Source: Kaistia dalseonensis
Lineage (GTDB): Bacteria > Pseudomonadota > Alphaproteobacteria > Rhizobiales > Kaistiaceae
Direction: 5' to 3'
Length of the DNA: 64,000 nucleotides
NCBI RefSeq assembly: GCF_030814715.1
Contig: NZ_JAUSVO010000006.1
Coordinates: 372,001-436,000 of the forward strand
Positions 1 through 64,000 of the stretch are shown piece by piece (the stretch's first letter is position 1; the number at the start of each line of letters is the position of its first letter). The notes beneath the pieces were generated by a model. The model did no database searches. It had not been told where the DNA came from and saw only the letters and a list, made by a program, of their open reading frames with translations. The translations under genes and the position numbers were made by a program.

Positions 1-880
1 GCCCTTCAACAGACCGAGCAGCGCGGCGCTGTCGACGGCTTCATCGCTGTCGCCGACGAGCACGAGCGAACTAGAGGGCATCGCCTTCACGTCTGACGCG
101 TAGTCGTTACGAGGATGATAAGTGACATTGAGCCGCCACGAATAGGCAAGTGTCTCGGTCCCGTCCCATGCGCTGGCGGGCTTGTTGAAGGCGATGATCG
201 GAAGTCCATCGAACCCGCGCACACCGATGAAATTCAGCGTCACGAGTCCCAAGATGCGGGGCAGATTGATGACGTTCCACCCGCCTGCATTCCCGCCACG
301 CACGGCCGCTGTGCGCGGAATGATCGGAGCCAGGGCGATATAGCCCGCAATGGCCTCCAGCTTCGGACCATCCCCTCCTGCAAAACGCAGTACGAAGCCG
401 CCGCCGCTCGAATACCCTCCCAAGATGATGGGCCCCTTGTGGCCCTGCTTACGAAGTTCCCTTATGAGGTCGACGATGTCGTCCTCGCACTGGCCGATGT
501 ATTCGATGTCGCCCCTGCGTCGCCCTGAGAAATAGTGCCCCCGCAGGTACGGTAGGACGACCTTGGCGGCTCCTGCCGCGCTGACATATGTCGCCAGTTC
601 GTCATAGCCGCCGCCGTGGTAGGAGGAACCATGGATGAAGATCAGGATCCGTTCGCTTGCTGCATCATGAAACCTGTAAGCGAGCGCCTCGCCATCACGC
701 GCGGTACTGCTGCAACGGTGGCAGCTCCACGGGGCTCTTCTCCCGCTCTCCAGAAAAGCCGAAGACATCAGTCTCGGGAGGCATTGGCGGAAAGGGCAGC
801 GCAATCGACACGATTGCGGCGATCAGGCAGGCGATCCCGAGGGCGATCAGAATGACGAATCCACGAAACAGTTGGCGCAA
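1..880 (-). pseudogene. alpha/beta hydrolase, frameshifted, 3' end beyond window
   Basis: Reads leftward. The first 61 codons give a membrane or signal segment (MRQLFRGFVILIALG...) and stop at about base 695. One frame over, the protein resumes at once (EALAYRFHDAASERILIF...) and stays open to base 1. The second part has an oxyanion-type HGSS stretch and a G-Y-S-S-G nucleophile elbow, followed by later strands of a lysophospholipase/S33-like fold. Losing one base in the GCGCG run near 695-700 explains the break: restoring one C would give ...YRARDGEALAY. The catalytic His, and probably the C-terminus, lie outside the window. It could be a real pseudogene or a sequencing indel; the high density of broken genes nearby favours decay. 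Substrate unknown. Confidence 0.7.
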
Positions 881-1209
881 TGTGTCTGCTCCGCAAGTGA
901 AGTCGGATTCGAATGAATCCGCAGCAAGTTCCTGGTCCTGGTCGCTATGCGGCGGAGCCTTGGCGGGCCAGCGTTCGATGGACGGCTGATCTTGAGACAG
1001 TGAAAACCTCGGCCACTATCTATGCAGGTATTGTAGTTCGAGCGACAGGCCAGGGACATGGGGCGATCCAGCCATGTTCCTCGAGATGATCGGCCGCGGC
1101 AACTGCGTCCAATGCCGATCCGCGTGAGGCTGCAGCCAAAAACGACGGGAGCCATGATGTCCGTGGATATTGTCCGGCGGTTCCGGCGAACGCCTCCTCG
1201 GTTGCCGCG
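881..1209. other. gap without a recognisable gene
   Basis: Lies between the hydrolase start and the IS21 relic. Short open frames occur on both strands, but none has a convincing start, codon pattern or family resemblance. A leftward stretch near 1020-1200 reads as helix-rich (for example ALDAVAAADHLEEHGW) without a start codon, so it may be the tail of a lost gene. Confidence 0.4.
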
Positions 1210-1589
1210 TCAATTCGGCTTCGCCGCCGGCTCCATGCGCGTGTAATCCGGCGGCAACGAGAACTGGCATATATTCGCCACTGTCTCCCGGCTCAACCCG
1301 AAAGCCCGCGCCGCCGCTCGTTGGCTGCGACCCTCAACAAACACGAAGCGCCGAACGGCAGCATAGCTCTCGAGGCTGTGTGAAAACTCGGTCATCCTAA
1401 ATATCGTTAGAACGCCATTCTACCGGCGTGTCACGAACGCCGAGATTTCGCGGGTTTGATGCGAAATCCTCAGCTCGGATGTCCTGCTGAGGCAAAACAG
1501 CGCTGAAGCTTTCACCTTGGAAGGAAAAGTTTTCTAATCGGCGTATTTATCGCGGAGTTCTCACACAGCCTCCTCTCCAAGGCAAACAT
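1210..1589 (-). pseudogene. istA: IS21 transposase istA, N-terminal fragment split by a MITE
   Basis: If the MITE at 1372-1572 and one copy of its CTCTC duplication are removed, the frame reads MFALESYAAVRRFVFVEGRS and continues through RAAARAFGLSRETVANICQFSLPPDYTR. That is the helix-turn-helix N-terminus of IS21-type IstA proteins. It stops after about 60 codons at base 1210; the DDE catalytic domain is missing. In the present sequence the frame opens inside the MITE terminal repeat, so the first eight residues (MTEFSHSL) are MITE-encoded. No transposition activity is expected. Confidence 0.7.
1372..1572. mobile_element. 201-bp MITE-like element with terminal inverted repeats and 5-bp target duplication
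   Basis: The left end is GAGGCTGTGTGAAAACTC (1372-1389). The right end is GAGTTCTCACACAGCCTC (1555-1572), its reverse complement at 17 of 18 positions. CTCTC flanks it exactly on both sides (1367-1371 and 1573-1577). It contains no transposase. The first 15 bases of the end are identical to the start of the IS1182-like fragment at 12068, which suggests that family as the source of transposase. Confidence 0.85.
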
Positions 1590-1748
1590 CACCGGCCGCT
1601 CCCAAAAGGGAGCAGCCCAACCAATGGCCGGATTTTACTCCGCCACGCTCAGCAAAGCACCGGCGCTACCGTGGCCCGTTTTGTCACCGCCATGCACAAG
1701 TCATCTTCTGGATTTGAAAACAATGAGCCCTGAGCCTAGACTCGCCGC

Positions 1749-2306
1749 ATGGGACTATTGACCTTCAGCATCAACGTCACCCTGGACGGCTGCGTCGACC
1801 ACCAGGAGGGAATTGCCGACGACGAGACGCACGCCTTCTTCACCCACCTTATGGATGAGGTCGGAGCAATGCTGTGGGGTCGCGTCACCTACGAATTGAT
1901 GGAGAGCTACTGGCCGGCGGTCGCCCGCGGCGACGAGGAGGCGCCGCCGGCGATACGCGAGTGGGCGGTCAAGCTGGAGGCCAAGCCGAAGTACGTAGTG
2001 TCATCGACGCGAGAGGCGTTCCTGTGGACCAACAGCCACCACATCGGCGGCGAATTGCGCGCGGGCGTGCAGAGGCTCAAGGACGCGACCCCAGCCGGCG
2101 TGCTCCTCGGTAGCGGCAAGCTCGCGACCGAGCTGGACCGGCTGGATCTAATCGACGAGTACAAGCTCCTCGTGCACCCCAGGATCGCGGGCCACGGCCC
2201 GACCCTCTACCAGAGCGGGCTACCCAGCACGCGACGGCTCGAGCTGATCTCGGCCAAGCCGCTCCGCAGCGGCGCGGTCGCCATGCATTATCGGCGCGCG
2301 CGCTGA
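1749..2306 (+). CDS. dihydrofolate reductase family protein (RibD C-terminal fold)
   Basis: Encodes 185 residues. The opening (MGLLTFSINVTLDGCVD) and the features MLWGRVTYELMESYWP, YVVSSTRE and VLLGSGKLATELDRLDLIDEY match the small DHFR/RibD_C family common in soil bacteria, of which many members have no assigned reaction. The length is normal and the frame intact, unlike most neighbours. An NADPH-binding role is expected from the fold, but the substrate is unknown and it is not a proven folate enzyme. It stands alone between the IS21 relic and the first long direct repeat, so it may be cargo of the accessory region. Confidence 0.8.
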   Translation: MGLLTFSINVTLDGCVDHQEGIADDETHAFFTHLMDEVGAMLWGRVTYELMESYWPAVARGDEEAPPAIREWAVKLEAKPKYVVSSTREAFLWTNSHHIGGELRAGVQRLKDATPAGVLLGSGKLATELDRLDLIDEYKLLVHPRIAGHGPTLYQSGLPSTRRLELISAKPLRSGAVAMHYRRAR

Positions 2307-2336
2307 CCCAGCGCGCCTCTTCGCGCCCAACTTGTG

Positions 2337-2500
2337 AATAGGCGCGGAATTGAGGCCTCTGCCTAAATCGACCTAACTATCTTATTTTCATCATAGATCT
2401 TGAAGACAACTGGGATCTCCATCGGCGCCGATCAAGACCCCGATAGACAAATAATTTCTGAAGTATTTTCAATGCGTTGAAGTCATTTGGTGTGGGGGTG
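2337..2500. repeat. long imperfect direct repeat, copy A
   Basis: Begins AATAGGCGCGGAATTGAGGC and matches the stretch 11866-12026 along its length, with roughly four bases in five identical by eye. The first 22 bases are identical. The two copies lie in the same orientation and bracket the ABC-transporter, dehydrogenase and sigma-54 regulator cluster. No open frame is conserved between them, so this looks like the remnant of a non-coding mobile sequence. Confidence 0.75.
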
Positions 2501-2624
2501 GTCCATTGGACTATTCACAATCTTGGTCGGGGCTGGGATGCCGAGATCCTGGCCGTCTAGCTGCAGGCGCTGATCGATATCGACTTCGACGTAACGCTGA
2601 CCGGCCTCTCGTTGGCCGAGGTCT

Positions 2625-3698
2625 CTATATGCCCGCGGCGATGAGATGGTCGTCGACGAAGAGACAGAGCTTGTCTCGGCGCAAACGGATCCGCGCCTGG
2701 GCACTTGGCGGTGCGATGTCGCGACCGAGTTTGAGACGAGCTCTTGCCGTGCCGATCGCGACCTCGACAATGCGGACGCTGCCATGATCCTGCACGCCGA
2801 CAACCGTCGCCGCCAGCGTATCGGAGTCCTCGGGCTGGGCGAGGCTCGCATATTCCGGCCGGATACCGACCCGAAGGCCGGATGTCGGCAGTCCCGACGG
2901 CAAAGCGCCACCCGGCGCAATCGGTGTTCCGCCGATCATCACCCCGCCTGCTCCGATCTCGGCGTCAAAGACGTTCATTGATGGCGACCCGATGAAATAG
3001 CCGACATAGGTGGTACGCGGGCGCTCGAACAATTCCTGCGGCGTGCCGCGCTGCACGACTTTTCCCGCACTCATCACCAGAATTTCGTCGGCAAAAGTCA
3101 TCGCCTCGTTCTGATCATGGGTAACGTAGATCACCGTATGCCGCGCCTTTTGTGAAACGGCCTTGAGTTTGCGACGCAGTTGGAACTTCATCTGCGGGTC
3201 GATCACGGTTAGCGGTTCGTCCATCAAGAGGGCCGCCACATCGTCACGGACGAGCCCGCGGCCAAGCGAAATCAACTGCTTCTCATCGACGGTGAGTTGC
3301 CATGCCGGCTTGCCGAGCCGCCCGGAGAGATCAAGTAGATCGGCAATCTCGGCTACTCGTGCCTTGATTCGAGCGATCGGCCAACGCCGGCAGCGAAGCG
3401 GAAACGCAAGGTTCTCGTAAACGGATTTCGACTGATAAATGACCGGAAACTGAAACACCTGCGCGACATTGCGGCCGGAGATCGGAACGACGGTGACGTC
3501 CCGATCATCCAGCAGAATGCGTCCCTCGGACGGCCTTACGACGCCGGAGATGATGTTGAGCATGGTCGTCTTGCCGCAGCCCGACGGGCCAAGCAGGGCA
3601 TAGCTGCGGCCATCCTCCAGAACCATGTCGAAGGGTTCCAGCGCATAGGGCGCGTGCCCGTAGCGGTGACCGACGCGCTCGAGCGTGATCCGTGCCAT
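2625..3698 (-). CDS. ABC importer ATPase A (GlpS-like, degenerate signature)
   Basis: Encodes 357 residues; the ATG at 3698 gives MARITLERVGHRYG and follows a GGAG-type ribosome site. Seen: Walker A GPSGCGKTT, Walker B ALLMDEPLTVID, H-loop YVTHDQNEAM, and a C-terminal TOBE-like regulatory domain. The signature LSGGQ is replaced by LTVDEKQLISLGRG, as I recall for GlpS of the rhizobial glycerol importer GlpSTPQV. It is the last gene of a leftward operon and sits 10 bp behind the second ATPase. The pair probably forms a heterodimer with one fully canonical ATP site. Substrate (glycerol or another polyol or sugar) is inferred from family resemblance only. Confidence 0.85.
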   Translation of the reverse strand: MARITLERVGHRYGHAPYALEPFDMVLEDGRSYALLGPSGCGKTTMLNIISGVVRPSEGRILLDDRDVTVVPISGRNVAQVFQFPVIYQSKSVYENLAFPLRCRRWPIARIKARVAEIADLLDLSGRLGKPAWQLTVDEKQLISLGRGLVRDDVAALLMDEPLTVIDPQMKFQLRRKLKAVSQKARHTVIYVTHDQNEAMTFADEILVMSAGKVVQRGTPQELFERPRTTYVGYFIGSPSMNVFDAEIGAGGVMIGGTPIAPGGALPSGLPTSGLRVGIRPEYASLAQPEDSDTLAATVVGVQDHGSVRIVEVAIGTARARLKLGRDIAPPSAQARIRLRRDKLCLFVDDHLIAAGI

Positions 3699-3708
3699 GG
3701 CGTTCTCC

Positions 3709-4767
3709 TCAAGGTGCAACGACGAGCGCACCATCCGCCGCGAAGGCGAACAGGCGTTCGGTCGAGAAGCCGATCGGCACCTGCGTGCCAAGGGCGATGT
3801 CGTGGATGCCCTCGATCTGCAGCGCGAGCGGGCCGAACGCTGTCTCGACATGGAGAAAGGTCTCGGAACCCGATATTTCTGCAAAGACCAGCGATCCGGC
3901 GATTTCGCTCGCCGGATCGACATGAAGATCGGTGGCGCGCAGGCCAAAGCGATAGTCCGCCGCGGCAAGACGGCTGAGATGCGCCGGCAAAGCAAGACGG
4001 TAGGACCCAAGCGCGATCCGCCCGTCGACGACGGCGCCGGGAAGGATGTTCATCGGCGGATCGTTGACGATCTCGGCGACGGCGGTCGAGGCCGGCCGCT
4101 CGAACACGTCGACCGGAGTCCCGACCTGCAGGATGCGCCCCTCATGCATGACGACGATCTCGTCGCCAAGCATCATCGCCTCGGCCGGCTCAGTGGTGGT
4201 GTAGACGACGATCGCCTTGGTTTCCTCCGCGAACAGCCCGCGGAACTCCTCCCGCAGCTGTTCGCGCAGTTTGTAGTCGAGATTGACCAGCGGTTCGTCG
4301 AGCAGGAGGATCGGCGCCTCGCGGGCCAGCGCCCTCGCGAGCGCTACGCGCTGCTGCTGACCGCCGGACAGCTGCGACGGCCGACGGGCGGCGAAACCCG
4401 AGAGTCCGACCTTGGCGAGCGTCGCTTCCGCCCGCAACTGTGCCTCCGGCGCCTTCAGTCCGCGTCGGAGCAGCGGAAAGGCGACGTTCTCCAGGACACT
4501 CAGATGCGGATAGTTGATGAATTGCTGGTAGACCATCGCGACATCGCGCTTCCAGACCGGGACTGACGCGATCGAGACGCCGTCGAGCTTCAGATCGCCA
4601 CTATCCGGCGCCTGCAGGCCGGCGAGAGTGCGAAGCAGCGTCGTCTTGCCGGCAAGCGTGCGGCCGATGACGGTGGTCAGCCGGCCCCTGCGAAAGGTGG
4701 CGTCGACTCGATCGAGATAGCGGACGCCGTTGCGGGCAAGCGACAGGTTTTCAAGATGGAGCGGCAT
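3709..4767 (-). CDS. ABC importer ATPase B (GlpT-like, no H-loop histidine)
   Basis: Encodes 352 residues from the ATG at 4767 (MPLHLENLSLARNG). Walker A is GRTLAGKTT, the signature is the canonical LSGGQQQRVALARAL, and Walker B is ILLLDEPLVNLD. The switch region reads VVYTTTEPAEAM where most ABC ATPases have V-T-H-D, so the H-loop histidine is replaced. A TOBE-like C-terminal domain follows. It is complementary to the neighbouring ATPase, which keeps the histidine but has lost the signature. The gene is 11 bp downstream of the second permease and part of the same operon. Confidence 0.85.
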   Translation of the reverse strand: MPLHLENLSLARNGVRYLDRVDATFRRGRLTTVIGRTLAGKTTLLRTLAGLQAPDSGDLKLDGVSIASVPVWKRDVAMVYQQFINYPHLSVLENVAFPLLRRGLKAPEAQLRAEATLAKVGLSGFAARRPSQLSGGQQQRVALARALAREAPILLLDEPLVNLDYKLREQLREEFRGLFAEETKAIVVYTTTEPAEAMMLGDEIVVMHEGRILQVGTPVDVFERPASTAVAEIVNDPPMNILPGAVVDGRIALGSYRLALPAHLSRLAAADYRFGLRATDLHVDPASEIAGSLVFAEISGSETFLHVETAFGPLALQIEGIHDIALGTQVPIGFSTERLFAFAADGALVVAP

Positions 4768-4778
4768 GGCACGCGCCC

Positions 4779-5624
4779 TTATCGGATCGCGCCGGCGAGA
4801 TTGCCGCGCGAGAGGAAACGTTCGACCAGGAAGGCGATCAGCACGAGCGGTGCGACCGAGATCAGGGCCGAAGCCGAGAGGCTCCACCAGGGCGTCACGG
4901 ATGAATTCAACGCCACCACCGCGACCGGCAGCAATTGCGCGTCGGTGAAGGTGAGCGTGAAGGCGAAGAAGAAGTCGTTCCAGCCAAAGATGATGCAGAA
5001 CAGGCCGGCGACGATGATGCCGGGCAGACTGTTCGGCAGGATCACCCGGAAGAAGGCGCCAAACGGCGTGCAGCCGTCGAGCATCGCCATCTCGTCGATC
5101 TGCCGCGGGATGTTGTTGAAGAAATCGATCATCACCCAGACCGCGATCGGCAGCAGCAACGCGATATAGACGAGGATCAGGCCGAGCAGGCTGTCGAGCA
5201 GCCCGAGAAACTGTAGCATCAGGAAGAACGGGATCGCCAGCACGATCGGCGGCATGATCCGCTGCGAAATAAAGAAGAAGAGCACGTCGGCGTTCTTCGC
5301 CGGACCGACCCGGTAATCGAAGCGCGACAGGCCATAGGCGGCGAGCGTGCCGAGCACCAGGCTGATCGCGCTCGCCGAACCGGTCACCACGATGCTGTTG
5401 AGATAGGGCTTGACGATGTCGATGCCGCCGGCGCCGCCGAACAGGCTGCGCCAGCCGGTCAGCGACGGCTCGTACTGGAGCCATGGAATGTAGGTCGGAC
5501 CGCCCGTGACGCCGTTCGCCGTCTTGAAGCTGGTCGTCAGCGCCCAGAGAAACGGCGCGACGACGAAAGCCGACCACAGAAGGATCACGGAATATTTGAG
5601 CAGGCCATAGAGCTTCGGCATCAT
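4779..5624 (-). CDS. ABC importer permease 2 (MalG-type)
   Basis: Encodes 281 residues. The ATG at 5624 overlaps the stop of permease 1 as ATGA, and a second ATG follows immediately. Six membrane helices are evident, and the EAA loop reads IDEMAMLDGCTPFGAFFRVI, which contacts the ATPases. The family is binding-protein-dependent carbohydrate transport inner-membrane components. The tight overlap indicates translational coupling and 1:1 assembly with permease 1. Substrate as for the operon. Confidence 0.9.
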   Translation of the reverse strand: MMPKLYGLLKYSVILLWSAFVVAPFLWALTTSFKTANGVTGGPTYIPWLQYEPSLTGWRSLFGGAGGIDIVKPYLNSIVVTGSASAISLVLGTLAAYGLSRFDYRVGPAKNADVLFFFISQRIMPPIVLAIPFFLMLQFLGLLDSLLGLILVYIALLLPIAVWVMIDFFNNIPRQIDEMAMLDGCTPFGAFFRVILPNSLPGIIVAGLFCIIFGWNDFFFAFTLTFTDAQLLPVAVVALNSSVTPWWSLSASALISVAPLVLIAFLVERFLSRGNLAGAIR

Positions 5625-6517
5625 GTGCGCTCCCCGATGAAGACCTTGACGAGAAGCTTGGCGATGATCGTCAACGCCACGATCATGATGACGAGATAGG
5701 TGATGGAAAGCGCCGAGGCGTAACCGATCTCGAAGTCGCGCAGGCCGCGTATGTAGATGTAGTAGCCGGTGGTCTCGGTGGCGGTTCCTGGCCCGCCCGA
5801 GGTCAGCACATAGACCGTCTCCATGATCTTCGATGCCTCGATCAATCGGATGATCAGCGCGCCGATCGAGACCGGCGCGAGCAACGGCAGCGTCACGTTG
5901 AAGAAGGTGCGGATCGGCCCGGCTCCGTCGATCGCCGCCGCCAGATAGGGTTCGCGCGGCAAGCTCAGAAGTCCGGCCAGCAACAGCAGGAACATGAACG
6001 GCGTCCACTGCCATACCTCGACGATCATCACGCTGACGATCGCAGTCGAGGCGGAAGTCAGCCACTGGAAGGGGCCGAGACCGACCATGCCGAGCAGATC
6101 ATTCGCGGGACCGAGCGATTCGTGGAAGATCGTGCGCCAGACGACCGACATCACGACCGGCGTCGTCATCATCGGCACCAGGAACAGCACACGAAAGAAA
6201 CGGCGCAGCTTGACCTCGCGCCAGACCAGCAGAGCGAGGCCGAGCCCGAGCAGATATTGCAGCAGAACCGTGCCGACCGCCATCAGGCTGAGACGGCCGA
6301 GCGACTGCCAGTAGCGGACGTCGCCGAACAGCTTCGCATAGTTGATGCCGCCGGCATTGTTGAGACCGGGTGTGATCGCATCCCAGCTCGAAAAACTGAC
6401 GCGGATCGTAAAGATCAGCGGAAACAGAATGATGGCAAGCAGGATCAGCAAGCCTGGAAGGAGAAAGGCAAGCTTGTAGGCTCTGAAGCCCGAACCGTTC
6501 ATGGCGAAGTCTCTCAA
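5621..6517 (-). CDS. ABC importer permease 1 (MalF-type)
   Basis: Encodes 298 residues starting MRDFAMNGSGFRAYKLAFLL; a second possible ATG lies at codon 6. Six predicted helices and the EAA-like loop (YLAAAIDGAGPIRTFFNVTLP) place it in the sugar/polyol permease family. Its stop overlaps the start of permease 2. A gap of about 100 bp separates it from the binding-protein gene upstream, which is common because the binding protein is usually made in excess. Confidence 0.9.
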   Translation of the reverse strand: MRDFAMNGSGFRAYKLAFLLPGLLILLAIILFPLIFTIRVSFSSWDAITPGLNNAGGINYAKLFGDVRYWQSLGRLSLMAVGTVLLQYLLGLGLALLVWREVKLRRFFRVLFLVPMMTTPVVMSVVWRTIFHESLGPANDLLGMVGLGPFQWLTSASTAIVSVMIVEVWQWTPFMFLLLLAGLLSLPREPYLAAAIDGAGPIRTFFNVTLPLLAPVSIGALIIRLIEASKIMETVYVLTSGGPGTATETTGYYIYIRGLRDFEIGYASALSITYLVIMIVALTIIAKLLVKVFIGERT

Positions 6518-6619
6518 CTGGCAGGGCGGACAAGTGGATCAGCCGGGTGACGCCGCCGCTGGAGCGGACGATGTTCGGGCGGGATGAACCCGTCCGGACA
6601 TCGATCTGTGACGGTGGCG

Positions 6620-8182
6620 TCAGCGTCCCTGGTCCTCGAGCGCGACCACGTTCGCATAGGCGGCGCGGACCTTGTCCGGACCGATCTTGTTGACGATCTC
6701 CGTCCATTGCGCCGCGACGCCATCCAGCGCCTCCTGCGGCGTCTTCTGGCCGGCCATCGCCTCGGCGACGCCGTTGGCGAGCGTGGACATGAACTGATTG
6801 ACGCCTGGCACGCGCAGATCGAAGACGCGATTATTGCTCTTGTCCATGCCGGACAGCGTGTCGACATAGCTTGTCGCGACGCTGGCATCCCATCCGAGCT
6901 TGTCCTGCCAGAATTTCGGATCGAAATGCTTCGTCCGGTATGGATTGATGCCGAAGCGACCGATCTGCAGGTCGAGTTCGGCATTGGCCTCGTTTGAGAA
7001 GAAGCAGAGGAAGTCGAAGGCGACATCCTGATTCTTCGACGTCTTGTTCACGGCCGACGTCCAGCCCCAGGTGATGTAGGGCGGTGCGTTGGGGGTCTCG
7101 AATTTGTCCCAGCTGTTGGTATTCCGGTTCCACACCTGCGTGGAGCCGGGCAGAGGTGCGGCAGTGACCTTGTTGCGGATCGGGCTACCCTTTTCCATCG
7201 CCTGGATGAAGGCGTCATCCCAGGAATAGCTCATCAACGCCTGGCCGCCGCCAAACGAGAAGATCTCGTCGCCAAGGCCGAAATTATTGCCGCCCGGCGG
7301 AAAGGCCTTCTGGGCAGCGATGAACATTTCGAGCCCCTTGACCCAGCCCGGGTTGTTGATCTCCGGCTTCATGGTCGCGAGATCGAAGAAGAAGCCACCC
7401 TTGACGTTCGGATTTTTCGCATAGGCTGCCACGCGACTGATGAAGGCCGAGAACATCAGATCGTCGCGCTTGGTTACCTCGGCGCTGCCGAAATGCGGCT
7501 TGCCGTCGCCGGCCCAATCCCAGCCGGAAAAGAACACCGCGATGTCGTTGTATTCTTCCCAGGTGGTCGGGATGCGCAGATCCTTGCCGGTCGCCTTCTT
7601 GTATCGCGCCTGCATATCCGGATTGTTGAAGATGTCGGCGCGGACCTTCAGGTAATGGCGGTCGCCATCGACGGGATACTGCACCATCTGGTCGCCCCAG
7701 GTGGCGACGTCGCGGTAGTTGACGGTGACATCCTTCATGCCGCTGACGTCGCGGTAGGAATCCGGAACCGGCGCGAGGAAATCGTGGATGTCGCCGATCC
7801 AGAGGGAGGGATAGAACATCACGTCATAGGCGGCCTGATGGGTCTGGAACGGGATCATGATCCGCTGATAGAGGTCGCCGAACGGAATGTGGACGACGTC
7901 CACTTCAGCCCCGGTCAGGTCATGGAACTGCTTCGCATGAAGGTCCGTCGGCTCGCCGATCACCGGCACCGCATGGGAGATCACCTTCAGCGTGCGGCCC
8001 TTGTAGTCCTTCTTGGCCATGGCCTCGTACGAACAGGCACCCGGCTCGTCGGGCGCAGAGCCGTAAACCGCATAGTCGCCATATTTCGAATAGTCGATCG
8101 CGCCGTCCTCCGCGCGAACCGGCGTTGCCAGGGCGAACGCCGCCAAGCAACATGTCGACGTCAACTGCAGTAAGACCTTCAT
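6620..8182 (-). CDS. periplasmic solute-binding protein (GlpV-like, large)
   Basis: Encodes 520 residues. A Sec signal peptide (MKVLLQLTSTCCLAAFALATPVRAED) is followed by a family-1 type extracellular solute-binding protein. At over 500 residues it is longer than typical sugar-binding proteins of about 420. Many aromatic residues (for example SYSWDDAFIQAM, PPYITWGWTSAVN) suit a carbohydrate or polyol ligand. The large size and the paired ATPases downstream fit the glycerol GlpV group, but the alcohol dehydrogenase partner leaves other polyols or alcohols possible. Confidence 0.85.
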   Translation of the reverse strand: MKVLLQLTSTCCLAAFALATPVRAEDGAIDYSKYGDYAVYGSAPDEPGACSYEAMAKKDYKGRTLKVISHAVPVIGEPTDLHAKQFHDLTGAEVDVVHIPFGDLYQRIMIPFQTHQAAYDVMFYPSLWIGDIHDFLAPVPDSYRDVSGMKDVTVNYRDVATWGDQMVQYPVDGDRHYLKVRADIFNNPDMQARYKKATGKDLRIPTTWEEYNDIAVFFSGWDWAGDGKPHFGSAEVTKRDDLMFSAFISRVAAYAKNPNVKGGFFFDLATMKPEINNPGWVKGLEMFIAAQKAFPPGGNNFGLGDEIFSFGGGQALMSYSWDDAFIQAMEKGSPIRNKVTAAPLPGSTQVWNRNTNSWDKFETPNAPPYITWGWTSAVNKTSKNQDVAFDFLCFFSNEANAELDLQIGRFGINPYRTKHFDPKFWQDKLGWDASVATSYVDTLSGMDKSNNRVFDLRVPGVNQFMSTLANGVAEAMAGQKTPQEALDGVAAQWTEIVNKIGPDKVRAAYANVVALEDQGR

Positions 8183-8223
8183 TGCCTTCTCCTCCTCCTC
8201 CGATAGATCTTGGTGGTTCCCTG

Positions 8224-9276
8224 TCAGGGGATCAGAACCGCGCGACCGTGGATCTTGCCGTGGTGCAGATCCTTGAGCGCCTGATCGGCATCGGCGAGCG
8301 CGTATTCCACCGTCGCCAGTTCGACGAGGCCGCGATCGGCAAGCGCCATCAACTCGGTCAATTCAGCCCAGGTGCCGACCAGATTGCCGATGATGTTCTT
8401 TTCGCTGATGACCAGGTCGACCGTCGGAACCCGAATGTCCTCGCCATAGCCGACGACGTAGTAGCTCCCCATCGGCCGGGTCATGGCGAGCCCCTTGGCG
8501 GTGGTGCCCTTCTCGCCGACGAAGTCGATGACTGCCTCGGCGCCCTTGCCGTCGGTCAGCGCCAGGACCGCCTCGACCTCGTTGCCATCCGCCTTGACGA
8601 GGTGGTCGGCGCCGCTCCGCTTCGCCAGCTCCAGCGAGGCATTGGAGAGATCGACGACAATGATGTCGGCGGCGCACATCGCGCGCAGACACTGGATGCC
8701 GATATGGCCGAGACCGCCGGCGCCGATCACCACGCAGCGTTCGCCGGGCAGCAGATGGCGCGTTGCCTTCTTGACCGCGCGATAGGCTGTCAGGCCGGCA
8801 TCGGCATAGGGCGCGACGTCCTTTGGCGCCAATGTGCGCGGCAGCGGCACGATGTTGCGCTGCGACGTTCCCAGATATTCGGCGTAGCCGCCATCGCAGT
8901 CGAGGCCGGGGAACGTGCCGTCGCCATGCATATCGTGACCGCGCCGGCAGGCGAGACAGGTGCCGCCGGTGATCTTCGGATGGACGATGACCGGGTCACC
9001 GACCTTGAGCCCTTCGACTTCCTTGCCGATTTCCTCGATCCAGCCAGCATTTTCATGACCCATGATCATCGGCAGCAGCCGACGCCCGGTCGGATCCATA
9101 TGCGGCTTCCAGATGCCCTCGATGATATGCAGGTCGGTGCGGCAGACACCGGCGCCGCCAATCCGGACGATGACGTCGGTCGACTTGACGATCTTTGGAT
9201 CGGGAACGTCCTCATAGCTGACCCAGCTGTCGCCGGTCAGCTTTTCGTCATAAGCACGCAAGACTTGGGCCTTCAT
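8224..9276 (-). CDS. zinc-dependent NAD(P) alcohol dehydrogenase
   Basis: Encodes 350 residues of the medium-chain dehydrogenase family. Catalytic zinc ligands appear in GVCRTDLH and GHENAGWIEE; the nucleotide-binding motif is GAGGLGHIGIQ, followed by an acidic residue (VVDLS) that favours NAD. The structural-zinc lobe is degenerate: it keeps TCLAC, but the later cysteine expected in DMHC is a glycine (HDMHGDG). First gene of the leftward operon with the importer, just downstream of the sigma-54 promoter at 9331-9346. It probably oxidises the imported alcohol or polyol; the exact substrate is unknown. Confidence 0.9.
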   Translation of the reverse strand: MKAQVLRAYDEKLTGDSWVSYEDVPDPKIVKSTDVIVRIGGAGVCRTDLHIIEGIWKPHMDPTGRRLLPMIMGHENAGWIEEIGKEVEGLKVGDPVIVHPKITGGTCLACRRGHDMHGDGTFPGLDCDGGYAEYLGTSQRNIVPLPRTLAPKDVAPYADAGLTAYRAVKKATRHLLPGERCVVIGAGGLGHIGIQCLRAMCAADIIVVDLSNASLELAKRSGADHLVKADGNEVEAVLALTDGKGAEAVIDFVGEKGTTAKGLAMTRPMGSYYVVGYGEDIRVPTVDLVISEKNIIGNLVGTWAELTELMALADRGLVELATVEYALADADQALKDLHHGKIHGRAVLIP

Positions 9277-9330
9277 CGGCTCCTCCGGTGTTTCGGCCTC
9301 CGATCGCGGGGCCTATGCCGAAAGAGTGAC

Positions 9331-9346
9331 TGCACTTGCCGTGCCA
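9331..9346 (-). promoter_or_regulatory. sigma-54 (-24/-12) promoter of the dehydrogenase-importer operon
   Basis: On the minus strand the sequence is TGGCACGGCAAGTGCA. It matches TGGCAC-N5-TTGCA except for one base in the -12 element (GTGCA). It ends about 55 bp before the dehydrogenase start and lies beside a divergent sigma-54 activator gene. Confidence 0.75.
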
Positions 9347-9356
9347 GACACTTTTA

Positions 9357-9367
9357 TTGTTCAACAA
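9357..9367. promoter_or_regulatory. candidate upstream activator site
   Basis: TTGTTCAACAA is a perfect 11-bp palindrome 10 bp upstream of the -24 element, in the gap shared with the activator gene. Enhancer-binding proteins usually bind palindromes farther upstream, so this is only a candidate. Confidence 0.35.
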
Positions 9368-9516
9368 CAACGTATTAGCGAAATTCTACCGCCGTGACAT
9401 CGTCCAGACTATGGACAGGGCGTCCCATAGCTATGTTCAGTTTCTGAATATTGCCTTCCGCTCGTTTTCAGCCGACTTTGAAGAAAAAGAAGACTGGGTC
9501 GAGGGTGAGGAAAATC

Positions 9517-11376
9517 ATGCAATACGTGTCTGGACTGGAGCGCGCTCGGGCCGCGCTTGAGCGGGGGAGCCGTTTCCCCGCGGGGGCGCTGGGTGAAATC
9601 GTCTCGAAGAGCTGGCAGCGTTGCGTCGAGCGCGGCCTCGACCCGCGCGGCAGCCCTCTCAGCTCGGTGATCGAGGTCGCCGAACTCAACCGGAAACGCG
9701 AACAGAACGCCCTGCTTCGCCGCTTTGCGATCGCCGAGATGCAGATGCTGCACCAGCAGATCGCCGGATCGAATTTCATGATCGCCTTCGGCGACCGCGA
9801 CGGCGTCGTGCTCGATACGATAAGCGACCATCATTTCGCCGACAGTTCAGACGGCCGCACCATCATCCCCGGCAGTCTGTGGCAGGAGCAGGAGCGCGGC
9901 ACCAACGCCCTCGGCCTCGCCGTTCTGGAGCGGGCGCCGGTCGCGATCTACGGCCGCGAACACTATTTCTCCTGCCATGGCCATCTGAGCTGCATGGCAG
10001 CACCGATCTTCAACGCTGGCGGCGAGATCATCGGACTGCTCGACGCGTCCTGCAGCAACGAGGCCCGCCAGCAGCACACCCACGCGCTGGTCAAGATGGC
10101 CGCGGCACAGATCGAGAACAGCCTGATCTTCCACGAGCGCGCCGAATTGCTCATCTTCGCGTTTCATCCGCGCGTCGAATATCTCGACACGCTCTCGGCC
10201 GGCCTGATGGCGATCTCGCGCGACGGCATCGTCCACTCGCTGAACCGGCCGAGCCGGGCGCTGCTTGCCGGACTGGAGCCGACCGTCGGCAGCCATTTCG
10301 AGGATCTGTTCGATGCCCGTCTCGGCACCGCCATGGACAGCGTCCTCGGCGGCGGCATTGTCCGCATCGACGACCGGGCGGGCAGCAGCGTGTTCATGGT
10401 GTGCCGCCAGTTCGGCCGCGGCGGCGCCGAACGGGCGCCTGCGAAGCCCGTCAGGTCCTCGCCCATCGTTCCCAGCCGCGCCGATCTCGGCTTTGTCTGC
10501 GAGGATCCCGCGCTGACGCGCCAGATGCGCGGCCTCGAACAGGCGACGCGGCTGCGCCTCGCCGTCCACATCCACGGCGAAACCGGCACTGGCAAGGAGA
10601 TGATGGCGCGGCATGTTCATGCGGCGAGCGGCCGCGAAGGTGCCTTCGTCGCCGTCAATTGCGGCGCGATCGCCGAATCGCTGTTCATCGCCGAACTGTT
10701 CGGTCATGAACGCGGCGCCTTCACCAACGCCCGCAACGAGGGCTCGCCTGGCCTCGTTCGGACCGCAGACAAGGGCACCCTGTTCCTCGACGAGGTAGCC
10801 GACATTCCGGCACCAGCCCAGACAGCTCTGCTTCGATTTCTCGACTCGATGGAGGTGCGGCCGGTCGGCGGCCAGAAGGCGGCACATGTCGACGTCCAGA
10901 TCGTTTCGGCCACCAATCGCGATCTCAAGCAGGCCGTAGCCGAGCGCCGGTTCCGGGCCGATCTCTATTACCGCTTGAGTGGCTATGACATCCAGTTGCC
11001 GGCGCTGCGCGACAGGACTGATTTCGCCGCGATCGTCCTTCACCTCCTGCATCAGGTGGCACCGGAATTTGCGATCACCGACGAGGCGATCGAACGGTTG
11101 CGGCTGAAGCCTTGGCCGGGCAATGCCCGCGAGCTGAAGGCCGCGTTACAGCGCGCTGTTATCGAATCCGACGTCGACTATATCGACGAAAACGCGGTTG
11201 CGATCGATCAACCCGATCTGCACGGGACCTGCTCCGAGTGCCGCAGCCATGTGCTCGCTCGGCGCAAATGCCAGCAAATCCGGGAAACCTACGTGTCCGT
11301 CGACCGCAATATCGCCGAGGTCGCGCGTCTGCTTGGCATATCCAGAACGACCGTCTATAAGCATTTGCGCGACTAA
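9517..11376 (+). CDS. sigma-54-dependent activator, AcoR type (GAF-PAS-AAA+-Fis)
   Basis: Encodes 619 residues from ATG 9517, preceded by a GTGAGGA ribosome site; an in-frame start at 9451 would add 22 residues. Order: N-terminal GAF-like sensor (about 60-220), PAS-like segment, AAA+ domain with GETGTGKE (Walker A) and GTLFLDEVADI (Walker B), and a C-terminal Fis helix-turn-helix (NIAEVARLLGISRTTVYKHL). The sigma-54 contact loop reads GAFTNA rather than GAFTGA. It is divergent from the dehydrogenase-importer operon, whose promoter is of the sigma-54 type, so it very probably activates that operon in response to the substrate or a metabolite. Confidence 0.9.
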   Translation: MQYVSGLERARAALERGSRFPAGALGEIVSKSWQRCVERGLDPRGSPLSSVIEVAELNRKREQNALLRRFAIAEMQMLHQQIAGSNFMIAFGDRDGVVLDTISDHHFADSSDGRTIIPGSLWQEQERGTNALGLAVLERAPVAIYGREHYFSCHGHLSCMAAPIFNAGGEIIGLLDASCSNEARQQHTHALVKMAAAQIENSLIFHERAELLIFAFHPRVEYLDTLSAGLMAISRDGIVHSLNRPSRALLAGLEPTVGSHFEDLFDARLGTAMDSVLGGGIVRIDDRAGSSVFMVCRQFGRGGAERAPAKPVRSSPIVPSRADLGFVCEDPALTRQMRGLEQATRLRLAVHIHGETGTGKEMMARHVHAASGREGAFVAVNCGAIAESLFIAELFGHERGAFTNARNEGSPGLVRTADKGTLFLDEVADIPAPAQTALLRFLDSMEVRPVGGQKAAHVDVQIVSATNRDLKQAVAERRFRADLYYRLSGYDIQLPALRDRTDFAAIVLHLLHQVAPEFAITDEAIERLRLKPWPGNARELKAALQRAVIESDVDYIDENAVAIDQPDLHGTCSECRSHVLARRKCQQIRETYVSVDRNIAEVARLLGISRTTVYKHLRD

Positions 11377-11444
11377 ATGCGTAGGCTCAACACGTATTAA
11401 TTCCGATTGAGATGTAATTCACGGTCTCCGATGAGGAGGTCGTA

Positions 11445-11863
11445 GTGGGTGATTTGTTTCTGCTGAGCGAGCGCCAAATGGCGCGGAGATCGCCCATCTC
11501 CCACTGCCGCATGGGGTGCCGCGTGTCGATGACCGGCGGGTGGTTCGCGGGACTATCTATGTCCTTGCGCCCGGCGGCCGCTGGATCGATGCGCCTGCCG
11601 ACTACGGCCCGCGCAAGACGCTGTATAATGGCTATGTTCGCTGGTCGGCCAAAGGTTGTCAGGGTCGATCTGTTCCATGCCCTGGCCGGCGCAGGCTGCC
11701 CGCTGGCCCATGTCCTCATCAAAAGTTCCGCCGTGAAAGCCCACCGTTCGGCCTCGGGCGTAAAAGGGAGGAACGCAACCAGGCCATCGGCCGATTGCGC
11801 GGCCGCCGCACGACCAAGATCCACGCGTTGACCGATCGCCATTGCCGGCCGATCGCCTTCCTG
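11445..11863 (+). pseudogene. IS5-family transposase relic, frameshifted
   Basis: Starts with GTG after a GAGGAGG ribosome site and reads MGDLFLLSERQMA. It changes frame near 11495-11515 to PRVDDRRVVRGTIYVLAPGG and WIDAPADYGPRKTLYNGYVRW, changes again, and ends at TDRHCRPIAFL where the long direct repeat begins. All pieces match the IS5/IS427 type. The catalytic C-terminal half is missing. Confidence 0.8.
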
Positions 11864-11865
11864 TC

Positions 11866-12026
11866 AATAGGCGCGGAATTGAGGCCTCGGCCCAAATTGA
11901 CCTAACTATCTAATTTTCTTCACAAATCTTGAAGACAACAGTGGCTCCATAGGCGCCGATCGAGACCCCGGTAGACATTGAATTTCTGAAGTGTTCTCAA
12001 TGAGCTGAAGCCATCTGGTGCGGGGT
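11866..12026. repeat. long imperfect direct repeat, copy B
   Basis: Same orientation as copy A at 2337-2500. It begins two bases after the recognisable IS5 relic breaks off, so the IS sequence was either interrupted by or joined to this repeat. Small indels exist between the copies (for example near AACAGTGGCTCC compared with AACTGGGATCTCC). Confidence 0.75.
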
Positions 12027-12067
12027 CCTGCTTGGGCTCTTGTTCGCAGCCCGGCAGCTTAGGGGCC

Positions 12068-12383
12068 GAGGCTGTGTGAAAATCCCTGATTATGCTATGT
12101 TTAGGCACTGCTTCGGAGGTGCCAGATGGGGCGTTTTGTCGAGGCTGCCGACCGTCATCAGGCGAGCTTTCTGCCCGCTTGTTTGGAGGACTATGTCGAT
12201 CCCGACAATCCGGTCCGCATCATCAATGCCTTTATCAATGAGCTCGATTTTGCCCGCGTGCAGCCAGCATCGACCGGCAGGCCCGGCTACGCGCCGGGCA
12301 CGATGCTCAAGTTCTACGTCTATGGATACCTGCATCAGCTGACCCCGAACCGGGCAGCCACCGCGCGGCTCGTCTCGCCATAA
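12068..12383 (+). pseudogene. IS1182-family transposase, N-terminal fragment
   Basis: The inverted-repeat-like end GAGGCTGTGTGAAAATCC (12068-12085) is followed by ATG 12126. The next 70 or so residues (MGRFVEAADRHQASFLPACL, then DPDNPVRIINAFINELDF and PGYAPGTMLKFYVYGYL) are the IS1182-type N-terminal domain. From about 12338 the sequence belongs to an IS630 end instead. The catalytic domain is missing. Confidence 0.8.
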
Positions 12384-12525
12384 AGAACCGCCGCAACCAC
12401 CCGCTCGCGCAGATCATTCGAAAGAGCTCGGACCATCAATGCTGGCCTCCGCCCAGCCAGCATCTTGAATCACAAACTCATCGCCGCGGGAATCCCACCC
12501 GATTCAGTCAAAAACAGAAACGCTC
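12338..12525 (-). pseudogene. IS630-family relic (first 33 codons and end)
   Basis: On the minus strand, ATG at 12436 reads MVRALSNDLRERVVAAV and then LYGETSRAVAARFGVS, the helix-turn-helix start of IS630 transposases. It is cut where the IS1182 fragment begins. Upstream sequence runs to the CTAG at 12525, where the next IS5 copy is inserted. Non-functional. Confidence 0.7.
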
Positions 12526-12528
12526 TAG

Positions 12529-13366
12529 GGTCTGAACTCGATCATCACTTTGATTATGTTCTTGAATGTGATTTTCTGGTTGAAAATGGAGGGTCACGTA
12601 GTTGAACGGGTTCTGGCTGAGTGATGCGCAATGGGCGGCGATCGAGCCGCATCTGCCGAAGAACCAACCCGGCGCGCGGCGGGTCGATGACCGCCGCGTG
12701 ATCAGCGGTATCGTCCACGTGCTGCAGTCGGGCTGCCGCTGGCGCGATTGCCCGGCGGAGTACGGCCCGGCTACGACCGTCTACAATCGCTGGAACCGAT
12801 GGTCGCGCCGCCGCTTCTGGCAGCACCTGTTCGAGGCGCTGCGGACGATCTCGCCGGACGACGACTTCCAGGCGCTCGATTCGACCACGGCCAAGGCGCA
12901 TCGCTCGGCCGCCGGCGGAAAAGGGGGGCTGAGGAACAGGGGATCGGCCGCTCGCGCGGCGGCAGAACGACCAAGATCCACGCCGTCTGCGACGCGCAAG
13001 GCCGGCCCATCGCCTTTGAGGTGACGCCAGGCCAACTCGGCGATATCCGTGCCGCGATCGTCCTCATCGCACAGGCGCCGGCCGCAAGGGTCCTCGCTGC
13101 CGACTGCGCCTATGATGCGCGTGGCCTCAGGCAATACCTCGCCGAGCGCGGCACAACGCCCGTCATTCCGAACAATCCGACCCGAAAGCACCCGAGCCCG
13201 TTCAACCCGCATCTCTACAAACGATGCAACATCATCGAACGTATGTTCTGCCGTCTCAAGGACTGGCGCCGCATCGCAACACGATACGACAAGCTCGCTA
13301 TCAACTTCGCTTCCGCCGTCGCCCTCGCAGCAGCAATCATCTGGTGGTGTTGATTGAGTCTGGAGC
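12529..13366 (+). mobile_element. IS5-family (IS427-type) insertion sequence, apparently complete
   Basis: The 838-bp body is flanked by CTAG on both sides (12525-12528 and 13367-13370). The ends GGTCTGAACTCGATCA and GCTCCAGACTCAATCA (the right end shown as its complement) agree at 11 of 16 positions. It carries one transposase reading frame split for programmed frameshifting. This is the only IS in the window that looks intact. Confidence 0.8.
12602..13353 (+). CDS. IS5-family transposase, OrfA/OrfB with -1 frameshift
   Basis: OrfA starts at TTG 12602 behind GGAGGG (MNGFWLSDAQWAAIEPHLP) and carries the first DDE region (FQALDSTTAKAHRSAAGG). At the run AAAAGGGGGG near 12920 it must slip -1 into the second frame, which continues EEQGIGRSRGGRTTKIHAV, then VLAADCAYDARGLRQYLAE and MFCRLKDWRRIATRYDKLA to the stop at 13353. 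This split is usual for IS427 members. The order of domains and the total of about 250 residues suggest a working enzyme if frameshifting occurs. Confidence 0.85.
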
Positions 13367-13370
13367 CTAG

Positions 13371-13726
13371 ATTGGCTTAACCTCGTGTCCACAGAATCGG
13401 CAGCAGGCCATACCATTTAGTTGCCATTCTGCACCCGATCCCAATTCGGACGTTGGACGCTCGTTTCCACTGCCCGTAAGCTGCCATTTCGCAGTTTGCA
13501 AACGACGTCGGCGAAGCGCCCCATTTGTGTCCCGCCAAGTGATTTGGCGCTTCCTGAAAGCTGCCATGTATTCGCTAGATGTCATGCCTTGGGATACGCT
13601 GCCATCGCCACGGCACGTCGACTTGAACTACAACCTTGACGCACTGGTTGTCAGCCTGTCGCCGGATCACCCCATCTGGACGGCGAACAACCGTTCTTTT
13701 AGGTAAAGTTTCCGCCCCATCAACGA
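13371..13726. other. gap without a recognisable gene
   Basis: Holds no open frame with a plausible start and family match. The phrase GCTGCCAT recurs three times (near 13482, 13560 and 13601) without a regular period. Confidence 0.4.
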
Positions 13727-13735
13727 GTGTCTCAG

Positions 13736-14622
13736 ATGTCTCAAGACCACGATGAGCCGTCGCCGTTTCTCTATAAGTACACCAGTGCCGCCCGGGCATT
13801 GCAGATCATCCGGGACTCGACGCTGTTCCTGGCACCTGCTGCCGGTCAGAATGACTTGTATGAGTTCCGCGCAAGATCCCTCTTCAGGTTGGACGAGGAT
13901 ACCAGGCACGGAATCTATGCGAAGGGGTTGGTAGCGACGGGCGTGTTCTCAGACTTCCAAGAGGCGTTCGACGCCTCAAAGGACTTGGATCTCGAGGAGG
14001 CGCGGGAGACCGAGAAGAAGGCGATCGAGGTGCTCAACATTAACCTCGACCTCATTATGAAGCACTCGGGAGTGACTTGTTTCCCGTCTGAACGAAACAA
14101 CCAGCGTATGTGGGGAACCTACGGCGATAACCATGCCGGCGTCGTTATCGAATTCTCTACGGATCCTGCGTTGTCCCGTCTCGGAGGGCATTTCGGGCAA
14201 GTGCGATATATCGACAGGAACCCGGGTTCTGTCCGTCCAGCTTCATGGGCGGCGATACGCGCTACGACTCCTACCTCCTTGCAAGACTGCTGTACTTCAA
14301 ACATATCGACTGGGCGGGGGAAAAGGAGTGGCGGCTAATCATGATCGCCGACGAGGAACAGCCGCCGAAGGACCGTATCGTGCACTTCGAACGTAGCGCG
14401 ATGACGCGAGTATTCCTGGGCCCCCGCATAGAGCCCGAGCTCGAGGCGCAGATCATTTCGGCTGCCGATGCAGCGCCTCGGATCCCGACCTACAAGCGTC
14501 GGATCGACCCGCTCGAAGCCGCAGAAGACCTCGTGGGCTTCGAGGCTCTTAAGGGTCCTGAAGACCTGAAATACTGGTTCCCCCAATTCGGTGGCGCAAG
14601 CGAACGAGACGGCAGCGGCTGA
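13736..14622 (+). pseudogene. DUF2971 family protein, frameshifted
   Basis: The first frame gives about 170 residues (MSQDHDEPSPFLYKYTSAA..., CFPSERNNQRMWGTYGDNHA, VVIEFSTDPALSRLGGHFG). It then leaves the family pattern near 14238-14245, where the -1 frame takes over (SFMGGDTRYDSYLLARLLYF, IDWAGEKEWRLIMI) and runs to 14622. Together they give the usual length of about 295 residues for DUF2971, whose function is not established. An alternative GTG start lies at 13727. Indel or sequencing error cannot be separated here. Confidence 0.75.
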
Positions 14623-14954
14623 GCGCTAGTGTTCTGGTTAGGCCGCTGAAAACCTTCTAGACTTGCAAGCTCCTGAGCGTCCTTCAGCATTCTCAGCGAA
14701 GGATATGACTGACCTGGCGAGTTCTATGGCCCAGTGCCGAAGCCGCTGAGAGCTGTCGTGCAGATCCACAACCCCTGTGACGGTAAAGTCCGGCGGCATG
14801 CTAGCGCCTCCAGCTTTCTTGGCACGGAACCGTGCCGCTCGGCTGCCTGCAGGATAAGATGGGGAAGGGTGGCTTTATAGTGCTTGGGCCCACTGCCTGC
14901 CGTTCTGGTTACCACCCCAACATAGACAGACCGGCAACAACTCTGCGCGTCAAA
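14623..14954. other. gap without a recognisable gene
   Basis: A 63-codon leftward frame at 14724-14915 has no family resemblance and poor context. I see nothing else in it. Confidence 0.4.
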
Positions 14955-14984
14955 GCGGCCATCCGCGCTACCTCGGATGGCCGC
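14955..14984 (-). terminator. hairpin behind the integrase gene
   Basis: A perfect 11-bp stem, GCGGCCATCCG with CGGATGGCCGC and an 8-base loop, lies 6 bp beyond the integrase stop. Only a short T run (TTTG) follows on the minus strand, so termination may be weak. Confidence 0.6.
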
Positions 14985-14990
14985 CCACCG

Positions 14991-15623
14991 TCAGATTTCC
15001 GTCCGCTCTGCCAGCAACAGTGCGTCCTCCACGTCGACGCCAAGATAGCGCACCGTGTTCTCGATCTTGGAGTGCCCGAGCAAGATCTGGATGGCGCGGA
15101 TGTTGCCCGTCGCCTTGCAGATCATGGACGCCTTCGTACGACGGAACGAATGAGTGCCATACTCCTCTTCGCGCAGGCCGATCGCGGTCACCCACCCGTC
15201 GACCAAGCGCGCATACTGCCTCGTGCTCATGTGTTTCGTGTGATCAACCCTGCTCGGAAAGGCATAATCCTCAACGGTGCAGCCGCGCCGTCCCAGCCAG
15301 GCCAGCAGGCTCGCTCGTACGTCGCTGGTGATCTCGAACTGGACCGGCCGCCCCGTCTTCTGCTGCACGACGATCGCGCGAGCCCTGATCTCCGGACCGA
15401 CGACCACATCACCGACCCTGATCTTGACCAGGTCGCAGCCGCGAAGTTTGCTGTCGATGGCCATATCGAACAGCGCGCGGTCACGAATGCGTCTTTCGCG
15501 ATCGAGGAAGAAACGAATTGCCCAGACCTGTTTCCGGGTGAAAGGACGCTTCGTGCCGACCCTTTTTCCGGCGTTCCAAGCTGCACGCTCGCGACTGGCA
15601 TCGTCAAATTGAGAATGGCCCAT
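14991..15623 (-). CDS. tyrosine recombinase (short integrase)
   Basis: Encodes 210 residues from ATG 15623 (MGHSQFDDASRERAAW). The catalytic set is visible: Arg in SKLRGCDLVKI, Lys in QQKTGRPV, H-x-x-R in THSFRRTKA, His in LGHSKIENT and Tyr in VRYLGV. It lacks a long N-terminal arm-binding domain, as in the short integrases often found on alphaproteobacterial plasmids and islands. It stands alone between the IS cluster and the amine dehydrogenase operon and may have moved one of them. The frame is intact. Confidence 0.88.
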   Translation of the reverse strand: MGHSQFDDASRERAAWNAGKRVGTKRPFTRKQVWAIRFFLDRERRIRDRALFDMAIDSKLRGCDLVKIRVGDVVVGPEIRARAIVVQQKTGRPVQFEITSDVRASLLAWLGRRGCTVEDYAFPSRVDHTKHMSTRQYARLVDGWVTAIGLREEEYGTHSFRRTKASMICKATGNIRAIQILLGHSKIENTVRYLGVDVEDALLLAERTEI

Positions 15624-15789
15624 GTGCGTTCTCCTTGGCCTTGATTGACCGAGGGAGAAACGTCGAGGCACCCCACCGCACAGGGGCCGGTAGCGGACTG
15701 GCGGCTAGCGAGGAGGTGTAGCGAGAGGCGGACATATCAACGACGAAAGACCAGGACGGGAAGTGGCCCGAAGCGGACATTCTGCATGC

Positions 15790-16233
15790 TCACGGCCAAG
15801 GGTAGTCGGCGAGTTCGATCCCCTCTTCGGCCAGCTTGGCCGCGATCACCCGCCGATACTTTACCACGTTGCCAATTTCGGTTGCTCGAAGCGCCGCGAC
15901 CTCGTCGGCGGTGAACGGTTCGTATGGGACGGGGAGCGACTCGCCGGCGTAGATGTCCATTACGTAATTGAGCAGGTCAGCTATCTCCCTGTCCGACAGG
16001 CTCGAGCCGATCACTCCGGGGACGTGGAGCAGGTAGGCACGCCCTTCGGGCAGGCGAGCAAAGACACCGACCTTGCCGACGAAGTCGGGTATGCCGGCGC
16101 TGGGCAGACCCGAGCCATCCTGAAGATGGCAGCCAATACATTTGAGGACGTAGTTTGTGGTGGCCGTTCGGTCGGCGCCCTGGCCAATCGCGGTGCCAGC
16201 CAGAAGCAGGGCTGTCGCCAGCAAGTACCTCAT
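15790..16233 (-). CDS. periplasmic c-type cytochrome, last gene of the amine dehydrogenase operon
   Basis: Encodes 147 residues: signal peptide MRYLLATALLLAGTAIGQGA and one haem motif CIGCH near residue 32. A candidate axial methionine lies in NYVMDIYAGE. The gene starts within the stop of the preceding cytochrome (ATGA overlap). In the Alcaligenes faecalis aau cluster a small periplasmic monohaem cytochrome follows aauA. This protein is a likely carrier of electrons from the quinoprotein, but which cytochrome docks first is unknown. Confidence 0.85.
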   Translation of the reverse strand: MRYLLATALLLAGTAIGQGADRTATTNYVLKCIGCHLQDGSGLPSAGIPDFVGKVGVFARLPEGRAYLLHVPGVIGSSLSDREIADLLNYVMDIYAGESLPVPYEPFTADEVAALRATEIGNVVKYRRVIAAKLAEEGIELADYPWP

Positions 16234-16667
16234 TGGGCGGCCTCATGTCGACGTGTCAGCAGGTCGACGTGGCTCGGCGCCTTGGCGCGCATCTTGGCCA
16301 GCGCAGACGCTGTCATTCGCACATCCATGCCGTTCAACTCGCCGAGCACATAGTTGGTCAGCTCTGCAAGTTCCTCGTCGGTCAGCCAGCTCTGCGACGG
16401 CATGGCCAGCCCTGTGTAGGTCTCGCCATTGGCCACGATCTGGCCGGAGAGACCTCCAAGAAGTACACCGGCGACATAGGCGGGAGCGTTCGCCCCAAAC
16501 GCGGAAAAGAGGGCCGGGTCGACCAGCGGCGGCGCCAGCCCGGGCGAGCCGATTCCCCCTATTTGGTGGCAGCCGCTGCAATTGTCGTTGAACAGCGCGC
16601 GCCCGCCGTCGGCAAGGGCTGGCGCCGTCAACAGCGCCAGTCCGGCTGCGATAAGCAATCGCCTCAT
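16230..16667 (-). CDS. periplasmic c-type cytochrome following the light chain
   Basis: Encodes 145 residues from ATG 16667 (MRRLLIAAGLALLTAPALAD, a signal peptide); the ATG overlaps the light-chain stop as ATGA. One haem motif, CSGCH, lies near residue 31, and MPSQSWLTDEELAELTNYVL has the usual class-I cytochrome methionine and C-terminal helix. The C-terminal tail beyond that helix is about 30 residues longer than minimal cytochromes. It probably accepts electrons from the tryptophan tryptophylquinone enzyme. Confidence 0.88.
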   Translation of the reverse strand: MRRLLIAAGLALLTAPALADGGRALFNDNCSGCHQIGGIGSPGLAPPLVDPALFSAFGANAPAYVAGVLLGGLSGQIVANGETYTGLAMPSQSWLTDEELAELTNYVLGELNGMDVRMTASALAKMRAKAPSHVDLLTRRHEAAQ

Positions 16668-17203
16668 TGGGCGATACCGACTACGACGGCGAGAGTGCAG
16701 TGGATGCCCTTGTCGCCATTGGCGACGCACCAGCTGGATTCGCTGGCAAGTCCCATGCGGTAGCCCGGGCGATCACCCTCCTGGCGCGAGCAGGCCTCGC
16801 CGCAGTCCCCACCCTTGCCGCAGCAATCATTGTAGGAGACGAGGTAATCCTTGTCGTCATTGGGGTTGCGACAGGTCCCAACCCACGCGACTTTAGACGG
16901 CATGGAGCCGGGCGGGCACTGGGTAATGCTGCCGCCGCAGTGGGCACACAGGCCGCCATGTAGCGAGCAATAGCGCCAGTATTCGCAATCAGTCGGGATC
17001 TCACCCGGCTCGCCCAGGCCGCGGGCGAACGCAGCGCCGTTCGAGTTATCGTAGGGCAGCATGGGAAGAACGATGCCGCCGACCAGCGCCCCGCCTGCCT
17101 TCTGCAGGAAGCTCCGTCGTCCGGCAACGCTGGCGATCCGGCGCGTGCGCGCCTCCGCCATCGTGTCCATCCACTCCATCAGGTTGTCGATAAATTTGGC
17201 CAT
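16664..17203 (-). CDS. aauA: aromatic amine / methylamine dehydrogenase light chain (TTQ subunit)
   Basis: Encodes 179 residues. A Tat-type leader (RRSFLQKAGGALVGG) is followed by the disulfide-rich quinoprotein domain: DCEYWRYCSLHGGLCAHCGG, PPGSMPSKVAWVGTCRNP, YLVSYNDCCGKGG and ESSWCVANGDKGIHC. The Trp in AWVGTC and the Trp in SSWCVAN are at the positions that form tryptophan tryptophylquinone in known light chains. The mature part has twelve cysteines, enough for six disulfides. It catalyses oxidative deamination of primary amines in the periplasm together with the heavy chain. Gene order and the cytochromes behind it favour aau over mau, but amine preference cannot be read from sequence. 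Confidence 0.9.
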   Translation of the reverse strand: MAKFIDNLMEWMDTMAEARTRRIASVAGRRSFLQKAGGALVGGIVLPMLPYDNSNGAAFARGLGEPGEIPTDCEYWRYCSLHGGLCAHCGGSITQCPPGSMPSKVAWVGTCRNPNDDKDYLVSYNDCCGKGGDCGEACSRQEGDRPGYRMGLASESSWCVANGDKGIHCTLAVVVGIAQ

Positions 17204-17265
17204 ATAGGCTCTCCGTCGTGAAGAAAAACTGCGCCCGACCGGCTTGGGGCCCGGTCCGGGCAGGG

Positions 17266-17865
17266 TCAGTGCTGAACAACTGCCTGCTGGTCGAGATAGG
17301 ACTGGATGGACCCGACCTTGAGGTCATAGGCGTTGAACAGGCTATCGAACTGCTCGCGACTATTGATGAGCCCCTTTGCCCGGATGGTGCCGTGCTGGTC
17401 GAGCAGCACCGCATAGGGAAGACGCGCCACCCGATAGGCGAGGCCAAGCTCGGTCGAGACGACGTAGGGGAACTTGGACAGCCCGGCGGTTTCGATGAAG
17501 CGCTGGTGCTGGGCTTTCGCGCCGTCGCTGGCGAGGACGACATCGAGCCACTTGCCCTCGGCCTTGCGGATCGAGTCCACGATCGGCAGCAGCTTCTTGC
17601 AGACCGGGCAGGTGGGCGACACGAAGAAGACCAGCGTAGAGCGTTCGGGCTTTGGGCCGATCGAGATCATGCCGCCGGTCAGACTACTGAGGCTGAACAG
17701 CGGTGACTGCTGGCCGACCTCGGGACCGGAATCGTTGACGAGGGCCCCCATTGGCGACACCCGCTCGAACAGGATGCCGATCTGGCGGCCGAGCGCCAGA
17801 AGGCCGACGGTCAGCGCAACTACCATCAGGAACAGCGCCGCCAATGCGAAGTAGATGAGGTTCAT
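17266..17865 (-). CDS. aauD: MauD/AauD thioredoxin-like maturation protein
   Basis: Encodes 199 residues: an N-terminal membrane anchor (MNLIYFALAALFLMVVALTV) and a periplasmic thioredoxin-fold domain with CPVC in FFVSPTCPVCKKLLP. MauD is needed to form the disulfides of the light chain, and without it the light chain is unstable in methylotrophs. Position between E and A is the family order. A 62-bp gap separates it from the light chain. Confidence 0.9.
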   Translation of the reverse strand: MNLIYFALAALFLMVVALTVGLLALGRQIGILFERVSPMGALVNDSGPEVGQQSPLFSLSSLTGGMISIGPKPERSTLVFFVSPTCPVCKKLLPIVDSIRKAEGKWLDVVLASDGAKAQHQRFIETAGLSKFPYVVSTELGLAYRVARLPYAVLLDQHGTIRAKGLINSREQFDSLFNAYDLKVGSIQSYLDQQAVVQH

Positions 17866-17885
17866 TCATGGCTCCTGAGCTTTGG

Positions 17886-18419
17886 TCAGCGCGTTAGCCG
17901 CGCCAGCGATGAGTTTGCGAGGATTTGCTCGGCGAGCAGGAAGGCCACCCAGGCGGCAAAGCCGCAGGCGATCGCCGTGGCCGTGCCGGCGACATCGAGG
18001 CTCAGGGGCCCGGTAGCTGCCGCTAGGCCGGCAAGTAACACGAGCGCGCCGTTCCGCATCACAAGCGCCCAGGCGAGCGGCTGCACCGCCCCGCCACAGC
18101 CGCACTCGATATGCGTGCGGCCGCGCCAGATGTTGACGGCCATCGCCGCGGCATAGAGGGCGAGCAGCCCGGCAGCGAGCATCAGCCCCGGCACTTGCCC
18201 GCCGGGGATCAGTTGCAGGGCGACCACGAGGATCTCGGCGCCGACGATACCCATCGAGACAGGTTGCACCAGGCGTTCGCCGACGATCTGGTAGTCGGCG
18301 ACAAAGCCCGTGAATTCGGTAAATGCGCCGGCTTTGTGCAACGCCGATCGTACGAAGATCAGCGCGATGAACACGGTTATCGCTGCCGACACCAGGGACA
18401 GGAACGAGCTCTCCATCAT
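17886..18419 (-). CDS. aauE: MauE/AauE membrane maturation protein
   Basis: Encodes 177 residues with four or five membrane helices (for example FLSLVSAAITVFIALIF). The GCGG cysteine pair in THIECGCGGAVQP is typical of MauE and related DoxX-like redox membrane proteins. The double ATG overlaps the heavy-chain stop. It likely passes electrons to or from AauD during disulfide formation in the light chain. Confidence 0.88.
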   Translation of the reverse strand: MMESSFLSLVSAAITVFIALIFVRSALHKAGAFTEFTGFVADYQIVGERLVQPVSMGIVGAEILVVALQLIPGGQVPGLMLAAGLLALYAAAMAVNIWRGRTHIECGCGGAVQPLAWALVMRNGALVLLAGLAAATGPLSLDVAGTATAIACGFAAWVAFLLAEQILANSSLARLTR

Positions 18420-19579
18420 GGCGAACTCGCAAGCGTCGTGGCGAAGCCGAAGTCGGCGTGTTCCGCGACCTTCTTGGCGGCGAACCGGGCACCCGGATCG
18501 ACTTCGTACTTGTAGACCTTGTTCTGGTCGATACTCAGCCCATAGAGCACCGGCAACGCATCGTCGGTTACGTAGACGGCGTTGAGACCATCGACATTGG
18601 AGCGATACAGAAGCTCCTTCTTCTTGAGGTCGTAGGCCCAAACTTCCTTGGCAGCATGGTAGTGGCTGCCGTCATGATGATCCGGGGCCATAGGCACGAA
18701 CAGGATGCCGTTCGCGTCGTTGTAGGTTACGACGCTGTAGCCCGAGGTGCCCCAGTTGCCGTCGACGCCTGCGGCGATGGGGGTCACGCTAACCGGCTTG
18801 ACGACGCCCTCGCTGTCCGACAGCCGATAGACATTGGCGTGGTACGAGATGAACAGCAGGTCGCCTTCGGCCCGCTCGGAGGCGAGATAGATCGGGTCGG
18901 CGTCGGGATCGAATATCTTGTCGCTCTTCTTGCTCTCGAACGTTGTGCCGTCGGCGCCGAGCGCGAAAGTGGTGAAGGTCCCGTCGTTGCAGATCGCCGA
19001 ATAGCTATAGCCCTTTGTAGCCGGATAGATTCCGTAGCAGCCGGGCGACGGCACCTCCTGCACGACCTTGCCCTTGCTGAGGTCGACCACCGTCACCGAC
19101 GTCGCGGGGGTGGCGTTCTGCACGTAGAGGAAGCGTTCATCGGCGCTGAGCTGCAGCAGAGCCCGATCGTCCGTGTACTGCGTGACCTTGTAGGGAAGGA
19201 CGATTTCCTTCTGGAGGCGGTTGGTGGCCACATCGAAAATCTGCAGCACGTGCTCGCCCGCGCCCGAGGAGATGCGCGGATAGAAACCGGAGACGAGATA
19301 GATCGTCTTGCCGTCCTTGGACGCGGTGAAGTGGCTCTGTGCACCACCGCTCACGCTGCCTTTGAGGGTGAGGTCGTTGGCCGAATACATGTAGACGGCG
19401 CTGGGTCCGCCGCGCCAATTCTGCATGTTGACGAAGACGTTCGGCCCCGGGTCCATCGTCTCCTTGGCTGTGGCGTGTTCGGGAACGAATTCGGCGTCCT
19501 GCGCCAGCGCAGAGGCCGGTCCGGCGACGGCGCCGACGAGGCAAGCCGCGCCGAGAAGGGCTGACAGTGTGTGGGCCAT
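18416..19579 (-). CDS. aauB: aromatic amine / methylamine dehydrogenase heavy chain
   Basis: Encodes 387 residues from ATG 19579, chosen because GGAG lies 7 bases before it; an ATG at 19591 has no ribosome site. A signal peptide (MAHTLSALLGAACLVGAVAG) is followed by a seven-bladed propeller. It includes VFVNMQNWRGGPSAVYMYS, FYPRISSGAGEHVLQIFD and MAPDHHDGSHYHAAKEVWAYD, which are characteristic of TTQ amine dehydrogenase large subunits. It forms the alpha2beta2 enzyme with AauA. First gene of a B-E-D-A-cytochrome-cytochrome operon; MauF, MauG and amicyanin genes are not next to it, as in aau clusters. Confidence 0.9.
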   Translation of the reverse strand: MAHTLSALLGAACLVGAVAGPASALAQDAEFVPEHATAKETMDPGPNVFVNMQNWRGGPSAVYMYSANDLTLKGSVSGGAQSHFTASKDGKTIYLVSGFYPRISSGAGEHVLQIFDVATNRLQKEIVLPYKVTQYTDDRALLQLSADERFLYVQNATPATSVTVVDLSKGKVVQEVPSPGCYGIYPATKGYSYSAICNDGTFTTFALGADGTTFESKKSDKIFDPDADPIYLASERAEGDLLFISYHANVYRLSDSEGVVKPVSVTPIAAGVDGNWGTSGYSVVTYNDANGILFVPMAPDHHDGSHYHAAKEVWAYDLKKKELLYRSNVDGLNAVYVTDDALPVLYGLSIDQNKVYKYEVDPGARFAAKKVAEHADFGFATTLASSP

Positions 19580-19733
19580 CGAGGTCTCCATGAACGATGA
19601 GACCGCAGTCGATCAGGCCCGAACCAATCCCGAAATCCAGTTTCCAAAAAATCGACGCTCAGATTCTAGGCAGATATCCTGGTTGCCCTCCTTATGGGCA
19701 GCTGCTAGCGATAGCGCGTTGGAGGGTTCAGCC

Positions 19734-20666
19734 TTGCGAAACATCGGAATCCTGACGAACGCCACCTATTCCGACGTCTCCGAACAGGAGGGCGCGCTGA
19801 AAGGTTGGGAGCAGCGATATCTTCAGATCGGCAATGGGCGCTTCGAAGGATCAGCGTCGTCGCTCGATTTCGGCAGGGTTTCGATCGGCGAGGAACGGCT
19901 GAACGTCGAAGTCGCGCAAACCTCGACACCACCACAGGGAACGTTGGTCCTGATCCTTCACCCGAGCGTGGTAGCGCCACGGATGAACGGGCAATCGCGA
20001 TCCGCGCAGATCTTCTTTCATCGAGGCGGCAACGTGCTCGATATTGCGATGTCGCCGGCAAATTGCCGCGGCTACTATCTCATTGCCGAGGAGGCGTTGA
20101 TGCCCGATCTCGATTTTCGACGTGTCGAACCCATCACTGCTGTAGCCGCATATCCCGGCACGAACGGGCTCGCTGACTGGGCATTGTCGGTGCTGTCGTC
20201 CGCTCCCACTACGATGCGGCAATCACCGGGGGCCATGGAGCAGGTCCTGCCTGGCATGATTAAGGACAGGGTATGGGAAGTCTGCAGTCGGATGGTCGCG
20301 ACAGAACCCGACAAGCGGCCGCGCGAGACCTATTCCTACTCCCTGTTCAAGCGCGCCCAGAGCCGCGTTATGGACGATCCGGACCAGACGCTCGGCGTAT
20401 CCGACATAGCGGCATACCTGAATGTGCCGGAACATGTCCTGAGGGGCGCGTTCCTCGACGCCACAGGAGTCACCCCCCGCGCCTGGCTTCGGCTATGTCG
20501 CCTCGACCGCGCTCGACGCGCCATTCTGCGGTCCGGCGAGACGCCAAGAACGGTGGCGCAGATCGCTATGGAGGCGGGTTTCTTCCACCTCGGACGCTTC
20601 TCGGCCTATTACTCGCAAGTTTTCGACGAGACCCCGTTCGACACCGTCAAGGGCCTATTGGGGTAG
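19734..20666 (+). CDS. AraC-family regulator of the amine dehydrogenase operon
   Basis: Encodes 310 residues. I chose TTG 19734 because GGAGGG ends 7 bases before it and because the frame upstream (to ATG 19590) looks non-coding and would leave no room for the divergent promoter. The N-terminal sensor region (TYSDVSEQEGALKGWEQRYL) is followed by a C-terminal pair of helix-turn-helix motifs (GVSDIAAYLNVPEHVLRGAF and VAQIAMEAGFFHLGRFSAYY). Divergent from aauB, so it probably controls the operon in response to amine. Frame intact. Confidence 0.85.
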   Translation: MRNIGILTNATYSDVSEQEGALKGWEQRYLQIGNGRFEGSASSLDFGRVSIGEERLNVEVAQTSTPPQGTLVLILHPSVVAPRMNGQSRSAQIFFHRGGNVLDIAMSPANCRGYYLIAEEALMPDLDFRRVEPITAVAAYPGTNGLADWALSVLSSAPTTMRQSPGAMEQVLPGMIKDRVWEVCSRMVATEPDKRPRETYSYSLFKRAQSRVMDDPDQTLGVSDIAAYLNVPEHVLRGAFLDATGVTPRAWLRLCRLDRARRAILRSGETPRTVAQIAMEAGFFHLGRFSAYYSQVFDETPFDTVKGLLG

Positions 20667-21095
20667 CATTGGAACAGCGAGTCCAACACCGCAGTTGCTG
20701 CGTGTGACTAGCTCTGTTGAGGTCACCTTCGGGGGCGCGTTGCAGACTGGCATCTATCGGGCCGCGAGCTGACTGGCGAGTTTCGGCCAGAAGTTGCGAT
20801 AAGCTGCCGTTGTGCAGGCGAGCCCTCGGTCATTCGCAGCCAAGTCGCCAACTTCGATAGCGACCATTCACTAGCTTCAGGGCCTCTCACCATCCCGCCA
20901 TTTGCGGACCACCTGATGACTGTCAGCTGGACCTAAGCGTCCGACCTCATTTTCAAGCTGTGTTAGCCGAGCGTCCAGGTCGCCGCTGCTGCAAAGCAAA
21001 TAGTCTGCGTCCATCGTCTGCCAAAAGGCTGCCTCACATAATGATTTGAGAGAGATAGATCAAAGGCGGAGCTTCACACGCCATCCCTCTCCGTC
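20667..21095. other. gap with at most one small frame
   Basis: No convincing gene apart from the 45-codon leftward frame listed separately. No terminator-like stem is obvious. Confidence 0.4.
20877..21014 (-). CDS. possible 45-residue protein, unidentified
   Basis: ATG 21014 reads MDADYLLCSSGDLDARLTQL and then ENEVGRLGPADSHQVVRKWR, a short amphipathic helix with heptad-like spacing. It lies 81 bp downstream of the AAA_13-type ATPase on the same strand. The frame is open for 13 further codons upstream of the ATG, so it may be a fragment of a longer lost gene. No family recognised. Confidence 0.25.
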   Translation of the reverse strand: MDADYLLCSSGDLDARLTQLENEVGRLGPADSHQVVRKWRDGERP

Positions 21096-23738
21096 TTATT
21101 TCTTCGGTTTCATCTGTGGGCGGGCTGCCTCGGCAGCGTCGCTGTCCGCCTTAAGGCCGGCGATCAGAAGCTCGAGCTCATCGATATCTTTCGCGAACTC
21201 GGCGGGAGTGGGCACCGAAACGGTATCCGCCGCCGGGTTGTCATGGCTGTGCGTATTCGCACGCGTCATACCCTCGTGGAAGCGGATGGCGAACGCGTCG
21301 GAGAGACAAACATAACGCAGCAACTGTGTCTGGATGACATCGGTGCCGCGCCGGACAATATCCCTGAAGATAATCTCCTCAACTACGCGCTCATAGGTAT
21401 CGCGAAGTCGGCCGTACAGGTTCTTCACGGCAACTTCGTAATCGGCCGGGCTGCTCGCATGCACTTTCGACAGTTGCGCAGAATCGTTCTTGATGCGGCC
21501 TATGCGCTTGGCCACATTCAACCCTTTCCAAGGCATGCCAGCCGCATCGATCTTGCCGGCCGCGCTTTTGTCGCTGAACAGCGCGACCGTGACCGGCTCG
21601 ATTCCCTGTGCGTCGGCTGTCCGGCAGAGCTCGTTGAAAAAGACGATGTCGTGGGTGAACACGATCACTTGCCGCTTCAAAGCCTCCTCGGCGAGGCGCT
21701 CCGCCACCTTGACGCTTCGATCGCGGTCCAGCGATGACACGGGATCGTCGATCACGATAGCACCCGATCCGTCGGTGAGAGCGACCTCGGTCAGGAAACC
21801 GGCCAAGGCCAAAGCGCGCTGCTCTCCTTCGCTGAGGATTTCCGACGTGACCTTGGTCAATTTTGTCTTCGGATTGACCTCGAATTCCGCCTTGGTCTGA
21901 CCGCTCTTGCGCGCAAGCCCGACATTGAGATGCATGATGTCGAAACGCGTGCGCTCCGCATCGAATTGCGTGACCACGGCCGTCGTCAAATGTGTATCCA
22001 GGAGCTCGTTTGCACGCTGCGTAATGCCTCTCGTCTGGACGTCCGCGAGAGCTTTCCCATAAGCGTCGTCGATGGTCAGTAGGTCGCGGCGGGTAACGAG
22101 CTTCGATTTGTTGGCCGAGAGGGTCTTCCGATCTTCGAGTTCGGCCTTCTCCGCTGTGATCTTGGCCCGCTCCTCGGCGTTGCTTGCCTGCGCTAACCCG
22201 TCCTTCTCGGCCTTTAGTTTGAGCGCAAACGCCTTTACTTCCTCAGAGGGCACCAGGATGGCGGGAGCGGCCTCGTATGGTTCTCCGTTCAGGCGCGCGA
22301 GCGCCTGATCACGGCGCGCGACCGCGGTTGCCTGAAAGCTCGCGAGTAGATCAGCCAGCCCGGCATCGCGCTTTCGTACCTGTTCGAGTCGGTCGGCGAA
22401 GTCCGCGGCGCGGAGACAGGAGAGCTCGTTCACATTGGTGAGCGCGTCGGCGACCGCCTGCTCTGCCTTCGTCGCGGCGGTATCCAGAGTGTCGTCCATA
22501 TACTTCTGAAAACGCTACATACGGCTCGCGCCGTCGGGCAGAAGGGGCTGTTGACACAGCACGCACGCTGAAGGTCCGGCATCCGCCGTCACCACAGGGA
22601 ATGGCTTGCCTACATAGGCTTCCTTGAGGGAGTAGTCGCGGGCTGCCGCCCAGAGGGCCCGCCAGGTGTCGCTCCCGACTCCGGGCAGCGGGTCGTCGGT
22701 GAACAACGCGTCGGCGGCGACTGCGGCAGCTTCGCGCGCTGCCACGGCGGTGGCACGCAGACTCGCGAGTTGCTCCAGCGCCTCATCTCTAAACGCCGAT
22801 CCGGCTGCAGCACATTCGGTCGCGAGGGTGTCGGCCCATCTGGCGAATGCGGTAACGTCAGCGGCTGCGGCTGCGCCGGCTGACAGTACGGCGGTGACTT
22901 CATCGAGACGCAGCTGATCCGTCTCGGCGAACGCCACCGCCGCGTCGATCTGAGCGTTGGTTGCGGACTTGCTCAGCGCCTTGTCGAACCGTTGGGCTCC
23001 CGTATCGCGTATGGGTACAAAGGCGATCGTCGTCAGGCTGACCTTGTCACCAACCTCGGTTGCGCGTTCCGTCTCCAACCTGTCCTTTAAGCCGAGACAG
23101 ACGGTATTCAGCCGATGCGGCAGGGCGAGCCCGAAGGGAAGAAAGCGAATCTGATTTCCGCCATCGACATAGAGCTGCGCCGAGGCCGTGTCGAAGACCG
23201 CCACCTGCATGAGCTGCGGTGATGCGGCCTTCCCTGGAGACCAGGAAATTGGAGTGTCGCCGGCGCCTGCGTCGATGATGATCTCGGCGGTCTGTGGTCC
23301 GGAGGACGCCCCATACACGTCAGCCAGAACCTTAAGCTTGGCGGGGTTCTCGACGCGCGTGCGGCAAGCAGTTCGCAGGATCCGCACGAAACCGCTCTTG
23401 CCGCTGCCGTTGCGGCCATACACGATCGTCAAGGCCTTCGGGCAGAAGGTAAGAGATGCCTTCGGAACCAGACGGTTGATGTTCTCGACGTTGGCGATCC
23501 CTTTCACGACGATAGGCTGGTGCTTTCCGCCTCCGAAGTGGGCCTTGGCGAAGGGGATAGCGCTAGGAGGAGGGCTCGCAAGACTGAAGCCCGCAGCCAA
23601 CTTGACCATGGCAAGCAGTTCACCCAGGTCCATATCCGTGAGATCGTTGCTGATTGCGAGTCGCCGCAATGCGTCCTGCTTCCAGGACGAGAGCTTCTTT
23701 GCCCAGTCCAAGACGTCGTCGATCGGCTCTGCTGTCAT
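21096..23738 (-). pseudogene. AAA_13-type (PrrC/RloC-like) ATPase interrupted by an amber codon
   Basis: One frame of 880 codons is broken only by TAG at 22515-22517. Before it: Walker A YGRNGSGKSG near residue 107 and a zinc-hook-like CVLCQQPL just ahead of the stop (codons about 395-402). After it: a coiled-coil stretch, the signature SEGEQRALALAGFL, Walker B AIVIDDPVSSLDRD and H-loop VIVFTHDIVFFNEL. This is the ABC-ATPase layout of AAA_13 proteins, which include anticodon nucleases PrrC and RloC. The C-terminal LRDTYERVVEEIIF followed by FHEG offers an Arg-Glu-His pattern like the PrrC triad, but that is only suggestive. It may be inactive, read through, or a sequencing error. Confidence 0.7.
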
Positions 23739-24130
23739 TACGGCCCCCCGGAGCGAATTTGATTTTGCCTGTGATTATTGCGGGTAGCCCGCTCCGCTCA
23801 GCTATTTCAATACCACGGCGATTGACCAACCTTGAGGCTCAGAACTCATAATCAGAAGGGAACGGAGGAACCGCAAGATCGGAGCAGCCAGCGCGCGTGC
23901 TGTATGTCGGCTTCCAGCAGGTGGCCGTGGCCAGATGAATGGCCGAGATGAAGGCGCATAGCGGACGTCGCTGAAGGAGCAGTCAACGGACAGGTTTTGG
24001 TTCATTTTGAGACGTTCGCGTCTGTGTGTCCTCTCTGTTAACGACTCCGCCACCCGCCTGCTGCCGGCTGGACATTTCCCAAAATGTTTGCGGCCACGGC
24101 GAGGGCTTGTCCGCCCGACTTCAGGTGACG
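23739..24130. other. gap without a recognisable gene
   Basis: Leftward and rightward frames here (for example 23802-24155) show no family resemblance. It joins the ATPase start to the decayed recombinase tail. Confidence 0.4.
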
Positions 24131-25551
24131 TCAGAGCGGATGGTCGCTTTCCCAAACTATCGGCGCGTCGACGAGACCCGCGACGCCGATGCCTTCCGGC
24201 GCGCTTTCGTCAAGCAGGGCCTTGACCAGGGCCGGCGGCAGAAAGGCGAGATTGAGGTTCTAGCGGATCGAGCGTTCGGAGCAGCCTTCGCGCCGGGCGA
24301 TTTCGAGGAGGCTGGTCACGCGGCCAGCCAGGAGGTCGCGGATGATGACGCGGTCGATATCCCCAAAGCCGATGGCAGGATCAGCGACAGCGGTAGTATT
24401 CGGATCCGATGACAGGGCGGCTTGGATCGCTTCCTCTATCGGCTGCGCCGGACACGGGTGATCGTGCCCGCTTCGGCCTTCCGGCCCTGGGCAAGGGCTG
24501 AAGAGACATAGTAGCGGTGGTGGGCACCGTTCTTGCGGGCGACGGTCGGCGTCAACCGGTTGCCGCGATCGTCGAAGAGCTTGCCGACCAGCGGGAACAG
24601 GTCCTGGGCTGCCAGGCGCCGTCTTGCCTTGATCTCGCCCTGACGGTTGAGAGCCGCCTGCACGGCATCGAATGTCTCCCGCTCGACGATCGGCGGATGC
24701 TCGGCGGGGTACCATTGGTCTTTGTGGGCGATCTCGCCAACATAGACCCGGTTCCGCAGGAGACAGGCGAGCGCGCCCTTGCCGAAGCGCACCCCGCCGC
24801 GTTTGGTGCCGTCCCTTCGAGCGGTCCTCTTGGTCACGATGCCATTCGCATCGAGATGCTTCATCAGCGCAGTCAGCGTGCCGTGCTCGAGATAGCCGCG
24901 GAAGATCACTCTCACCGTCTTGGCTTCCACCTCGTCCGGGACGAGTTTCTTGTCCTTCAGCGCATAGCCGAGCGGAACCGGCCCGCCCATGCGAATGCTC
25001 TTGCGTTTGGAGGCGGCGATCTTGTCGCGGATTCACTCGCCGCTGGCCTCGCGCTCGAACAGGGCGAAGGACAGCAGCGCGTTGAGCGTCAGCCGCCCCA
25101 TGCTGCTGGTCGTGTTGAACGCCTGCGTCACGGAGACGAAAGAGACGCCATGGGCGTCGAAGAGCTCGACGAGCTTGGCAAAGTCGGCAGGCGAGCGCGT
25201 CAGCCGGTCGACCTTGTAGACCACGACGATGTCGAGCGCTCCCGCACGAATATCCGTCATCAGTCGCTGCATGTCCGGTCGATCAAGCGACCCGCCGGAG
25301 AAGCCGCCGTCATTATAGGCGGCGGGCAGACAGGACCAGCCCTCATGGCGCTGGCTCTTGATATAGGCTTCGCAAGCCTCGCGCTGGGCGTCGAGGGAGT
25401 TGAACTCCATGTCGAGCCCATGCTCGGTCGAGACGCGAGTGTAGACCGCGCAGCGCAGGACCTTCTGAGGCTGTTGGCCGAATTGGCCTGAAGTCAGGCC
25501 AGCACGTTGTGCAGACCCGCGCGACCTTGTTGCCGATGCAACGCTCATCAC
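24131..25551 (-). pseudogene. serine recombinase, three disabling lesions
   Basis: The N-terminal resolvase domain is clear (VLRCAVYTRVSTEHGLDMEF, YNDGGFSGGSLDRPDMQRLM, VVYKVDRLTRSPADFAKLVE), with its catalytic Ser in RVST. TGA at 25033-25035 replaces an Arg codon in EREASGE-IRDKIAASK. A frameshift near 24450 separates EAGTITRV from the PAQPIEEAIQAAL tail. TAG at 24260-24262 interrupts CSERSIR-NLNLAFLPPAL. The tail ends GLVDAPIVWESDHPL. Full-length relatives have about 470-560 residues. Not functional. Confidence 0.9.
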
Positions 25552-26112
25552 CGACCCCTCCCCTGTCGCTTCGGTTCGGTTTTGACATTGTCATCGCCCG
25601 ACGTCGTCTCGGTGTTGTCCCGCAGGCCGAAGAACCGGGGGCCGCTCCAGCTCGTGCCAGTGATGCGCCGCGCGATCTCCGAGAGCGAACGGTAGACCGC
25701 TCCCTGCCATTCGAAGCCGTCGCCGTTGACGCACCACGTGCATCTCGCCGGCATATTCCCGGATGAACAATGTGCCGGGGCGATGGCCGCGATCCCGCGG
25801 CGCCGGGGCAACCAGAGGCACCGCCTTTGGCTTGACCGCCCCTGCCCGGCGCCGGCATTCATGGTCGCCCGCGATCTGTTCGAGTTGCCGGACGCTGTCG
25901 GCATCGAGATCACCATGGATCCGTGCCTGCATCCGATAGGCGATGATGCGTATCAGCAAGGCCCGACCGAGATGTTCGGGAGCCTCCTTACGCGTCAGTT
26001 TGCGCCAACGGACACGCAGTGCATGGAGGTCGAGTTTGGCGAGACCATCGATCTCGGCGGCGAGGGCAATCGGCTGAGGCGTTGTTCTCGCGGATTGGCG
26101 GGTCCGGGACAT
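25548..26112 (-). pseudogene. DUF2924 protein, frameshifted
   Basis: MSRTRQSARTTPQPIALAAE, LRVRWRKLTRKEAPEHLGRA and PGTLFIREYAGEMHVV match the DUF2924 family. Near 25730-25740 the frame shifts, and NGDGFEWQGAVYRSLSEIAR, RITGTSW and SGPRFFGL follow. The ends overlap the recombinase start and the DUF3489 stop, so the three formed one operon. DUF2924 proteins are regular neighbours of such recombinases; their role is unknown. Confidence 0.85.
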
Positions 26113-26117
26113 GGGGA

Positions 26118-26752
26118 TCACGCTGCCTCAGCCCGTGCGGGTTCGAGCGTGTCGACTGGCGGGATCGTGATCGTCTCAGCGCCGTGCCCTTCCATCAGCC
26201 GGTAGCGTGTCGGCTCGCCGCTTTGCCGGATTGTCTCGACTGCCATGCCGGCCTTGCGCAGACCCGTTAGAAACGCCCGGATCGTGTGCGCCAGCCAGCC
26301 GGTCGCCACGGCAATATCTTCGATCGAAGCGCCTCCCCCTGACCGAGCAGGCCGATGACGAGGGCCTTCTTGCTGCCCGGGCGCCCCGATCGTTTTGGTG
26401 CATCAACGGACGTACCCAAGCTCTGGCCTACCTCTATGGGCGGCTCCGTAGACACCGGATCTCCGTCTTCGCGGCCAACCGCGGGCTCGTCGACGCCAAT
26501 GGCAGCCAGCCCGCGCTATGTAATGACCAGCGTCCACCGCTCGCCATCGGCCGTCTGACGCCATGCCGGCTGGCCCGGCGCCGTCGGCTGCTCCATCGCC
26601 AGACCGAGGGCCAGCAGTCGTTCGCCGACGCTGGTTGCCACCGCTCCCTTCAGCCGCTCTTGCAGCGCAATGACACCATCATCGCGTTGGGACGCTGCGG
26701 AAAGCAGGATGAGCTGAGTGTCCGTGAGTTCGTTATGGGTCGTCTTCATCAT
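26118..26752 (-). pseudogene. DUF3489 protein, nonsense and frameshift
   Basis: ELTDTQLILLSAASQRDDGV at the start and PGSKKALVIGLL, ATGWLAHTIRAFLTGLRKAG and RYRLMEGHG at the end are DUF3489 features. TAG at 26516-26518 follows WTLVIT, and a frameshift near 26320-26345 separates LLGQGE from the ATGW helix. First gene of the decayed DUF3489 - DUF2924 - recombinase cassette. Confidence 0.85.
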
Positions 26753-27172
26753 GATCGAAATCCAGGCTGTGACAACGGCTCATGCCGTCACCGCCGCAAT
26801 CCCGCGACGGCCTGTCTGCGGGGTGGGATCAGGCCGCTTCTGCGCCTCGACCGGACACAGCAACGCTCCGCCCTACAGTCCAGTCTAATATGTCGAACTC
26901 GCCGCCAAAACCGGGGCGATTGCGGCGGGTCGTGGCGGCGGCCAAAAAAGCGAGCCAGTCTCAGGTCGACGCGAACCCGGTCTCTACTTTGGCTGCATCC
27001 GTCGATGCGGAAACCACGGAATGCATGCCGCAGACGGGGCCCGAATCGTCGCCAAAATCGGGCTGGAGATCGCGTCGGAAACAGGCGACTCGGCGAGCCA
27101 GACTATGGCATGCCATTGAAATAGCGACGCGATCTACGCGGTCTCCGCAGAGACGGTGACGGCCGGAGAGAT
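26753..27172. other. gap between cassette and tRNA
   Basis: A rightward frame (ATG 26890 to 27159) gives about 90 Ser-, Arg- and Ala-rich residues (MSNSPPKPGRLRRVVAAAKK). It resembles no family I can name and may be fortuitous. No duplicate of the tRNA 3' end is seen here. Confidence 0.4.
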
Positions 27173-27248
27173 TGGTGGGCCCACCAGGACTCGAACCTGG
27201 AACCAGACCGTTATGAGCGGTCGGCTCTAACCATTGAGCTATAGGCCC
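27173..27248 (-). tRNA. tRNA-Ile2 (CAU anticodon)
   Basis: The 76-nt cloverleaf on the minus strand starts GGGCCTATAGCTCAATGG. The anticodon loop is CTCATAA (CAU), the T arm contains GGTTCGAGTCC, the acceptor stem is 7 bp with one G-U pair, and CCA is encoded. Overall it resembles the minor isoleucine tRNA whose C34 is changed to lysidine rather than initiator or elongator tRNA-Met. It marks the border between the decayed accessory region on its 3' side and the core genes. Confidence 0.9.
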
Positions 27249-27268
27249 TTGCGGCTTCCCTATCGTTT

Positions 27269-28558
27269 TTAGGCGCGCTTGTCGACGGGCTCCTGCGTCG
27301 AGGCTGGGGTTTCGCGCTGGGTTATCAGCCGCGCGCTGCGGCTGCCGCTCGAATGGATCCAGAGCCAGTTCAGCGCGACGGCCAAACGGTTCCTGACACC
27401 GATCAGGAAGAAGATGTGCGCGAGGCCCCAGGTCCACCAGGCGATGCCTCCGGTGAGGCGGATGCGGCCGAAATCGACCACTGCGGCGCGGCGGCCGATC
27501 GTGGCGAGGCTGCCCTGATGGCGATAATGGAACGGGCGCGGCGCGCGGTCGCCCTTGAGCCGCGCAAGAATGGTCTGCGCGACATGGCGGCCCTGCTGCT
27601 TGGCGGCCGGGGCGACGCCGGGAACCGGCGCGCCGTTCGACATCACCATGGCCGTATCGCCGATGACGAAAATATCCGGTGCGCCGGGCACGGTGAGATC
27701 GGGCTCGACCTTGACGCGCCCTGCCCTGTCGGCCGGCACGTCGAGCCAGAGCGCGGCGGGCGAAGCCTGCACGCCAGCGGCCCAGATGACGGTCGCGGCC
27801 GGAATATGCTCCTCGCCCAGCGTGACGCCCTCGGCATCGACGCGCGACACCGCCCGCCCCGTTACCACCTCGACGCCGAGCTTTTCGAGCGCCCGGCGCG
27901 AATATTCGGAAAGCTCGGGCCGGAAATTGGCGAGCACGCGCGGCCCCGCCTCGACGAGCAGGACGCGGGCGCGGCGCGAATCGAAATTGCGGAAATCGGA
28001 AGGCAGCGTGTTGTGGGCAAGCTCGGCGATCGTGCCGGCGAGCTCGACGCCGGTCGGCCCCGCGCCGACGATGACGAAGGTGAGCAGCGCCGCCTGCCGC
28101 GCCGGATCGCTCTCGCGCTCCGCCCGCTCGAAGGCGGTGAGCAGGCGGCGGCGGATCGTCGTCGCATCCTCCAGCGTCTTCAGGCCCGGCGCATGGGGCT
28201 CCCATTCGTCATGGCCGAAATAGGCATGGCGCGCGCCGGTCGCGACGATGAGCACGTCGAAGGGGAACGTCGCGCCATCGGCGAGCGTGACGGTCTTCGC
28301 CAGCTTGTCGATCGCCGTGACCGTGCCGAGCAGCGTGCGCGTATGGCGATCGCGGCGCAGCAGATGGCGGATCGGCCAGGCGATTTCCGATGTCGCCAGC
28401 GCCGCGGTCGCGACCTGGTAGAGCAGCGGCTGGAACAGATGATGGTTGCGCTGGTCGATGACCAGGATCTCGACATTCGCGCGCGCCAGCCGATGCGCGA
28501 CTTCGAGACCGCCGAATCCGGCACCGATCACCACGACCTTGAGAGGCGAAGCATCCAT
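27269..28558 (-). CDS. ndh: type II NADH dehydrogenase (NDH-2-like flavoprotein)
   Basis: Encodes 429 residues from ATG 28558 (MDASPLKVVVIGAGFGGLEV). The FAD-binding GAGFGG is at the start and the NADH-binding GAGPTGVELAG in the middle; GDTAMVMSNG gives the second FAD contact. The C-terminal WTWGLAHIFFLIGVRNRLAV is the membrane-contact segment of bacterial NDH-2. It passes electrons from NADH to quinone without pumping protons. The longer frame upstream of this ATG is not family sequence. Confidence 0.9.
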   Translation of the reverse strand: MDASPLKVVVIGAGFGGLEVAHRLARANVEILVIDQRNHHLFQPLLYQVATAALATSEIAWPIRHLLRRDRHTRTLLGTVTAIDKLAKTVTLADGATFPFDVLIVATGARHAYFGHDEWEPHAPGLKTLEDATTIRRRLLTAFERAERESDPARQAALLTFVIVGAGPTGVELAGTIAELAHNTLPSDFRNFDSRRARVLLVEAGPRVLANFRPELSEYSRRALEKLGVEVVTGRAVSRVDAEGVTLGEEHIPAATVIWAAGVQASPAALWLDVPADRAGRVKVEPDLTVPGAPDIFVIGDTAMVMSNGAPVPGVAPAAKQQGRHVAQTILARLKGDRAPRPFHYRHQGSLATIGRRAAVVDFGRIRLTGGIAWWTWGLAHIFFLIGVRNRLAVALNWLWIHSSGSRSARLITQRETPASTQEPVDKRA

Positions 28559-28730
28559 CGAGCAACTCCGTTCCATGCGGGGAAGATCGTCGCGCCGGCC
28601 GGCATCATGGGGGCCGCGGCGCATCGCTTGCAAGACCGGCGGGCCGTTCCGGCCGCTTTCCCGTCGCAATGCAAACTTATGTAAGCGTCGCCCGCACTTA
28701 CGCAATCTCGAGACGAAGGGGAGACGCTTC

Positions 28731-29471
28731 ATGCGCAACAGCATGGCCCGCACCGCCGGCATCATCCGCACGACCATCCTGGCATCGACCATGATGGCGG
28801 CCCTCGCCGTTCCCGCCTTCGCGCAGACGGCGCCGGCGGTTCCCGTCCTGACGGCCTCGGGCGATGGCAGCGCCAGCGCCGCGCCGGACATCGCCATCGT
28901 CACGCTCGGCGTCGTCGCGGAGGCGGCGAATGCAAAGGACGCGCTCGCCTCCAACGCCACCGACATGACGGCCGTCATCAAGGCGATCACCGATGCCGGC
29001 ATCGCCACGCGCGACATCGCCACCAGCGGCCTCTCGGTCGAGCCGGTCTATTCCGAGCCATCGAACGATGCCGGCGGCCGCTCGCAAATCACCGGCTACC
29101 GGGTCATCAACCAGGTGACGGTCAAGATCCGCAATCTCGCCAGCTCCGGCCCGCTGCTCGACAAGGTCGTCACCGCCGGCGCCAACCGCGTCACCGGCAT
29201 TTCCTTCGAGATCGACAAGGCCGAGGCGCTGCGCGACGCGGCGATCAAGGCGGCGATCGGCGATGCGCGGCGCAAGGCGGAACTGATGGCGGAAGCGGCC
29301 GGCGTCAAGCTCGGCCCGATCCAGTCGGTCTCGGCCTTCGGCAACAATGCGCCGCCGCCGGTCTTCCGCGCGCAGATGGCGATGAAGGCCGCCGATTCGA
29401 CGCCCGTCATGGGCGGTGAACAGGAAATCACCGCGAACGCGACGGTCGTCTACGCCATCGCGCCGCGATAG
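28731..29471 (+). CDS. SIMPL-domain (DUF541) periplasmic protein
   Basis: Encodes 246 residues. The signal peptide ends at AVPAFAQT. The SIMPL domain follows: VLTASGDGSASAAPDIAIVT, GITRDIATSGLSVEPVY-like segment, GYRVINQVTVKIRNL and ARRKAELMAEAAGVKLG. The family is exported or envelope-bound; some members protect from oxidative stress, but the general role is unclear. It stands alone and is convergent with the IalB-like gene, with a hairpin between. Confidence 0.88.
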   Translation: MRNSMARTAGIIRTTILASTMMAALAVPAFAQTAPAVPVLTASGDGSASAAPDIAIVTLGVVAEAANAKDALASNATDMTAVIKAITDAGIATRDIATSGLSVEPVYSEPSNDAGGRSQITGYRVINQVTVKIRNLASSGPLLDKVVTAGANRVTGISFEIDKAEALRDAAIKAAIGDARRKAELMAEAAGVKLGPIQSVSAFGNNAPPPVFRAQMAMKAADSTPVMGGEQEITANATVVYAIAPR

Positions 29472-29488
29472 GCATCCCGCGCGCAATC

Positions 29489-29512
29489 GGGTGGCGGGCG
29501 ATCCCGCCGCCC
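29489..29512. terminator. bidirectional terminator-like hairpin
   Basis: GGGTGGCGGG and CCCGCCGCCC form a 10-bp stem (one G-T pair) with loop CGAT. It lies between convergent SIMPL and IalB-like genes, without a strong T run. Confidence 0.5.
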
Positions 29513-29527
29513 GTAACAGAGGCGAAT

Positions 29528-30172
29528 TCAGCTCGGCTGCGCGGTCACACGGGCGAGCGCATTGACGAATCCGTCCAGGCCGAAGGCGAAGGTGAAGCTG
29601 GTGCCGCCCTTGAAGGTGATGGTCGCCGAGAGACGCGTCGCCGCCTTCAGGATGATGATGAAGTCCGGCGCGAGCTTGGCGCGGATCTCACAGGTGGCCG
29701 CATCGCAGGATTCATAAGGCACGATCTTCGGATTGCCGTCGCCTATGTCGAGCGTCATCCCGCGATTGACCATGATCCCGGTCGGCATCGTCCAGACCGC
29801 GAAGACACCGGCCGCCGTGCGTTCGATGACGAGGGTCGCGTCCTGTGGCGGCGTGCCGACCTGATGCAGGCTCTGCGACATGGCGCATGGGGCTGACGCG
29901 GCGCCTGCGCAATTCAGGCTCCACGCGCCGATCGTCTCGACGCCACCGGCCGCCGCAATGGCCGAGCCGGCACGGGCCGAGGGCGCGCCGGACAGCACCA
30001 GCGCGTTCTCGATACCGGTCATCGCCACGACCTGCCGCGCCCATGTCAGCAGCCGCCCGGACTGGAACGTCAGGAGCACGGCGACGACGACGGCGACCAC
30101 AAGCACGCCGACAACCCGCCAGAAGGTGGCGCGGCGATTGTGTCCATCATCTTCGTCGTAATAATAGGACAT
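29528..30172 (-). CDS. IalB-family protein with N-terminal membrane anchor
   Basis: Encodes 214 residues: a charged, tyrosine-rich start (MSYYYDEDDGHNRRATFW), a membrane helix near residues 19-40, then the invasion-associated-locus-B domain. That domain shows the cysteine pattern IGAWSLNCAGAASAPCAMSQ and YESCDAATCEIRAKL. IalB-like proteins are envelope proteins common in Hyphomicrobiales, and most have no proven link to invasion. It is paired with a second IalB-like gene 82 bp upstream. Confidence 0.85.
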   Translation of the reverse strand: MSYYYDEDDGHNRRATFWRVVGVLVVAVVVAVLLTFQSGRLLTWARQVVAMTGIENALVLSGAPSARAGSAIAAAGGVETIGAWSLNCAGAASAPCAMSQSLHQVGTPPQDATLVIERTAAGVFAVWTMPTGIMVNRGMTLDIGDGNPKIVPYESCDAATCEIRAKLAPDFIIILKAATRLSATITFKGGTSFTFAFGLDGFVNALARVTAQPS

Positions 30173-30254
30173 TGGAGTTCCATGAATACTCCAACGCCCA
30201 TATTTCCTGCAATGTCAGGAACAAGATCGGCAGAAATAAAGCCGTGGCGTTGGA

Positions 30255-30782
30255 CTATTTGATCTTGGCGTAGGCGGCCGAAAACCCGGACAGCGAGAGC
30301 GGGATGGAGACCGGCGCCTTGCTGAGGTTCTGGAAGGTCAGGTTGACCACCTGCCCCTTGACCATCGCGTTGAGCAGGTCGCCACTGAGCGGCGCGCCGG
30401 CATAGCAGCCGGTATTGTCGCAGGTCTGTAGCGGCATCGTCACCGCGCTGGCGCCGTCGACATCGATCGTGGCGCCGGCCGCGAGCGTGACGCCCAGGGG
30501 CCCGCGGATCATCAGGGTCGGCTTGCGCCCATCCGCCGGCACGCGAATGGTGAGCGAGCCGACGAACTGGCCGGTATTCTGCAGCATCACGCGCTGCTCC
30601 ATCTGGCAATCAAGCGCGGCGTCACGCGACTGTCCCTGGCAGACTGTGAGCCAGGGCGGCGGCGCCTTGGCGGCCGCCTGGCCGGCCGGGGCCTGGTCCT
30701 GCGCCACGGCAAGGGTCGGCGCCCCAGCCGCCATCACGGCGAGCATGGCGAGCGCACGCAGCCGGTCGATACGATACGTCAT
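30255..30782 (-). CDS. IalB-family periplasmic protein
   Basis: Encodes 175 residues with a cleavable signal (MTYRIDRLRALAMLAVMAAG ... AVAQD). The IalB domain shows WLTVCQGQSRDAALDCQMEQ and PLQTCDNTGCYAGAPL, the two disulfide pairs of the family. Probably an envelope-homeostasis protein. Same orientation as the anchored IalB gene and likely co-transcribed with it. Confidence 0.88.
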   Translation of the reverse strand: MTYRIDRLRALAMLAVMAAGAPTLAVAQDQAPAGQAAAKAPPPWLTVCQGQSRDAALDCQMEQRVMLQNTGQFVGSLTIRVPADGRKPTLMIRGPLGVTLAAGATIDVDGASAVTMPLQTCDNTGCYAGAPLSGDLLNAMVKGQVVNLTFQNLSKAPVSIPLSLSGFSAAYAKIK

Positions 30783-30962
30783 TCACTTTCCCCCGCTTCG
30801 GCCTGCCGCGATCGGCACCGGCCGAAATCCAGTTATGCCCTGAGCCACCCGGCGCGACACGAACCGATTCGCCGCGTCGCCGGCGACATCTTCTGAGCAT
30901 AGCCGAGCCGAAAGGGAAATAACCCGAACAGGGGACGGGACTGCGAGATGGTGTCGCCGCCC

Positions 30963-33218
30963 CTACCAGGTCCAGCGCATGCCGAACTTGCCGGTGCCGC
31001 CGACATAATCCTCGCCGAAGCGCAGGTCGGCCTTGGCAAAGCCCGTCACGCCGTTCTTGAGCACGACGACATTGAAGCCGGCGCCGACTTCACCGAAGAC
31101 ATCGGGAGCGTTGTCCTCGACGACGAGGCCGGGGCCGCTATCGATGGTGACGCTGTTGTTGCCGAGCAGGTCGCCGGCGATGCCGAGCGAGACATAGGGA
31201 TCGACCTTGGCGCCATATTGCAGGAACGAGCCCCCGAAGCGGGTCAGGACCTTGCCCTCCAGGCCATCGCCATCATCAAAGTTCACGGCCGCTCCACCGA
31301 TCACGATGTTGTCGATCGACGTGTTGGTATAGGCGAGGCTGGCAACCGGTTCGATGAACATGCCGTTTGCGGTGAAGAAGCGATAGCCGGTCTCGACGCG
31401 ACCACCGATCGTGGTCGAGTCCGTGCTCGCATTGCTGCCGCCGATATTATAGTCCGCGCTCAGGAAGTCGCCCTTGACCAGGGCGTCGATATAGAGCGGC
31501 CCCTTGATCCAGCTCGCATAGGCGCCGACCTGCGGGCCAGTGAAGTTGATCGTCTCGTTATTGCTGAGATCGACGGCACTCGCGACATAGCCACCGAGGA
31601 CGCCGGCCATCAACACGCCATTGGCGACGGTGCCGTCGAATTCATGATCGACACCAGCCTGGAAGGCGAAGAGCGTCTGGTCGTATCCGGCATCGGCCTG
31701 GACCGTACGGCCGCCGACCGTGGTGACCGACTGATCGCGCGTGCTAGTCGCCGAGCCGCCGATGAAGCGGCCCCAGATGCCCGAACGCTTCGAAGGGTCC
31801 ACCGCTTCTGTCGCAGCAAAGCTCTCGCGCAGGTCACCCGCCCTGTCGATCCAGCCATCCGACGTCGAATTCCAGATATCGCGACTGAGCGTGGTGAACT
31901 GCGGCAGCGCGAACGAGCTGCTGTCGGCATAGCTCGCCAGGACGAAATTGGAATCGCTGGCACCGCCCGCCACCGGCGCCTGATAGATATCATAGGAGAA
32001 CAGGCCAGTATCGATCGGGCCGTTCAAGAGCCGGAAGCTGCCGGGCGCGGCATTGCCCGACTGGACGTCGACGACGAGCACCCCGTTGGGGTCATAGCCG
32101 CCGGGCTTGGTGGAGAGGTTGTTGATGTAAACATCGGTCGTGCCGGTGACCTTGCCGCCGATGACGACCACGTCGGACGAGGAATCGTTCGGACCGTGCA
32201 GCGTGGCGTCGACCGCGATCACGCTGCCGAGCGAACCGTTGAAATTGCCGGAAATATAGGTGACGTCGCCAACGCCGGAGCCGAAGCGGGTGGAAACACC
32301 GTTGACCGGCAGGTAGGAGACATTGTTGACCAGCGAAAGCACGCCGCCGGCATTGTTGAAATTGTCGAGCCCATTGAAGCTGGTCCGGCCGAAGGTCTCG
32401 ATGATACCTCCGTTCTGAACCGTGCTGGTGCCGTTTGGATTGCTGAAATCGAACGTATTGTAGCCGGTCGCCGTGATCACGCCGCGGAGATCGTTCTGGA
32501 TCAGGTTGTCGCCATTGGCCGAACTGAACGAGAACGCGTTGTTGCCGATCGCTTCGAACGCTGCTTCCGACTGATTATACAGCGTGTTGCTGCCATCCTG
32601 GGTCTGGAACTGGAACACATTGGCGCCGATCGCGCTGAAGCTGGCATTGACGCCGTTCGTGATCAGATTGTTGCCCGTCTCGGAGGTCAGCACGAATTGC
32701 GAGGTGCCGACCACGCTGAAGGTCGCACCGGCATTGTTCTCGATCGTGTTGTTGCCGGACTGCGAGGTGAGCGCAAAGCCGTTATTGTCGGTGGTGTCGG
32801 GATTGCCTTCCGAATAGCCGACCCCGAAGGTGCCGCTATTGCTGATGAGATTGCTGCCCGTGGAGCTCTGCAGGACAAAGGTGGACGTATTCGACACGTC
32901 GCCCGCCCTGTCGCCATTGACGAACAGCGATGAACTCACGGCATTGCTGATCGTGTTGTTGCCACCGACCGTGGTCAGCTCGGTCGTGGAATCGCCCGTA
33001 ACGGAAACCGGATCAACGGCCGTATTGTCGATGATGTTGTTGTCGCCATCGGTGACGCAGGAAAGCGGCAGCGTGCTGCTGCAAGCCGCCTGAGCCTGTT
33101 CGGGTGTCAGCATCGCCATGCCGGCAAGAACGACGAAACCGGAAACCGAGCTCAGAAGACCGGTTCGACGAACTGAATGATTGGTGCGCAACCGCATGCA
33201 AGACTCCGCCCGACTCAA
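30963..33218 (-). CDS. autotransporter with beta-barrel domain
   Basis: Encodes 751 residues; ATG 33218 or the second ATG at 33197 (MRLRTNHSVRRTGLLSSVSG) precedes a signal peptide ending EQAQAA. The passenger (about 40-470) has many short Asn-rich turns (GNNTIENN, GNNLITNG, GDNLIQND), a beta-helix pattern. The last 270 or so residues form the outer-membrane barrel, ending FGMRWTW with the aromatic terminal residue used by the BAM machinery. Probably a surface adhesin or structural protein; no protease or lipase motif seen. Confidence 0.9.
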   Translation of the reverse strand: MSRAESCMRLRTNHSVRRTGLLSSVSGFVVLAGMAMLTPEQAQAACSSTLPLSCVTDGDNNIIDNTAVDPVSVTGDSTTELTTVGGNNTISNAVSSSLFVNGDRAGDVSNTSTFVLQSSTGSNLISNSGTFGVGYSEGNPDTTDNNGFALTSQSGNNTIENNAGATFSVVGTSQFVLTSETGNNLITNGVNASFSAIGANVFQFQTQDGSNTLYNQSEAAFEAIGNNAFSFSSANGDNLIQNDLRGVITATGYNTFDFSNPNGTSTVQNGGIIETFGRTSFNGLDNFNNAGGVLSLVNNVSYLPVNGVSTRFGSGVGDVTYISGNFNGSLGSVIAVDATLHGPNDSSSDVVVIGGKVTGTTDVYINNLSTKPGGYDPNGVLVVDVQSGNAAPGSFRLLNGPIDTGLFSYDIYQAPVAGGASDSNFVLASYADSSSFALPQFTTLSRDIWNSTSDGWIDRAGDLRESFAATEAVDPSKRSGIWGRFIGGSATSTRDQSVTTVGGRTVQADAGYDQTLFAFQAGVDHEFDGTVANGVLMAGVLGGYVASAVDLSNNETINFTGPQVGAYASWIKGPLYIDALVKGDFLSADYNIGGSNASTDSTTIGGRVETGYRFFTANGMFIEPVASLAYTNTSIDNIVIGGAAVNFDDGDGLEGKVLTRFGGSFLQYGAKVDPYVSLGIAGDLLGNNSVTIDSGPGLVVEDNAPDVFGEVGAGFNVVVLKNGVTGFAKADLRFGEDYVGGTGKFGMRWTW

Positions 33219-33732
33219 TCATCCTCCGGGCAACGTGCCCCCGCGCCGGAGAATTTCTGGTGCCACCTCTTCGCAGCGCCTCAATTAAGAGCAGAATTCG
33301 CCCGACCGTGTCCATGCATTGCAACTTTAGGAATAGTGAAGATCGCAGCATGATGCGGGCGCGAAAGCCATATTGCGCCCATCCGACCGACCTTCCCCGC
33401 CGATAAATTGTCGTGAGATTACGGCGCCTTGCACGTTACGCGCGCAACGAGGAAGCAAGGGATGGCAAGCATTTCGGCGAGCCTTGATGTTGCGATGCGG
33501 TGTGGAAAAATCACCAATCCGTTGCTCAAGAGCCACAAATCCAGTGCGGCATAGAGCCGAAAACGGCGTCATTTCGTGGGTGATCGGGCGGTCCGGCGGC
33601 GTGCAGCACGTCGCGCGGGAATCGCTCAACTGATTCGCGCGCCGATGGGTTCGGCCCGCATCGGTCTTTCGGCGCCCGCCGGCCAGCATGCGGCTCGGCG
33701 CAACCTCCTGGTGTCGCCGCCGCGGAACGCAG
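33219..33732. other. gap without a recognisable gene
   Basis: Promoter side of the autotransporter. Frames at 33327-33845 and 33373-33633 show no family pattern, and I see no clear regulatory palindrome. Confidence 0.4.
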
Positions 33733-34662
33733 TCAGGCCAGGACGGTCGGTCCAGGGCCGGTGGCCACCGCTGGTCGCAGCACCTTGAGCGCGGCAGGCA
33801 TGATCTCGAAGCGGAGCGGCGTCGCGAGGCGGACCAGTTCGCCATCGACCGAAAGCCAGAGACGCGGGCGATGGCTGCCGACCGAAATCGTCGTCGTCAC
33901 GATCGAGCGTATATCGGGATTGTCGCGCCAACTGCCGGCAAGCAGATCGAGCCCGGCCTGCATGCGCCGCGCGGTCTCGGCACCCTCCGCGACATGGACC
34001 TCGAGCACGCCCTCATCGAGGCGAAGGCGATCGAAGCGCGATGCCGCCAGCCTGTTGTTGCTGACCACGAGGGCATAGGCGGTCACGGTCTCGCGGCCGG
34101 CAGCGCTCTCCAGCGTCAGCTCGAGCTGTCCCGTGCGGCTGAAGGCGCGAAACGACGAGCGGGCGACCGCGATATAGCGGCCGAAGGGCAGGAACGAGGT
34201 CTCGCCGCGCATGCGGGCCCTTGCGCGCGCCATTTCGGCGAAGAAGCCGAGGCCGGCAAAGGTGTGGAAGATGCGGCCATTGACGGCCGCGAGATCGACC
34301 GGCGCGGCCACGGCATCGCCCAGCGCCGCCAGCGCCGGCGCGATATCGGCCGGCATGCCGAGACTGCGGGCAAAGAGGTTCAGCGTACCGAGCGGCAGCA
34401 GGCCGAGCACGCGGTCCGTTCCCGCCAGCCGGCGCACGGCATGTCCGGCCGAACCGTCGCCGCCGCCGACGATGAGCATGGGCGGGCCGGATCGCGCCGC
34501 CGCGTCGATCGCCTGCAGGAAGGCGGGCCCTTCCGCGAGCACGATCTCGACGGAACCGCCCCGCCCCGACAGCGCTTCGGCGATCATGGCGCGGATCGTG
34601 TCGGCGCCGCGGTCGAGGATCGTGCCGGCATGGGCATTCAGGATGACGATGGTATCCGGCAC
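33733..34662 (-). CDS. diacylglycerol kinase family lipid kinase
   Basis: Encodes 309 residues. GTG 34662 is chosen because GGAGG lies just before it and the product starts VPDTIVILNAHAG, the usual opening of the family. The DAGK catalytic loop GGGDGSAGHAVRRL and GLLPLGTLNLFARSLGMP (equivalent of the GTGNDFAR element) are clear. It phosphorylates diacylglycerol, sphingoid or related lipids with ATP; the lipid cannot be predicted. Stands 90 bp downstream of carA on the same strand. Confidence 0.88.
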   Translation of the reverse strand: MPDTIVILNAHAGTILDRGADTIRAMIAEALSGRGGSVEIVLAEGPAFLQAIDAAARSGPPMLIVGGGDGSAGHAVRRLAGTDRVLGLLPLGTLNLFARSLGMPADIAPALAALGDAVAAPVDLAAVNGRIFHTFAGLGFFAEMARARARMRGETSFLPFGRYIAVARSSFRAFSRTGQLELTLESAAGRETVTAYALVVSNNRLAASRFDRLRLDEGVLEVHVAEGAETARRMQAGLDLLAGSWRDNPDIRSIVTTTISVGSHRPRLWLSVDGELVRLATPLRFEIMPAALKVLRPAVATGPGPTVLA

Positions 34663-34751
34663 GTCCACCCTCCCCCGAGCCGGCCCGTCTCGCGCATCCC
34701 CGGCCGGCACCGCCCCGCCTTGAACGGCAGGGCCGGCGCGGCGCCGGGCGA

Positions 34752-35981
34752 TCAGCCCTGCTCGGGCAGCGCGTCCTCGCCCTTGCGGGCGCGGATCATG
34801 TTCACGAAGCGCGTGAAGAGATAGTGGCTGTCGCGCGGACCGGGCGAGGCCTCGGGATGATACTGGACCGAGAAGATCGGCTTGTCCTTGACCTTGAGCC
34901 CGCAATTGGAGCCGTCGAACAGCGAGACGTGCGTCTCCTCGACCGTTCCCGGCAACGAGGCGGAATCGACCGCGAAGCCGTGGTTCATCGAGGTGATCTC
35001 GACCTTGCCCGTGGTCAGGTCCTTGACCGGATGATTGGCGCCATGGTGGCCCTGGTGCATCTTCCGCGTCTCGCCGCCGAGCGCGATGCCCAGCATCTGG
35101 TGGCCGAGGCAGATGCCGAAGAGCGGCACATCGGCCGCGATGACCTCCCTGATGGCCGGCACGGCATATTCTCCGGTCGCCGCCGGATCGCCCGGACCAT
35201 TGGAGAGGAAGACGCCATCGGGCTTATGCGCCAGGATTTCCTCGCCCGTGGCCGTCGCCGGCAGCACGGTGACTTCGCAGCCCGCATCGGCGAGCAGGCG
35301 CAGGATGTTGCGCTTGATGCCGTAATCGATCGCCACGACCTTGTGGACGGGCGTCGTCTCGCGGCCATAGCCCTTGCCCCAGACCCACGGCGTCTCGTCC
35401 CAGCGGAAGGTCTGTCCGGTGGTGACGTCAGGCGCGAGATCCATGCCGACGAGGCCCGGCCAGGAAGCGGCCTCGGCCTTGAGCGCGGCGGTGTCGAAAT
35501 CGCCGTCCGGCGCGTGCGCGATCACGGCGTTGGGCATGCCCCTGGCGCGGATGAGCGCGGTCAGCGCGCGCGTATCGACGCCCGAAATGCCGATGATGCC
35601 GCGTGCCTTGAGCCAGGCGTCGAAATTCCTCAGCGCCCGGTAGTTGGACGGATCGGTGATGTCGGTCTTGATCACGCAGCCCCGCACGCCGGAGGCGGAG
35701 GCCATGTTGACCGTCTCGATATCCTCGTCATTCGTGCCGACATTGCCGATATGCGGGAAGGTGAAGGTGATGATCTGCCCGGCATAGGACGGGTCCGTCA
35801 GGATCTCCTGATAGCCCGTCATCGCGGTGTTGAAGCAGACCTCGCCGACGGCCCGGCCGGTGGCCCCGATGCCTCGGCCTTCGATCACGGTCCCGTCGGC
35901 CAGCACCAGAAGCGCGGTCGGCTTCGGTTCTGCCCAGGCGTTGTCGTCCGTGATCGCATCGGTCAGCATTGTGTCGGCCAT
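34752..35981 (-). CDS. carA: carbamoyl phosphate synthase small subunit
   Basis: Encodes 409 residues from ATG 35981 (MADTMLTDAITDDNAWAEPK). The N-terminal CPSase_sm domain is followed by a class-I glutamine amidotransferase. The nucleophile Cys is in GICLGHQML, the catalytic His in YHPEASPGP, and GPGDP is in FLSNGPGDP. It supplies ammonia to CarB for arginine and pyrimidine synthesis. carB lies 14 kb away on the other strand, so the pair is split here. Confidence 0.95.
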   Translation of the reverse strand: MADTMLTDAITDDNAWAEPKPTALLVLADGTVIEGRGIGATGRAVGEVCFNTAMTGYQEILTDPSYAGQIITFTFPHIGNVGTNDEDIETVNMASASGVRGCVIKTDITDPSNYRALRNFDAWLKARGIIGISGVDTRALTALIRARGMPNAVIAHAPDGDFDTAALKAEAASWPGLVGMDLAPDVTTGQTFRWDETPWVWGKGYGRETTPVHKVVAIDYGIKRNILRLLADAGCEVTVLPATATGEEILAHKPDGVFLSNGPGDPAATGEYAVPAIREVIAADVPLFGICLGHQMLGIALGGETRKMHQGHHGANHPVKDLTTGKVEITSMNHGFAVDSASLPGTVEETHVSLFDGSNCGLKVKDKPIFSVQYHPEASPGPRDSHYLFTRFVNMIRARKGEDALPEQG

Positions 35982-36232
35982 GATTGATCCGCAAATCTCA
36001 GGTGAACGGGTATAATCCGTACGGATATGGTGACGTACGCGCGCGAAAAAACGCGGCGGATCATCACAATCCACCGCCCGTCACCGTTCGGCGCGGAACC
36101 TAGGCCAAGCGAACCGCGCCGTCAACCCGGCAGCTGAAATTAAAGACGAGCATTTTCAATGCGTTAGATGATTGAGACTTGAACGTCACGGGCGCGCCAC
36201 CTATGGTGCGCCGGCTTTTCGAGGAGAAGAAC

Positions 36233-36685
36233 ATGCGCGACCGGATCAATGCCGACCTCAAGACCGCGACGCTGGCGCGCGACAAGCAGCGCACGGGCGC
36301 CCTGCGCCTGATCTCCGCCGCGATCAAGGATCGCGACATCGTCGCCCGCGGCGCCGGCACCAATGCGGCGAGCGATACCGAGCTTCTCGACCTGCTCGCC
36401 AAGATGGTCAAGCAGCGTGCGGAATCGGCCAAGATCTATATCGACGCCGGCCGGCCCGAACTCGCGGAGCAGGAACAGGCGGAAATCGCCATCATCGAGG
36501 AATACCTGCCCAGGCAATTGAGCGAGGACGACGTGAAGGCGGCGATCGCCACGGTCATGGCCGAAGTCGGCGCCTCCGGCATCAAGGACATGGGCAAGGT
36601 CATGACCGAGATGAAGGCGCGCTATGCCGGCCAGATGGATTTCGGCAAGGCGAGCGCGGCGATCAAGGCGGCGCTGACGAGCTAG
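36233..36685 (+). CDS. yqeY: GatB/YqeY domain protein
   Basis: Encodes 150 residues from ATG 36233 behind GAGGAG (MRDRINADLKTATLARDKQR). The helical YqeY fold resembles the tail domain of GatB; ALRLISAAIKDRDI and LPRQLSEDDVKAAI are typical. Exact function is unknown, perhaps tRNA-linked. The divergent pair carA / yqeY upstream of dnaG and rpoD is a conserved alphaproteobacterial arrangement. Confidence 0.9.
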   Translation: MRDRINADLKTATLARDKQRTGALRLISAAIKDRDIVARGAGTNAASDTELLDLLAKMVKQRAESAKIYIDAGRPELAEQEQAEIAIIEEYLPRQLSEDDVKAAIATVMAEVGASGIKDMGKVMTEMKARYAGQMDFGKASAAIKAALTS

Positions 36686-36695
36686 GAGCAGCACG

Positions 36696-37664
36696 ATGGA
36701 ACTGCCGCCGGCGCTCCGGCAAGCGGTCGACGCAGCGCTCGAGGGCAGCGCGACGGCCGCCCTCGCCGAGGCGGCGGACCGCCTGTCGCGGCGCTATCGC
36801 GCGGAAGTCCGCGACGGCCAGTTCCACGTCTCCGAGGACAATGCGGCGCGCGCCTATCTCGCGACGCGCATGCCCGCCACCTATGCCGCGATCCGCGCCG
36901 CGCTGGAGGCCGTCATCGTTGCCCTCCCCGATTTCGCGCCCGCGAGCCTGCTCGATCTCGGCGCCGGACCCGGCACGGCCTTCTGGGCGGCACGCAATGC
37001 CTGGCCTTCGATCGACGACGCCGAGATGATCGAGGGCAGCGCCACCATGCGGCGCTGGGGCGAACGGCTCGCGGAGGCCGCCGGCCCCGGGCGCTTCGCA
37101 TGGCGATCGGCCGATTTCACCACGAGGGCGCCGACCTTCGCGCCGCATGACATCGTCACCATCGGCTATGTGCTGGACGAGCTCGCGCCCGACGCCCGCG
37201 CCGGCCTCGTCGAGGCCGCATGGCGGGCCACGACGGGCGTGCTGCTGATCGTCGAGCCCGGCACACCGGCCGGATGGCGCCGCATTCTCGACGCGCGGAC
37301 ATGGCTGATTTCGGCGGGCGCACAGCTTGTCGCCCCCTGCGCCCATGACGCGCCCTGCCCGATCGTCGAGCCCGACTGGTGCCATTTCTCGCGCCGCGTC
37401 GCCCGCAGCCGCACGCATCTGCGCGGCAAGAACGCCGTCGTGCCGTTCGAGGACGAGAAATTCATCTATGTCGCGGCAACCCGCCAACCGGTCGCGACAC
37501 GCCCCGCCCGCATCCTCGCGCCGCCGCGCCAGGCGAGCGGCCGCGTCACGCTGAAGCTCTGCGAGCCGGCAGGGACAGCGGCGGAACGATTGATCTCGCG
37601 CCGCGATGGCGAACTCTACAAGACGGCCCGCCGCCTCGACTGGGGCGATGCGATCGAGGCATAG
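36696..37664 (+). CDS. Rsm22 / METTL17-like methyltransferase-fold ribosome assembly protein
   Basis: Encodes 322 residues, 10 bp after yqeY and co-transcribed with it. The SAM-binding motif is LLDLGAGPGTAFWAARN (residues 85-101). Cysteines at 215 and 221 (PCAHDAPCP), 229 (DWCHF) and 289 (LKLCEPAG) match the four-cysteine pattern reported to hold an iron-sulfur cluster in mitochondrial METTL17/Rsm22. Probably binds the small ribosomal subunit; methyltransferase activity is unproven. Confidence 0.88.
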   Translation: MELPPALRQAVDAALEGSATAALAEAADRLSRRYRAEVRDGQFHVSEDNAARAYLATRMPATYAAIRAALEAVIVALPDFAPASLLDLGAGPGTAFWAARNAWPSIDDAEMIEGSATMRRWGERLAEAAGPGRFAWRSADFTTRAPTFAPHDIVTIGYVLDELAPDARAGLVEAAWRATTGVLLIVEPGTPAGWRRILDARTWLISAGAQLVAPCAHDAPCPIVEPDWCHFSRRVARSRTHLRGKNAVVPFEDEKFIYVAATRQPVATRPARILAPPRQASGRVTLKLCEPAGTAAERLISRRDGELYKTARRLDWGDAIEA

Positions 37665-37721
37665 CGGGATGCATGCCGGATCGGGCGGGATGCTCAACCG
37701 GCCAAGGTCAATCGGCAGAGA

Positions 37722-38066
37722 TCAACCGGCTTTGCGCTTCTGCTCCATGTAGCTGCGCAGCACGGCATTGATCCGCGTCTGGTAGCCGGGGCCGGCCTCC
37801 TTGAAGAAATCGAGCACGTCCTGATCGACCCGGATCGAGATCGCCGTCTTTTCGGCGGGAATGACTACCTCGAGTGTCGACCAGTCGATGTCGCCATCGC
37901 CATCCTCGATGGCCTGACGCTCGATCTCTTCCTCGGTTACGGCGTCGAGGCGAACGAGATCCGTCTGGCCAGGCCCCATCGCGTCCAGCTCATCCTCCGA
38001 ATAGCGAACGATATGCTCTTTCTTCGCCGGGACGCGCGCGGCGCGCCGAGATGATCCGAATGACAT
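37722..38066 (-). CDS. brnA: BrnA-type antitoxin / autorepressor
   Basis: Encodes 114 residues from ATG 38066 (MSFGSSRRAARVPAKKEHIV). KEHIVRYSEDELDAM, LDAVTEEEIERQAIEDGDGD and the C-terminal ribbon-helix-helix DNA-binding part (KTAISIRVDQDVLDFFKEAG, YQTRINAVLRSYME) are classic BrnA. The start lies 77 bases inside the toxin gene, a longer overlap than usual. It neutralises BrnT and should repress the promoter. Confidence 0.85.
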   Translation of the reverse strand: MSFGSSRRAARVPAKKEHIVRYSEDELDAMGPGQTDLVRLDAVTEEEIERQAIEDGDGDIDWSTLEVVIPAEKTAISIRVDQDVLDFFKEAGPGYQTRINAVLRSYMEQKRKAG

Positions 38067-38304
38067 TATCAACCTCCGTATAGACGACAGAGAAGAGTCG
38101 GCCTTCATATGGCCCGACACGCTGCCAGCGTCGTTCATCATTGCGATCGGAGCGCCATCGCACCACGCCCACGTGCCAGAGCTTTCTCATGTCACGAAAG
38201 TCGACGTTGCGGTCTGCCAGGGTCCTCAGACGTTTGGCTTCATCCCATTCGAATTCGAGCTTCCGGTCGGAAGCATGCAGGATTTCAGGGCCGTCTCCGG
38301 TCAA
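37990..38304 (-). CDS. brnT: BrnT-type ribonuclease toxin
   Basis: Encodes 104 residues if TTG 38304 is used; GGAGG stands 5 bases before it, whereas the longer ATG 38367 start adds residues not typical of the family. LEFEWDEAKRLRTLADRNVD, EGRLFSVVYTEVDNVIRIIS and ARRARPGEERAYRSL match BrnT, a RelE-fold RNase that stops translation. The pair is inserted between rsm22 and dnaG in an otherwise conserved block. Confidence 0.85.
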   Translation of the reverse strand: MTGDGPEILHASDRKLEFEWDEAKRLRTLADRNVDFRDMRKLWHVGVVRWRSDRNDERRWQRVGPYEGRLFSVVYTEVDNVIRIISARRARPGEERAYRSLFGG

Positions 38305-38391
38305 AATGACCTCCAAGATGGCCGCACGTCCTGCGCGGGCAGTTTCAGACTGAGAAACACCTAGCACGAAAGACGAAAGAAGCCAAGGCGC

Positions 38392-38411
38392 GTATATACA
38401 AATCGATATAC
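38392..38411. promoter_or_regulatory. candidate BrnA operator
   Basis: GTATAT-N8-ATATAC inverted repeat, about 90 bp upstream of brnT and AT-rich in a GC-rich setting. Its position between divergent brnT and dnaG suits an autoregulatory operator. Confidence 0.45.
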
Positions 38412-38523
38412 GAATGACCTGTCATTCGCTCCACACCAGCCGTTGTGGGATAACTCGCCGCTTTCCTTTGCCCTCGCCCCCTCCGCGTCCTACATTGGAG
38501 GGTCATCACCCAGCCTGGATGCC

Positions 38524-40467
38524 ATGCGCTTCTCACCGTCCTTCCTCGATGAAATCCGTGCGCGCCTGCCGCTCTCGTCGATCGTCGGGCGGCGGGTGAC
38601 GTGGGACCGCAGGAAGACACAGGCGGTCAAGGGTGATTTCTGGGCCTGCTGCCCATTCCATGGCGAGAAATCGCCGTCCTTCCACGCCGATGATCGCAAG
38701 GGCCGCTATCACTGCTTCGGCTGCGGCGAATCAGGCGACCATTTCACCTTCCTGACCAAGATCGAGGGCCTCTCCTTCCCCGAGGCTGTCGAGCGGCTGG
38801 CCGGCGAGGCCGGATTGCCGATGCCGGCGCGCGACGCCCGCGCGGAGGAAGAGGACAAGAAGCGCGCTTCGCTGCACGAGGTGATGGAGCTCGCCTGCCG
38901 CTATTTCGAGGAGGGGCTGCAATCGCGCGACGGGGCGCAGGCGCGCGGCTATCTGAACGGACGCGCGCTCGGCCCGGATATCCAGCGCCGCTTCCGCCTC
39001 GGCTATGCCCGCTCGAGCCGTAATGCGCTCAAGGAATATCTGGCCGCCAAAGGCGTGCCGCATGAGGACATGGTCGCGACCGGCCTGCTGATTTCGGGCG
39101 AGGATATTCCCGTCTCCTATGACCGATTCCGCGACCGCGTGATGTTCCCGATCACCGATTTTCGCGGCCGGATCGTCGCCTTTGGCGGGCGGGCGCTGTC
39201 GCCCGACGTGCCGGCCAAATATCTGAATTCGCCCGAGACCGTGCTCTTCAAGAAGGGCGACCTGCTCTATAACGGCTTCGAAGCGCGCAAGGCCGTCCAG
39301 GCGGCCGGCACGCTCATCGTCGTCGAGGGCTATGTCGACGTCATCGCCATGGTGACCGGCGGCTTCCCGCACACGGTCGCGCCGCTCGGCACGGCGCTGA
39401 CGGAACACCAGCTCGACCTGCTCTGGCGCCTTACGCCCGAACCGATCCTCTGCTTCGACGGCGACAAGGCCGGCCTTCGCGCCGCCTATCGCGCGGTCGA
39501 TCTGGCGCTCCCCGCCTTGAAGCCCGGCAAGACCGTGCGCTTCGCCCTCCTGCCCGAAGGCCAGGATCCCGACGATCTCATTCGTCAGTCCGGGCGCGAA
39601 GCGATGGGCCAGATCATCGCCGCGTCGCGACCCATGGTCGAGATGATCTGGACGCGCGAGACGGAAGGCGGCGTGTTCGAGACGCCGGAGCGGCGTGCCG
39701 CGCTCGAAGCGCGGCTGCGCGATATCGCCCGCACCGTCGGCGAGGAAACGGTGCGCCGCTATTACGAACAGGCGCTTTCAGAGCGGGTCCGCGACTTCTT
39801 CGGCGGCGGTGCGCAGGGCCGCCAGGGTGGCCAGCGCCGCATGGAACGCCGATTCGGCGGACGCCAGCAGGCCGATCGCCCCGACGCGCCGCGCTATGTG
39901 CCGACCTATCGTACGCAGTCGACCCAGGTCTCGTCCAAGCTGCAACAGACCAAGATCCGACCGGCCGCGGGCCCCCGGGAAACCGTGCTGGTCATGACGA
40001 TGGTGAACCATCCGGCACTCATCGCCGACCATTTCGACGCGCTCGCCGAAATCGAGCTAACGAATCACGAGCTTGACTCTCTTCGTGCGCAAATCCTAGA
40101 GATTGCCGCCGATGAGCCCCATATAGACGTGGACGCTTTGAGGTATCGACTCGTCGGCGCGAACTTTGGCGATTTGGTGGATCGTTTGAACCTGCAGATC
40201 AAGCTGGCCAGAAACTGGCAGGCGAGCGCGGACGCATCCGAACAGGACGCGCTCGATGGATGGTTGCAGGCACTGACCTTGCATAGGAAGGCGCGCACTT
40301 TACATAAGGAACTCAAGGATGCGGAGGCTGCACTTGCCTCGGACCCGAGCGACGCCAATCTGGCGCATCTGGTCGACATCCAGAACCAATTGGCAAATAG
40401 CGATGGTACCGAGGCTCTGATCGAGGGCTTCGGCGCCACTTCCGGCCGGCGATTGAGGACGATGTAG
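38524..40467 (+). CDS. dnaG: DNA primase
   Basis: Encodes 647 residues from ATG 38524 (MRFSPSFLDEIRARLPLSSI). Zinc-finger CHC2 domain (CCPFHGEKSPSFHADDRKGR, YHCFGCGESGDH), DnaG catalytic core, TOPRIM motif VVEGYVDVIAM and FDGDKAGLRAA, then the helical C-terminal DnaB-contact domain. It makes RNA primers at the replication fork. Followed by rpoD as in the classic macromolecular synthesis operon. Intact. Confidence 0.96.
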   Translation: MRFSPSFLDEIRARLPLSSIVGRRVTWDRRKTQAVKGDFWACCPFHGEKSPSFHADDRKGRYHCFGCGESGDHFTFLTKIEGLSFPEAVERLAGEAGLPMPARDARAEEEDKKRASLHEVMELACRYFEEGLQSRDGAQARGYLNGRALGPDIQRRFRLGYARSSRNALKEYLAAKGVPHEDMVATGLLISGEDIPVSYDRFRDRVMFPITDFRGRIVAFGGRALSPDVPAKYLNSPETVLFKKGDLLYNGFEARKAVQAAGTLIVVEGYVDVIAMVTGGFPHTVAPLGTALTEHQLDLLWRLTPEPILCFDGDKAGLRAAYRAVDLALPALKPGKTVRFALLPEGQDPDDLIRQSGREAMGQIIAASRPMVEMIWTRETEGGVFETPERRAALEARLRDIARTVGEETVRRYYEQALSERVRDFFGGGAQGRQGGQRRMERRFGGRQQADRPDAPRYVPTYRTQSTQVSSKLQQTKIRPAAGPRETVLVMTMVNHPALIADHFDALAEIELTNHELDSLRAQILEIAADEPHIDVDALRYRLVGANFGDLVDRLNLQIKLARNWQASADASEQDALDGWLQALTLHRKARTLHKELKDAEAALASDPSDANLAHLVDIQNQLANSDGTEALIEGFGATSGRRLRTM

Positions 40468-40659
40468 GGTCGTCGAACGCGGCGGCCAAAAGGCTTGGGC
40501 AACCCGGAAAGGTTAGTTGGGCCTTAAGGGACGAAGTCTATTTCTCGGGTGTGATTCGCGGCGGAGCAACGTTCCGGCCGCGCTGGGATTGATCGGTGGG
40601 GTTTGTGCGCGACGGGCGTGTCCGTCTGGCGCGACGCTCCCACCAAGGCGGAGAAGAGC

Positions 40660-42648
40660 ATGGCGACGAAAGTTCAGGAAAACGACGAGGCTCAAGAAGC
40701 GCAGGCCGAACCGCAGGACGGCCCGCTTCTGGACCTCTCGGATGCCGCCGTCAAGCGGATGATCAAGAGCGCCAAGAAGCGCGGCTTTGTCACCTATGAA
40801 GAGCTGAATTCCGTCCTGCCGTCGGAAGAAGTCACGTCTGAGCAGATCGAGGATATCCTCGCCATGCTCTCCGAGATGGGCATCAACGTCATCGAGGCCG
40901 ACGAGGCGGAAGAGGCGGAAGAGCCAGCCGCGGCCGATGACGAGGAAAGCGGCGAGCTGACCGAATCAACCGGTACGGCGGTTGCCCGTGCGACGACGGC
41001 GAAGGAGCCGACGGACCGCACGGACGACCCCGTGCGCATGTATCTGCGCGAAATGGGCTCGGTCGAGCTCTTGTCGCGCGAAGGCGAAATCGCGATCGCC
41101 AAGCGCATCGAGGCCGGCCGCGAGGCCATGATCGCAGGCCTCTGCGAAAGCCCCCTCACCTTCCAGGCCATCATCATCTGGAAGGACGAGCTCGCCGAAG
41201 GCAAGATCCTGCTGCGCGACATCATCGACCTCGAGGCGACCTATGCCGGCCCGGACGCGAAGAACGCGCCGATCGCCGGTCCGGGTGGCGTGCCGTTTGG
41301 CGAAGAGGACGAAGAGGCCGAGCCGCCGATCCCCGTCGAGGGTGAAGGCGAAGGCGACGACGAAGACGACATGGAAAACAACATGTCGCTCGCCGCGATG
41401 GAGGCCGAGCTGAAGCCGAAGGTCGTCGAAACCTTCGAGAACGTCGCCGAGAACTACAAGAAGCTGCGCCGCCTGCAGGACCAGCTCGTCGAGGGCCGCC
41501 TCAAGAACGAGACGCTGTCGCCCTCCCAGGAGCGCCGCTACAAGAAGCTCAAGGACGACCTGATCCTCGAGGTCAAGTCGCTCTCGCTGAACCAGCACCG
41601 CATCGATTCGCTGGTCGAGCAGCTCTACGACATCAACAAGAAGCTGATGAGCTCCGAGGGGCGCCTGCTGCGCCTCGCCGAGAGCTACCGTGTCTCGCGC
41701 GAGGAATTCCTGCGCGAATATCAGGGTTCGGAACTCGATCCGCACTGGTTGCGCCGTGTCGCCAATCTCGGCGGCCGCGGCTGGAAGGACTTCGTCACCA
41801 ACGGCAAGGACAAGATCCGCGACCTGCGCGGCGAGATCCAGAACCTCGCCACCGAGACGGGCCTCGAGATCGTCGAATATCGCCGCATCGTGCACATGGT
41901 GCAGAAGGGCGAGAAGGAAGCACGCCAGGCCAAGAAGGAAATGGTCGAGGCGAACCTCCGCCTCGTGATTTCGATCGCCAAGAAGTATACGAACCGCGGC
42001 CTGCAGTTCCTCGACCTGATCCAGGAAGGCAATATCGGCCTGATGAAGGCCGTCGATAAGTTCGAGTATCGCCGCGGCTACAAGTTCTCGACCTATGCGA
42101 CATGGTGGATCCGCCAGGCGATTACGCGCTCGATCGCCGACCAGGCCCGCACGATCCGCATTCCGGTGCACATGATCGAGACGATCAACAAGATCGTCCG
42201 CACCTCGCGGCAGATGCTGCACGAGATCGGCCGCGAGCCAACCCCGGAAGAGCTGGCCGAGAAGCTCGCCATGCCGCTCGAAAAGGTCCGCAAGGTCCTG
42301 AAGATCGCCAAGGAGCCGATCTCGCTCGAAACGCCGATCGGCGACGAGGAGGATTCGCATCTCGGTGATTTCATCGAGGACAAGATGGCGATCCTGCCGA
42401 TCGACGCGGCGATCCAGTCGAACCTGCGCGAGACCACGACGCGCGTGCTCGCCTCGCTCACCCCGCGTGAAGAGCGCGTGCTGCGCATGCGCTTCGGCAT
42501 CGGCATGAACACCGACCATACGCTGGAAGAAGTCGGCCAGCAGTTCAGCGTGACGCGCGAGCGTATTCGCCAGATCGAGGCCAAGGCGCTCCGGAAGCTG
42601 AAGCATCCGAGCCGCTCGCGGAAGCTCAGGAGCTTCCTCGACAACTAG
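40660..42648 (+). CDS. rpoD: primary sigma factor RpoD (sigma-70)
   Basis: Encodes 662 residues from ATG 40660 behind GGAGAAG; an earlier in-frame start at 40603 is less likely. Region 1.1, an acidic insert ([14 protein letters not shown]), the non-conserved region, region 2 ([20 protein letters not shown] and [20 protein letters not shown]) and region 4 ([20 protein letters not shown] and [20 protein letters not shown]) are all present. Housekeeping sigma factor. A strong terminator follows. Confidence 0.97.
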
Positions 42649-42663
42649 GACGATCCCCACCCG

Positions 42664-42690
42664 AAAACGCCGGCCTCGAGCCGGCGTTTT
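42664..42690 (+). terminator. rpoD intrinsic terminator
   Basis: AAAACGCCGGC and GCCGGCGTTTT form an 11-bp stem with a 5-base loop, 16 bp after the rpoD stop, ending in a T run. Confidence 0.9.
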
Positions 42691-42799
42691 CACGTCCGGA
42701 CCCAGTTGTCGGACGATCGCGCGATCAGTGGCCATCAGGCGCCCCCGCGGCACATCCCCCGCGCTCGCCCATCATCGATCTTGTCGCTATATTGGCGCG

Positions 42800-43381
42800 A
42801 TGAACATTCGCTCGCTCATCGGCACGGACGATCTGCCCCGCCGCACCTTCACGGTCGCCGAGGTTGAGCGCATGGGCGAGGTCGGGCTGATCCGCGACGA
42901 TGAACGTGTCGAGCTGATCGGGGGAGAGCTCGTTCCGATGAACGCCAAGGGCAGCCGGCATGAAACGCTCAAGCTCGAAATCATGCTGCGCTGGGGCGAT
43001 CAACGTCCGCCATCGCACGCCTTCATCCCCGAAACGACGCTGCGCCTCGCTCCGGACACCTTTCTCGAACCGGACTTCCTCGTCTTCGCACGCGAGACCG
43101 CTCTTCGTGATCTCGGCGCGGACACGGTCTTGCTCGCCGTCGAGATTTCGGACAGTTCGCTGGGCTTCGATCTGGGCGTCAAATCGCTGATCTATGCCCA
43201 TTTCGGCATTCGGGAGCTGTGGGTGATCGATGTCATGGGCATGGTGATCCACGTCCATCGCGATCCGGCCGGCGATCGCTATCGCTCGATCACCCCCTGG
43301 CACATCGACGACCTCGTGGTTCCCGCCTTTGCGCCCAGCGCCTTTGCGCTCCGCCTCGCCGATCTCCATATCGGCGAATAG
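42800..43381 (+). CDS. Uma2-family (DUF820) PD-(D/E)XK nuclease-like protein
   Basis: Encodes 193 residues from ATG 42800 (MNIRSLIGTDDLPRRTFTVA). RVELIGGELVPMNAKGSRHE, FLEPDFLVFAR, LAVEISDSSLGFDLGVKSLI and YAHFGIRELWVIDV reproduce the Uma2 core, including the E, D and E-x-S residues of the nuclease fold. Uma2 proteins are abundant in cyanobacteria and scattered elsewhere; cellular role unknown. Single gene. Confidence 0.88.
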   Translation: MNIRSLIGTDDLPRRTFTVAEVERMGEVGLIRDDERVELIGGELVPMNAKGSRHETLKLEIMLRWGDQRPPSHAFIPETTLRLAPDTFLEPDFLVFARETALRDLGADTVLLAVEISDSSLGFDLGVKSLIYAHFGIRELWVIDVMGMVIHVHRDPAGDRYRSITPWHIDDLVVPAFAPSAFALRLADLHIGE

Positions 43382-43466
43382 GGACGGCGGCGCCTCGATG
43401 GCGCTTCGGGCGGACAGCGGCTAGTTTCGCCCCGAATCATCTGTTCGATCGACGAAAGGCACGCAC

Positions 43467-43769
43467 ATGGTCTCATTCCTGAAGAAGCTCTTCGGTGGCG
43501 GCGGCGAAGCGGCGAGCGGCGAGGACAAGGGCTCGGCGGCCGAAGCGGTCGAATATAAGGGCCACACGATCCGCCCCGCGCCGATGAAGGCCGGCAGCCA
43601 GTTCCAGACCGCCGGCTTCATCGAGAAGACCATCGACGGCACGCTGAAATCCTATCGCTTCGTGCGGGTGGACAAGCATGCGAGCCGCGAGGACGCGGTC
43701 ACGCTGATCATCATCAAGGGCCACCAGATCATCGACGAACAGGGCGACCGCATCTACGACGCCCAATAG
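43467..43769 (+). CDS. HlyU-family small protein
   Basis: Encodes 100 residues: MVSFLKKLFGGGGEAASGED, a short hydrophilic linker, and the HlyU domain (YKGHTIRPAPMKAGSQFQTA and DGTLKSYRFVRVDKHASRED). Although the family is named after a transcription regulator, the alphaproteobacterial members are small proteins of unproven function. Followed by a terminator. Confidence 0.85.
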   Translation: MVSFLKKLFGGGGEAASGEDKGSAAEAVEYKGHTIRPAPMKAGSQFQTAGFIEKTIDGTLKSYRFVRVDKHASREDAVTLIIIKGHQIIDEQGDRIYDAQ

Positions 43770-43809
43770 GCAGGATGCCGGCCGTTCCGCCGGCAAGCCG
43801 ACCGAGATC

Positions 43810-43845
43810 AAAAGACCGGCCACGCTCTTGTGCGGCCGGTCTTTT
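43810..43845. terminator. intrinsic terminator, usable from both sides
   Basis: AAAAGACCGGCC and GGCCGGTCTTTT form a 12-bp stem with a 12-base loop, between convergent hlyU-like and proline-rich genes. Confidence 0.9.
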
Positions 43846-43856
43846 CTCGTCTGGGC

Positions 43857-46190
43857 CTATTGCGGCGCCGCGCAGCTGCCGTTGGCCTGCGGCTGGGTAC
43901 CTTCCGGGCAACCCTGCGGCGCGGACGGCGGCGCCGGCTGAGGCTCGGCCTGCTGCGGCGGCGCCGCCTCGGGCTGAGGCTGTGGTGCCGGCGCTTCCTG
44001 CCGCGGGGGTGCAGGCTCCGGGGCCGGTGCAGGCGGTTCAGGCTGCGGCTGAGGCGCCTGCGGCTCCGGCTGCGGTGCAGGCTCCTTCGGCGCGGGCGCG
44101 GGCTCGGCCGGTGGCGCCTGCGGCGCGGGCTGCTGCTGTGGCGGCTGCTGCTCCTCAGGCTGCGGACGCTTCTTGCGCGGACGCTCCGGCTGTTCGGCCG
44201 GCGGCTGCTCGGCCTGCGGTGCCGGTGCGGCCTCGGGCGGTTGAGGCGCGACAGGCGCAGGCTGCTCGGGCTGCGGCGGCGGTGCCGGCTCCTCGGCTTG
44301 CGGGCGCTTCTTGCCGGGACGCTGTGGTGGCTCTGCCGGCGGCTGCTCGGCTTGGGGCGCAGGTGCGGCCTCGGCCGGCGGCGCCTGTGGCTCGGCTTGC
44401 GGCTGCGGCGCCGGCGCCTCGCGCTGCGGGCGTTTCTTGCCCGGACGCTGCGCCGGCTGTTCGGCCTGAGGCGGCGTTGCTTCAGCCGGTGCCGGCTCGG
44501 CGGGCGGCGGCACGGCTGCAGGCGGCGTCTCCTGAGCCGGGGGCTGAGCAGGCGGCGCCGGCTCGGCGGGCGCCTGCGGCTGATCAGGACGCGGCGCATC
44601 GGGCTTCGGCCGCCCCTTGCCCGGACGATCGCCTTCGGGCGCGGGATTGACCGCCGGCGGCGGGGCTGCCTGCTCGGGCTGCGGCGCAGGACGCGCCGGC
44701 TCGGGCTGGGGCTGCGGTGCCGGATTGGCAGGCTCAGGCGCCGGAGGGGCGGTCTGGGCTGGCGGTGGCGTCTGGGCCGGAGCGGGCGTCTGCGCTGGCG
44801 GCGGCGTCTGGGCCGGTGCCGGCGGCGTGGCGTCGATCTTCTTCAGTACTTCGTCGGCCTTGGCAGCGCGTTCCTGGCGGACACGCTCCTGCTCGGCCTG
44901 GCGCGCCGCAGCGGCCTTCTGGCTGGCGGCATCCAACTCGGCCCGACGGCTGTCGGCGGCGCGGCGCTGCTCATCGACCGTCGCGGCCTTCTCGGCATTC
45001 AGCCGCTGGATCTCCGCCTGCATGCGATCGGGCTGCGCCTGGTCGCGATCACGGCGGATATCGCGCCGCTCGCCCGAATCGAGCACGGACAGGAGCGCGG
45101 CCGAAAGCAGGCCGGCGGCGTCGGGCTGAGCCGGCACATATTGATGGATCAGCGTACGATCATCGCGCGGCACGTCACGCTCGAAGCGCTGCGGCCGCCC
45201 GTCGAACGGCTCGCCGTCGATGCGCGGGCGGAACACCCCGATGCGCCCGCCGCGATCGTCCTGGAAGATATCGTCCTGATTGTCGACATAGACGATCTGG
45301 CGCGAGGGGCGATCGGGACGGCCGACCGGATCGTTGAAATAGCGACCATCCTGGAGTTCGGGGCGCCGCACATCGCGGGCACGGCCGAAATAATCGCCGA
45401 TCTCGTCGGCCGGCGCGGCGCGACGGCCGACATCGGGATCGCCGAAATAGCGGTCGTCGACGAAGACCCAGCTTTCGGCGACCGGCGCCTCGTAGCGGCG
45501 CGGCTTGCCATAGGCATAGCCCGGACGATCCGGCGCGATCGGCGCCCAGCCGACGGAGCCGCCGCCGACGCGGAACGTCACCCAGGCCGGCGACCATGTA
45601 TCGCCGGGAATCCAGTACCAGCCGAAATCGGGATCATAATCCCAGCGGCCGTAATGATAGGTCGCCCAGCCGAACGGCTCGGCCGATTCCCAGTACCAGC
45701 CATAATCGTCGGTCCAGACCCACTGGCCCTCCTGATAGGGCCGCCATCCGGCGCCGCGCCGCTTGGGCACGAACACATAGCCATAGTCCTGGCTCGCCAC
45801 CCAATTGCCGTAGGGCGCCAGTTCGTCGAAGAAATAGCCGACATCGCCGGTCGGGCCGCGGGCCGGCGGGCGGGTCGAAACCGGCTGCGGACGGGGCGCG
45901 GCGACGACGGGCCGCGGACGCGGCTTCGGCGGAGCCACCGCCGGGCGCGCATCGGCGACGACGGCCTGCGCGTTCGCGGTCGCGGCCGCCTGGTCGTAGC
46001 CATCGCCATCCGTGGTGTTGGCGGGATCGGTCGGGTCAGGCGTCACAGCCACGGCCGGTGCCGGTGCCGGCGCACCCTTCGGTTTCAGCTCGATCGAATA
46101 GGGCACCTCGACGACGCCCGTGACCACGGCGGCACTCGCCACGACCACGCCGCCGACGACGGCCGCTCCAACCAGACCCCAAACATTCAT
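43857..46190 (-). CDS. large proline-rich protein with DUF6600-like Trp/Tyr domain
   Basis: Encodes 777 residues. N-terminal hydrophobic segment (MNVWGLVGAAVVGGVVVASA), then a domain near residues 115-230 with repeated aromatic motifs (APYGNWVASQDYGYVFVP, QWVWTDDYGWYWESAEPFGW, DPDFGWYWIPGDTW) as in DUF6600 proteins. A coiled-coil stretch follows near 400-450. The last 300 or so residues are Pro/Ala/Gln-rich and carry four spaced basic motifs of the RPGKKRPQ type. Probably an envelope-spanning or periplasmic structural protein; no enzyme motif. The tail is poorly conserved by nature. Confidence 0.8.
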   Translation of the reverse strand: MNVWGLVGAAVVGGVVVASAAVVTGVVEVPYSIELKPKGAPAPAPAVAVTPDPTDPANTTDGDGYDQAAATANAQAVVADARPAVAPPKPRPRPVVAAPRPQPVSTRPPARGPTGDVGYFFDELAPYGNWVASQDYGYVFVPKRRGAGWRPYQEGQWVWTDDYGWYWESAEPFGWATYHYGRWDYDPDFGWYWIPGDTWSPAWVTFRVGGGSVGWAPIAPDRPGYAYGKPRRYEAPVAESWVFVDDRYFGDPDVGRRAAPADEIGDYFGRARDVRRPELQDGRYFNDPVGRPDRPSRQIVYVDNQDDIFQDDRGGRIGVFRPRIDGEPFDGRPQRFERDVPRDDRTLIHQYVPAQPDAAGLLSAALLSVLDSGERRDIRRDRDQAQPDRMQAEIQRLNAEKAATVDEQRRAADSRRAELDAASQKAAAARQAEQERVRQERAAKADEVLKKIDATPPAPAQTPPPAQTPAPAQTPPPAQTAPPAPEPANPAPQPQPEPARPAPQPEQAAPPPAVNPAPEGDRPGKGRPKPDAPRPDQPQAPAEPAPPAQPPAQETPPAAVPPPAEPAPAEATPPQAEQPAQRPGKKRPQREAPAPQPQAEPQAPPAEAAPAPQAEQPPAEPPQRPGKKRPQAEEPAPPPQPEQPAPVAPQPPEAAPAPQAEQPPAEQPERPRKKRPQPEEQQPPQQQPAPQAPPAEPAPAPKEPAPQPEPQAPQPQPEPPAPAPEPAPPRQEAPAPQPQPEAAPPQQAEPQPAPPSAPQGCPEGTQPQANGSCAAPQ

Positions 46191-46487
46191 TCTCGACCGT
46201 CCTCATGTCCCAGGGCAGCTATCGGCGCGACAGGCGGCCGACCGATGTCCCGATGCCCGGCAAATCCGCGATTCGTCCTATCTCAACGCCAAAAAGCGGC
46301 GGCGCAGAGGCCCGACCAAGGCGGTTCCGGGTCGAACGCCGCCACGATCGTGCGTGGCTCATCGCCTTGCGCGCCTGAACGTTCCCTGAACGGCGCAGAA
46401 AAGCACGCGACGTTGGCGGGGTTGGCGGCCGTCGCCAAGGATGCCATCTTCGCGCCGACAAGACGATGAAGGCGAGGAAACAGGCCG

Positions 46488-47447
46488 ATGAAGGCTTTGA
46501 AGACGGCATGGCGGGCAGCGCTGATCCTCTCGCGCGCGGCGCTGATTCTCGCGCTCGCCCCGCTGGTCCTGGCCGCGCCGGCCCTTCTGCGCGCGGCGCC
46601 CGCCCTCGCCCAGAGCCTGCAACTCGGACCCTACAAGGATAATCTCTTCAAATATCCCGGCATTCTGGAGACGCGCGACGATGGCGATTTCATCGTCGTC
46701 GACTATGACAAGATGCGCGACATCCACCAGCGCGACGAGGTGCCCGAGCGCAAGGTGAAGTGGAACTATGTCTCGACCGGCGTGAACTGGTCGCAGGGGC
46801 ATTACGATTACACCGGCGGCAATGGGCGCAAGCTGCGCTATGTCGGCGTCGGCGCGGTCAACAAGCGCGCATCGATGATCGTCGTCTTCCTGCACGGGCA
46901 GAACGGCACCCGCTTCCTCGGCGCCGACGACTGGTCCTTCGGCGGTAATTTCAACCGCATCAAGAACCTGGTCGTGAATGCGGGCGGCGTCTATCTCTCG
47001 CCCGATTTCACCGATTTCGAGGATAAGGGCGCGGCCGACGTCAAGGCGCTGATGATGAGCTATGCGCAGAAATCGCCGGGTGCGCCGGTGTTCCTCGCCT
47101 GCGGCTCGTTCGGCGGCAATGTCTGCTGGAAGCTCATGGAAGATCCGCAGATCAACGCGATGCTGTCGGGCATGCTGCTGATGGGTTCGCTCGACGACCC
47201 CGCCTTTTTCGGCAATCCGGCGATGAAGCCCGGCGGACGCCGCATCCCGCTCTATTTTGGCCATGGCAGCGACGACAACGTCTTCGACTGGAAGGCGCAG
47301 GCTTCGTTCTACGACACGATCCGCAAGCAGGCGCCCGGCTATCCGACCAAGTTCGTGCTGTTCAACACCGGCTCGCACGGCACGCCGATCCGCATGACCG
47401 ACTGGCGCGGCGTGATCAACTGGATGCTGCGCGTGGACGGCCGCTGA
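46488..47447 (+). CDS. exported alpha/beta-hydrolase-like protein
   Basis: Encodes 319 residues with a long signal peptide (ALILALAPLVLAAPALLRAA). The core has VVFLHGQNGTRFLG (oxyanion HGQN), the nucleophile elbow LACGSFGGNV where the usual first Gly of G-x-S-x-G is Cys, an Asp in GHGSDDNVFDW and a C-terminal His in NTGSHGTPI. The fold is that of a serine esterase or peptidase; the substrate is unknown. Single gene followed by the ClbS-like gene. Confidence 0.75.
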   Translation: MKALKTAWRAALILSRAALILALAPLVLAAPALLRAAPALAQSLQLGPYKDNLFKYPGILETRDDGDFIVVDYDKMRDIHQRDEVPERKVKWNYVSTGVNWSQGHYDYTGGNGRKLRYVGVGAVNKRASMIVVFLHGQNGTRFLGADDWSFGGNFNRIKNLVVNAGGVYLSPDFTDFEDKGAADVKALMMSYAQKSPGAPVFLACGSFGGNVCWKLMEDPQINAMLSGMLLMGSLDDPAFFGNPAMKPGGRRIPLYFGHGSDDNVFDWKAQASFYDTIRKQAPGYPTKFVLFNTGSHGTPIRMTDWRGVINWMLRVDGR

Positions 47448-47475
47448 AGCATCGCACCGGCGCCGACCTGGCAGA

Positions 47476-48021
47476 ATGGCCATACCCAACGACCGGAAGA
47501 GCCTCCTGGCGGCGATCGAGACCAGTTTCGCCAAGCTCATGGATGTGCTCGAAGCGATTCCGCCCGGCCGGATCGACGAGGCCACCATGGAGGGCCACAG
47601 CGTCGGCGCACGGATGAGCGTGCGCGATGCCGTGGCCTATCTGATCGGCTGGAATGAGCTGGTGCTCAAATGGCATGTCCGACAACAGGCAGGACAGGCG
47701 GTGGACTTCCCGGAAACGGGCTATGGCTGGAATGAACTCGGGCGCCTCGCCGAGAAGTTCTACCGCGACTATGAATCCCTGCCGTATCCCGAACTCATCG
47801 AACGGCTCCAGCGGGCGAAGGTCGGGGTCGTGGCCCTCGTCGCGGCGCAATCCGATGACGCGCTTTACGGCGAGCCCTGGTACGGCAAGTGGCCGCTCGG
47901 GCGGATGATCCAGTTCAACACGGCATCGCCCTATGCCAATACGCGGGCAAGGCTGCAGAAATGGCGGAAGGCAAACGGCCTCACCGGCCTTCGCCGCGAT
48001 CCGCCCGCCCCGGGCGCGTGA
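47476..48021 (+). CDS. ClbS/DfsB-family four-helix bundle protein
   Basis: Encodes 181 residues (MAIPNDRKSLLAAIETSFAK). SVRDAVAYLIGWNELVLKWH and NELGRLAEKFYRDYESLPYP match the ClbS/DfsB (formerly DUF1706) family. ClbS is a cyclopropane hydrolase that protects against colibactin; most relatives have no known substrate. Its 3' end overlaps the convergent DUF1003 gene by 41 bases. Confidence 0.85.
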   Translation: MAIPNDRKSLLAAIETSFAKLMDVLEAIPPGRIDEATMEGHSVGARMSVRDAVAYLIGWNELVLKWHVRQQAGQAVDFPETGYGWNELGRLAEKFYRDYESLPYPELIERLQRAKVGVVALVAAQSDDALYGEPWYGKWPLGRMIQFNTASPYANTRARLQKWRKANGLTGLRRDPPAPGA

Positions 48022-48577
48022 GCGCCTCCCGCAGTTCGTCCTCCGCCATATGCTGCTGCAGCGATCCCTCGATCCGGTCGAGGATCGTCTTCAGTTCGCC
48101 GGTGCGCATCTGCTCGAGCTTCTCGTGCAGCGACATGATCTCCAGCTCGGCCTTCAGGTTGACCTCATAATCGTGCTGCGCCGCCAGCCGGTCCTTATCC
48201 GCCTGCCGGTTCTGCGACATCATGATGACCGGCGCCTGGATCGCCGCCACCATGGAGAGCACGAGGTTCAGGAAGATGAACGGATAGGCGTCGAAGGGCG
48301 AGCCCCAGCGCACGAGCACCACGGCGTTCAGCAGTACCCAGGCGACGATGACAACGCCGAAGCCGATGATGAAGGTCCAGGAGCCGCCGAACTCGGCGAC
48401 ACGGTCCGACAACCGCTCGCCGAAGGTCAGCTGCTGATCGAACTCGGTGTTGATGTCGCGCGCGACATGGCGCTGAGCCAACTTCTGCAGCAGCTTGCGG
48501 TCGCGCGTGGTCATGTCTTTCACGCCGTCGGCGAGCAGGCGCTCCGCGAGCCCCCGAATAGCATCATCCGAACCCAT
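47981..48577 (-). CDS. DUF1003 membrane protein
   Basis: Encodes 198 residues. DQQLTFGERLSDRVAEFGGS, two membrane helices (FIIGFGVVIVAWVLLNAVVL and FIFLNLVLSMVAAIQAPVIM), SQNRQADKDRLAAQHDYEVN and KAELEIMSLHEKLEQMR are the DUF1003 pattern. Function unknown; the C-terminal part is a cytoplasmic helix pair. It ends inside the convergent ClbS-like gene. Confidence 0.9.
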   Translation of the reverse strand: MGSDDAIRGLAERLLADGVKDMTTRDRKLLQKLAQRHVARDINTEFDQQLTFGERLSDRVAEFGGSWTFIIGFGVVIVAWVLLNAVVLVRWGSPFDAYPFIFLNLVLSMVAAIQAPVIMMSQNRQADKDRLAAQHDYEVNLKAELEIMSLHEKLEQMRTGELKTILDRIEGSLQQHMAEDELREALTRPGRADRGEGR

Positions 48578-48580
48578 GGA

Positions 48581-49513
48581 TCAGGCGCCGCCTGCGAAGG
48601 TGTTGCACTGGCGTATATCGCCGGTCTGGTAGCCGCGCTTGAACCAGCCGCTGCGCTGGGCCGAGGTCCCGTGCGTGAAGCTGTCGGGCACGACATAGCC
48701 CTGGCTGCGCTTCTGGATCGCATCGTCGCCGATCTGCGTCGCCGCATTCAGCGCCTCGTCGATATCGCCCTCCTCGAGCATGCCCTTCTGGTCGGTCTTG
48801 TTGGCCCAGACGCCGGCATAGCAATCCGCCTGCAGCTCGACCTTGACCGACATGGCGTTGGCGTCGGCCGGGCTCATCTGCTGGCGCATCTGGTTGAACT
48901 TGGGCAGCACGCCGGTCAGATCCTGTACGTGATGGCCGACCTCATGCGCGATCACATAGGCCTGCGCGAAATCGCCCGACGCGCCGAAGCGGTTCTTGAG
49001 CTCGTCATAGAAGGCCAAGTCGATATAGACCTTCTTGTCGACGGGGCAATAGAACGGGCCGGACGCCGCGCTCGCCGAGCCACAGGCCGAGCGGGTCGCG
49101 CCGGAGAAGAGCACCAGCGGCGTCGGCGTATAGGTCTCGCCCTCGGCCTTGAAGATATCGGTCCAGACATCCTCCGTGCTGCCAAGAACCTTGGCGACGA
49201 AGATGCGCCCGGGATCCTCGGCACCGGCATTGTTGGCCGAACTGCTCGTTCGTGGCGATGGCGTCGACTGGTCGTAGCCTGAATCGATCGAGCCGCCGCC
49301 GGTCATCATGGCGAGCATCTGGATCGGATTGATGCCGAAGACGAGCCAGCCTATGCCGACGATCGCGGCCAGCACCACGAGCGACTTGCCGCGCAGCGGA
49401 ATGCCGCCGCCCCCAAGGCCGATCGGCCGTCCACCCATGCCGCCGAGACCGCCCGAACCTTCGCCGCGACGATCCTCGACGTTGTTGCTCTCCCGCTGTC
49501 CGCCGAGCCGCAT
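48581..49513 (-). CDS. ypfJ: neutral zinc metallopeptidase, YpfJ family
   Basis: Encodes 310 residues: a Gly-rich cytoplasmic start (GLGGMGGRPIGLGGGG), one membrane helix (SLVVLAAIVGIGWLVFG), then a zinc_peptidase domain with the catalytic HEVGHHVQDL and ELQADCYAGVWAN. Ends GDIRQCNTFAGGA as is usual for the family. Extracytoplasmic; substrate unknown. Ends 3 bp before the DUF1003 start, so the two form an operon. Confidence 0.92.
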   Translation of the reverse strand: MRLGGQRESNNVEDRRGEGSGGLGGMGGRPIGLGGGGIPLRGKSLVVLAAIVGIGWLVFGINPIQMLAMMTGGGSIDSGYDQSTPSPRTSSSANNAGAEDPGRIFVAKVLGSTEDVWTDIFKAEGETYTPTPLVLFSGATRSACGSASAASGPFYCPVDKKVYIDLAFYDELKNRFGASGDFAQAYVIAHEVGHHVQDLTGVLPKFNQMRQQMSPADANAMSVKVELQADCYAGVWANKTDQKGMLEEGDIDEALNAATQIGDDAIQKRSQGYVVPDSFTHGTSAQRSGWFKRGYQTGDIRQCNTFAGGA

Positions 49514-49814
49514 GGTTCATTCTCCTCTTCGCCAGGCCCTGCACGGCCGAAACATTGACCCGATTTCCAGCCGCGCCTGCCCCGCCGGTTTGTACCACGG
49601 CGCTGATCGGCCCGCAGCACCGCCGCAAACGACGGCCGCGCCGATCCGTTCCGGCTATCCCGGATAGTCTGCCTCCGCCCTGCCCTGCCACCTCTGCCAC
49701 AAGGGGTTCCCCCTCGGGGTCTTTTCCCCTATAAGGCCGCTCTAGCCTGAACGCCCCCTGCTTGACGCCCCGCACGGCCTGCCGCGACGGGGTTTTGCCA
49801 CGCGCGAGACCAAA
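49514..49814. other. divergent promoter region of ypfJ and carB
   Basis: Contains an imperfect stem (AAGGGGTTCCCC... region near 49700-49730) and a CTATAAGG stretch near 49730 that could serve as a -10. No peptide leader or recognisable riboswitch. Confidence 0.35.
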
Positions 49815-52800
49815 TTGCCGAAACGTACAGATATCAAGTCGATCCTCATCATCGGAGCCGGCCCCATCATCATCGGGCAGGCCTGCGAGTTCGATTATTC
49901 CGGCACACAGGCCTGCAAGGCGCTCAAGGACGAGGGCTACCGAATCATCCTCGTGAACTCCAATCCGGCGACGATCATGACCGATCCGGATCTGGCGCAC
50001 GCGACCTATATCGAGCCGATCACGCCGGAGATCGTCGCCAAGATCATCGAGAAGGAGCGCCCCGACGCGCTGCTGCCGACGATGGGTGGCCAGACGGCGC
50101 TCAACACCGCGCTGTCGCTCAAGAAGATGGGCGTGCTCGACAAGTACAATGTCGAGATGATCGGCGCGACCGCGCATGCGATCGACAAGGCCGAGGATCG
50201 CCAGCTCTTCCGCGATGCGATGACCAAGATCGGGCTGGAGACGCCGCGCTCGCGCCTCGCCCATTCGCTCGCCGAAGCGCTGCCGGCGCTCGATGCGATC
50301 GGCCTGCCCGCCATCATCCGCCCGTCCTTCACGCTCGGCGGCACCGGCGGCGGCATCGCCTATACGCGCGAGGAGTTCATCGAGATCGTCGAGCGCGGCG
50401 TCGACGCCTCGCCGACCAATGAGGTCCTGATCGAGGAGAGCGTCCTCGGCTGGAAGGAATATGAGATGGAGGTTGTCCGCGACAAGAAGGACAACTGCAT
50501 CATCATCTGCTCGATCGAGAACATCGATCCGATGGGCGTCCATACCGGCGATTCGATCACCGTCGCGCCGGCGCTGACGCTCACCGACAAGGAATACCAG
50601 ATCATGCGCGACGCATCGCTTGCGGTGCTGCGCGAGATCGGCGTCGAAACCGGCGGCTCGAACGTGCAGTTCGCGGTCAATCCGGAAGATGGCCGGCTGA
50701 TCGTCATCGAGATGAACCCGCGCGTCTCGCGCTCCTCCGCGCTCGCCTCCAAGGCGACCGGCTTCCCGATCGCCAAGGTCGCGGCGAAGCTCGCTGTCGG
50801 CTACACGCTCGACGAGCTCGAGAACGACATCACGGGCGGCGCCACCCCGGCCTCGTTCGAGCCGACGATCGACTATGTCGTCACCAAGATCCCGCGCTTC
50901 GCCTTCGAGAAGTTCCCCGGCGCCTCCCCCATCCTGACCACCGCGATGAAGTCGGTCGGCGAGGTGATGGCGATCGGCCGCACCTTCCAGGAATCGCTGC
51001 AGAAGGCGCTGCGCGGCCTGGAGACGGGCCTTTCCGGTCTCGACGAGGTCGAGATCCCCGGCCTCGGCCAGGGCGATGATCGCAACGCCATCCGCGCCGC
51101 GCTCGGCACGCCGACGCCCGACCGGCTGCTCAAGGCCGCCCAGGCGCTCCGGCTCGGTATCTCCGTCGAGCAGGTGCATGAGAGCTGCAAGATCGACCCG
51201 TGGTTCCTGCGCGAGATCAAGGGCCTCATCGACACCGAGCTCAAGGTGCGCATGCACGGCCTCCCCAAGACGGCCGGCTCGTTCCGCCGCCTGAAGGCGA
51301 TGGGCTTCTCCGACCAGCGGCTCGCGAGCCTCTCCGGCAAGACCGAGAGCGACGTCACCGCGATCCGCAGCAGCCTCGATGTTCATCCGGTCTACAAGCG
51401 GATCGATACCTGCGCGGCCGAATTCGCCTCGCCCACGCCCTATATGTACTCGACCTACGAGACGCCCTTCATCGGCGCGCCGGTGAGCGAGGCCGAGCCG
51501 TCGGACGCGAAGAAAGTCATCATCCTGGGTGGCGGTCCGAACCGGATCGGCCAGGGCATCGAGTTCGATTATTGCTGCTGCCATGCCGCCTTCGCGTTGC
51601 GCGATGCCGGCTATGAAGCGATCATGATCAACTGCAATCCCGAGACGGTCTCGACCGACTACGACACGTCGGACCGGCTCTATTTCGAGCCGCTGACGGC
51701 CGAGGACGTGCTGGAGATCATTCGCGTCGAGCAGTCGAAGGGCACGCTGCACGGCGTGATCGTGCAGTTCGGCGGCCAAACGCCGCTGAAGCTCGCCGGC
51801 GCGCTGGAAGCAGCCGGCGTGCCGATCCTCGGCACTTCGCCGGACGCGATCGACCTCGCCGAGGACCGCGACCGCTTCTCGAAGCTCCTGGTGAAGCTCG
51901 GCATCCGCCAGCCGAAGAACGGCATCGCCTATTCGGTGGAGCAGGCGCGCCTCGTGGTGGCCGATCTCGGCTATCCGCTCGTCGTGCGCCCGTCCTATGT
52001 GCTCGGCGGCCGCGCCATGCAGGTGATCCGCGAGGACGAGACGCTGTCGGACTACCTGCTCGGCACGCTGCCGGAGCTGGTGCCCTCGGACGTCAAGGCA
52101 CGCTATCCGAACGACAAGACCGGCCAGATCAACACGCTGCTCGGCAAGAACCCGCTGCTGTTCGACCGCTACCTCTCCGACGCGATCGAGGTCGATGTCG
52201 ACGCGCTCTGCGACGGCAAGACGGTGTTCGTCGCCGGCATCATGGAGCATATCGAGGAGGCCGGCATCCATTCGGGCGACTCGGCCTGCTCGCTGCCGCC
52301 GCACTCGCTCTCGGCCGGCCAGTTGGCCGAGCTCGAGGCGCAGACCGCCAAGCTCGCCCTGGCGCTCAAGGTCGGCGGCCTGATGAACGTGCAGTACGCG
52401 ATCAAGGACGGCGAGATCTACGTGCTCGAAGTGAACCCGCGCGCCTCCCGCACGGTGCCCTTCGTCGCCAAGACGATCGGCACGCCGATCGCCAAGATCG
52501 CGGCGCGGGTCATGGCCGGCGAAAGCCTCGAGAGCTTCGGCCTGAAGGCGACCAAGCGCGACCATATCGCCGTCAAGGAAGCCGTGTTCCCGTTTGCCCG
52601 CTTCCCCGGCGTCGATACGCTGCTCGGGCCGGAGATGCGTTCGACCGGCGAGGTCATGGGCCTCGATCGCGACTATGCCATCGCCTTCGCCAAGAGCCAG
52701 CTCGGCGCCGGCAGCGCGCTGCCGGTCTCGGGAACGGTGTTCGTCTCGATGCGCGACGCCGACAAGGCCGGCATCGTCGAGCCGATGCGCCGCCTGCACG

Positions 52801-53129
52801 CGCTCGGCTTCAGGATCATCGGCACCAGCGGCACGCAGCGCTTCCTGACGGACGAGGGCATTCCCTGCGCCAAGATCAACAAGGTGCTGGAAGGTCGTCC
52901 GCACATCGTCGACGCGATCAAGAACGGCGAGGTGCAGCTGGTCTTCAACACCACCGAGGGCGCCCGCGCGCTCGGCGACAGCCGCGCCATGCGCCGCGCG
53001 GCCCTGCTGCACAAGGTGCCCTACTATACGACGCTCTCCGGAGCGATCGCGGCCTCGCTCGGCATCGAGGCCTATGCGACCGGCGTTCTTGAAGTGCGGC
53101 CGCTGCAGGCTTATTTCACCGCGGCCTGA
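49815..53129 (+). CDS. carB: carbamoyl phosphate synthase large subunit
   Basis: Encodes 1104 residues. The start is TTG 49815, giving the family opening [20 protein letters not shown]. Two homologous ATP-grasp halves are clear ([20 protein letters not shown] and [20 protein letters not shown]), joined by the oligomerisation domain and followed by the allosteric MGS-like domain at the C-terminus. It makes carbamoyl phosphate from bicarbonate, ATP and ammonia supplied by CarA. The 1335-codon antisense frame over it is a shadow. Confidence 0.97.
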
Positions 53130-53146
53130 CGCCCGGCGACCGCCTC

Positions 53147-53173
53147 ATCACGGGCCGGCAACCGGCCCGTGAT
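53147..53173. terminator. hairpin after carB
   Basis: A perfect 12-bp stem, ATCACGGGCCGG with CCGGCCCGTGAT and loop CAA, 18 bp after the stop. No T run, so it may protect the 3' end rather than terminate. Confidence 0.6.
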
Positions 53174-53337
53174 CACCTCTTGCGCTTCCGGCGAGGGTAG
53201 ACGACACTCTTTCGCTGCCTTTCTCTCCGGAGAGGCAGGAGACGCGGTCGCTCGAAGCGGCGCCGCGCTCACCACGTCGCAGTCGCGATTCATGTCAGGG
53301 GGCTGGCCCCAGCGGGACCGGCACCGTGAATTATTGT

Positions 53338-53360
53338 GTCCTCGCGGTCTCTGCGAGGAC
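53338..53360 (+). promoter_or_regulatory. hairpin in the greA leader
   Basis: GTCCTCGC and GCGAGGAC form a perfect 8-bp stem with a 7-base loop, 30 bp before the greA start. It could fold in the leader mRNA; a control role is speculative. Confidence 0.35.
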
Positions 53361-53389
53361 CAAGAAACGAAGAAAAGGTTTGGAAGACC

Positions 53390-53863
53390 ATGGAAAAGGT
53401 TCCTATGACCACGCGTGGTCATGCGGCTCTCGAAGTGGAGCTGAAGCGTCTCACGTCCGAAGAGCGCCCGCGCATCATCGCAGCGATCTCGGAAGCGCGG
53501 GCCCATGGCGACCTCTCGGAAAACGCCGAATATCACTCCGCCAAGGAAGCGCAGAGCCACAATGAGGGCCGGATCGCCGAATTGGAGGACAAGCTCTCGC
53601 GTGCCGAGATCATCGATGTGTCCAAGCTCTCGGGCAAGACGGTCAAGTTCGGCGCCACGGTGAAGCTCATCGACGAGGACACCGAGGAAGAGAAGGTTTA
53701 CCAGATCGTCGGTGACCTCGAAGCCGATGTCCGCTCGGGCCGCATCTCGATCTCCTCGCCGATCGCCCGTGCGCTGATTGGCAAGTCCGCCGGCGACACC
53801 GTCGCGGTGAGTGCGCCCGGCGGCGAGCGCTCCTATGAGATCCTGGAGGTCGGCTTCCGCTAG
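53390..53863 (+). CDS. greA: transcription elongation factor GreA
   Basis: Encodes 157 residues from ATG 53390 ([20 protein letters not shown]). The N-terminal coiled coil carries the basic-acidic tip ([20 protein letters not shown]) with the acidic pair that supports transcript cleavage in the polymerase channel; the FKBP-like C-terminal domain follows ([20 protein letters not shown]). It rescues backtracked RNA polymerase. Confidence 0.96.
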
Positions 53864-53878
53864 GAAGCCGCATCCGGC

Positions 53879-54430
53879 TTGACCAGGGCCGTCCCGCATA
53901 TCGCCCTTCTGCGCGCGATCAATGTGGGCGGCTCCGGCAAGGTCGGCATGGCGGAGCTGCGCGCGCTCTTCGAGGCACAGGGCTTCCAGGACGTCGCCAC
54001 GCTGCTGCAGACGGGCAATATCGTCTTCACCGGCCCGGACGCGCCTGACCAAGACCTTGAAAAGAAGCTCGAGGCCGCCGCGCGCGAGGCGCTCGGCCTC
54101 GACACGGATGTTCTGGTGCGCTCGGGCGGCGAATGGGCCGAACTGATCGCGGCCAATCCGTTTCCACAAGAGGCGAAGGACGACCCGTCTCATCTGATCG
54201 CCCTGCTGCTCAAGACGGCACCTGAACCCGACACCATCGAGGCGCTTCGCGCCGCCATCAAGGGCCGCGAGCCGGCCGAACTGGTCGGACGGACGCTCTA
54301 CGCCGCCTATCCCGACGGCATCGGCCGATCAAAGCTCACCACTGCCGTGATCGAGCGAAAGCTCGGCACGCGGGCCACCGGCCGGAACTGGAATACGGTC
54401 TTGAAGATCGGCGCGATGGTAGGGGCTTAA
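53879..54430 (+). CDS. DUF1697 protein
   Basis: Encodes 183 residues. TTG 53879 gives MTRAVPHIALLRAINVGGSG, the usual family opening. TLLQTGNIVFTG, AANPFP and the end GRNWNTVLKIGAM are DUF1697 signatures. Function unknown. It starts 15 bp after greA and may be translated from the greA transcript. Confidence 0.88.
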   Translation: MTRAVPHIALLRAINVGGSGKVGMAELRALFEAQGFQDVATLLQTGNIVFTGPDAPDQDLEKKLEAAAREALGLDTDVLVRSGGEWAELIAANPFPQEAKDDPSHLIALLLKTAPEPDTIEALRAAIKGREPAELVGRTLYAAYPDGIGRSKLTTAVIERKLGTRATGRNWNTVLKIGAMVGA

Positions 54431-54479
54431 GGGCCCGCGCTCGCTCGTGTTGCGCACAGCGCTATGCCACGCTCCGCTT

Positions 54480-54663
54480 AACCCGCCCCTTGCGGGCGGG
54501 TCAAAACCGCCCTTGCGGTTTTGGGGCGGGGTCGCTGTGCGCGGGGACGGACACAGATTTGTCAGGAAAGTAGCACTTGCCAGTCAGCACGCCTCGGCTT
54601 CGCCAAGGCTAACCCCGCCCCGAAAGTGCTCCGCACTTTCGACCCGCCCGCAAGGGGCGGGTT
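54480..54663. repeat. intergenic palindromic element, GC-type
   Basis: Long inverted repeat made of nested hairpins. H1 ACCCGCCC/GGGCGGGT (54481-54501), H2 AAAACCGC/GCGGTTTT (54503-54522), core GGGGCGGGGT, spacer with GGCTTCGCCAAGG, core complement ACCCCGCCCC, H2' GAAAGTGC/GCACTTTC (54622-54640), H1' ACCCGCCC/GGGCGGGT (54642-54662). The architecture is shared with 57749-57919. Confidence 0.85.
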
Positions 54664-54700
54664 AAGGAAGAGGCACGCCTTCCCGACGCCGCGCGAGCCC

Positions 54701-55165
54701 CTACCCGATCGGAACCAGCGGCTCGTCCTTGACGCGGCGGATGGTCAGCGACGTGCGCACGCTCGCGACATTTGCCGCCCCGGTCAGTTCCTCGATGAAG
54801 GCCTGGAAGGCGCGCAGGCTCGGCGCCACGCATTTCATGATGAAATCAGCTTCGCCCGACAGCATGTAGCATTCGCGGACGATCGACCAACCCTTGACCC
54901 GCTCGACGAAGCCGTTGAGGTCGACCTCCGCCTGGCTGGAGAGCCCGACCATGGCGAAAACGGTGACGTCATAGCCGAGTGCCTTCTCGTCAACGAGGGC
55001 GCGATAGCCCTCGATGATGCCGGCCTCCTCGAGCGCCCGCATGCGCCTCAGGCAGGGTGGCGCCGAGATGCCGACGCGACGCGCCAGCTCCACATTGGTG
55101 ATGCGTCCGTCGGCCTGCAATTCCTTGAGGATCTTCCAGTCGATGGCGTCGAGATGGGCTTTCAC
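54701..55165 (-). CDS. Lrp/AsnC-family regulator
   Basis: Encodes 154 residues: helix-turn-helix (LDAIDWKILKELQADGRITN, VELARRVGISAPPCLRRM), then the RAM ligand-binding domain (VRECYMLSGEADFIMKCVAP). A general amino-acid-responsive regulator type. Divergent from trxB with about 200 bp between, so it may control its own gene or trxB; the ligand is not predictable. Confidence 0.92.
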   Translation of the reverse strand: MKAHLDAIDWKILKELQADGRITNVELARRVGISAPPCLRRMRALEEAGIIEGYRALVDEKALGYDVTVFAMVGLSSQAEVDLNGFVERVKGWSIVRECYMLSGEADFIMKCVAPSLRAFQAFIEELTGAANVASVRTSLTIRRVKDEPLVPIG

Positions 55166-55371
55166 GCGTCTGGCCTCGAGCCTGTACCGGGAAGGGAAAG
55201 AAAGATCATCGACGGCTCATTTCGATTCTGTCCGAAGCGCCATGATTCGGAAACAATTGTTGGTGAGAACACACAAGATCGCATGGCTCGCAACCTTGCA
55301 TGCATAATGCACAACCCTCTAAAGTCTCAGGTCTTCAAAAACCTGCGACTCGCACCCATCTCAGGCCCATC

Positions 55372-56349
55372 ATGCAGCACGCAAAACTCATCATCGTCGG
55401 TTCTGGCCCTGCCGGATACACCGCCGCGATCTATGCGGCGCGCGCCATGCTGGAGCCGATGCTCATCGCCGGCGTCCAGCCGGGCGGTCAGCTCACCATT
55501 ACCACCGATGTCGAGAATTATCCCGGCTTCGCCGATGTGATCCAGGGCCCCTGGCTCATGGAGCAGATGCGCGCGCAGGCCGAGCATGTCGGCACGAAGA
55601 TGGTCAGCGACCACATCATCGAAGCGGACCTGTCGCAGCGCCCCTTCGTGCTGAAGGGCGATTCCGGCGAGACCTACACCGCCGATACGCTCATCATCGC
55701 GACAGGCGCCCAGGCGCGCTGGCTCGGCATCGAGAGCGAGGAGAAGTTCAAGGGCTTCGGTGTCTCTGCCTGCGCCACCTGTGATGGCTTCTTCTATCGC
55801 GGCAAGGAAGTCTATGTCGTCGGCGGCGGCAATACGGCCGTCGAAGAGGCCCTCTACCTCGCCCATATCGCCAAGAAGGTCACGATCGTCCATCGCCGCG
55901 ACCATTTCCGCGCCGAGCGCATCCTGCAGAACCGCCTGCTCTCCCGCGACAATGTCGAGGTGATCTGGGACAGCGTGATCGAGGAAGTGACCGGCAAGGG
56001 CGGGTTCCCGCCGGCGGTCACCGGCCTCAAGATCCGCAATGTCGTGACCGGCACCGTGACGGAGAAGCCGACCGACGGCGTGTTCGTGGCGATCGGCCAT
56101 GCGCCGGCGACCGAACTCGTCCGCGGCCAGCTGCAGCTGAAGCCATCCGGCTATATCTGGACGGCGCCCGATTCGACCGCGACCAACATTCCGGGCGTGT
56201 TCGCGGCTGGCGACGTCACCGACGAGATTTTCCGCCAGGCCGTCACGGCGGCGGGACAGGGCTGCATGGCGGCGCTTGAGGCCGAGCGCTGGCTTGCCGT
56301 GAATCCGGTTGCCGACATGTCGGCCGTCGAGGCCGTGGCGGCCGAGTAG
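55372..56349 (+). CDS. trxB: thioredoxin reductase
   Basis: Encodes 325 residues from ATG 55372 (MQHAKLIIVGSGPAGYTAAI). FAD motif GSGPAG, redox-active CATC in VSACATCDGFFYRGKE, NADPH motif GGGNTAVEEA and the final FAD contact GVFAAGDVTDEIFRQAVTAA. It reduces thioredoxin with NADPH. An upstream frame start at 55300 is unlikely. The next gene is lsrB, a conserved neighbour in Hyphomicrobiales. Confidence 0.96.
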   Translation: MQHAKLIIVGSGPAGYTAAIYAARAMLEPMLIAGVQPGGQLTITTDVENYPGFADVIQGPWLMEQMRAQAEHVGTKMVSDHIIEADLSQRPFVLKGDSGETYTADTLIIATGAQARWLGIESEEKFKGFGVSACATCDGFFYRGKEVYVVGGGNTAVEEALYLAHIAKKVTIVHRRDHFRAERILQNRLLSRDNVEVIWDSVIEEVTGKGGFPPAVTGLKIRNVVTGTVTEKPTDGVFVAIGHAPATELVRGQLQLKPSGYIWTAPDSTATNIPGVFAAGDVTDEIFRQAVTAAGQGCMAALEAERWLAVNPVADMSAVEAVAAE

Positions 56350-56388
56350 ACGTGAGAAGCGGCGAAGCCGAGGGGGAGCGGCCTCACC

Positions 56389-57279
56389 ATGGATTGGGAC
56401 AAGCTTAGGATATTCCACGCAGCAGCGCAGGCGGGATCGTTCACCCATGCCGGCGAGGCGCTCAACATGAGCCAGTCGGCGGTAAGCCGGCAGGTGAGCG
56501 CGCTCGAACAGGATCTGGGCGTTCCCCTCTTCCACCGCCACGCGCGCGGCCTGATCCTCTCCGAACAGGGCGAACTGCTCTATCGCACGTCGCAGGACGT
56601 GATGATGAAGCTCGAAGGCGTGCGCATCCGCCTGACCGACTCGCGCGAGAAGCCGACCGGCACGCTGCGCATCACCACCACCGTCGCCCTTGGCTCGACC
56701 TGGCTCACCGAGCGGCTGAACGAATTCGTCGACCTGCATCCCGAGGTCAATCTGCACCTGATCCTCGACGATCAGGAACTCGATTTGACCATGCGCCAGG
56801 CCGATGTGGCGATCCGCCTGCGCCAGCCCGTGCAGCCGGACCTGATCCAGCGCCGGCTGTTCACGACGCACTATCACGTCTATGCCGCGCCCGAATATGT
56901 CGCCCGCTTTGGCAAGCCCGAGACGCTGGACGACCTCGACAAGCACCGCATCGTCACCTTCGGCGTGCCCGTGCCGCCGAACATACGCGACGTGAACTGG
57001 CTAGAGATCGCCGGCCGCTCGACGGATAATCCGCGCGAGCCGATCGTGCGCATCAACAATATCTACGCCATCAAGGCGGCCGTCGAACGCGGCACCGGCA
57101 TCGCGATCCTGCCCGATTACATGATCGGGGATGATTCCAAGCTGGTGAAGCTGATGCCCGACGCGCAGGTTCCGAGCTTCCCGACCTATTTCTGCTATCC
57201 GGCGGAACTGAAGAATTCGGCCCGCGTCACCGCCTTCCGCGACTTCATGCTCGCCAAGGCGCAGAACTGGCAATTCTGA
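56389..57279 (+). CDS. lsrB: LysR-type regulator LsrB/VtlR
   Basis: Encodes 296 residues (MDWDKLRIFHAAAQAGSFTH). N-terminal LysR helix-turn-helix (EALNMSQSAVSRQVSALEQD) and a full effector domain (PTGTLRITTTVALGSTWLTE). Its position just behind trxB and ahead of an AbcR-like RNA matches LsrB of Sinorhizobium/Agrobacterium and VtlR of Brucella, which activate abcR2 and affect redox and envelope functions. Identification rests on both sequence type and neighbours. Confidence 0.9.
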   Translation: MDWDKLRIFHAAAQAGSFTHAGEALNMSQSAVSRQVSALEQDLGVPLFHRHARGLILSEQGELLYRTSQDVMMKLEGVRIRLTDSREKPTGTLRITTTVALGSTWLTERLNEFVDLHPEVNLHLILDDQELDLTMRQADVAIRLRQPVQPDLIQRRLFTTHYHVYAAPEYVARFGKPETLDDLDKHRIVTFGVPVPPNIRDVNWLEIAGRSTDNPREPIVRINNIYAIKAAVERGTGIAILPDYMIGDDSKLVKLMPDAQVPSFPTYFCYPAELKNSARVTAFRDFMLAKAQNWQF

Positions 57280-57303
57280 CGGCACGCGTCGTAACTGCCC
57301 AAA

Positions 57304-57354
57304 AAATCACCGCATGAACATGGTTCATGCTGCACCGCAAACAAGCGGTGATTT
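57304..57354 (+). terminator. nested hairpin behind lsrB
   Basis: Outer stem AAATCACCGC with GCGGTGATTT. Inside lies a second palindrome GCATGAAC-ATG-GTTCATGC (57312-57330), which shares bases with the outer stem so the two may alternate. T-rich sequence follows. Probable lsrB terminator; the inner palindrome also fits a T-N11-A LysR site. Confidence 0.5.
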
Positions 57355-57458
57355 CGGTTATTTCAATTTTTTGCTATTTTCGGCCGATTATCGTGCGTTC
57401 GTTTTCTATCCGACGGCATATCAGGCACGGAATCAGAAAAAATTTCTCAAAATTAAGA

Positions 57459-57485
57459 ATGCATTTCGACATGTCGAAAATGCAT
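57459..57485. promoter_or_regulatory. candidate LsrB/VtlR binding site upstream of the sRNA
   Basis: Perfect 16-bp palindrome TTTCGACATGTCGAAA (57464-57479), extended on both sides by ATGCA and TGCAT. It is centred about 70 bp before the predicted RNA start, the usual distance for LysR activators, and contains a T-N11-A motif. Confidence 0.5.
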
Positions 57486-57507
57486 AGCTGCGATGCACTC
57501 ATGCCGG

Positions 57508-57536
57508 TTGTTTAGGCAGGCTGATCATTCCATATA
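57508..57536 (+). promoter_or_regulatory. sigma-70 promoter of the AbcR-like RNA
   Basis: TTGTTT, a 17-bp spacer and CATATA. Weak match to consensus, as expected for an activator-dependent promoter. Confidence 0.5.
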
Positions 57537-57542
57537 CGGACC

Positions 57543-57690
57543 AGTTGATGCGTCGGGCCGGAAGCTTTCTCCTCCCTGCCTCTGGTTCGGCCTCAGCTGT
57601 TCCCCTCTGGAAGGTGTTTGCTGCGCATTTCCCTGCCGCAGCAACAAAGACTCGCCGGGCCTCGCAAGAGTGCCCGGCCTTTTCTTTTCT
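57543..57690 (+). ncRNA. abcR: AbcR-type small regulatory RNA
   Basis: No protein frame is credible here. The predicted transcript of about 148 nt has CU-rich anti-Shine-Dalgarno tracts (TTTCTCCTCCCTGCC near 57568 and TTCCCCTC near 57600), a hairpin GCTGCG/CGCAGC whose loop holds TTTCCCT (57620-57642), and an intrinsic terminator GCCGGGC/GCCCGGC followed by CTTTTCTTTTCT (57654-57690). AbcR RNAs of Sinorhizobium and Agrobacterium lie beside lsrB and repress ABC-transporter mRNAs by pairing near their ribosome sites with Hfq. Only one copy is seen here. Start and end are inferred. Confidence 0.7.
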
Positions 57691-57748
57691 GGGGTGGCGG
57701 TTCCCGAATTCAGTGTGTGGCTAAGGCCCAACAAACTGGCTCCGTCCA

Positions 57749-57919
57749 AACCCTCCCCTTGAGGGAGGGTCAAAACCGCGAAGCGGTTTTGGGGAGGGGG
57801 CGCCATGCTGGCGCTCGATCGGATGCGTCGCCGAATAGGTAAACACGCTTTGGCTTCGCCAAAGCTACCCCCTCCCCGAAAACGCTTTGCGTTTTCGACC
57901 CTCCCTCAAGGGGAGGGTT
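57749..57919. repeat. intergenic palindromic element, AG-type
   Basis: Same nested-hairpin plan as 54480-54663 but with H1 ACCCTCCC/GGGAGGGT (57750-57770), H2 AAAACCGC/GCGGTTTT, core GGGGAGGGGG, spacer with GGCTTCGCCAAAGC, core complement ACCCCCTCCCC, H2' GAAAACGC/GCGTTTTC and H1' ACCCTCCC/GGGAGGGT (57898-57918). Confidence 0.85.
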
Positions 57920-57965
57920 TGGGCTCAGCCCTTCAAGCGAGTCTTCGAACCGGGCCAACCGCCAC

Positions 57966-58919
57966 TCACATATAGAGCGGCTCCTTCTCCATGCCCTTGT
58001 AGATCCCCGCCACGAACTCGCCATAGCCGTTGAAGAGCTGTGTCGGGATGCGGTCATTGGTGCCGATGACCTGCTCGGTCGCCTGGCTCCAGCGCGGATG
58101 CGGTACTTCGGGGTTCACATTGGCCCAGAAGCCATATTCCGAGGATTGCAACTGCTGCCAGAAATTGAGCGGTTGCTCCTCGACGAAGGAAATCTTGACG
58201 ATCGACTTGATGGATTTGAAGCCGTATTTCCACGGCGTATGCAGGCGGATCGGCGCGCCCATTTGTTTCAGAAGCGGCTTGCCGTAAACCCCCGTCACCA
58301 TGAAGGCGAGTTCGTTCGTCGCCTCGGCCATGCTCAAGCCCTCGACATAGGGCCAGGGATAGAAGGGCTGGTTCTGGCCCGGCGCCATGTCCGGGTCCAT
58401 GAAGGTCTCCATGCGGATATATTTCGCGCCCGAAAGCGGCTTCGCATAGGCGACGAGGTCGGCGAGCGGGAAGCCCGTCCACGGCACCGTCATCGACCAG
58501 GCCTCGACGCAGCGATGGCGATAGACGCGCTCCTCGAGCTTCATCACCTTCAGCAGATCGTCGATGCCGACCGTCTTCGGCTGTTCGACCATGCCCTCGA
58601 AGGCGATCGTCCAGGGCCGGATCTTCAGCGCCTGCGCGGCATCGGCCAAGTCCTTGTCGGTGCTGTATTCGTAGAAATTGTTGTAGTGTGCGTTGATGTC
58701 CTCCGGCGTGATCGGCCGGCCGGCGACGAAACGGTCATTGCGCTTGGCGGGATAGAGGCCGGCGCTCGGATCATCATCCGCGCGCGCCATTCCCGGGAGG
58801 CTGGCGGCGATGAGGCCGAGGCCGCTTGCGGCCAAGATCTCGCGGCGATTGAGGAACACCGCCTCCGGCGTGACGCGGCTCTCGGGTATCTCCCAGCCAC
58901 GCGTTTTCTTGATCAGCAT
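57966..58919 (-). CDS. msrP: periplasmic methionine-sulfoxide reductase catalytic subunit
   Basis: Encodes 317 residues. The Tat leader contains NRREILAASGLGLIAASLPG. The molybdopterin domain has the Mo-ligating Cys in HRCVEAWSMTVPWTGFPL, and later MGAPIRLHTPWKYGFKSIKS is highly typical. It repairs oxidised methionines in envelope proteins using electrons from MsrQ; msrQ is not adjacent in this window. Length normal. Confidence 0.94.
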   Translation of the reverse strand: MLIKKTRGWEIPESRVTPEAVFLNRREILAASGLGLIAASLPGMARADDDPSAGLYPAKRNDRFVAGRPITPEDINAHYNNFYEYSTDKDLADAAQALKIRPWTIAFEGMVEQPKTVGIDDLLKVMKLEERVYRHRCVEAWSMTVPWTGFPLADLVAYAKPLSGAKYIRMETFMDPDMAPGQNQPFYPWPYVEGLSMAEATNELAFMVTGVYGKPLLKQMGAPIRLHTPWKYGFKSIKSIVKISFVEEQPLNFWQQLQSSEYGFWANVNPEVPHPRWSQATEQVIGTNDRIPTQLFNGYGEFVAGIYKGMEKEPLYM

Positions 58920-58968
58920 GCGTCTCTCCGCATTCGCTTTCGGTGAACCCTGTCGCAGCTAGAGCTAG

Positions 58969-60797
<1,829 letters not shown>

Positions 60798-60804
60798 TGA
60801 TGGC

Positions 60805-60972
60805 TGACACATGGTCTTGCAGAACCGGGATTAGGTGGGATTGAGCGGAACCGCGCGGGATTTCCCGCAGAAAGCTGGGAGTTTCGGGGCAGCGGCGGGA
60901 CATAAGGGATCTGACCTAAGATTTTGCAGAACATGGAAGCGCGCGGCAGCATGACACTTGAGTTTGCAGAAC
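60805..60972. repeat. three transposase-binding-like end sites (L1, L2, L3)
   Basis: Direct 21-bp repeats at 60805-60825, 60912-60932 and 60952-60972. All start TGAC and end TTGCAGAAC; the middle varies. Spacings are 107 and 40 bp. Phage Mu attL has L1-L2-L3 at comparable distances. Confidence 0.8.
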
Positions 60973-61060
60973 ACAGACCGTTCGGGCGCCGTTCCTTCGG
61001 CGATGGTAACGGCCTCTTATCGATGTCTTAGGGGCGAGGCTGACGGCACGCGTTCATCGG

Positions 61061-61786
61061 CTATTCTAGCGTAAGCGGATGAGCCGTCGCGTCGAGGCCG
61101 GTCGTATCGATAGTCTCGTCATCGATTGGATCGCCCATGGTCATTCGCGTCGTCAGCGTCACCGCTTGAGCCTTCGCTTGGGCGAGATCCTGTTCGGAAA
61201 GCCTGCCACATATCAGGTTCATATTGGACCAATCGCTTTGGTCAACCTGCTTTGCGCTGCTGGCCACGATAATCAGCCGCCATGTGCAGCTCTGCGTCGC
61301 ATTTTTCACCATCGCGGCAGTGCCAACCTGCAGGAAATAAGCGAGGTTCCGTCGTGCCTGATAGTCGCCACCATAAGCCTCGTTGTAGAGCGCGCGGAGT
61401 TCTTCTTTGTTTCTTTCGCACTCAACGCGCTCATCTGGTTGCAGACAGAGCGTCATATAACGATCGGCCTCGTGAAAGCGCTGAGTTGTTGGCGGTGTGA
61501 TCTCGGAAACCTGCTCAGCTTTTGTCGCGATCGTCTCCTCTACCTGGGCAGGAGCCTCTGCGACTGGCGCGGGCGAAGTCACTGCCGGCGCCTCTATCGC
61601 ATCTGCTACAGCGGCGGGCGCAGGCGCAGGCGTTTCGGGCACTTCCAAGCTATCCGAGCCAGCATTCGCGGCAGTCTCGACATGCTCTTTCTTTTCGGCG
61701 AAAAGGCCTACGATCATAAAGAAGAGCAACAGGCCAAATGTTCCCAGCAAAATCTTGCGGAATATCGATCTCTTTTTCTTAGCCAC
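61061..61786 (-). CDS. membrane-anchored protein of unknown function in the prophage left end
   Basis: Encodes 241 residues: basic start (MAKKKRSIFRKIL), one membrane helix (LLGTFGLLLFFMIVGLFA), a Pro/Ala/Glu-rich linker of about 65 residues and a C-terminal globular part with Cys residues (YMTLCLQPDERVECERNKEE, NATQSCTWRLIIVASSAKQV, NMNLICGRLSEQDLAQ). I recognise no family. It lies between the end sites and the repressor and is transcribed leftward, the position of a lysogeny-expressed cargo (moron) gene. Codon use is less GC-rich than in the core genes. Confidence 0.75.
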   Translation of the reverse strand: MAKKKRSIFRKILLGTFGLLLFFMIVGLFAEKKEHVETAANAGSDSLEVPETPAPAPAAVADAIEAPAVTSPAPVAEAPAQVEETIATKAEQVSEITPPTTQRFHEADRYMTLCLQPDERVECERNKEELRALYNEAYGGDYQARRNLAYFLQVGTAAMVKNATQSCTWRLIIVASSAKQVDQSDWSNMNLICGRLSEQDLAQAKAQAVTLTTRMTMGDPIDDETIDTTGLDATAHPLTLE

Positions 61787-61796
61787 CCTGCCACCA

Positions 61797-62567
61797 CTAT
61801 ATCGTTCTGCCGATCCACACGACGCGGCCGGCTATGTGTAAGTCGTTCATGTCTTGGCGCGAGATCGTCTCGCGCTCATAAACTGGATTGTCGGAAATCA
61901 GCACCACGGAATCGTCGATGCGGAATTGGACCCGCTTCACGATGACAGTGCCGCTGCGGATAATGACGTAGATGGCGCCGTTTTTGATGTCGCGAGGCTC
62001 ACGGATCGAGCCGTCGACGAGCATCAGTGCGCCATCTGGAATTGTCGGCTCCATGGAGTCGCCATCAGCCGCCAGCATGAAGGCGGTGGCCGGGTTGATG
62101 CCGATGCGGCGCAACCAATCGCGCCTGAACGCGAGCATGTCGGCAATATCTTCCGAGACAGCCAGCTTGCCGTTTCCTGCTGCCGCGCGAACCTCATAGC
62201 GCGGCAGAAACGCGAAATCCTCTCGCGTTGGCGATACCAAAGCGTCCGGCTCCTGACGTTCCAGCGCCTGCAACTGAACCTGCGCCTGCGTCGTCCGCTC
62301 GCCGTTGAATACCAGCCAGTCCAGCGAAACGCCGCATGCGCGCGCCAGCGCCCCAAGTGCCGCCGCCTTCGGCTCACTGACCGCTCGCACGTAATTATTC
62401 ACGGTACCGATCGGCACGCCTGCCCTTTGCGCCACGGCCTGATTGCCGCCCGCCGCCCGAATCGCCTCCCTCAAACGGGCTGCTATTTCGGACTTAAGGC
62501 TTTCAACTCCGAAATTGTCATCGTGATCGAGTTCCACAATTCGGACTTTCAAATTCCATTGTTGCAT
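61797..62567 (-). CDS. phage repressor, XRE helix-turn-helix plus S24 protease domain
   Basis: Encodes 256 residues from ATG 62567 (TTG 62582 is possible). Helix-turn-helix GGNQAVAQRAGVPIGTVNNY near residues 40-62. A likely self-cleavage Ala-Gly lies in VRAAAGNG. The peptidase Ser is in ADGDSMEPTIPDGALML and the Lys in GTVIVKRVQF. It should keep the prophage silent and be cleaved when RecA is activated. Divergent from the ner-like gene. Confidence 0.9.
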   Translation of the reverse strand: MQQWNLKVRIVELDHDDNFGVESLKSEIAARLREAIRAAGGNQAVAQRAGVPIGTVNNYVRAVSEPKAAALGALARACGVSLDWLVFNGERTTQAQVQLQALERQEPDALVSPTREDFAFLPRYEVRAAAGNGKLAVSEDIADMLAFRRDWLRRIGINPATAFMLAADGDSMEPTIPDGALMLVDGSIREPRDIKNGAIYVIIRSGTVIVKRVQFRIDDSVVLISDNPVYERETISRQDMNDLHIAGRVVWIGRTI

Positions 62568-62651
62568 CAAGGGTTTACGCAAACGCTACCCGATAGTTTT
62601 AATTCTGGAACATCGAAGCAGTTTTAGCGTGGACAGGAATTCCAATTCTGG
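62536..62651. promoter_or_regulatory. candidate repressor operator cluster
   Basis: AATTC occurs five times in about 110 bp (62538, 62552, 62601, 62638 and 62644), as AATTCTGG twice and once as the palindrome GGAATTCC. It covers the start of the repressor gene and the gap before ner. Confidence 0.4.
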
Positions 62652-62722
62652 TATCTTGATGTTGCGAACACAAATCTTGGCACTCGAAAAAACCCGGCGC
62701 TCCTGCCGGTTCCAGAACAGCA

Positions 62723-63019
62723 ATGATAGCGGATAAGCACCCCGAAGACATCAAGGCGATGATCCGCAAGAAGGGCCTCTCGATGGAGGCTCTTTCGCAG
62801 CGTCTCGGCTATTGCCGCGTCGCAGTCGGCGTGACCTTGCGTCGGCCCTGGCCGGCCGTGCAGGCCGGCATCGCATCCTTTCTCGGCATTGATCCCTCCA
62901 GCCTCTGGCCCAGCCGCTACGAGGCCGACGGCACGCCGCGCCGCATCAGGGCGGCCTCAGGATCGAAATCTAGAGGCAGCGCCGAAGCCCGTCTCCGTCA
63001 AAAAGACAAGGCCGCTTAA
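62723..63019 (+). CDS. ner: Ner-like DNA-binding protein
   Basis: Encodes 98 residues (MIADKHPEDIKAMIRKKGLS). The N-terminal 70 residues match the Ner/Nlp helix-turn-helix of Mu-like phages, including MEALSQRLGYCRVAVGVTLR and FLGIDPSSLWPSRYEADG. A basic tail of about 25 residues follows. In Mu, Ner switches off early and repressor transcription during lytic growth. First rightward early gene. Confidence 0.9.
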   Translation: MIADKHPEDIKAMIRKKGLSMEALSQRLGYCRVAVGVTLRRPWPAVQAGIASFLGIDPSSLWPSRYEADGTPRRIRAASGSKSRGSAEARLRQKDKAA

Positions 63020-63021
63020 AC

Positions 63022-63867
63022 ATGAGTGACGTTTCCAAAGCGCCGATCCGCATTCAGCTCGCCGATATCGACATCAGCCAAAGGCTGCGGCCGGTCGACG
63101 AGGCGAAGGCGCTGTTCATCGCGGCCGGCATGGCCAAGGGCGGGCTAGAGACGCCGATCGAGGTTCGGCCGGCGCCGAAGAAGGCCAAGAAGCCATATAT
63201 CCTCATCGTCGGCGGCCATCGTTGTCGTGCCGCGTTCGAGCTCGGATGGACCGAGATCGACGCCTTTGTGCTCGACATCAGCGCCGACGAAGCGCGGATG
63301 CGCGAGATCGACGAAAACCTCTATCGCGCCGAGCTCACCGAGCTCGATCGGGCGGTGTTCCTCGCCGCGAAAAAGGAGCTTTACGAGAAGCTCAACCCCT
63401 CGACCAAGCACGGCGGCGACAGGGTCTCAGAGCAAGTCGCCATATTTGGCGACTTGGCGCCGCGCTTCACGGCCGAAGTCACCGAACGCCTCGGCTATAG
63501 CGAGCGCACGATCCAGCGTGTCGTGGCGCGCGCCGCCATCCCGGCCTCGATCCGCGCCCGTATCGCCGGTACCCGGCTCGCCAATACCGGCGCCGAGCTG
63601 GACGCGCTGTTGCGGCTCTCGCCCGACGAACAGGCGAAAGCGCTCGATCTCCTGCTTTCGGGCGAAGAGGGGGCGCCGCGCAGTGTCGCCGCAGCCCATG
63701 CCGCGCTGACCGGCGCCCGCGCCGCTCAAGTCGCTCCCAGCGACGCCGAGTTTGACGGCCTGCTCAAGGCATGGCGGCGCGCCGGCCAGAGCGCCCGCGC
63801 CCGCTTTATCGCCGATCTGCAGCGCCAAGGCGCGATCACAGCCGCTACCGAGGGGGACGACCAATGA
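63022..63867 (+). CDS. ParB-N-domain protein of transposable phage
   Basis: Encodes 281 residues, 2 bp after ner. ParB-like N-terminal domain with IVGGHRCRAAFELGW and DENLYRAELTELDRAVFLAA, followed by a helix-turn-helix (TERLGYSERTIQRVVARAAI). Similar genes precede the transposase genes in alphaproteobacterial Mu-like phages. Its role there is not established; a partition function is unlikely. Confidence 0.85.
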   Translation: MSDVSKAPIRIQLADIDISQRLRPVDEAKALFIAAGMAKGGLETPIEVRPAPKKAKKPYILIVGGHRCRAAFELGWTEIDAFVLDISADEARMREIDENLYRAELTELDRAVFLAAKKELYEKLNPSTKHGGDRVSEQVAIFGDLAPRFTAEVTERLGYSERTIQRVVARAAIPASIRARIAGTRLANTGAELDALLRLSPDEQAKALDLLLSGEEGAPRSVAAAHAALTGARAAQVAPSDAEFDGLLKAWRRAGQSARARFIADLQRQGAITAATEGDDQ

Positions 63868-64000
63868 CCAGTATCCGCCCGCGCGGCTGGCGCGCCCGTT
63901 TCAGTCCCGAGCAGATTGCATGGCTTGCCGCCATCGGCATCTGCATCGGCACCTACGCTCTGATCTTCGCGATCGTCGCTTGGTTGGCAGGGTGGCTCTG
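63864..64000 (+). CDS. small membrane protein, cut by window edge
   Basis: ATG 63864 overlaps the previous stop (ATGA). The visible 45 residues start MTSIRPRGWRARFSPEQIAW and contain one membrane helix (AIGICIGTYALIFAIVAWLA). No family recognised. Part of the early phage operon. Confidence 0.7.
   Translation, partial: MTSIRPRGWRARFSPEQIAWLAAIGICIGTYALIFAIVAWLAGWL

Follow-up and report, generated by a model that had tools for sequence, protein, structure and literature searches.

The window analysed here comprises 64,000 nucleotides of the Kaistia dalseonensis genome, corresponding to positions 372001-436000 of contig C6 (NZ_JAUSVO010000006.1), which continues to window coordinate 97087. Its right part and the adjoining extension carry the following features:

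60393..60797, plus strand: copies 1 and 2 of a REP-like palindromic host repeat in tandem (336 bp align to C3:2604-2937 at 90% identity)
60793..60797, plus strand: left copy of a 5-bp target duplication, GCGGG (exact right copy at C3:2600-2604)
60798..60799, plus strand: TG left terminus of the prophage, at the break of the repeat (right terminus CA at C3:2598-2599)
60805..60825, plus strand: L1, putative MuA site, 21 bp, at base 8 from the terminus
60912..60932, plus strand: L2, putative MuA site, 21 bp, at base 115 from the terminus
60952..60972, plus strand: L3, putative MuA site, 21 bp, at base 155 from the terminus
61061..61786, minus strand: 241-aa protein without assigned function, separating the repressor from the left end (phrog_5882; no Pfam family)
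61797..62582, minus strand: LexA/CI-like repressor, helix-turn-helix plus Peptidase_S24 (PF00717, 4.9e-23; PF01381; phrog_4, 5.8e-50)
62583..62722, no strand: divergent control region with related words (pattern only)
62723..63019, plus strand: Ner-like DNA-binding protein (PF13693, 3.9e-21; phrog_769)
63022..63867, plus strand: ParB-like protein (phrog_3264, 2.1e-55; PF02195 slightly below its cut-off)
64461-64925: regulator (phrog_2345)
64922-66916: MuA, DDE transposase (PF02914 (DDE_2), 4.9e-54; PF09039; PF09299)
66964-67935: MuB, AAA+ transposition protein (PF09077, 1.2e-21; phrog_296, 2.9e-80)
75444-77744: terminase-like frame (phrog_2; no Pfam match)
77741-79315: Mu portal (PF06074)
downstream of the portal: gpF-like head protein (PF04233; first 227 residues scanned)

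The host repeat has a period of about 202 bp; with RNA parameters, its 140-base inner unit has a predicted folding energy of -92.9 kcal/mol. As the original prediction had stated, it follows its earlier copy up to 60797 and then changes to TGATGG, and three direct sites of 21 bp follow at 60805, 60912 and 60952, with spacings of 107 bp (L1-L2) and 40 bp (L2-L3). The plus strand of the window holds three copies of the 9-mer TTGCAGAAC, starting at 60817, 60924 and 60964, and no further copy exists on the two strands of the window and the extension to 97087; dinucleotide-shuffled versions of the window contained 0.18 copies on average and 1 at most (50 shuffles). We scanned 16 sources for three similar 18-mers at Mu-like spacings (narrow form of the geometry scan). 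The L1-L3 triple ranked first in its 4.5 kb with a score of 41 (runner-up: 34), which was reached by 0 of 1000 shuffles of 60798-61060 (shuffle maximum: 36). Since the best scores in 14 of the 15 other sources (all but Mu) went up to 39 (L090), presumably by chance, the score of the triple is not decisive by itself; the best hits in Aussie, StopSmel, G002, L107-L111, L079, L084, L086 and L088-L090 were taken as chance. The same scan found the 105/40 arrangement of phage Mu (NC_000929) with a score of 34, tied on top with another hit, and 34 of 1000 shuffles of the first 263 bases of Mu reached this value.

The genes at this end are those of a Mu-like phage. Pfam and phrog matches bore out the repressor, Ner-like and ParB-like genes that had been read from the sequence, and the divergent repressor and Ner-type regulator lie close to the left end. 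The control region between them contains TTCTGGAAC at 62603 and its complement at 62709, as well as AATTCTGG at 62601 and 62644; the words at 62601-62717 are candidate operators, and the region may perhaps act as a transposition enhancer. The transposase A and B genes expected further to the right were found as MuA and MuB. MuA matched the Mu transpososome chain 4fcy across residues 107-602 (2.2e-106), and its PF02914 match is the only one in the whole genome. The gpT major head protein (PF10124) and a head protease are encoded downstream of the portal, and the tail genes comprise sheath, tube, tape measure, baseplate hub, baseplate J and a tail-fibre-like protein. A contractile tail is predicted from the sheath gene. 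A D12 adenine methylase and a GDSL-domain protein adjoin the right end.

Contig C6 stops inside the prophage, and the right end is located on contig C3. There, the interrupted host repeat picks up again at C3:2600 with copies 3 and 4; CGCGCTTCA directly precedes this position, and the element terminates in CA at C3:2598-2599. The 5-bp duplication anticipated for the bases ending at 60797 is present in exact form (GCGGG at C3:2600-2604), and overlapping the flanks by these five bases yields GCGCCTGGCGGGCCCCC, a sequence that recurs where units of this array meet in two further places. A search matrix derived solely from the three left sites detected two sites at the right end, both inverted: CGTCACTTGGTTTTGCACCAC at base 30 (score 15.4) and CGCCACTTGCTTTTGCAGTCA at base 8 (score 10.5). 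The higher score was attained by 3 of the 194,174 positions of the window plus extension, all of which are the left sites themselves, and the lower one by five, the two besides the left sites being equal to the weaker right site. No R3 site was found at the right end with this matrix. Thus the inverted sites expected at the right end exist, but their cores are the variants TTGCAGTCA and TTGCACCAC and not the exact TTGCAGAAC. At the level of sequence, the two ends of the prophage have been demonstrated, and so have its sites, its genes and the target duplication. Together with the phage-free congeners described below, MuA/MuB, the right end and the duplication support the predicted identity of the locus, and we conclude that the right part of the window is almost certainly the left end of a Mu-like transposable prophage, a virus of the kind that multiplies by transposing within the bacterial chromosome.

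The assembled parts amount to 36,290 bp on C6 and 2,599 bp on C3, to which the unassembled stretch between the two contigs has to be added. The element may be a defective remnant, that is, a Mu-like prophage with real ends that is no longer able to transpose or make particles. The unassembled C6-C3 joint is compatible with this, and so is an in-frame TGA in the MuA gene of a relative in genome G110, whose MuA is 72% identical. However, the frames of MuA, MuB, portal, major head, sheath, tube, tape-measure and baseplate J proteins are open, with matches along most of each profile, and the ends and the duplication are intact. We therefore regard a remnant as rather unlikely.

As the halves of the Mu-like prophage lie on different contigs with an unassembled joint, its continuity rests on host synteny, duplication and sites. 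The aminotransferase gene at this locus had matches in 13 further genomes of this genus, of which 12 were compared (G008, with its match on a short contig, was left out). In all 12, the aminotransferase, a VOC-domain gene and a PLD-type gene are consecutive, with the first two within about 255 bp, and the 4.4 kb stretches contained no matches to the phage ends. A phage-free locus, proposed as a comparison, was hence found in 12 of 12 congeners, these being other species rather than strains of the same species. Another reading is that the right end on C3 is that of a second element which by coincidence borders on a host repeat of this type, as the repeat family is common in the genome (with this array counted in, 0.37% of the 404 kb sampled). 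Such a false pairing is very improbable: the sequence from C3:2600 onward is the same array (90% over 336 bp), behind it come the VOC and PLD genes, which are found after the aminotransferase in all 12 congeners compared, and the C3 terminus carries sites that match those of the left end.

C6 ends in 95 bases identical to the reversed start of contig C5, and C3 begins with 95 bases identical to its own reversed end; this would be expected of two prophages with a common segment. The prophage on C5 encodes a tyrosine integrase (PF00589, 3.1e-9) and has a tail segment in common with the Mu-like prophage, which could be taken to favour a tyrosine or serine integrase prophage with attachment-core or operator repeats at its left end, but this is virtually impossible given the TG/CA termini, MuA/MuB near the end and the genome's only PF02914 match within this element, and it is refuted by the 5-bp duplication together with the inverted right-end sites.

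The end design of the Mu-like prophage is shared by relatives. MuA matches were present in 40 of 297 genomes of the order at E <= 0.001, own genome included (15 below 1e-40), and in 4 of 28 genomes of the family, again including its own. We searched 22 sources with a wide left-end scan (TG, then at base 8 a 17-mer repeated at L2 and L3; L1-L3 144-150, L1-L2 97-125) and accepted left ends in ten: this phage, G110, G150a, G150b, G165, G254, G099, G095, G002 and G017. In the geometry scans, the G110 left end scored the same as a chance hit, and it was accepted on the basis of site matrix and duplication. G150c was not accepted; its sites are present (found by homology), but it starts with CG. Hits in G046, G239, L107-L111, L079, Mu, Aussie and StopSmel were not accepted either. 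Some of the records scanned may lack the end. The consensus of 33 sites from the ten accepted prophages and G150c is GGACACtTGAaacTGgAG. This phage and G110 have an L1-L2 distance of 107, and the other accepted prophages one of 115-117, so that the two L2 positions are about one helical turn apart; this split is not imposed by the search range. L1-L3 is 145-149 in all of them, a constancy partly imposed by the range of 144-150.

For eight prophages, all CA positions in the stretch were ranked by the two site scores alone; the test itself placed R1 at base 8 and R2 at 21-23 bp from R1. In seven of the eight, the top-ranked right end had an exact 5-bp duplication and stood more than 30 units above the runner-up: GCGGG in this phage, CCCCT in G110, CTGTC in G150a, GCGGG in G150b, CCCAT in G254, CAGAG in G002 and GTAGT in G099. 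Six relatives therefore combine the same end design with exact duplications. The right end of G165 was not found in the 20 kb stretch examined. For G002, host synteny gave no prophage ends, and the ends were obtained from sites and duplication. The site-only ranking strengthened the right-end evidence. On the MuA tree of the 22 scanned rows, site type requires 2 changes versus 7.5-7.6 in shuffles (0 of 500 as low), although near-copies among the rows favour such clustering. Conservation across the relatives supports the inferred binding of MuA to L1-L3.

The DDE transposase MuA would bind L1-L3 and R1-R2 and pair the ends, nick at TG/CA and join the ends to target DNA with a 5-bp stagger, while the AAA+ protein MuB would help in target choice. 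The LexA/CI-type repressor would silence the prophage. S24 domains of the LexA/CI kind self-cleave on DNA damage; the repressor probably does so as well, and its S24 domain suggests release upon DNA damage, so that the prophage would be SOS-inducible. Protein binding, activity and induction are thus predictions. PMC5488378 describes the Mu-like phages vB_ThpS-P1 and vB_PeaS-P1 as mitomycin-induced.

The prophage is located at a unit boundary of the REP-like array. Seven insertions had both ends exact, and six of them (G099 was left out) entered a hairpin test. Hairpin arms of at least 8 within 75 bp were found at 3 of 6 empty sites (G110, G150a, G150b) versus 3-13% of background positions, and arms of at least 9 at 2 of 6 versus 2-4%. 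The G110 insertion lies within the hairpin TCCCTCCCCTGCCAGGGGGAGGGA, that of G150b within ACCCCCGCTTTCGCGGGGGT, and that of G150a 44 bp away from CCCTCTCCCGCGAGGGGAGAGGG; the G254 and G002 insertions had no hairpin by the test used, and the array of this prophage itself fails the criterion. Because the criterion was chosen after the flanks had been seen and intergenic position was uncontrolled, in a small sample, we do not claim a target preference. The repeat-array target recalls the hotspots of Pseudomonas phage HW12, where PMC5977238 (section 3.3) places a REP-like unit 55-61 bp to one side, and the parallel is suggestive. Tentatively, and with more doubt than confidence, this branch of alphaproteobacterial Mu-like phages could prefer REP-like palindromic targets and have kept L1-L3 nearly fixed while L2 shifted by about one helical turn as the transposase diverged.

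The prophage had been called unreported. This holds for curated phage DNA, where megablast of the first 19.2 kb against 50,697 records gave no match, but not for IMG/VR, which contains the C6 part from 61061 onward: UViG_2928190133_000005 is identical over the 15,853 bp compared and by its length would span 61061-97086, without the left 263 bp and hence without all three left sites. At the protein level, MuA matched 176 curated phage records, all below 60% identity (best-ranked: 44.2%). No title among the literature matches listed names this prophage, in a search that lay outside preprints and most subscription papers. The prophage is ordinary in kind, that is, Mu-like, and its value lies in the exact ends, supplied here for an element that public prediction cuts short, and in the shared end design. 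As this design is common to ten prophages of one order, nothing beyond sequence is needed to search for such left ends. The existence of two transposase branches that differ by about one helical turn in the position of L2, at a near-constant L1-L3, offers a natural test of the rigidity of the Mu-type transpososome.

One close relative is the G110 prophage (39,610 bp), which shares, besides its MuA, an L1-L2-L3 spacing of 107/39, the right terminus TGAAGCG and an exact 5-bp duplication, but its host belongs to another family of the order and its left terminus is TGTTAGC. The MuA proteins of Ochrobactrum phage POA1180 and of Sinorhizobium phages Aussie and StopSmel are among the best curated matches (40-44% identity), and the early gene order of these phages is as in this prophage; in the MuA tree they group on a supported branch of their own, and the end sites of Aussie and StopSmel differ (TCCGGAATT at both ends). 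DNA methylases are annotated in POA1180 and StopSmel (Aussie was covered at 1-27732 and 38000-39025 only). The alphaproteobacterial Mu-like phage RcapMu (NC_016165) has the same order of repressor, Ner-type regulator, ParB-like protein, regulator and transposase, and its record annotates attL/attR imperfect repeats as 'potentially associated with transposase recognition', but its terminus and site sequences are unlike those of this prophage. The geometry scan recovered no such left end in the first 6 kb of RcapMu, the first 5 kb of vB_RhkS_P1 or the 7 kb of POA1180 scanned.

Phage Mu differs in its site core, in a further right-end site in the opposite orientation that was not seen in this prophage, in having the repressor as the first gene from the left end, where the 241-aa gene intervenes here, and in carrying mom instead of the D12 adenine methylase. 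The two phages agree in L1-L2-L3 sites of a single orientation (105/40 by scan in Mu versus 107/40 here), two right-end sites 22 bp apart and the right terminus TGAAGCG. Mu is described with three sites at each end in Harshey's review (PMC3562280), and Pseudomonas phages with L1-L3 as imperfect direct repeats and a conserved 5'-TGT (PMC4378225), compared with TGA at both ends of this prophage. The L1-L3 sites of Mu and the Pseudomonas phages thus provide a precedent for the end anatomy described here.

The break in the assembly at the Mu-like prophage was probably caused by a tail segment that this prophage has in common with a second prophage on contig C5 of the same genome: 178 bp at the contig ends match at 91%, and the last 95 are identical. 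This second prophage occupies bases 1 to about 25,200 of C5 (stretches L015 and L016) and carries a tyrosine integrase. A third region of tail genes lies on the reverse strand of contig C3 at about 250,400-251,800 (L014); it shows DNA matches of 72-80% to the Mu-like prophage's tail-fibre region. The genes considered here are the following.

Window 61061-61786: 241-aa gene (phrog_5882), between prophage left end and repressor
C5:23766-25199: tyrosine integrase of the second prophage (PF00589)
L029 (on C3) 1711-2532: D12-class adenine methylase, adjoining the prophage right end

The predicted provirus UViG_2928190133_000005 in IMG/VR starts at 61061, exactly at the first gene's end, and the attachment end is therefore missing from that prediction. 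Judged by its position, this 241-aa gene could serve in lysogenic conversion or exclusion. By eye, its product is hydrophobic close to the start.

Three related Mu-like left ends were found on the chromosome of G150, a genome of the same order (C1, at 3911087, 4024043 and 4497792); two of these prophages are about 89-91% alike where their left stretches are common, and the third left end has the terminus CG, not TG. In the closest relative, a prophage in G110, MuA (C1:3878128-3880080) contains one in-frame TGA, so there could be an error at this base, or this prophage could be inactive.

At the right end, the Kaistia prophage differs from Mu, which has mom at the place held here by the adenine methylase.
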